From a virus: a DNA stretch of 21,364 nucleotides. Shown here piece after piece: positions 1 to 21,364 of the stretch. The translations under genes were made by a program, and so were the position numbers. Location of the stretch: positions 1 through 21,364 of the IMG/VR virus record IMGVR_UViG_3300046011_010624; one strand, 5' to 3'. Position 1 is the first letter of the stretch; the number at the start of each line of letters is the position of its first letter. The notes below the pieces were generated by a model. That model made no database searches. It was not told where the DNA came from and saw only the letters and a list, made by a program, of their open reading frames with translations.

Positions 1-143
1 GGAAAACCAAAAAATTTATTGATGAGGTTTTTCAGTATGGGGTTAACGAAGCCAAATGGAAAGCTGCTTTTGAATTTTGCCAGGATCGTAATATGAAGTT
101 TATGATACTAACTGAAAAGGATTTAGGAATCGCAAATGGCTGA
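1..143 (+). CDS. 4: Head completion protein gp4, C-terminal fragment
   Basis: The left edge cuts this gene. The open frame is codon-phased from base 3 and ends at the TGA at 141-143. The visible 46 residues include KKFIDEVFQYGVNEAKWKAA and end in KDLGIANG. This resembles the C-terminal end of T4-like gp4, a head completion protein, with a TnsA/endonuclease-like motif style (residues pairing EAKW with FMILTEKDLG). The next gene starts inside it with an 8-base overlap, as expected in a late morphogenesis operon. Only the tail of the protein is visible, so the family call rests on a short match and on synteny with tail genes. Confidence 0.6.
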   Translation, partial: KTKKFIDEVFQYGVNEAKWKAAFEFCQDRNMKFMILTEKDLGIANG

Positions 144-711
144 TAGTATTTTTAAACAAGTTAGAATGCAGGCCGGTAGTGAAGATAAGGCAGTTAAATG
201 GTATAGAAAAACTGTATTAAACTTATCCTCAGGAATAACAGGTGAACAACTAATTAGAGGACAAAGACTCTCTAGTGTTGTTATGCCGGGGTATATGTAT
301 ATGTTTTTATATGACCCAAAATATAAAGCAGTCTTACCTTATTATGATACAGTTCCATTAGTTCTGCCCTTTAGTATGACCGCCGACGGATTTATAGGCA
401 TCAACCTACATTATCTTCCCTATGGTGCAAGATTTAAATTACTTGGAGAATTAAAAAATCTCGCAATAGACAAGCGGGTAAATGAAAATACTAAAATTAA
501 AATATCATGGCAAATACTAAATAGTTCATCCAGATATTTAGCTGCCACTGCTTGCGTAAAGCGTTATTTAAATTCTCATCTTAGAAGTAGATTTTTAAAG
601 GTTAACTACGAAGATTGGGAAACTGCTGCCGCATTGCCAGTAGAAGGATTTAAAAATAATCCGATGGGCAAAGTTTGGAGAGATGTTAAAAGAAAACACG
701 GATATCGATAA
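136..711 (+). CDS. Conserved T4-like phage protein of unknown function
   Basis: The protein has 191 residues. The ATG at 136 overlaps the end of the gp4 gene, and AGGA lies about 8 bases upstream inside that gene. The central region (about residues 54-105) has the pattern YDPKYKAVLPYYD, then LVLPF, then DGFIGINLHYLPYGARFKLL. The C-terminus is basic (WRDVKRKHGYR). There is no signal peptide or membrane segment. In T4 the gene after gp4 is baseplate wedge gp53, but the LysM-like pattern and YW-hLM-N motif I would expect of gp53 are absent, so I do not make that call. Its place between gp4 and tail genes suggests a role in virion assembly. The stop codon overlaps the next start (TAATG). Confidence 0.75.
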   Translation: MADSIFKQVRMQAGSEDKAVKWYRKTVLNLSSGITGEQLIRGQRLSSVVMPGYMYMFLYDPKYKAVLPYYDTVPLVLPFSMTADGFIGINLHYLPYGARFKLLGELKNLAIDKRVNENTKIKISWQILNSSSRYLAATACVKRYLNSHLRSRFLKVNYEDWETAAALPVEGFKNNPMGKVWRDVKRKHGYR

Positions 712-1565
712 TGGCAAATTTTTCCATAGACAATTTTCAAACTGAAGTTAGAACTAAAGGTTTAGCTAGGCCTAATCGGTTTGAAATTTCTTTCCCTGTA
801 CCAAAGGGGCTACTTAATAGTTCAGAAAGAGCAGACCCCAGAGTAATTAGTTTGTTTTGCGAATCTGCAAATCTTCCTTCGAAAAACATAGGAGTGAAGC
901 AACAAAGAATTTATGGTCCATCCTACCCTAGACCCTTTAGTGCGGAATATGGAGGAGAAGGAATAACTTTGACTTTTCTAGTAGATAGGGATATGGATGT
1001 CAAAGGATTTTTTGATTCTTGGATGAATATTATTGTAGATCCTTTTCAATATTTTATACATTATCCCGATAATTATACTGTGCCTATTTTGATACAACAA
1101 CTAGATGAGAACGATGATCCTACATATTCTGTAACTTTAGAAGATGCGTTTCCAAGAAGTCTTGCCTTAATGGAATTAAACAATACCGCACAAAATAGTG
1201 TACATAAACTAAATGTTACCTTCGTATATAGAAGATGGTTTGCATATCACAGATTACCGAATGGACTTAGATATCCTGAGGTCTGGGAGCAAAGTACTAC
1301 TAATCCATCTAATCCTTTACAAAAATTAGTAATAGTAGATGAAGGAAACAAAGATACATCTGCGTCTGTACGAGCAACTGCTCCTATAGTGCCGAATTCT
1401 ATTCCGAATAACAGAAATACGACCTCCGCATTAGACACTCTACCTAAAGAATTTATAGATGCAAATACTAATGTGGTTGAAGAAGATGAAGAGGAGGAAG
1501 ATGAAGACGATGTAAGTGTATCTGAAAGTTTACCTGAACAATACATAGAAGCAAACACTGATTAA
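711..1565 (+). CDS. Tail-tube-fold baseplate protein (gp19/gp54-like, probable tube initiator)
   Basis: The 284-residue product opens with an amphipathic segment and RPNRFEISFPVP, then LFCESANLPSKNIGV, ITLTFLVDRDMDVKGFFDSW and a closing VHKLNVTFVYRRWF. This strand order is typical of the gp19-type tube fold shared by T4 gp19, gp48 and gp54. Its position beside gp26 and a tape measure favours a baseplate tube initiator or cap over the major tube protein, but gp48 and gp54 cannot be separated here. After the fold there is a low-complexity tail: two related 11-residue motifs, LPKEFIDANTN (244-254) and LPEQYIEANTD (274-284), flank a run of Glu and Asp (257-267). The start overlaps the upstream stop. 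Confidence 0.7.
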   Translation: MANFSIDNFQTEVRTKGLARPNRFEISFPVPKGLLNSSERADPRVISLFCESANLPSKNIGVKQQRIYGPSYPRPFSAEYGGEGITLTFLVDRDMDVKGFFDSWMNIIVDPFQYFIHYPDNYTVPILIQQLDENDDPTYSVTLEDAFPRSLALMELNNTAQNSVHKLNVTFVYRRWFAYHRLPNGLRYPEVWEQSTTNPSNPLQKLVIVDEGNKDTSASVRATAPIVPNSIPNNRNTTSALDTLPKEFIDANTNVVEEDEEEEDEDDVSVSESLPEQYIEANTD

Positions 1566-1591
1566 ACCTAATGACAACTTGAGGAAATAAT

Positions 1592-2284
1592 ATGGCCTTA
1601 CCTAAACTTGAAACACCAACCTATGAATTGATTTTACCTTCAACCGGAGAAAAAGTAAAATATAGACCGTTCTTAGTCAAAGAATATAAAATTCTTTTAA
1701 CTGCCTTAGAAGCAGACACTGAGGAAATCTATAAAATTGTTTCTGATCTTGTAGATGTATGTACCTTTAATAAACTAAAGGTTCAGGATTTACCAAACTT
1801 CGACATAGAATATTTGTTTATTCATATCAGAGCAAAATCTGTAGGGGAAAAGACATCTCTATCCTTAGAATGTACTAATTGTCAGAGCAAAGTAGATTTT
1901 GAATTAGATATAACTAAAGCAGAAGTTAAAAAACATCCAGATCATGTCACTAGAATATTAATTACGGATAATATAGGTCTCGAAATGAGATATCCTATTT
2001 TTAGCGAAATTGTAGACATCTATGAAAATTTCAAATCTGAAAATGTAGTGGAATTATTATCCTCTTGTATAAAAACAGTCTTCACCGATGAGGAACAGTA
2101 TACAGATTATACAAAAGAAGAATTAATAGATTTCGTAAATGCCTTTTCGAGATCTCAGTTTGAAAAGCTTGAGCAATTCTTTATAACTATGCCAAAGATT
2201 GCGCAAAAAGTAGAACAAGAATGTAATAAGTGTGGGACTAAAAATGAGGTAAATTTAGAGGGCCTGCAAAATTTTTTCGTTTAA
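1592..2284 (+). CDS. 26: Baseplate hub protein gp26 (T4_baseplate family)
   Basis: The 230-residue product matches the T4-type gp26 baseplate hub family in its start (LPKLETPTYELILPSTGEKVKYRPFLVKEY, read in parts), in the segment around DIEYLFIHIRAKSVGE, and in its length (T4 gp26 is about 208). Two CxxC pairs, C94/C97 and C211/C214, could bind one zinc ion, as in other marine homologues. The ATG has a clear Shine-Dalgarno GAGGA 7 bases upstream. The zero-frame product stops at 2282-2284, three codons after a run of A and T that forms two overlapping slippery heptamers (see 2269-2278). A second, longer product made by -1 frameshifting is therefore likely. It is expected in the baseplate hub or its assembly intermediates. 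Confidence 0.8.
   Translation: MALPKLETPTYELILPSTGEKVKYRPFLVKEYKILLTALEADTEEIYKIVSDLVDVCTFNKLKVQDLPNFDIEYLFIHIRAKSVGEKTSLSLECTNCQSKVDFELDITKAEVKKHPDHVTRILITDNIGLEMRYPIFSEIVDIYENFKSENVVELLSSCIKTVFTDEEQYTDYTKEELIDFVNAFSRSQFEKLEQFFITMPKIAQKVEQECNKCGTKNEVNLEGLQNFFV
2269..2278 (+). promoter_or_regulatory. Predicted programmed -1 ribosomal frameshift site
   Basis: In the gp26 frame the codons are CAA AAT TTT TTC GTT TAA. Two overlapping heptamers fit the X XXY YYZ rule exactly: A AAT TTT (2269-2275) and T TTT TTC (2272-2278). Slippage by -1 at either enters the same frame and avoids the stop at 2282. That frame is open to 2469 and encodes gp51-like sequence with no usable start codon in its first part. 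A weak 6-bp stem, TTTAAC (2280-2285) with GTTAAA (2319-2324), could form just downstream, but I see no strong stimulatory structure. Confidence 0.65.
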
Positions 2285-2469
2285 CTCTTTCTCACGAAGG
2301 TCTTCTTAACTATTATAAGTTAAATTTTTCGCTAATGAATAACCATAATTATTCGTTATCTGAAATAGAAAATATGTTACCGTGGGAAAGAGAGATATAT
2401 GTGTCAATGCTCATAGATCAAATTAACGAACAAAATGAAAAATTAAAACAAAAAGCACTAAAGGGATAA
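2278..2469 (+). CDS. gp51-like baseplate hub assembly segment, read by -1 frameshift from gp26
   Basis: After the slip site the -1 frame reads RLTLSHEGLLNYYKLNFSLM, then NNHNYSLSEIENMLPWEREI, then YVSMLIDQINEQNEKLKQK and ALKG, ending at 2467-2469. The first ATG in this frame is at 2335 and would leave only 44 residues with no good ribosome-binding site, dropping the coding-looking LSHEGLLNYYKLNF segment. No ATG, GTG or TTG lies earlier in the open part. The PWERE/IYVSML pattern resembles the gp51-type hub assembly proteins that follow gp26 in T4-like phages. The fused gp26-gp51 product would be 292 residues. Small +/-1 frameshift products directly before the tape measure are also known as tail assembly chaperones (the G/GT logic of lambda-like phages). 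The functional parallel is inference. Confidence 0.6.
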   Translation, partial: RLTLSHEGLLNYYKLNFSLMNNHNYSLSEIENMLPWEREIYVSMLIDQINEQNEKLKQKALKG

Positions 2470-2472
2470 TCC

Positions 2473-4257
2473 ATGGCTTTACCTAAAGATCAACTAAATG
2501 CAGTTGATAGAAGTATCATAGATAACTTAAACGCTCAAAGCGAAAATATTAAAAATCAATCTAAGATTTTACATAAGTTATCTGATGAAATACTTAATCA
2601 GAGAAGACAGTTTTCTTCCAATAAATCCTCCAATGCTCAGATGCAAAAAGAGATGTTTAAATTGGGAAGCGGAATATCCGACATTAAAAATTACTTAATG
2701 GGTGCTTCTAAATCTAAAAGTACAGTAGGTGATCCAAAAAATCAGGGTACGGATAGAAGATTTTTTACTAATCTATTTACCAAAGTATTTGGTCCTTCTA
2801 GATATCAGCTGCAAATGCTAGATGAACTATCTAGCATAAGATCACTTGCAGAAAGACAATCTAGAAGTTTAGACTATATTGCAGAAAATATTGGAAACAT
2901 TAGAAGAGAAGGAAACAAAGAAACTTTACCAAATATTCAGGATGGCGGCGATGGTGACAGCGGCGGCGGAATTTTGGGAAAAATTTTTAAAGGTGCACTT
3001 TCAGGATTTGGAAAAATTCTTTTAGCTGGACTTGTTGGGGCAGTTTCACTTTTATCCGCAGGATTAACAAATTCTATAAGGCAAGTTTTTAATGTAATAA
3101 GCGAAATGTGGGGAAGTCTAAAAGAATTAGTTAGCTTCTTAAAGAAACTTTTTCCCTTTGGTACCGGCGGGGGAGTTCCGGCAGGTGGAGTCCCTGGAGG
3201 CAGTAATCGCCCTGGTGGAGTGGTAGGTGTTCCCCCTATGGGTCAATCTGAGCCTGGAAGATCCGGTGGAGGTATGTCTCCAAATGATCCGAATAAAAGA
3301 TTGTCTGGTCCTAATCAAAGATTACTTCCGCCGCCGGATCAAAGAGGAGCACCTTTCGATCCTAATTACAAATCAAAATTTCCTTGGAACGAAGGTAAGT
3401 ACGGTCCTAGAGTAGTAGATGCAGAAAATGTTAGATCTTCTGGCGCAGGGCGCTTTCCGAGATTCACTCCTGGGGGCAGAGGCGCCATATATGGATTTTT
3501 AGCATCTTTAGGTTTAGCAGGATATCTTGGAACCCAAGAGGGCGAAATGTTTGCTGATGATGGGTTAGATAAAGCATTAAAGAATCCTGAGATAGAAAAG
3601 ATAAAGGCAGAAAGATCTAAATACGTTACAAAAGAACAAGAATTTGTCGATAAAATTACTAGCAAAGGATTTAAAGATTCTGATCTTATTAATGATCCTG
3701 AAAATCCTACTGGTTTAATCACTATAAGGCAACTAAAACAAAGATTAAGAAATAAATTAGCTACAGAAGAAGAAAAGAAAAAGTTTGACGAGGATCTAAG
3801 GATTGCGGAGCAAAAACGCTTAGACGCTTTAGAAAAAGAATTAAAATGGATGGAAGAAGGAACCTCGAATCAAAAAGACTTTAATAAAATCTTAGAAAAC
3901 ACTGCAGAACAATTAGATAAATTTGGAGACTTTTTACAAGAGAATTTTAAATTTGATTCTAAAAAATTTATAGACTTTTTAAATGAACTAGGGGCTATAC
4001 AAATACAAGGACAAAAGATAAATCTTTTACCTGGTCTCGGTGACGCATCTCAAAAGACTTTAGCAGATACTATTAAACTAAGTGAAGAATTAGGAGACTA
4101 TGTTAAAGAAAAAGTAATGCCTCCGACAATTATCAATAATAACAGCGGAAACGTAATTGATAATTCTACTAAGGGACAATCTTCGGGAGGATTTCCATCA
4201 TTTAGAATAGCCCCAACAGATCAAGATATATTAAATCGTTTAAAAATGACCAAATAA
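2473..4257 (+). CDS. Tape-measure-like tail protein (gp29 type, tail length determinator)
   Basis: The product has 594 residues, close to T4 gp29 (590). The N-terminal 150 residues are helical and coiled-coil-like, rich in Asn, Gln and Lys. Residues about 165-225 form a Gly- and Ala-rich hydrophobic stretch (FGKILLAGLVGAVSLLSAGL) typical of tape measure proteins that thread into the membrane. A Pro/Gly-rich linker follows (about 228-300). A second hydrophobic patch with AIYGFLASLGLAGYLG (about 337-352) precedes a charged helical region and a C-terminal tail with NNNSGNVIDNSTKGQ. The Shine-Dalgarno AAGGGA lies in the end of the frameshift segment. Position directly after gp26/gp51 supports the tail role. 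The gp29 assignment comes from length, composition and position, not clear residue matches. Confidence 0.65.
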   Translation: MALPKDQLNAVDRSIIDNLNAQSENIKNQSKILHKLSDEILNQRRQFSSNKSSNAQMQKEMFKLGSGISDIKNYLMGASKSKSTVGDPKNQGTDRRFFTNLFTKVFGPSRYQLQMLDELSSIRSLAERQSRSLDYIAENIGNIRREGNKETLPNIQDGGDGDSGGGILGKIFKGALSGFGKILLAGLVGAVSLLSAGLTNSIRQVFNVISEMWGSLKELVSFLKKLFPFGTGGGVPAGGVPGGSNRPGGVVGVPPMGQSEPGRSGGGMSPNDPNKRLSGPNQRLLPPPDQRGAPFDPNYKSKFPWNEGKYGPRVVDAENVRSSGAGRFPRFTPGGRGAIYGFLASLGLAGYLGTQEGEMFADDGLDKALKNPEIEKIKAERSKYVTKEQEFVDKITSKGFKDSDLINDPENPTGLITIRQLKQRLRNKLATEEEKKKFDEDLRIAEQKRLDALEKELKWMEEGTSNQKDFNKILENTAEQLDKFGDFLQENFKFDSKKFIDFLNELGAIQIQGQKINLLPGLGDASQKTLADTIKLSEELGDYVKEKVMPPTIINNNSGNVIDNSTKGQSSGGFPSFRIAPTDQDILNRLKMTK

Positions 4258-4282
4258 AATCCCGCCGAAGCGGGATTTTTTA
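4256..4282. terminator. Bidirectional intrinsic terminator
   Basis: AAAATCCCGC (4256-4265) pairs with GCGGGATTTT (4270-4279) around a CGAA tetraloop. The run of T after it (4276-4281) serves the rightward tail operon and the run of A before it (4256-4259) serves the leftward gp32 operon. It overlaps both stop codons, so it closes the two convergent transcripts. Confidence 0.85.
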
Positions 4283-5212
4283 ATCTTCTGCTAACTTAGA
4301 AAAGTAGGATAAAGACTCATCGTCATCATCAAAATCTACTTCTTTAGGTGGTGCCTTCTCTACCTTTTTAGCAGGAACTGCAGCAGCCTTAGTTTCAGGC
4401 TCACTAAAAGACTCCTCATCTAAATCAATATTTTCAGCTTTTCTTGTTGAAGCTAAGCCTCCGGCAAATCCCATAACCATATCAAATTTTTTCTTCAAGT
4501 CGTCATATGATTTAAAATGCTTTTCTTCTAGGAACTGCAATAAAGAATGTTGCTTTTCCCAGATAGCTTCAATTTCAGAATCATCTTCAAAAATAGGACT
4601 AGGCGATTCGAATTCGGACTTATCATAATTACGATAGCCTTCGACATTACGAATCTTTAGTTTAAAGTTCGCGCCTTCCCAGAAATCAAATACATTAATT
4701 GGTTTTTCATCTTCAAATTGCGGGTCAGCTAAATCTTTAATCTTATCCCAGATTTTTTTGCCGAACTTATAAAGAAATACTTTGCCCTCATTTTCAGGAT
4801 GCGCAGGATCCTTAACAATAAGAATATTAGCAATATAAGTTAATTTACGTTTCTGTTTACGAGCAGCTTCTTTATTAGCCTCGGAACCAGAATTCCATAG
4901 TTCAGTGTTATATTCAGAAACAGGATCGGCTTTACCTAGCGTGGTCAAAGAATTTTCAATATACCATTTACCAGTAGGACCCTGAAACCCATGATTCCAA
5001 ATACGAACCCAAGGAAGTTCTTCTCCTTTGGGTGGGGCTAGAAAACGAATGACTGCATAGCCATTGCCCGCCTTGTCAACCTCGGGTTGCCAGAAGCGTT
5101 CGTCAGCTCCTCTTGATTCTCCTTGGGGATTTGCGATTTTTTCGACTTCTTTCATTAGCTTGTCGAAACCGCCGCGAGATTTTCTTAGATCAGAAAGTGA
5201 TTGAAATGCCAT
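4280..5212 (-). CDS. 32: Single-stranded DNA-binding protein gp32
   Basis: The 310-residue product is a clear gp32 homologue. It coats ssDNA in replication, recombination and repair. The basic N-terminal B domain (SLSDLRKSRGGFDKLMKEVEKI) is followed by the core with RKLTYIANILIVKDPAHPEN, KVFLYKFGKKIWDKI, INVFDFWEGANFKLKI and GYRNYDKSEF, all hallmark gp32 stretches. The C-terminus is acidic (VDFDDDDESLSYFSKLAED), the segment that recruits partner proteins in T4. The T4 zinc-binding His/Cys cluster is missing: the matching region reads ENSLTTLGKADPVSEYN and the whole protein contains no cysteine. The start has a strong AGGAG 7 bases upstream. It is the last gene of a leftward operon with gp59 and gp33. 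Confidence 0.95.
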   Translation of the reverse strand: MAFQSLSDLRKSRGGFDKLMKEVEKIANPQGESRGADERFWQPEVDKAGNGYAVIRFLAPPKGEELPWVRIWNHGFQGPTGKWYIENSLTTLGKADPVSEYNTELWNSGSEANKEAARKQKRKLTYIANILIVKDPAHPENEGKVFLYKFGKKIWDKIKDLADPQFEDEKPINVFDFWEGANFKLKIRNVEGYRNYDKSEFESPSPIFEDDSEIEAIWEKQHSLLQFLEEKHFKSYDDLKKKFDMVMGFAGGLASTRKAENIDLDEESFSEPETKAAAVPAKKVEKAPPKEVDFDDDDESLSYFSKLAED

Positions 5213-5250
5213 AATAGTACTCCTTGTATAAGCGTTGTATGAACGGTGTA

Positions 5251-5439
5251 TTAACGTCGTTTGATTTTTGTATCTGCTGCATATACATAATCTAGATCGT
5301 CATCATCCTCGACGACAATGGTCTTGGATGATGCAATATTATATATAAGTTTTCTGTGCTTGTCTAGCACATTTTTTTGCCTAACTGTTTTAATTCTCTT
5401 CTCTCTATCCAAATCGAGATTTTTCTTCTTAACTGTCAT
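5251..5439 (-). CDS. Small charged protein of unknown function
   Basis: The 62-residue product has a basic N-terminal half (MTVKKKNLDLDREKRIKTVR) and an acidic centre (VVEDDDDLDYVYAADTKIKRR). It is probably helical, with no membrane segment. It lies between the 76-residue gene and gp32 in the replication/late-transcription operon. T4 has small transcription-related genes (33, dsbA) in this area, but I see no residue match to them. The only GGAG upstream is about 14 bases from the ATG, so translation may be coupled to the gene before it. Length and composition are plausible for a real phage gene; its function is unknown. Confidence 0.6.
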   Translation of the reverse strand: MTVKKKNLDLDREKRIKTVRQKNVLDKHRKLIYNIASSKTIVVEDDDDLDYVYAADTKIKRR

Positions 5440-5465
5440 ATTTAAATGATATTCTCCAGTGATAA

Positions 5466-5696
5466 TTATACTTCATCCTCGCCGTCTTTCGACGATACCA
5501 CGATGTAGGGCCAGGATGCTACTCTTTTAGTAATTTCAGATTGACTGTATGCTAACTTCATAAGATATCTCTGCGTATCTCTTAACGAATCTATACAATG
5601 TCCTAAAAGCTCTTTTGTTGTATACAATTCTTTTTCCAGATCTTTAATCTTTTGCGTGTTTAGATCCAGTTCCATATCTTCGTCCGAATATGTCAT
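5466..5696 (-). CDS. Small coiled-coil protein of the gp59-gp32 operon
   Basis: The chosen start at 5696 gives 76 residues beginning MTYSDEDMELDLNTQKIKDL. It has AAAGG 5-6 bases upstream (AAAGGTACAATG on the minus strand); an in-frame ATG at 5714 lacks such a site. A heptad-like helix runs to about residue 60 (KIKDLEKELYTTKELLGHCI, then RDTQRYLMKLA), followed by SQSEITKRVASWPYIVVSSK. The pattern ITKRV-WPYI looks like a conserved small protein of marine T4-like phages. It starts inside the 3' end of gp59 with an overlap of about 50 bases. The function is unknown. It may form a homodimer through the coiled coil. Confidence 0.6.
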   Translation of the reverse strand: MTYSDEDMELDLNTQKIKDLEKELYTTKELLGHCIDSLRDTQRYLMKLAYSQSEITKRVASWPYIVVSSKDGEDEV

Positions 5697-6264
5697 TGTA
5701 CCTTTCTTTTTCAATTTTTATAAATGGTTTGTACTTTTTAATCAGTCTAGATACGTCGGGCCAAACTAAATCCGCAGACAACTTAGAATCAAAATATTCG
5801 ACAAACGGAAATACTTTTTCTATAATAGTAAGAGTTTCTAGGGAAACAGTTTTTCTCAAGTACGCTCTCAATATATATGGATGGTTTGCTTTCGTAATTT
5901 TAAAAGAATCTTCTAAACTTAAGTTTTGTTCTTCTAGTTCTAAAATTAAATTGTCCAATTCATTAGTAAAAATATAGGAAAGGCTTTCCATTTTGCCCTT
6001 CCATTCTAAATACGTTTTACCCGCATCAGCATCGAATATGCCACCCCATCTATTTCCGGATACGAAGTTAGATACTAAAAAATGTGCTACTTCCTCATCG
6101 GTATAAGTTTTAGCTATTTTTTTAATTGAGAACAAATCTTTTCTTTTCTCAAACGCTTGTCTACTAGCTTTTACCTTACCATTTCTTTTGGTAATATCAT
6201 AATTGTCAGTTGTAAAATGTAGCTTTAAAGCAATGTACATTTTATAGACAGAAAAATCATCCAT
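5644..6264 (-). CDS. 59: DNA helicase loader gp59
   Basis: The product (206 residues from the ATG at 6264; a GTG at 6270 is an alternative that overlaps the gp33 stop) matches T4 gp59 in length (217) and order of motifs. The N-terminal part reads VYKMYIALKLHFTTDNYDIT, then RQAFEKRKDLFSIKKIAKTY and AHFLVSNFVSG, parallel to YKLYLMIKQH, KRRDKYFFQKLSEKY and ALIFISN in T4. Gp59 binds forked DNA and gp32 and loads the gp41 helicase. A Trp/Asp-containing stretch (NRWGGIFDADAGKTYLEW) matches the T4 DISDADALVFYREY region. It starts directly at the end of gp33, so the two are probably translationally coupled, and it lies upstream of its partner gp32 in one operon. Confidence 0.85.
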   Translation of the reverse strand: MDDFSVYKMYIALKLHFTTDNYDITKRNGKVKASRQAFEKRKDLFSIKKIAKTYTDEEVAHFLVSNFVSGNRWGGIFDADAGKTYLEWKGKMESLSYIFTNELDNLILELEEQNLSLEDSFKITKANHPYILRAYLRKTVSLETLTIIEKVFPFVEYFDSKLSADLVWPDVSRLIKKYKPFIKIEKERYNDIFGRRYGTGSKHAKD

Positions 6265-6266
6265 GT

Positions 6267-6533
6267 TCACAGTGGTAACTTACCTCTAGGTTTCATAAAG
6301 TTATTTTCCTCAGCTTCATTCTGTATTTTATCTTTTAACGATTGATTAATTAATTTGGATATGGATTCTATTTCTATATCTATTTCTTCGCAGTATTGTA
6401 TCACCGCATCCATATAACCTATTTTTTCTCGTAATACCTTTTCTTCAATGTATAGTGAAAATTCGTTAGGAGATCTAAATTTCTTTGTAATAATTAAGCT
6501 ATCTGTTAAGATGTATTCTATTGCCTTATCCAT
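6267..6533 (-). CDS. 33: Late transcription co-activator gp33
   Basis: From the ATG at 6533 the product has 88 residues. Its C-terminal half reads GYMDAVIQYCEEIDIEIESI, then SKLINQSLKDKIQNEAEENN and FMKPRG, similar to T4 gp33 around MSYLEATTAFLEENSIP and IIEKIQSEAIDENLLRPS. In T4 gp33 tethers RNA polymerase and the sliding clamp to activate late promoters, which fits the TATAAATA motifs found elsewhere in this window. The start at 6533 has GGAG 4 bases upstream; an in-frame ATG at 6557 has none. The ATG lies inside the last codons of the bilin reductase gene (8-base overlap), so its translation is probably coupled to that auxiliary gene. Confidence 0.75.
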   Translation of the reverse strand: MDKAIEYILTDSLIITKKFRSPNEFSLYIEEKVLREKIGYMDAVIQYCEEIDIEIESISKLINQSLKDKIQNEAEENNFMKPRGKLPL

Positions 6534-7212
6534 GATTCTCCGGAAATAATACTTCATCCATAAATTTTGCGAAAACTTCTTTATCTACCCCAAACGTTTC
6601 CATCATGGCAGGAGTATGAGGATTCAATTTTTGGTTTTTACAATAATGATTTTGTCGATGAACAAAATCTGCTCCTTCTACTTTTGTTCCTATATTATAA
6701 AGATAATAATCTAAGTTGTCAAGTACCATCTGTTCTAGTTGATCAAATTCTTCACTAGTTTGAATGTTGCCGGCAGCTACCATTTGCGGACTAAAAATTT
6801 TTCTAGCCCATTCGGGTAGGTCTCTTGGTTTAGACCATTTAACATTCGTCATGGTGCCCTGAAACCAATCATATACTCTTGAATTTCCGACAAAGGAAAA
6901 ATCGTGAAAGGCTCCGGTTATTTTATTTTTACCGCAGACAATATCAAATCCAAATATTGGATCGGGAGAATTACGATGAGGATAGATACACATATGCATG
7001 ACCCACATCTTTTTAGTTTCAGATGCGTCTACGATTTCTATGTGCGCACGTTTAAAATTTTCAGACTTCCATAAGAAGTTTTTCCAGGTAAAATTATCTA
7101 CATGTATTTCATACTCTGGATTTATAGTTTCTTTCTCATAATTAGCAAAACGAGAAATAATTTTCTCAGACAAAGATCTAGCTCTGGGCCAAGCTTGAAA
7201 TTCTTCAGTCAT
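6526..7212 (-). CDS. Ferredoxin-dependent bilin reductase (PcyX/PebS type)
   Basis: The 228-residue product belongs to the ferredoxin-dependent bilin reductases, which reduce biliverdin to phycobilins using host ferredoxin. Key signs are RAHIEIVDA (Glu59), VMHMCIYPHR (His73), DPIFGFDIVCG (Asp90) and ITGAFHDFS (100-106), which align with Glu76, His88 and Asp105 of cyanobacterial PcyA. The C-terminal HYCKNQKLNPHTPAMMETFG is the usual last conserved block. Length is typical of PebS and PcyX. PebS occurs in cyanophages; PcyX, a phycoerythrobilin-forming enzyme of the PcyA lineage, is known from marine viral metagenomes next to a heme oxygenase. The other genes here favour the PcyX setting, but separating the two needs a tree. 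The start overlaps the heme oxygenase end by 8 bases, with AAGGA 5 bases upstream. Confidence 0.85.
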   Translation of the reverse strand: MTEEFQAWPRARSLSEKIISRFANYEKETINPEYEIHVDNFTWKNFLWKSENFKRAHIEIVDASETKKMWVMHMCIYPHRNSPDPIFGFDIVCGKNKITGAFHDFSFVGNSRVYDWFQGTMTNVKWSKPRDLPEWARKIFSPQMVAAGNIQTSEEFDQLEQMVLDNLDYYLYNIGTKVEGADFVHRQNHYCKNQKLNPHTPAMMETFGVDKEVFAKFMDEVLFPENHG

Positions 7213-7738
7213 TGTATTCCTTAATCATTTCTATATTAAAGTCAAACGCTCTATTAGCTTCATCCGCCATAGAAACATCTAACTTAGATCTGATTTTGCC
7301 TATTAACGAAGGTATATCCTCAAACTTAAACATATTATTTGGACCAGGTAACAATTTAGCTAAAGCCTGTCCTCCGAATAAATCGCCAGTATGACGAACG
7401 TAGATATGTGCCATTAACCTATGTTTATCGCTGCGTATGTTTTCAAGATAGTCTAGATAATCTATAGTGGAGTTTCTTAAATTATCAGTATCCACTCTAT
7501 TTTCAGTTAAGGCGGCATAATCCAATGTGATGCCCTTGGTTCTTTTCAAATCCGGCATGTCCTCAAATATGCCAAGTTCATCTCCATATTGTTCTAATCT
7601 GGAATAAAGCACTCTTAATTGATACAAATAATCAATATACTTATTCGTATCAACTTGTCCTTTAAAAATAGATTTAATAAAGGATTGTGATTCTGCTTCT
7701 TGATGTTTTTGCCAAGTCAGTTCTTTTAATGTACTCAT
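7205..7738 (-). CDS. ho1: Heme oxygenase (biliverdin-forming)
   Basis: The 177-residue product is a heme oxygenase, which opens heme to biliverdin IXalpha, CO and iron, supplying the substrate of the adjacent bilin reductase. The proximal heme ligand is His12 in LTWQKHQEAE. The distal helix carries HIYVRHTGDLFGGQALAKLL, with the diagnostic GDLFGGQ at 118-124. The C-terminal block ADEANRAFDFNIEMIKEYND matches the end of cyanobacterial HO1. The protein is clearly shorter than cyanobacterial HO1 (about 240), with trimmed loops in the middle, but all core helices seem present. It begins 2 bases after the stop of the 2OG oxygenase with no good ribosome-binding site, so translation is probably coupled. 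Confidence 0.9.
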   Translation of the reverse strand: MSTLKELTWQKHQEAESQSFIKSIFKGQVDTNKYIDYLYQLRVLYSRLEQYGDELGIFEDMPDLKRTKGITLDYAALTENRVDTDNLRNSTIDYLDYLENIRSDKHRLMAHIYVRHTGDLFGGQALAKLLPGPNNMFKFEDIPSLIGKIRSKLDVSMADEANRAFDFNIEMIKEYND

Positions 7739-7740
7739 AG

Positions 7741-8343
7741 TTACATATTATGTCTTGTGTTTGATGGAAATGCCAAATAAGGCCTACGGTCAAATCTATA
7801 GTCTCTGTACTTACCTAATGCGTCTACATAATGTACAAATACTTGTGTTTGTCTATTGCCTTTATATTCGTCTCTCCAATGAGGTAGAACATCGCCCTTA
7901 TAAACAATCATGTCGCCAGGTTCTAGATATAATGCTTTATGCTTACCCTCTAAAGTCTCAAACCAAATTTCCCATGGTTCAGGATTATTTGATATACAAA
8001 CGGTTGCAGAATATTCGCAGCTTGGTCTATCGGTATGTCTTGCCATATCTGAACCTGCATAGTATATTCTCATATAGCTATAAGTAGGATATAGAGTTTT
8101 ACCGGTAACTTCTTCAATCTTTGGTTGAAGATATTGACCCAATGTTTCTGTACAAAAGGAACCATAATAAGGAAAAGAATTTTTACATTGATCATCTTGA
8201 AAAAAGGTAACGTCTTTTTCATCTGCACCTGCGTGCATGTAATTTACCTTTTTCATTAATTCTAATTCTGTATCAATGAAAACACATAATTCTTTAGGCA
8301 ATGCTTTCTTTACTACTTGATATAAATTTTTTTCAAACGACAT
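7741..8343 (-). CDS. 2OG-Fe(II) dioxygenase (prolyl-4-hydroxylase-like)
   Basis: The chosen start at 8343 gives 200 residues (MSFEKNLYQVV...) and has GGAG 7 bases upstream. The in-frame ATG at 8403 would lie at the edge of the tmRNA. The iron-binding triad is visible: His103 and Asp105 in ARHTDRPSCEYS and His155 in DVLPHWRDEY, with Arg164 in GNRQTQVFVHY for 2-oxoglutarate. It is therefore probably an active Fe(II)/2OG oxygenase. Such single-domain enzymes are common in marine T4-like phages, where substrates are mostly unknown. Here it is the first gene of the operon that continues with heme oxygenase and bilin reductase. Whether it acts in that pathway or on a protein or nucleic acid cannot be told. 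Confidence 0.85.
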   Translation of the reverse strand: MSFEKNLYQVVKKALPKELCVFIDTELELMKKVNYMHAGADEKDVTFFQDDQCKNSFPYYGSFCTETLGQYLQPKIEEVTGKTLYPTYSYMRIYYAGSDMARHTDRPSCEYSATVCISNNPEPWEIWFETLEGKHKALYLEPGDMIVYKGDVLPHWRDEYKGNRQTQVFVHYVDALGKYRDYRFDRRPYLAFPSNTRHNM

Positions 8344-8360
8344 AATTGATCTCCAAAGGT

Positions 8361-8392
8361 TCGGAGTGTTTTGGTAATAAGGTACACTCCGA
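8361..8392 (-). terminator. Hairpin between tmRNA and the 2OG oxygenase gene
   Basis: TCGGAGTGT and ACACTCCGA (8361-8369 and 8384-8392) form a perfect 9-bp stem with a 14-base loop. On the minus strand it follows the tmRNA coding piece by about 10 bases and is followed by only a short CCTTT. It could be a weak terminator, a processing signal that frees the tmRNA 3' end, or a leader structure of the 2OG oxygenase gene. Confidence 0.5.
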
Positions 8393-8411
8393 TAAAACCT
8401 CATCTAACAGA

Positions 8412-8459
8412 TCAAGCTGCTAGAGCGTAGTACTCGTCATTTGCGATTACTTTATTTGC
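8412..8459 (-). other. tmRNA proteolysis tag frame ANKVIANDEYYALAA
   Basis: The resume codon is GCA at 8459-8457 and the frame ends with TGA at 8414-8412. The encoded tag is ANKVIANDEYYALAA, with the tmRNA-charged alanine normally added before it. The last ten residues differ from the E. coli tag end (ANDENYALAA) at a single position, and the terminal ALAA is the signal read by ClpXP/ClpAP-type proteases. Confidence 0.92.
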
Positions 8460-8551
8460 TTCTTCGGTCAGGTAGTCCCAGCCCTACGGCTTTCACATTG
8501 CCGTGTTGTCTGTATCCTTACTCATTGCCCTGTCGAAACCATGTCTGGCCC

Positions 8552-8638
8552 ATCAAAAGCATTCTTACTATCCATGCCTTCACGGTAATTACTCCGAGGT
8601 CTCACTTCATCTAGTCGGCGTCCCGTTTAGAATGCTTT
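8552..8638 (-). other. tmRNA intervening segment with precursor stem
   Basis: This 87-base stretch lies between the CCA end of the acceptor piece and the 5' end of the coding piece and should be removed in maturation. Its ends (8554-8565 and 8629-8640) form a perfect 12-bp inverted repeat, CAAAAGCATTCT, which continues into the acceptor stem. The precursor would have a stem of about 21 bp with one G-U pair and one C-A mismatch. Confidence 0.85.
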
Positions 8639-8720
8639 TGGTGGACCAGGCGGGAGTCGAACCCGCGTCCAGAACACCTTTCATTCAACTTCATACAACA
8701 ATTCTTTTAACTGTGGCAGA

Positions 8721-9005
8721 TTAGACATAACGGTCTATAAAAATTCCGCGCACAGTACTTTTTGCTAATATTCTTTGTTCTTTTATTGACTCGTAGAACA
8801 CATAGTTTCTTATCCACTCCGTATCTTTTTCATAATTATAATTTCTTAATAATCTATGAGATTCTTGCAATGCCAATAGTTTACTTTGTTCTTCCCAATT
8901 AACTTCTCTATTCTTTTCTGCATGCCATCTTTGAACTTGGTCATTTCTTATTGACCATTGCGATAGTTCATGTAACAAGGCAGATGATACTTTAGGAATT
9001 ACCAT
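8721..9005 (-). CDS. Hypothetical protein, 94 residues
   Basis: The product is soluble, helical and rich in Trp, Arg and Glu (WSIRNDQVQRWHAEKNREVN, then QSKLLALQESHRLLRNYNYE). It ends with VRGIFIDRYV just before the tmRNA acceptor piece. No known domain is recognised. The ATG at 9005 is preceded only by an A-rich stretch with no clear Shine-Dalgarno site; the stop of the upstream membrane-protein gene lies 4 bases before it, so translational coupling is likely. It is probably co-transcribed with the tmRNA, which would then be cut out of a longer transcript. Confidence 0.6.
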   Translation of the reverse strand: MVIPKVSSALLHELSQWSIRNDQVQRWHAEKNREVNWEEQSKLLALQESHRLLRNYNYEKDTEWIRNYVFYESIKEQRILAKSTVRGIFIDRYV

Positions 9006-9009
9006 TTTT

Positions 9010-9357
9010 TTATTGTATTAAAACTCTATAAAGCCCCGCAGCATCTATAATAGCATAAAGGGAACAACTAAGTATTCCAACAGTATACTTTCTAGTATAC
9101 GAAGTCCATATTCCAAATAAACAAGCTATTATCCAAATTGGATAACATATTAACCAGGGTACATTTGGCACAGTCATGGTTAATAAAATAGTATTAATTA
9201 CAACTGCGAACCAGCAAACTGATTCTACAATAAATCTTAAAGGAAAGCTCTTATAATCTTCTTTAAGAAAGATATAAGCATCTTCTATATTTATTTTAGA
9301 TGTTATAAAGCGTTTTATATTCTGCACGAAGTTTAATAAAATCGGCAATCCATTCAT
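9010..9357 (-). CDS. Small integral membrane protein, three predicted TM helices
   Basis: From the ATG at 9357, which has GGAG 7 bases upstream, the product has 115 residues. The first 40 residues are soluble and amphipathic. Hydrophobic segments lie at about 42-62 (RFIVESVCWFAVVINTILLT), 68-85 (WLICYPIWIIACLFGIW) and 92-112 (VGILSCSLYAIIDAAGLYRV). An upstream in-frame ATG at 9393 lacks a ribosome-binding site. The gene begins inside the 3' end of the nuclease gene with a 62-base overlap. The helix pattern is faintly like small transporters of the PnuC type, but the key motifs are not visible, so I leave the function open. It acts in the host inner membrane. Confidence 0.65.
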   Translation of the reverse strand: MNGLPILLNFVQNIKRFITSKINIEDAYIFLKEDYKSFPLRFIVESVCWFAVVINTILLTMTVPNVPWLICYPIWIIACLFGIWTSYTRKYTVGILSCSLYAIIDAAGLYRVLIQ

Positions 9358-9952
9358 TTCTTTTCTCCGGAAAAACCAGTACACCATGCTCATCTGTAGA
9401 AATTAATATGAGAATATTCGGTACTGGTATCCCTGTCATTTCCTCATAGGCTACTGCATACGCAGAGCATTGCATAAAATAATCATGTATATCATCTCTA
9501 GTTTTGTTTCTTCTAGACGTTTTAAAATCTATTACTGCAAGTTTACCATTGTATTCTGCAATACAATCAACCGTACCCGCCACCTCTAAATGATGAGAGA
9601 ATACAGGCTGTTCTAAAACGTGTATATTGTCTATTCTATCTAAATATTCTTTTAGCTCATTCCAATTATGATGATCTACTAAATTAGGCTGCACAACTTC
9701 ATTACTCAAATATTTTTCGCACAGTGTATGAATTCTAGTTCCTCTTCTTGCAGCAGCGGAACTTATTTTATTTGCCTCTTCATTACCTACACGTTTTCTC
9801 CATTCTAAAATTACATCCTTTTTTAATAGCCCGGTGACTGTAGTTACGGAAGGATATCTTTCTCCCGTAGGAGTTTCGTAAGTCCTAACCCCATTCGGTT
9901 GAGTAACTCTTTGTAGTTTTGGTAAAGGTGTTTGGTCAATGTGTAAAAACAT
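9296..9952 (-). CDS. PD-(D/E)XK exonuclease (RecB/Cas4-like)
   Basis: The 218-residue product has the RecB-type nuclease motifs in order: GTRIH (71-75), a Glu at 114 in LEQPVFS, GTVD (126-129), VIDFKTS (140-146, Asp142 and Lys144 of the D-x-K core), and QCSAYAVAYEE (161-171, the QxxxY motif). These proteins cut or resect DNA. Single-domain forms are common in T4-like cyanophages and other marine phages, where a role in host DNA breakdown or recombination is assumed. The ATG at 9952 follows an AT-rich segment (TATTATAATTGTATT) that could be a -10 element; there is no Shine-Dalgarno site, so a short or near-leaderless mRNA is possible. Confidence 0.8.
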   Translation of the reverse strand: MFLHIDQTPLPKLQRVTQPNGVRTYETPTGERYPSVTTVTGLLKKDVILEWRKRVGNEEANKISSAAARRGTRIHTLCEKYLSNEVVQPNLVDHHNWNELKEYLDRIDNIHVLEQPVFSHHLEVAGTVDCIAEYNGKLAVIDFKTSRRNKTRDDIHDYFMQCSAYAVAYEEMTGIPVPNILILISTDEHGVLVFPEKRNEWIADFIKLRAEYKTLYNI

Positions 9953-9960
9953 AATACAAT

Positions 9961-9972
9961 TATAATATAGAT
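9961..9972 (-). promoter_or_regulatory. Possible sigma70-like -10 element before the nuclease gene
   Basis: On the minus strand the 70-base gap before the nuclease reads ATCTATATTATAATTGTATT, directly ahead of the ATG. TATAAT is a consensus -10 element. No convincing -35 hexamer is visible, so the call is weak. The rest of the gap (about 9975-10022) holds nothing I recognise. Confidence 0.35.
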
Positions 9973-10022
9973 CTGCTGAAAAGTCTATAGAAAAGTTTAT
10001 CTATTCTTAGCACCACTGTAGA

Positions 10023-10730
10023 TTAATCACCAAAGGTGATCCCTTTTTCTTCTAATAAATTTAAATTACTATTCGTGCCATTCGTAGTCATTTCTAAAAT
10101 TTTCGGGGGAGGAAGATTTTTAGGGTAAAATTTTTGATTAATTTCAATTTTTAGCGGATCAGGATTCCCCTCAATAAACTGCATTTGCTCTGGTAAAAGC
10201 CCTGCGCCTTTTAAAGCACTTAAGGTATACGGATTCGACATAGCATTTCGTACTCGCATTGGCGATGGTCGACCCGTTGCAACTATCTCAGCATAAATTT
10301 CGCGTCCTATCATTACAGTGAACTCATTAGCAGCATTTAATTCAAACATTTCTTCATCGGTAAAAAAAGTTCCATCCTCGTGTTTAGCTCTAGTAGGTTC
10401 TACAATTTCATATAATTCTGAAAGTATTTTTTCAAGAATTTTAATTTCTTGTTCAGTTAATTTAAATGCTTCTTTCTCAGTTTCTAACCAGGATTCCATC
10501 TCAAGTATTTCCGATTCTAAATTTAGAATTACATGTAATAGACCACCATTTTCTTTAAGATATTTTAGTTCTTCTATTTTTGCTCTTTGTTTTAGATTAG
10601 ATACTTCTTTTAGCGCGTATGCTCGTTTTCTTCCCTCAAGAAAATTCTTAAGCTGTTTAATTTTTTCCCATGGAGTATGTCCATCGACTTGATAACGATA
10701 ATTAAATTCTGTATTCAATTTAGCGGGCAT
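10023..10730 (-). CDS. Helical protein paired with tail fibre B (possible fibre chaperone)
   Basis: The start at 10730 (MPAKLNTEFNYRYQVDG) has AAGGAAA about 8 bases upstream; an in-frame ATG at 10781 overlaps the fibre gene and lacks a site. The 235-residue product starts with HTPWEKIKQLKNFLEGRKRA, continues with a long helical, charged middle (about 45-125) and ends in a Pro-rich part with NPDPLKIEINQKFYPKNLPP. No catalytic motif is visible. It follows the second fibre gene just as another helical protein follows the first, so a chaperone, trimerisation or adaptor role is reasonable, but this is inference from position only. Confidence 0.65.
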   Translation of the reverse strand: MPAKLNTEFNYRYQVDGHTPWEKIKQLKNFLEGRKRAYALKEVSNLKQRAKIEELKYLKENGGLLHVILNLESEILEMESWLETEKEAFKLTEQEIKILEKILSELYEIVEPTRAKHEDGTFFTDEEMFELNAANEFTVMIGREIYAEIVATGRPSPMRVRNAMSNPYTLSALKGAGLLPEQMQFIEGNPDPLKIEINQKFYPKNLPPPKILEMTTNGTNSNLNLLEEKGITFGD

Positions 10731-10753
10731 TATATTTTCCTTTTCATAAAAAT

Positions 10754-11845
10754 TTAGCCATAGGATACTCCCCCTGGCCATGAACGTCTTGTTTTTCCGG
10801 ATGCAATATCTCCAGAAACTGCTCCTGTATTTGATATAGTATTATACACTGACAAAGGATCAAACCCACCTCCGGCTGCCCCAAACGCATACATACCTCT
10901 ATCACCATTAAAAGTTATTCCCGCAGGAGTTCTTCTAGGAGAGCCTGCCCCAGTTATATCCCCAGAAATAGATCCAGTATTAGTAACTCTATTAATTGTA
11001 TTAACGATAGTAGCCATCGTATTTCCATACGCAAAAACACAATTGCCATTACCGTATTCAGTGGCAGTAACAAAGTCCCGAATAGATCCTGAGGTACCTA
11101 CGTTACCACCAATAACACCCGTATTAGTAACATAATTGGCAGTATTAATTACTAGAGGAGCTGTACCCGCTCTAACATTTTGATATCCAAATATGTACAC
11201 ACCTCTATCGCCGCCATACCCCGCGCCGCTGCTATTTTGCCTTTGTGTGCCTACGAGAGAAACATCAGAAGCAAGAATACCCGTGTTTGATACTTGATTA
11301 GATACCGTTGCATATGTGGAAGAGAACCAACCATACGCAAAAATTGATCTATCTGTCCCATATGGGCACCCAGAATGGTATTTTCTAACAGAACCAACAG
11401 TAGAAGTATCTGAACTTAGAACACCTGTATCGGATAGTAAATTAGTCATATTGAAAGCGCCCGTCCCCGAACTAGTTCCACCAAAAAAGATTCCTCTAGT
11501 AGTACCGTATTCGCTTCCTCCAGCATGAAATCTTGCAGTGCCAACACCGCTAGTTTCAGAACCAAAAACGCCAGTATTCAGTACTCTTAGCATATTATTC
11601 ACCATGCTATAGCCGCCACTGATACTATTTCCAAACCCAATCATTGCGGAAAAACTTCTACTAAAGCTAGATTTATTCCAAAGATCAGATAATCGTATTG
11701 TTCCGCTAGCTTTACCCGCAAGAGTTCTTACGGCGCTTTCATTTAAGCTAACTGAGGACGTGGCAGATCTACCTAACTCAACACCGACGTGGTTAGCTAA
11801 ATCAATTCTTACTGGGGAAGCGGGTGACCCAGCAGGTGTTGGCAT
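10754..11845 (-). CDS. Tail fibre-like repeat protein B
   Basis: The 363-residue product starts with an N-terminal domain (residues 1-60: MPTPAGSPASPVRIDLANHV ... GKASGTIRLSDLW) that it shares with the protein encoded at 12539-13669, probably the part that docks on the baseplate or a fibre base. The rest is about six imperfect repeats of about 45-48 residues with the pattern NTG-hxxxD-xxVGTxR, then YGxDRGhxxFGY. This is like kelch or beta-propeller type repeats and is rich in Gly, Ser, Thr and Asn, typical of phage receptor-binding parts. The last repeat ends abruptly at GVSYG, so the structure may close with an N-terminal strand. Shine-Dalgarno GGAG lies in the end of the upstream gene. Confidence 0.8.
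   Translation of the reverse strand: MPTPAGSPASPVRIDLANHVGVELGRSATSSVSLNESAVRTLAGKASGTIRLSDLWNKSSFSRSFSAMIGFGNSISGGYSMVNNMLRVLNTGVFGSETSGVGTARFHAGGSEYGTTRGIFFGGTSSGTGAFNMTNLLSDTGVLSSDTSTVGSVRKYHSGCPYGTDRSIFAYGWFSSTYATVSNQVSNTGILASDVSLVGTQRQNSSGAGYGGDRGVYIFGYQNVRAGTAPLVINTANYVTNTGVIGGNVGTSGSIRDFVTATEYGNGNCVFAYGNTMATIVNTINRVTNTGSISGDITGAGSPRRTPAGITFNGDRGMYAFGAAGGGFDPLSVYNTISNTGAVSGDIASGKTRRSWPGGVSYG
11684..11724 (-). repeat. 41-bp exact direct repeat, copy 1 (in fibre B)
   Basis: This copy begins ATCAGATAATCGTATTGTTC on the + strand and encodes part of the shared KASGTIRLSDLW segment. It is identical over 41 bases to 13508-13548 in fibre A and in the same orientation, while the flanks diverge. 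It could serve as a recombination point for exchange of fibre tips. Confidence 0.9.
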
Positions 11846-11846
11846 T

Positions 11847-12530
11847 TTATTTACTCCTCTTATTATCTATTCTTAAGACATCTGCGGGTATATTTAAATC
11901 TTGTAAATAGTTAGTCATAGTTTTTTCCGTCAAATCCTGCAGTAAATGTCTTTTGGATGCAGGCAGTGTAGCAAATTCTTTTTCAAAATTAAGTAAAGAA
12001 TTTATATCATGCTCAATATTAAATAGTGATTCAGAATGACTTGAAATACCCATCAATGCTCTTTTGCTTGTTTCGAGAAAATGCCTTTTTTCTCCTAATT
12101 CAAATTCTTGTCTAGTATATTTAGGCAAAACCTTAAAATGTTTATATAAAACGTTTAATTCCACAATAGCATCATTTAAAAGTTTTTCAAAAAAAGGTCG
12201 ATTAATTTCTTTTAATTTTAAATCAAGCTTAATTTTTCTTTTTTCAAAATTGCTGACAGTTGGATCCTCTAAAGTTTGTAACATTTGTTCTTCTTCAATT
12301 TTAGACTTTTCCATATCAATTATAGATTCCTGCACCGCTATAAGTTTTTTATACATACGAAGCCCCAACGCCCTATAGGCTCTTTCGGGTGTAATTTGTG
12401 CGGCTAAAACAAAATGTTCTGTTTGAAATTCTGAATTTTCAAATGGGATATCATAAAAGGCATTTTGTATTTCTTTTAGTACATTTTCTACATTATCTGT
12501 TTGAACTGTTAATTCACTTTTTGATTTCAT
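11847..12530 (-). CDS. Helical protein paired with tail fibre A (possible fibre chaperone)
   Basis: The 227-residue product is strongly helical. After VLKEIQNAFYDIPFENSEFQ comes HFVLAAQITPERAYRALGLR, a pattern I associate with proteins near fibre genes in T4-like cyanophages. Residues about 75-160 are coiled-coil-like (QESIIDMEKSKIEEEQMLQT and following). There is no membrane segment or catalytic motif. AAGGA lies about 5 bases before the ATG at 12530. It sits between two fibre genes and ends one base before the start of fibre B. A chaperone or assembly adaptor for fibre A is a guess from position. Confidence 0.65.
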   Translation of the reverse strand: MKSKSELTVQTDNVENVLKEIQNAFYDIPFENSEFQTEHFVLAAQITPERAYRALGLRMYKKLIAVQESIIDMEKSKIEEEQMLQTLEDPTVSNFEKRKIKLDLKLKEINRPFFEKLLNDAIVELNVLYKHFKVLPKYTRQEFELGEKRHFLETSKRALMGISSHSESLFNIEHDINSLLNFEKEFATLPASKRHLLQDLTEKTMTNYLQDLNIPADVLRIDNKRSK

Positions 12531-12538
12531 AAAATTCC

Positions 12539-13669
12539 TTAGGGGTTGTTACTATAATCTTGAAAAGACGCCATATATTCTTTAGCTATAACTAATGCAG
12601 CAGAAGGATTTATCTGCGTTTCTGTAGCAAACTCTATACCATCTATTTCTCGTAATTGCGCCCTGAGTCGGGAATTGGTAGAAGACCGATTATATCCTCC
12701 ACAAACATATCCCCTTGTGCTAGAATTTAATCCTGCTGCAGACGATCTAGCTACCGCCAATCCTGCTGCAGGATTAATCAGAGTTTCTGTGGCAAACGAT
12801 ATACCATCTATTTCTGAATAAACCGTTATGTCTCTTTGATTAAAACCTCCACCGCACCAGTATCCGTTTGTACTAGAATTGACGCCTGCAACTTCCCACC
12901 TAGTGGTAGCTAACCCCATGGCCGGGTTAACAGATGTGCGATTACTAAAAATAATTCCATCTACTTCATTAAAAGTTGTCCCATATCCCGCGCCAAAGTC
13001 ATTTCCTCCGGCATAATAACCTTTAGATGCAGATGAAACACCCTCTAATTTGTATCTAGTTCTAACTGAGGCAGACGTGGATAAACTAGTTTCTGTAGGA
13101 AAGTCTAATCCATCAACTAGGCTGCTTGTTACTCGACTAAAATTGCACCCCCCTGCCCAAAATCCTTGTGTTTCGGAATTTGTGGCGCCATATGCACCCC
13201 TGGCACCTGAAGTGGCGGAAGATGTAAATAATGTTTGAGTTGCAAATACTAAACCATCAACACCTGTAGTTAAACTCTGAGCTGCATCAAATCCTGTACC
13301 TTGGTATCCCGAAAATCTTGCTGCAGCATAACCTTTAGTTCTCGAATTCGCTCCGCTAGAATGTCTACCTGTTCTCAATTGTGCAGCAGGATCAATAGTG
13401 GTTTCTGTAGGAAAATCTAATCCATCTAAATTATTCCCTGGAGCTGTAAAACTAGAATCAGTATTTGTAATAAATCCTTTCGTCACTGTGAAGGATTTAC
13501 TCCACAAATCAGATAATCGTATTGTTCCGCTAGCTTTACCCGCAAGAGCTCTTACCGCAGACTCGCCTAACGAAATTGTGGCAGTAGCAGATCTACCCAC
13601 CTCGACACCGACGTGACGAGCTAGATCTATTCGTAGTGGATTCGAGGGTGTACCGGCAGGTGTTGGCAT
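12539..13669 (-). CDS. Tail fibre-like repeat protein A
   Basis: The 376-residue product shares the first 60 residues with fibre B (MPTPAGTPSNPLRIDLARHV ... ARALAGKASGTIRLSDLW pattern). The remainder has six repeats of about 48-50 residues with the pattern VDGhxFATET-hxNPAA-hxxxR, then AGxNSSTxGYxxGG, again like kelch/beta-propeller blades. The repeat sequence is unrelated to that of fibre B, so the two proteins have the same base with different tips. The start lies 5 bases after the MazG stop without a clear ribosome-binding site, so translation is probably coupled. It would act in receptor recognition at the cell surface. Confidence 0.8.
   Translation of the reverse strand: MPTPAGTPSNPLRIDLARHVGVEVGRSATATISLGESAVRALAGKASGTIRLSDLWSKSFTVTKGFITNTDSSFTAPGNNLDGLDFPTETTIDPAAQLRTGRHSSGANSRTKGYAAARFSGYQGTGFDAAQSLTTGVDGLVFATQTLFTSSATSGARGAYGATNSETQGFWAGGCNFSRVTSSLVDGLDFPTETSLSTSASVRTRYKLEGVSSASKGYYAGGNDFGAGYGTTFNEVDGIIFSNRTSVNPAMGLATTRWEVAGVNSSTNGYWCGGGFNQRDITVYSEIDGISFATETLINPAAGLAVARSSAAGLNSSTRGYVCGGYNRSSTNSRLRAQLREIDGIEFATETQINPSAALVIAKEYMASFQDYSNNP
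13508..13548 (-). repeat. 41-bp exact direct repeat, copy 2 (in fibre A)
   Basis: Identical over 41 bases to 11684-11724, same orientation. It lies at the end of the shared N-terminal domain, at the point where the repeat regions of the two fibres begin to differ. Confidence 0.9.
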
Positions 13670-13674
13670 ACTAT

Positions 13675-14025
13675 TTAAACGTATCTATCTAATTTTGGTG
13701 GTTTCCAACCTTCAGGTTTTAAAATTTTGCCATCTTCTCTACGCAAAACCTTTCCTGTGTCTTTATCGATTTTTGAAAGATTACTGTCGGCAACTTCTTG
13801 CCAAGCTCCTCTAATATCAAAACCTTTCATATGGCAATAACCTAATATAACCCAGATCATGTCCATACAAGCATCTAATTGCTCCACATTATTTCCATCT
13901 TCTACGGCATCTAGAAATTCCTTATACTCTTCTTTTATTAATTCATAATATAAATCTATGTTTTCGTCCGTGGGCTTTTGGTCGCATGCGTTTAAGAATA
14001 ATTTTACGTCTAAGGGCATTGTCAT
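13675..14025 (-). CDS. MazG-like nucleotide pyrophosphohydrolase
   Basis: The 116-residue product has the all-alpha NTP-PPase (MazG/PRA-PH-like) layout: YELIKEEYKEFLDAVE (metal-binding Glu32, Glu33, Glu36) followed by EQLDACMDMIWVILGYC (Asp51 and Asp55). The end reads GAWQEVADSNLSKIDKDTGK, then VLRREDGKILKPEGWKPP, a tail seen in phage MazG-like enzymes. Such proteins cleave nucleoside triphosphates to monophosphate and pyrophosphate and are common auxiliary genes of marine T4-like phages; a link to (p)ppGpp has been proposed and disputed. The ATG at 14025 has GAGGTG 5 bases upstream. It is the first gene behind a late promoter (14045-14052) and precedes the fibre genes. Confidence 0.85.
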   Translation of the reverse strand: MTMPLDVKLFLNACDQKPTDENIDLYYELIKEEYKEFLDAVEDGNNVEQLDACMDMIWVILGYCHMKGFDIRGAWQEVADSNLSKIDKDTGKVLRREDGKILKPEGWKPPKLDRYV

Positions 14026-14044
14026 AATTCACCTCATAAAACTA

Positions 14045-14052
14045 TATTTATA
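14045..14052 (-). promoter_or_regulatory. T4-type late promoter TATAAATA
   Basis: On the minus strand the gap between phoH and the MazG gene contains CCTATAAATATAG, with the exact T4 late promoter box TATAAATA. Transcription would start about 6-7 bases later and give a leader of roughly 13-15 bases that still holds the MazG ribosome-binding site. gp33, the late co-activator, is encoded in the same window. It would drive MazG and the fibre module late in infection. Confidence 0.8.
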
Positions 14053-14062
14053 GGCTCTAGGG

Positions 14063-14087
14063 AAAATGGGGCACTAAGCCCCATTTT
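14063..14087 (-). terminator. Intrinsic terminator after phoH
   Basis: AAAATGGGGC (14063-14072) and GCCCCATTTT (14078-14087) form a perfect 10-bp stem with a 5-base loop. On the minus strand it follows the phoH stop codon, which overlaps the stem, and ends in TTTT. It separates phoH from the late-promoter-driven MazG gene. Confidence 0.8.
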
Positions 14088-14836
14088 TAATTCATTTCAT
14101 AAGTGGTTTCATATTGTAATCTCGCTAATATATATTCCTTAACTAAAGACGATCTTACAATATCCTCAATGCCAAATTCAAAGGTTTTGAAGCTTGGCAT
14201 CATATCTGCGATTCGCATAAACTTTTTAAGACCAGACGTATCTGTTTTTCTGTATAAATCCGTCTGTCTAAAGTCCCCGCAAAATATAATTTTTGATCTT
14301 TCTCCTACTCTGGTGATGATTGAATTAAGTTCCATGTCTGTCATGTTCTGACATTCATCGACGATTATTATGGAATTGTCTAGCGTAATTCCGCGAACAA
14401 AAGAGGTAATTAGAAATTGTATTACTTTTTGCTCTGTTAATCTTTGATACGCATCTGGTCTACTAAAAAGATCAGAACATATCTCTACGTAAGGTTCCGT
14501 ATATACTTCAGTTTTTTCCTTTTCATCTCCTGGTAAATGTCCTATATCTCTGCTGGGCACTGCAGATCTTACTATTACTACTTTTTCATATTTGTTACTT
14601 CTATCTAAAACCTCCTCTAGTGCATGGTATAACGCAATGTACGTTTTCCCCGTACCAGCAACACCATGAAGTAACATTATTTTAGAATTATCATACGCAT
14701 CGAAAACTGCTTTTTGATTCTCCGTTAATGGCTGTATTGTTCTTAAATCATCTATTCTTATTTTCAACTTAGTATTTGCTATAGTCAGCTGAGGTTTTTG
14801 AACAGATTGTGCTAGATTTGTTTTTGCCTTTGCCAT
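14087..14836 (-). CDS. phoH: PhoH family P-loop ATPase
   Basis: The 249-residue product is a PhoH-type ATPase. Walker A is GVAGTGKT (58-65), Walker B is IIIVDECQN (156-164, Asp160/Glu161). Further family blocks are VVIVRSAVPSRDIGHLPGD (86-104) and KIIFCGDFRQTDL, with the sensor region. The fold relates to the helicase part of superfamily 1. PhoH is frequent in marine phages; its link to phosphate stress is not proven in phages, and RNA- or helicase-related roles have been proposed. The ATG at 14836 has GAGG 6 bases upstream. A separate terminator follows it. Confidence 0.93.
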   Translation of the reverse strand: MAKAKTNLAQSVQKPQLTIANTKLKIRIDDLRTIQPLTENQKAVFDAYDNSKIMLLHGVAGTGKTYIALYHALEEVLDRSNKYEKVVIVRSAVPSRDIGHLPGDEKEKTEVYTEPYVEICSDLFSRPDAYQRLTEQKVIQFLITSFVRGITLDNSIIIVDECQNMTDMELNSIITRVGERSKIIFCGDFRQTDLYRKTDTSGLKKFMRIADMMPSFKTFEFGIEDIVRSSLVKEYILARLQYETTYEMN

Positions 14837-14862
14837 GTATGCCCTCGTAAAATGGAACGAAA

Positions 14863-14887
14863 GGAGGACTAGTGCTAATAGACCTCC
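14863..14887 (-). other. Hairpin in the leader of phoH
   Basis: On the minus strand GGAGG and CCTCC, with CTA/TAG inside, form an imperfect stem with one T-T mismatch, followed by TTTCG. It lies between the FmdB-like gene and phoH. It may be a weak terminator for the upstream operon or a leader element of phoH. Confidence 0.35.
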
Positions 14888-14916
14888 CGCATGAATAATA
14901 CAAATGTGTAATTCAT

Positions 14917-15177
14917 TTAGTTTCTACTCAACTTATCCTTAAGATTTGCCTGCCTTCCATTGGCAGAGTTTATTCTAGATAGGACTTCTCGAAAGCCATT
15001 ATCTACGGATCTGACTCCTAATCTTACAGCATCTCCTAGTGGGGCCATGCCGACATGATGTGCTTGGTAGTTTTTTGAACCGCATGATGGGCAAGCCTGC
15101 GATTCCCTTTCGGATATTTTACACATGACATCAAACACGGTGTCACACTCGGAACATTTAAAATCGTACAATGGCAT
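14917..15177 (-). CDS. FmdB-type zinc ribbon protein
   Basis: The 86-residue product starts MPLYDFKCSECDTVFDVMCK and continues with ACPSCGS, giving a four-cysteine zinc ribbon (Cys8, Cys11, Cys29, Cys32), the signature of the FmdB/CxxC-CxxC regulatory family. The rest (GMAPLGDAVRLGVRSVDNGF) is basic and less ordered. These small proteins occur in many bacteria and phages; the exact role is unknown, with DNA or RNA binding or partner regulation assumed. The ATG at 15177 has AGGAG 6 bases upstream, and a TATAAT box stands 11 bases before that, so it may have its own promoter. Confidence 0.8.
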   Translation of the reverse strand: MPLYDFKCSECDTVFDVMCKISERESQACPSCGSKNYQAHHVGMAPLGDAVRLGVRSVDNGFREVLSRINSANGRQANLKDKLSRN

Positions 15178-15192
15178 AATGAACTCCTATAC

Positions 15193-15198
15193 ATTATA
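15193..15198 (-). promoter_or_regulatory. Possible -10 element before the FmdB-like gene
   Basis: The minus strand reads CATGTAATATATAATGTATAGGAG before the ATG at 15177. TATAAT matches the -10 consensus, and a poor TTTAAA-like -35 lies about 16 bases upstream in the end of the glycosyltransferase gene. The call is weak. Confidence 0.35.
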
Positions 15199-15215
15199 TA
15201 TTACATGAGATGTCT

Positions 15216-16211
15216 TTAAACTATTTCTACTAGATTGTTTTTGAAGGTTTTCCAACAATTTTCCCAATCCCACTTTTTACTTTTTTCCTGAACCAGCTCT
15301 CGATTCAAATATAAGCATCTTTCTATAGCTAATTCTAAATCGTCGTGCATAGTACCGGTTTCAGGCTCTATAATATCTATTGGCCCAGGCACCGGATATG
15401 CTGCTACGGGAGTACCTAAGCTCATGGCTTCTATTATAACCAATCCAAATGTATCTACTTTACTAGGAAAAGCTAATACGTCAGCTATGTGATACCAATT
15501 GGCTAGTTCCGATCCTGTCCGATAGCCAACGAACTGAACATTAGTATATTTAGATTCTAAAGTTTTTCTATGCGGTCCGTCGCCAACAATTACAACTTTA
15601 TATTTATGCTGAAGTTCGCAAACTTTTTCTATGTCCTTCTCTTTACTTACTCTACCAACATATAAAATCATTGGTGGTTCATTTCTATTTCTTTTTTTCG
15701 TAGGAACTAAAGTATTTCTATCAACACCTCGAGTCCAAGATTTTACTGGTCCAAAAAATCCTCTTTTGTGTAATTCTTTTACCATTGTTGAGGTATTTGT
15801 CAATACTATACCTGAATGTTTATGAAACCATCTTAAGTATGACCAAGTTATATTTTCTGGAACTTTATAAATTTGATTTAAGAATTCAGGAAATTTAGTG
15901 TGGTAACTAGTATTGTAACGATAGCCGCGTTTGTCAAGATAAAATCTAGCAAACAGACCAATAGGACCTTCCGTGGCGATGTGTATATAATCCGGAGCCA
16001 TCTCCTCAATCTTCTTGCCGATCTGCCAAGGAAGGCTAAGTTTAACTTCAGGGTAGCCTGGGCAACTAAAATGTAAGAACTGCCTGGGATCAAGGTATAG
16101 AATGCTATACCCGCCCAGAATAGCGTGTGTCTCAATATTCTTAAAAGTTGTGACCACGCCATTAATTTGCTCCGGTAGATTATCGGTAATGATTAGAATT
16201 TTCTTATGCAT
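15216..16211 (-). CDS. GT4 glycosyltransferase, Agt-like (diacylglycerol glycosyltransferase type)
   Basis: The 331-residue product is a GT-B, family GT4 enzyme. The N-terminal Rossmann half has ITDNLPEQINGVVTTFKNIE, then IHIATEGPIGLFARFYLDKR and TSYHTKFPEF. The C-terminal half has MILYVGRVSKEKD, VVIVGDGPHRKTLE and VDTFGLVIIEAMSLGTPVAA, where the usual E-x7-E motif appears as D253-x7-E261. This type of sequence stands next to PlcP in alphaproteobacterial genomes, where Agt adds glucose or glucuronate to diacylglycerol made by PlcP and so replaces phospholipids under phosphate starvation. Here a PlcP-like gene lies just upstream. Other GT4 acceptors (for example glycolipid or LPS parts) remain possible. 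GGAGG stands 4 bases before the ATG. No signal peptide; peripheral membrane action expected. Confidence 0.75.
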   Translation of the reverse strand: MHKKILIITDNLPEQINGVVTTFKNIETHAILGGYSILYLDPRQFLHFSCPGYPEVKLSLPWQIGKKIEEMAPDYIHIATEGPIGLFARFYLDKRGYRYNTSYHTKFPEFLNQIYKVPENITWSYLRWFHKHSGIVLTNTSTMVKELHKRGFFGPVKSWTRGVDRNTLVPTKKRNRNEPPMILYVGRVSKEKDIEKVCELQHKYKVVIVGDGPHRKTLESKYTNVQFVGYRTGSELANWYHIADVLAFPSKVDTFGLVIIEAMSLGTPVAAYPVPGPIDIIEPETGTMHDDLELAIERCLYLNRELVQEKSKKWDWENCWKTFKNNLVEIV

Positions 16212-16366
16212 CGACCCTCCACCTTAAAACTATCAAACTTTAACCAATAAGACATAGTTTTTAAAGTTTGTTCACACGCGGCTTGTTCTGAAAATTCTAA
16301 AGTTACTTTACCCGGAATGTCTTTTGGATCGGTTATGTGTACTGCTATCAATATCATCAACCACAT
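16193..16366 (-). CDS. Small gene between the PlcP-like and Agt-like genes
   Basis: This 57-residue frame starts at ATG 16366 with a strong AGGAG 6-7 bases upstream and stops at 16193-16195. It covers the whole 96-base gap between its neighbours and overlaps both. The N-terminus is hydrophobic (MWLMILIAVHIT), then PGKVTLEFSEQAACEQTLKT and FKVEGRCIRKF follow with two cysteines (31 and 53). It looks like a small membrane-anchored or exported protein of the kind often missed by length cut-offs. Its function is unknown; its position suggests co-translation with the lipid-remodelling pair. Confidence 0.6.
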   Translation of the reverse strand: MWLMILIAVHITDPKDIPGKVTLEFSEQAACEQTLKTMSYWLKFDSFKVEGRCIRKF

Positions 16367-17117
16367 TGTCGCTCTCCTGAGTCCATGTTACTATTTCCCA
16401 TCGACCATCGTGATGCTCAACTAATGCAGTCATGCTTTCAACCCAATCACCATCATTCATGTAGGTCACACCATCTATTTCTTTTATTTCTGCGTGATGT
16501 ATATGCCCGCATATTACACCATCAAAGCCTCGCTTCTTACAATATCCTGCTAAATTTTTTTCAAACTGAAACATAAAGTCTACTGCTTTTTTTACTTTGT
16601 GCTTAAGAAAACGGCTAAGGCTAAAATACCCAATACCAATTCTATGTAAGAACCAATTAAATTTACTATTAACTGATAAGATGAAATCATATGCTTTGTC
16701 TCCTAAAAATGATAACCACGGTGCTAGTCTAGTGATGCCATCAAATAAATCACCATGTACTACTAAATAATGTTTTCCATCTGCACCGATATGCTCAATT
16801 TGGTTATACATTTCCACCATACCAAAATTTAAGTTGTATTGCAGAAATGGTCTTAAAAATTCATCGTGATTGCCTAAAACATATACAATTCTTGTATCAC
16901 GTTTAGCGTGTCCCAATATTCTACGTACAACATTGGTATGACTTTGTTTCCAACGCCACTTGTTTTGTTTTATCTTCCAGGCATCTATAATATCGCCAAC
17001 TAGATAAAGTGTATTGCAGGTATTGTGCTTAAGAAAATTATTTAATGCTTCAGCCTTGCAATCTTTCGTTCCAAGGTGAATGTCTGAGATGAAAATGCTG
17101 CGGTATGTTTTGTGCAT
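16308..17117 (-). CDS. PlcP-like metallophosphoesterase (phospholipase C type; LpxH-related)
   Basis: The 269-residue product is a calcineurin-like phosphoesterase with all metal motifs: SDIHLG (Asp12, His14), GDIID (Asp42), GNHDE (Asn83, His84), VVHGD (His121) and GHIHHAE (His205, His207). The family is often annotated as UDP-2,3-diacylglucosamine pyrophosphatase. Features such as YRSIFISDIHLGTKDCKAEA, KWRWKQSHTNVVRRILGHAK and YMNDGDWVESMTALVEHHDG follow alphaproteobacterial PlcP (S. meliloti SMc00171 type), which cuts phosphatidylcholine and phosphatidylethanolamine to diacylglycerol under phosphate limitation. The adjacent Agt-like gene supports this over LpxH. The last 20 residues are hydrophilic and overlap a small gene. 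The start has no clear ribosome-binding site, though the leader is structured. Confidence 0.75.
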   Translation of the reverse strand: MHKTYRSIFISDIHLGTKDCKAEALNNFLKHNTCNTLYLVGDIIDAWKIKQNKWRWKQSHTNVVRRILGHAKRDTRIVYVLGNHDEFLRPFLQYNLNFGMVEMYNQIEHIGADGKHYLVVHGDLFDGITRLAPWLSFLGDKAYDFILSVNSKFNWFLHRIGIGYFSLSRFLKHKVKKAVDFMFQFEKNLAGYCKKRGFDGVICGHIHHAEIKEIDGVTYMNDGDWVESMTALVEHHDGRWEIVTWTQESDNVVDDIDSSTHNRSKRHSG

Positions 17118-17121
17118 AATA

Positions 17122-17161
17122 GGTCTGGTTACGAGTTCCAGAGTCGTTCTATCGACACGAC
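17122..17161 (-). promoter_or_regulatory. Two adjacent hairpins in the leader of the PlcP-like gene
   Basis: Two 5-bp stems lie side by side: GTCGT/ACGAC (17143-17147 with 17157-17161) and TCTGG/CCAGA (17124-17128 with 17138-17142), ending 4 bases before the start codon region. It is not a tRNA. It may control translation of a gene that lacks a good ribosome-binding site. I do not recognise a known riboswitch. Confidence 0.35.
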
Positions 17162-17172
17162 CGATTTATTCT

Positions 17173-17199
17173 ATTATATATTTGGCAACAAAACTGTAA
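17173..17199 (-). promoter_or_regulatory. Possible sigma70-like promoter for the PlcP-Agt operon
   Basis: On the minus strand TTACAG (17199-17194) and TATAAT (17178-17173) are separated by 15 bases, shorter than ideal. The -10 box matches the consensus. No Pho-box repeat (CTGTCAT type) is visible nearby. Confidence 0.35.
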
Positions 17200-17200
17200 T

Positions 17201-18199
17201 CTATTGAATGGAATCTAAAATATTTTCTAAGGAATCTGGGAAAGTATATTTAGGAGCCCATCCTAAAGCATTGCCTATGGCATTTATACTTGGAACTCTG
17301 CTGGTTACATCTTGATACCCCGAACCAAAAAAGTCTCCGCTGGATTTAACTTTAACATCTACATTTTCTACAATGCCTCTGTTTTTCAATCTATCAATTA
17401 AAAGAACAGCAACATCTCGTACAGATAAATTGTTCCATGGATTACCAACATTAAAGATTTTTCCATTTGCCGCTTCTTCATTTAGCAAAATTAATTTAAG
17501 TGCTTCTACACCATCTCTAACATCAGTGAAGCATCTCTTTTGATGTCCGCCATCTACTAAAGTAACTTCTCCTCTTTGTAATGAATCTCCGATAAGCTGA
17601 GTAATTAATCTTGAAGATCCCTCAGACGTAGACTCCAAAGAATCTAAATAGGGACCTACCCAATTGAAGGGGCGGAACAAAGTAAATCTAAATGCCTTTT
17701 CCTGATTCATTGCGAAAATGACTCTATCCAACAACTGCTTGGAACAAGCATAAATCCAACGTGAATATTTGATAGGACCATAAACTAGATCAGAACTGTC
17801 CTCATCGAAAGGCGCGGTGCTCTTACCATATACCTCGGAGGTGGAAGGGAAAATAATTCGTTTGTTCAAAGCATGTGCTAGCTTAATTACTCGAAGGTTT
17901 TCTTCAAAGTCTAGTTGAAAAACTCTTAGAGGTTGCTCTACATAAAGTTTAGGAGTAGCAATTGCCACCAATGGCATAATGACATCCGATTCATGAATTA
18001 GTGAATCTATAAGATCACGATCCTTCATAATATCAGCTTTGTGAAAAGTAAATCTAGAATCCTCTGGCAACATACCAACTCTTGCCGTGTTTAGATCTAC
18101 ACCTGTGATTTCCCATTCTTTAAATTTTTCATCTTTAAGAATAGAATTAGTTAAGTGATAACCAATAAAGCCATCAACTCCCAATATTAAAAGTTTCAT
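17201..18199 (-). CDS. ArnA-like NAD-dependent UDP-glucuronate decarboxylase/epimerase family protein
   Basis: The 332-residue product is an extended short-chain dehydrogenase with GVDGFIG (7-13) for NAD. It follows the C-terminal domain of ArnA closely: VIMPLVAIATP, FQLDFEENLRVIKLA, RIIFPSTSEVYG, RWIYACSKQLLDRVI, RFTLFRPFNWVGP, QKRCFTDVRDGVEAL and FNVGNPWNNLSV. The catalytic Tyr150-x3-Lys154 and the Ser-Glu pair near 121-122 are present, as in ArnA, which oxidises and decarboxylates UDP-glucuronate to UDP-4-keto-pentose. The formyltransferase half of ArnA is absent. It is the last gene of a sugar set behind it (cupin, C-methyltransferase, Rossmann protein), so an unusual pentose or modified sugar is a likely product. 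Its stop/start overlap with the previous gene is TAATG. Confidence 0.85.
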   Translation of the reverse strand: MKLLILGVDGFIGYHLTNSILKDEKFKEWEITGVDLNTARVGMLPEDSRFTFHKADIMKDRDLIDSLIHESDVIMPLVAIATPKLYVEQPLRVFQLDFEENLRVIKLAHALNKRIIFPSTSEVYGKSTAPFDEDSSDLVYGPIKYSRWIYACSKQLLDRVIFAMNQEKAFRFTLFRPFNWVGPYLDSLESTSEGSSRLITQLIGDSLQRGEVTLVDGGHQKRCFTDVRDGVEALKLILLNEEAANGKIFNVGNPWNNLSVRDVAVLLIDRLKNRGIVENVDVKVKSSGDFFGSGYQDVTSRVPSINAIGNALGWAPKYTFPDSLENILDSIQ

Positions 18200-18936
18200 T
18201 ATAGCCTCTCTAAACGTAAATTGTCAGTGTTTAATATAATATCTTTTAGTTGTGCAGTAATACAATCCTCATTCTCAAACGAAGAGTAGGCATCTACACC
18301 ATGATTACTTTTTATGTGAATAGAATTTGTCAATCCAAAGTTTAGCACAATGGTTTCGTCTTTCGTTGTTATTATGGTTTTTAAATCTCTAGATTCACCG
18401 AAACTTATTCTAAAATTTGAAATACCATCTATAATATAACTACCCGGATTAGATGTGTAAAACTGATTATCAGTATTTTTAATATAATTGTCTATGGATA
18501 TTATATGAGGAATCCACTCAGAAATCAATCCCTTATCTATAGTCCAATCGTGTAAAATACTAATCAAATTATTTTTGAAAGGTTCTAAAATCTCAAAAAT
18601 TTTTGAATATCTGTACTGACTTAGAATATAGATAGGAACACCTTTGAAAGCGGACCAATCCTTGGCCGCTTTCTTTTCTTCAGATGAATTAAATCCTTTT
18701 TCTACAAAAATAATCTTAGGATTAAATTTCTTAGAATGGATAACATCCGAAAGATGGTCCTTCGTTGCGGAAGCTATAAAGACAGGTATGTTTTGAAAAT
18801 CTGTAGGAGCAGTTTCTCTAGTAAAATCTGAGACTAAAGAATTATTTCCTATTCGTACAGAATTAAAACCAAATGTCTTAAGCTTAATTTTTAATAACTG
18901 AGACCACTTACCCGTTCCATAAACTATTGCATGCAA
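18199..18936 (-). CDS. Rossmann-type oxidoreductase-like protein (Gfo/Idh/MocA-like N-terminus)
   Basis: The 245-residue product starts MHAIVYGTGKWSQLLKIKLK, a nucleotide-binding beta-alpha-beta start, and continues with IPVFIASATKDHLSDVIHSK and IIFVEKGFNSSEEKKAA. These are similar in layout to Gfo/Idh/MocA-type dehydrogenases, whose EKP motif corresponds to VEKGF here. The C-terminal half (about 120-245) is beta-rich (IIDGISNFRISFGESRDLKT, then TIVLNFGLTNSIHIKSNHGV) but shorter than usual for the family. Its neighbours make sugar modification likely. Reaction and substrate cannot be deduced. It overlaps the methyltransferase end by 13 bases. Confidence 0.6.
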   Translation of the reverse strand: MHAIVYGTGKWSQLLKIKLKTFGFNSVRIGNNSLVSDFTRETAPTDFQNIPVFIASATKDHLSDVIHSKKFNPKIIFVEKGFNSSEEKKAAKDWSAFKGVPIYILSQYRYSKIFEILEPFKNNLISILHDWTIDKGLISEWIPHIISIDNYIKNTDNQFYTSNPGSYIIDGISNFRISFGESRDLKTIITTKDETIVLNFGLTNSIHIKSNHGVDAYSSFENEDCITAQLKDIILNTDNLRLERL

Positions 18937-20057
18937 ATAACTTCTCCAGTGTGTCCACGCTCAACAAGTTTCTTTTTGATGTCATCATATACGTTCCATG
19001 CTGTAACTAGAATAAGTGCATCCTTATCTAAGTGCTCTGGTTTGGTAATCATGATATTAGTGCCAGGGAAATAGCAACCTTGTTTTAATTCATTGTCATC
19101 GACTACACCAATTAGATTTTCATTAACTAAATCTAGTGTGTAAAGTGCGGTTACTGCTTTAGCTGCAGCACCATACGCAATGAATTTTCTATTTCCTAGA
19201 AGTTCTCTCATCCTAGTTTGTCTTGCCGCGATCAAATCTACAATTTGTTCGAGAGAATTATCTGTTATTTCTGTTTTAGTAAGCTGAAACTCCCCGGATT
19301 TCTTTCTAGCATAAATTCTAAAACTAACGCCGTGAGTAGTTATAGGTTGAACATCCTCGACAATCAGTCCATGCTTTTGACATAGTGTAGCAAAAGAGTA
19401 TGGGGTGTAGTAATCTATATGTTCGTGATACACATTATCCAAATAATTGCCTGAAGTGATGCCATCTCTGTGTCCGCATTCTGCAACAAGTAATCCATTT
19501 GGCTTCAATGCCATTACGATGCCATCCATTACATCGTGCATATCTGGAATGTGAGCAAGTACATTATTTGCACAAACAACATCAAAATATTCTCGCCATT
19601 CGTTATTGTCTACCATCTTCGTACTAAAGAAGTCTGTATAAACAGGAATTCGATCGTCGAGATGATCTGCTCTTAAATATTCTGAAGGTTCAACTCCATA
19701 AACAATCCAATTTTTAGCTTTAAATTGTTTTAATAGATAACCGTCGTTGCTTCCAATTTCGAGAACTGCTCCGGACTCTCCATGTATTGTAGCAACAGTC
19801 TCAGCATATTCTTCGAAGTGTTTTCTAAAAGACTGAGACACCCCTGACTTATACCTATAAGATGAAAAGACTCCGTTAGGCTCTGGTGCGGATACTAATT
19901 GCAGATGTCCGCAGTTAGAACAATAATTAAGATCTAAAGGAAACTTATCATAATTAGGTTCATAAAAAAGAGCATTGGCAACAGGAGAATCTGGTAATGA
20001 TAACCAAGGTTGTAAGTTATCATTACCGCAGCATCGACAAGAATTATACGTTTTCAT
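18924..20057 (-). CDS. SAM-dependent sugar C-methyltransferase (NovU/TylC3-like)
   Basis: The 377-residue product has the three-part layout of NDP-sugar C-methyltransferases. An N-terminal zinc-binding part has CRCCGN (7-11) and YCSNCGHLQL (Cys46, Cys49). The SAM-binding part has VLEIGSNDGYLLKQF (98-112), YGVEPS, FDVVCANNVLAHIPD and GLLVAECGHRDG. The C-terminal part has GNRKFIAYGAAAKAVTALYT, then LIGVVDDNELKQGCYFPGTN and ALILVTAWN, as in Methyltransf_14. YHEHIDYYT fits the catalytic His region of these enzymes. They add a methyl group to a keto-deoxy sugar nucleotide. It overlaps the cupin gene by 14 bases, and no ribosome-binding site is visible, so translation is coupled. Confidence 0.88.
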   Translation of the reverse strand: MKTYNSCRCCGNDNLQPWLSLPDSPVANALFYEPNYDKFPLDLNYCSNCGHLQLVSAPEPNGVFSSYRYKSGVSQSFRKHFEEYAETVATIHGESGAVLEIGSNDGYLLKQFKAKNWIVYGVEPSEYLRADHLDDRIPVYTDFFSTKMVDNNEWREYFDVVCANNVLAHIPDMHDVMDGIVMALKPNGLLVAECGHRDGITSGNYLDNVYHEHIDYYTPYSFATLCQKHGLIVEDVQPITTHGVSFRIYARKKSGEFQLTKTEITDNSLEQIVDLIAARQTRMRELLGNRKFIAYGAAAKAVTALYTLDLVNENLIGVVDDNELKQGCYFPGTNIMITKPEHLDKDALILVTAWNVYDDIKKKLVERGHTGEVICMQ

Positions 20058-20436
20058 ACTGTTCGTGCAGAGGAGTTATCTTAACAATATCTTCATCATA
20101 GGTATTTGCATCTCGTTGATGCTCAGATACAACTACCATAATTGAATCATCGGTAAAAACCATTTCGTGATCAATTAATGGACCTGTTTTAAATAGATCA
20201 CCCGGCACAAATTGTTCTTTGTGGATTTTAGTTTCTCCATGATTACGCCAATAGTAATCCATGGTACCTGTTACTAAATAACAAGTATGAGTATCTGTCT
20301 TATGGTAATGATTAGCGCGCAAGGCACCTTTCTTAGACCAAATCATTTGAACATTCGCAAGATCATGAACTATAGGTAGGATTTTACCGCGATGATCTTC
20401 AAACCCTTGTTCTAAGGGTAGTTTATGAGTTTCCAT
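20044..20436 (-). CDS. Cupin-fold protein (sugar epimerase-like)
   Basis: The 130-residue product is a small cupin related to RmlC-like/WxcM-like proteins: DHRGKILPIVHDLANVQMIW, then ALRANHYHKTDTHTCYLVTG (metal or substrate His in HYHKTDTH), QFVPGDLFKTGPLIDHEMVF. This order matches cupin motifs 1 and 2. The next genes are a sugar C-methyltransferase and an ArnA-like enzyme, so an NDP-sugar epimerase or isomerase role is likely. The ATG at 20436 has AAAGGAAA 3-7 bases upstream. It may also be a regulatory or binding cupin. Confidence 0.75.
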   Translation of the reverse strand: METHKLPLEQGFEDHRGKILPIVHDLANVQMIWSKKGALRANHYHKTDTHTCYLVTGTMDYYWRNHGETKIHKEQFVPGDLFKTGPLIDHEMVFTDDSIMVVVSEHQRDANTYDEDIVKITPLHEQYENV

Positions 20437-20445
20437 AATTTCCTT

Positions 20446-20985
20446 TCAAGTAGTTACATACCAAACAGGCACGTTTCGTTTTTTCCAAGAAGCTAAGTGT
20501 TGCTTATCTCCTATGTAATAATTCTTGTACGATAAAATACTATCATCCGGTACCTTATATTTATCAGGCATAGCAGGAGTAGGTTCCCAGAAATTTCCGA
20601 CAGGTATATTGTTCGGGGGAATTGAGAAATAGTTATTCATTCTCTCCGCAGAATGAATTCTACCATATCTGTAAGTATATTCTTCTAAAAGATTTACCCA
20701 CAAATCATATAACCAAAGATAATTTGTTTTGTTGTCTCTTACCCAAATGCCGGATGGATGATTGATGTGACTGGCCTTCCATAAGATAGGTTCTCTCTCA
20801 TCGGACAAAAGCCATCGCTTAATGTTTCTACCATTTGCAGTTTTGGCATAGTATTCTGTGCCATCTAGAACTCGGTGAGCAGTAGACATCAACTGCCCAT
20901 ATTCTAAGATCATTTTAACTACGTGTTTGTCGTTATGTAGTTTTGCACATTCCACAGGATCATGATGTAAATAAAATATGTTCAT
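20446..20985 (-). CDS. Conserved marine phage protein of unknown function
   Basis: The 179-residue product starts MNIFYLHHDPVECAKLHNDK, then HVVKMILEYGQLMSTAHRVL, INHPSGIWVRDNKTNYLWLY, EEYTYRYGRIH and NNIPVGNFWEPTPAMPDKYK, ending in a Trp- and Lys-rich part. I recognise this pattern as a conserved family seen in many marine phages, often unnamed. DKHVVKM, NHPS-WVR and YRYG are likely functional residues. The first segment vaguely recalls pyrimidine-dimer glycosylase annotations, but I do not trust that. The start overlaps the upstream stop by 4 bases (ATGA). Confidence 0.75.
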   Translation of the reverse strand: MNIFYLHHDPVECAKLHNDKHVVKMILEYGQLMSTAHRVLDGTEYYAKTANGRNIKRWLLSDEREPILWKASHINHPSGIWVRDNKTNYLWLYDLWVNLLEEYTYRYGRIHSAERMNNYFSIPPNNIPVGNFWEPTPAMPDKYKVPDDSILSYKNYYIGDKQHLASWKKRNVPVWYVTT

Positions 20986-21254
20986 GCTGGCTCAATAGAT
21001 TTTAATATTTTAGTAATAACTTGTCTAGTTTTTGCTGAAAATAAATTGGAGGACTTTGCCTCGGTTAAACAATGTATAATATCATATGGGTCATATTGTT
21101 CAAGATTTAAGTCTGTGACTCTGTCTCGAAAATTACCAAAGACATTCATAGCTGAAATTGTAATGAATATCTCTTCCTCATTATACAAAGATATCTTATA
21201 CCCGTTTATCCAACGAGTGTACTTGTCCGGAAATGTATAAATTGTAGCTGTCAT
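20982..21254 (-). CDS. Hypothetical protein, 90 residues, behind a late promoter
   Basis: The 90-residue product (MTATIYTFPDKYTRWINGYK, then FRDRVTDLNLEQYDPYDIIH) has no recognised domain. It is soluble with mixed helix and strand. GGGAG lies 8 bases before the ATG at 21254. A T4-type late promoter lies directly upstream, and a hairpin overlaps the start codon (21253-21274). It is the first gene of the leftward set that continues with the conserved unknown, cupin and sugar enzymes, overlapping the next start by 4 bases. Confidence 0.7.
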   Translation of the reverse strand: MTATIYTFPDKYTRWINGYKISLYNEEEIFITISAMNVFGNFRDRVTDLNLEQYDPYDIIHCLTEAKSSNLFSAKTRQVITKILKSIEPA

Positions 21255-21274
21255 ATCTCAGTCTCCCGAGATAT
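21253..21274 (-). promoter_or_regulatory. Start-codon hairpin removed in late transcripts
   Basis: ATATCTC (21274-21268, minus strand) pairs with GAGATAT (21259-21253), which contains the first two bases of the ATG start codon; GGGAG is in the loop. The 5' arm overlaps the late promoter, so transcripts from that promoter should lack it, while read-through transcripts from the right would contain the complete hairpin. Confidence 0.55.
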
Positions 21275-21279
21275 TTATA
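21272..21279 (-). promoter_or_regulatory. T4-type late promoter TATAAATA
   Basis: The minus strand reads CTATAAATATCTCGGGAG before the ATG at 21254. TATAAATA is the exact T4 late promoter box. The expected start is near 21266, giving a leader of about a dozen bases that keeps the ribosome-binding site GGGAG. It would drive the unknown genes and possibly the sugar set. Confidence 0.8.
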
Positions 21280-21283
21280 GATT

Positions 21284-21364
21284 TTATTGTTCATAGGCTT
21301 GCACCACAACTCTAATTTTGTCATCTGGTGCTATGTAACATCTTGCAGCAACAGTGGTTGTATT
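21284..21364 (-). CDS. C-terminal end of a leftward gene cut by the window edge
   Basis: The minus strand is open from the right edge to the TAA at 21286-21284. The 26 visible residues read NTTTVAARCYIAPDDKIRVV, then VQAYEQ. The sequence looks coding (no stop, hydrophobic-polar alternation typical of beta strands), but the family cannot be named from this piece. It ends 5 bases before the late promoter of the next gene. Confidence 0.5.
   Translation of the reverse strand, partial: NTTTVAARCYIAPDDKIRVVVQAYEQ

Follow-up and report, generated by a model that had tools for sequence, protein, structure and literature searches.

Structure of the locus and its tmRNA gene

The window, i.e. the whole stretch of DNA analysed here, is an entire virus record of 21,364 bases and represents a fragment of a T4-like phage, probably of freshwater origin. 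A megablast search detected no close relatives among annotated phages. Its gp32 is nearest to that of Pelagibacter phage HTVC008M (56%), followed by those of T4-like cyanophages, and other genes in the window encode a DNA end protector, tail tube, baseplate hub, gp59-type helicase loader, gp33-type coactivator, heme oxygenase, PhoH and a bilin reductase, the best solved relative of which is PcyX (5owg, E 3e-46). Between a RecB-like exonuclease gene and a hemO-pcyX-gp33-gp59-gp32 block, we identified a complete circularly permuted (two-piece) tmRNA gene on the minus strand (8700-8362) by Rfam, ARAGORN and reading of the sequence. The features of this region are as follows.

8721..9005, minus strand: upstream small ORF, function unassigned; its stop codon lies ~20 nt before the tmRNA
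8639..8700, minus strand: acceptor piece with GUUGU arm of the inter-piece helix, T-arm, acceptor 3' strand, discriminator and CCA (Rfam RF04321/RF01850 alignments, ARAGORN, sequence, covariation; 5' end approximate)
8666-8650, minus strand: T-arm (sequence reading)
8649-8643, minus strand: acceptor 3' strand, CUGGUCC (sequence reading)
8642, minus strand: discriminator A (sequence reading)
8641-8639, minus strand: encoded CCA (sequence reading)
8552..8638, minus strand: intervening segment, 87 nt, closed by the stem AAAGCAUUCU/AGAAUGCUUU (sequence; removal from the precursor expected)
8362..8551, minus strand: coding piece with 5' acceptor strand, GGUUUCGAC, tag frame and 3' pseudoknot-type stem (Rfam, ARAGORN, covariation, sequence; 3' end placed at the last conserved stem)
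8551-8545, minus strand: 5' acceptor strand, GGGCCAG, G3-U70 present (sequence reading)
8412..8444, minus strand: tag reading frame GCA...UGA, ANDEYYALAA; resume codon GCA 8444-8442, stop UGA 8414-8412 (ARAGORN, Rfam alignment register, UA at -5/-4)
8391-8384/8369-8362, minus strand: 3' stem (sequence reading)
7741..8346, minus strand: downstream gene, a conserved tmRNA neighbour; PHROG 'ferrochelatase' family by name, no Pfam match
6267..7738, minus strand: heme oxygenase, PcyX-type bilin reductase and gp33-like late-transcription coactivator; syntenic downstream block

RF04321 (tmRNA_permuted) matched 8700-8412 on the minus strand over model positions 1-213 of 213 (119.9 bits, E 2.6e-23; curated threshold, 47), and RF01850 (beta_tmRNA) matched 8751-8347 on the same strand over the whole model (111.3 bits, E 1.7e-33; threshold, 84) as the best of its clan. 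These E-values exclude chance as an explanation of the tmRNA call, and ARAGORN independently reported a permuted tmRNA with the tag ANDEYYALAA. The acceptor piece comes first and the coding piece second, with the acceptor stem forming between both. The two Rfam models, ARAGORN and the sequence thus agree with the original prediction of a full permuted tmRNA in this order, recognizable by permuted tmRNA models, and the encoded CCA and the G3-U70 pair that it named are both present. Its location, 8400-8705, was the right place, but the 3' extent was short, as the gene runs ~40 nt further to ~8362; the strand, left unstated, is minus. The gene is a well-supported new case of a system already known in phages, since permuted phage tmRNAs have been published (PMC9004378).

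In E. coli, the frame-setting signal UAGUC lies just before the resume codon, and its key base, A86, is four nucleotides upstream (PMC2481249). In the window, UAAUC precedes the GCA at 8444 and matches the UA at -5/-4 of that signal, whereas the GCA previously proposed to open a 15-residue tag, ANKVIANDEYYALAA (ANKVI...), is preceded by GAAGAA. The tag is therefore the 10-residue ANDEYYALAA. The UA at -5/-4 was found in 104/104 distinct viral permuted tmRNAs parsed, a result that ARAGORN's own rules may favour. The E. coli tag is ANDENYALAA, from which the window tag differs by one residue, as the likeness claimed at the outset implied; the window tag is also near Burkholderiales tags and has a hydrophobic -LAA end.

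Conservation among related phages

The related loci are IMG/VR contigs, mostly freshwater according to our reading of the sample identifiers. In the window and in L002, L004, L005, L008, L012 and L261, the order is exonuclease, (small ORFs), permuted tmRNA, dioxygenase-like gene, hemO, pcyX, gp33 and gp59; gp32 follows gp59 in all of these except L261, which contains an insert before hemO and whose locus ends before that point. The product of the dioxygenase-like gene (7741..8346) is probably a 2-oxoglutarate/Fe dioxygenase-like protein. L020 and L021 lack hemO-pcyX and keep tmRNA-dioxygenase-gp33-gp59-gp32, and in L027, L029, L031, L033 and L051 the tmRNA lies between the exonuclease and gp33, at a greater distance from gp33. 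L016 and L019 have no tmRNA in this interval, and their exonuclease gene directly adjoins the dioxygenase gene. Because it is present or absent in the same interval across relatives, the tmRNA is a gained-and-lost module at a fixed place. Some phages at least can do without it, since none was seen in certain relatives of the same group, L016 and L019 included.

To assess conservation, 15 distinct phage tmRNAs were aligned over the T-stem, acceptor stem, intervening stem and 3' stem (29 pairs, 435 cells). Of the helix cells, 97.5% are paired, compared with 72.7% in shuffles; two-sided changes occur in 20/29 pairs, and the covariation score is 0.637 versus 0.154 when shuffled and ≤0.126 when slid. 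This degree of pairing, together with the two-sided changes, indicates that the phage tmRNA is kept by selection. Acceptor pairing, the loss of which in related phages had been put forward as a sign against the assignment, is kept in 15/15 with two-sided changes, and the stem of the intervening segment has such changes in 8/10 pairs. G3-U70 is found in 15/15 aligned phage tmRNAs, although this pair was partly built into the search patterns used to collect viral tmRNAs. The inter-piece helix also covaries (GUUGU/ACAAC, AUUGU/ACAAU, GCUGU/ACAGC). Permuted tmRNA patterns were found in >100 viral contigs, and in 104 distinct viral permuted tmRNAs the acceptor positions are paired in 728/728 cases across 11 distinct acceptor stems, with 3/7 pairs fixed by the search pattern behind this set and the other 4 free. 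All relatives tested (11/11) pass both the tmRNA_permuted and the beta_tmRNA models, beta likewise being the best subtype.

Lineage of the tmRNA

By sequence comparison, the tmRNA lineage is betaproteobacterial (Burkholderiales type), rather than alphaproteobacterial, SAR11/SAR116-like or Prochlorococcus-like cyanobacterial as the original prediction held. The best clade-specific Rfam model is beta_tmRNA. In an ML tree built from a short alignment (62 sequences, 168 columns, including the window and 14 other phage tmRNAs), the window and all sampled phage tmRNAs group with permuted tmRNAs of a Burkholderiales-type order (clade, 91.1/83; inner clade, 98.5/99), and the alphaproteobacteria and cyanobacteria lie on long separate branches split at 100/100. 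The fine branching of this tree is limited by the short alignment and by exchange between blocks (see below). DNA similarity was detected in 151/250 genomes of the Burkholderiales-type order, so termed because it was reached from a Rhodocyclaceae genome (L120), versus 9/190 of Alphaproteobacteria; many of the betaproteobacterial matches are short T-arm matches, part of them to standard tmRNAs. Model choice, tree and the alphaproteobacterial count rule out an alphaproteobacterial, SAR11 or cyanobacterial subtype, SAR11 itself not being named among the sampled genomes. The encoded CCA is absent from nearly all cyanobacterial permuted tmRNAs sampled.

As for the donor, a methylotroph (Methylophilaceae) was considered and rejected: hexulose-phosphate synthase was above the cut-off in 0/8 genomes tested, most of which had given the best DNA matches. 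A Polynucleobacter-like freshwater member of the Burkholderiaceae is only a guess. A pattern combining the tRNA-like end with the spacer start had no match in named genomes; the matches of a looser 16-base pattern were mostly due to chance, yet supplied anchors for the genome searches. One permuted tmRNA found among the bacteria, L180 (in the genome of L075, Caldimonas mangrovi), has an odd tag, ANDSIYLKRA, and a long tree branch.

Exchange of the acceptor block and diversity of tags

The tmRNAs of L005 and L008 are 100% alike in the leader and 97% in the coding remainder, whereas the T-arm/acceptor/intervening block differs (46% in the intervening segment). L053 and L056 display the reverse pattern, with 98-100% in the block, 46% in the leader and 41% in the remainder. 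Over 5,356 pairs, the correlation between block identity and identity of the rest is only 0.08. The T-arm/acceptor/intervening block seems to move between tmRNA genes without the leader and tag, and recombination at its conserved edges, GGUUCGA and GGUUUCGA, would account for this. Assembly chimeras are possible in single contigs, although the L005 type recurs in four contigs and the L008 type in seven.

Tags at orthologous phage loci vary (ANDEYYALAA, ANDNSYRMVA, ANDSEYALAA, ANDEQFALAA and ANDAFYGEDRLAA). Among 104 distinct viral tags, 83 end in LAA, 10 in MAA, 4 in IAA and 3 in MVA; the ARAGORN tag for L293 was discarded as a frame misparse, the usual register reading ANDEKFALAA. The tag ANDNSYRMVA, with an MVA end in place of LAA, was observed in the tmRNAs of L005-L013, L039 and L041, and the proteolysis step may therefore differ in the L005/L008 type.

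Tags of 23-33 residues were found in the viral permuted tmRNAs of L268, L272, L281, L292, L300, L332, L343, L348, L361, L363 and L368. They mostly start with A[NK]A[NDS]TF and mostly end with an ordinary NDxxFALAA-like stretch, and between the long-tag tmRNAs of L272 and L348 there are 3 synonymous codon changes but 0 non-synonymous ones. A search for their source in other phage proteins gave no convincing match.

Proposed function

We consider it very probable that the phage carries a working ssrA gene of the permuted betaproteobacterial type, which serves ribosome rescue together with host enzymes. This reading is based on the gene anatomy, the tag frame, conservation with covariation, synteny, the betaproteobacterial affinity and the absence of SmpB from 15 related contigs, including those of 143, 155 and 222 kb; the steps of processing, charging, SmpB use and proteolysis are modelled on established tmRNA biology. 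The tmRNA would be transcribed within the exonuclease-tmRNA-dioxygenase-hemO-pcyX-gp33-gp59-gp32 block. Against this reading, neither a promoter nor a T4-type late motif is conspicuous at the gene. As to the late-infection role first proposed, the location of the tmRNA ahead of gp33-gp59-gp32 hints at expression in the early or middle phase and not the late one. Host tRNA-processing enzymes would cut out the 87-nt intervening hairpin to leave an acceptor piece of ~62 nt and a coding piece of ~190 nt, joined via the acceptor stem and the GUUGU/ACAAC helix. After charging by host AlaRS through G3-U70, the phage tmRNA would be delivered to ribosomes stalled on broken mRNAs by host SmpB and EF-Tu; no SmpB was found in the related contigs, and the phage presumably relies on that of the host. 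The stalled chain would gain Ala plus ANDEYYALAA and be directed to ClpXP-type proteolysis. The likely benefit would be more ribosome recycling and the clearing of stalled fragments during destruction of host transcripts.

Other purposes can be envisaged. Viral permuted tmRNAs might form a distinct, fast-recombining pool in which the tRNA-like acceptor/intervening cassette is swapped between tmRNAs with different tags, and the tags, including the conserved long ones in a subset, act as a phage-specific label beyond host proteolysis; we regard this combination as unlikely. Slightly less probable is that the main purpose of the gene is to provide a phage-chosen tag redirecting stalled proteins from or to particular proteases or adaptors. 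The variation of tags among orthologous phage loci and the long tags of some distant viral tmRNAs fit such a purpose, but the window tag is one substitution from that of E. coli and near those of Burkholderiales, most viral tags keep the LAA end (83/104), and tags differ between bacteria too.

It is more doubtful still that the phage RNA is a decoy or inhibitor titrating host SmpB or AlaRS and thereby blocking host trans-translation. In phage DS6A there is little beyond a tRNA-like domain, and inhibition of host tmRNA by a similar molecule has been described (PMC4131195); the lack of an SmpB gene (0/15 related contigs) is also compatible with this possibility. However, a tRNA-like domain alone would suffice for such a role, whereas the phages also conserve the coding piece, the resume signal, the tag frame and the 3' stem, with covariation. 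Finally, ssrA is a common integration site and Melnitz has been proposed to have exchanged with a temperate phage (PMC9004378), but it is highly improbable that the gene is a passenger, either a host ssrA captured and retained by chance or the decayed leftover of integration or imprecise excision. A leftover would decay, whereas the phage tmRNAs display strong compensatory covariation, a conserved position in many diverged phages and permuted tmRNA patterns in >100 viral contigs.

Comparison with known tmRNAs

The gene read as a rescue tmRNA resembles betaproteobacterial permuted tmRNA (RF01850) in piece order, encoded CCA, G3-U70, inter-piece helix, ANDExxALAA-type tag and 3' stem. It differs in the intervening segment, which is 87 nt in the window (viral range 53-108, median 68) versus 8-63 nt, mostly ~30, in 14 betaproteobacterial loci sampled; the hairpin sequence GGUAGGCGAUGACC common in the latter is absent from the window, which has a longer stretch instead. 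The tmRNA genes of mycobacteriophages and Bacillus phage G are presumably standard one-piece genes. They likewise belong to tailed phages, although the hosts differ (PMC4131195).

A 2021 survey predicted 53 of 133 unique phage tmRNA structures to be two-piece, 50 of the 53 from marine or aquatic phages, and placed phage tmRNAs in each of three host lineages (PMC9004378). In the OM43 phage Melnitz, a two-piece ssrA lies directly upstream of the coactivator gene (PMC9004378). Like Melnitz and marine myophages (PMC9004378), the window comes from a T4-like aquatic phage and has its permuted ssrA upstream of the gene for the late-transcription coactivator; unlike in Melnitz, hemO-pcyX separate the tmRNA from gp33. 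The Melnitz ssrA groups with alphaproteobacterial tmRNAs and carries a glutamine riboswitch (PMC9004378), whereas the window tmRNA groups with betaproteobacterial ones and Rfam found no riboswitch family in the window. The few phage two-piece tmRNAs described so far are thus joined by a well-supported case of betaproteobacterial type, and with the wider viral set one can directly test whether phage tmRNAs serve ribosome rescue, host interference or protein re-labelling.

The presence of the hemO-pcyX cassette (6526-7738) alongside a betaproteobacterial-type tmRNA also provides a host lead for pcyX phages. Elsewhere in the window, 10754-11845 and 12539-13669 encode two paralogous proteins, conserved at the N-terminus (53% over 109 residues) but divergent at the C-terminus, which resemble virion-attached fibre or receptor-binding proteins, and 15216-20436 contains a sugar-modification module comprising a glycosyltransferase, an LpxH-like phosphoesterase, a methyltransferase and a UDP-4-keto-pentose/ArnA-type dehydrogenase (413 bits, above the cut-off).
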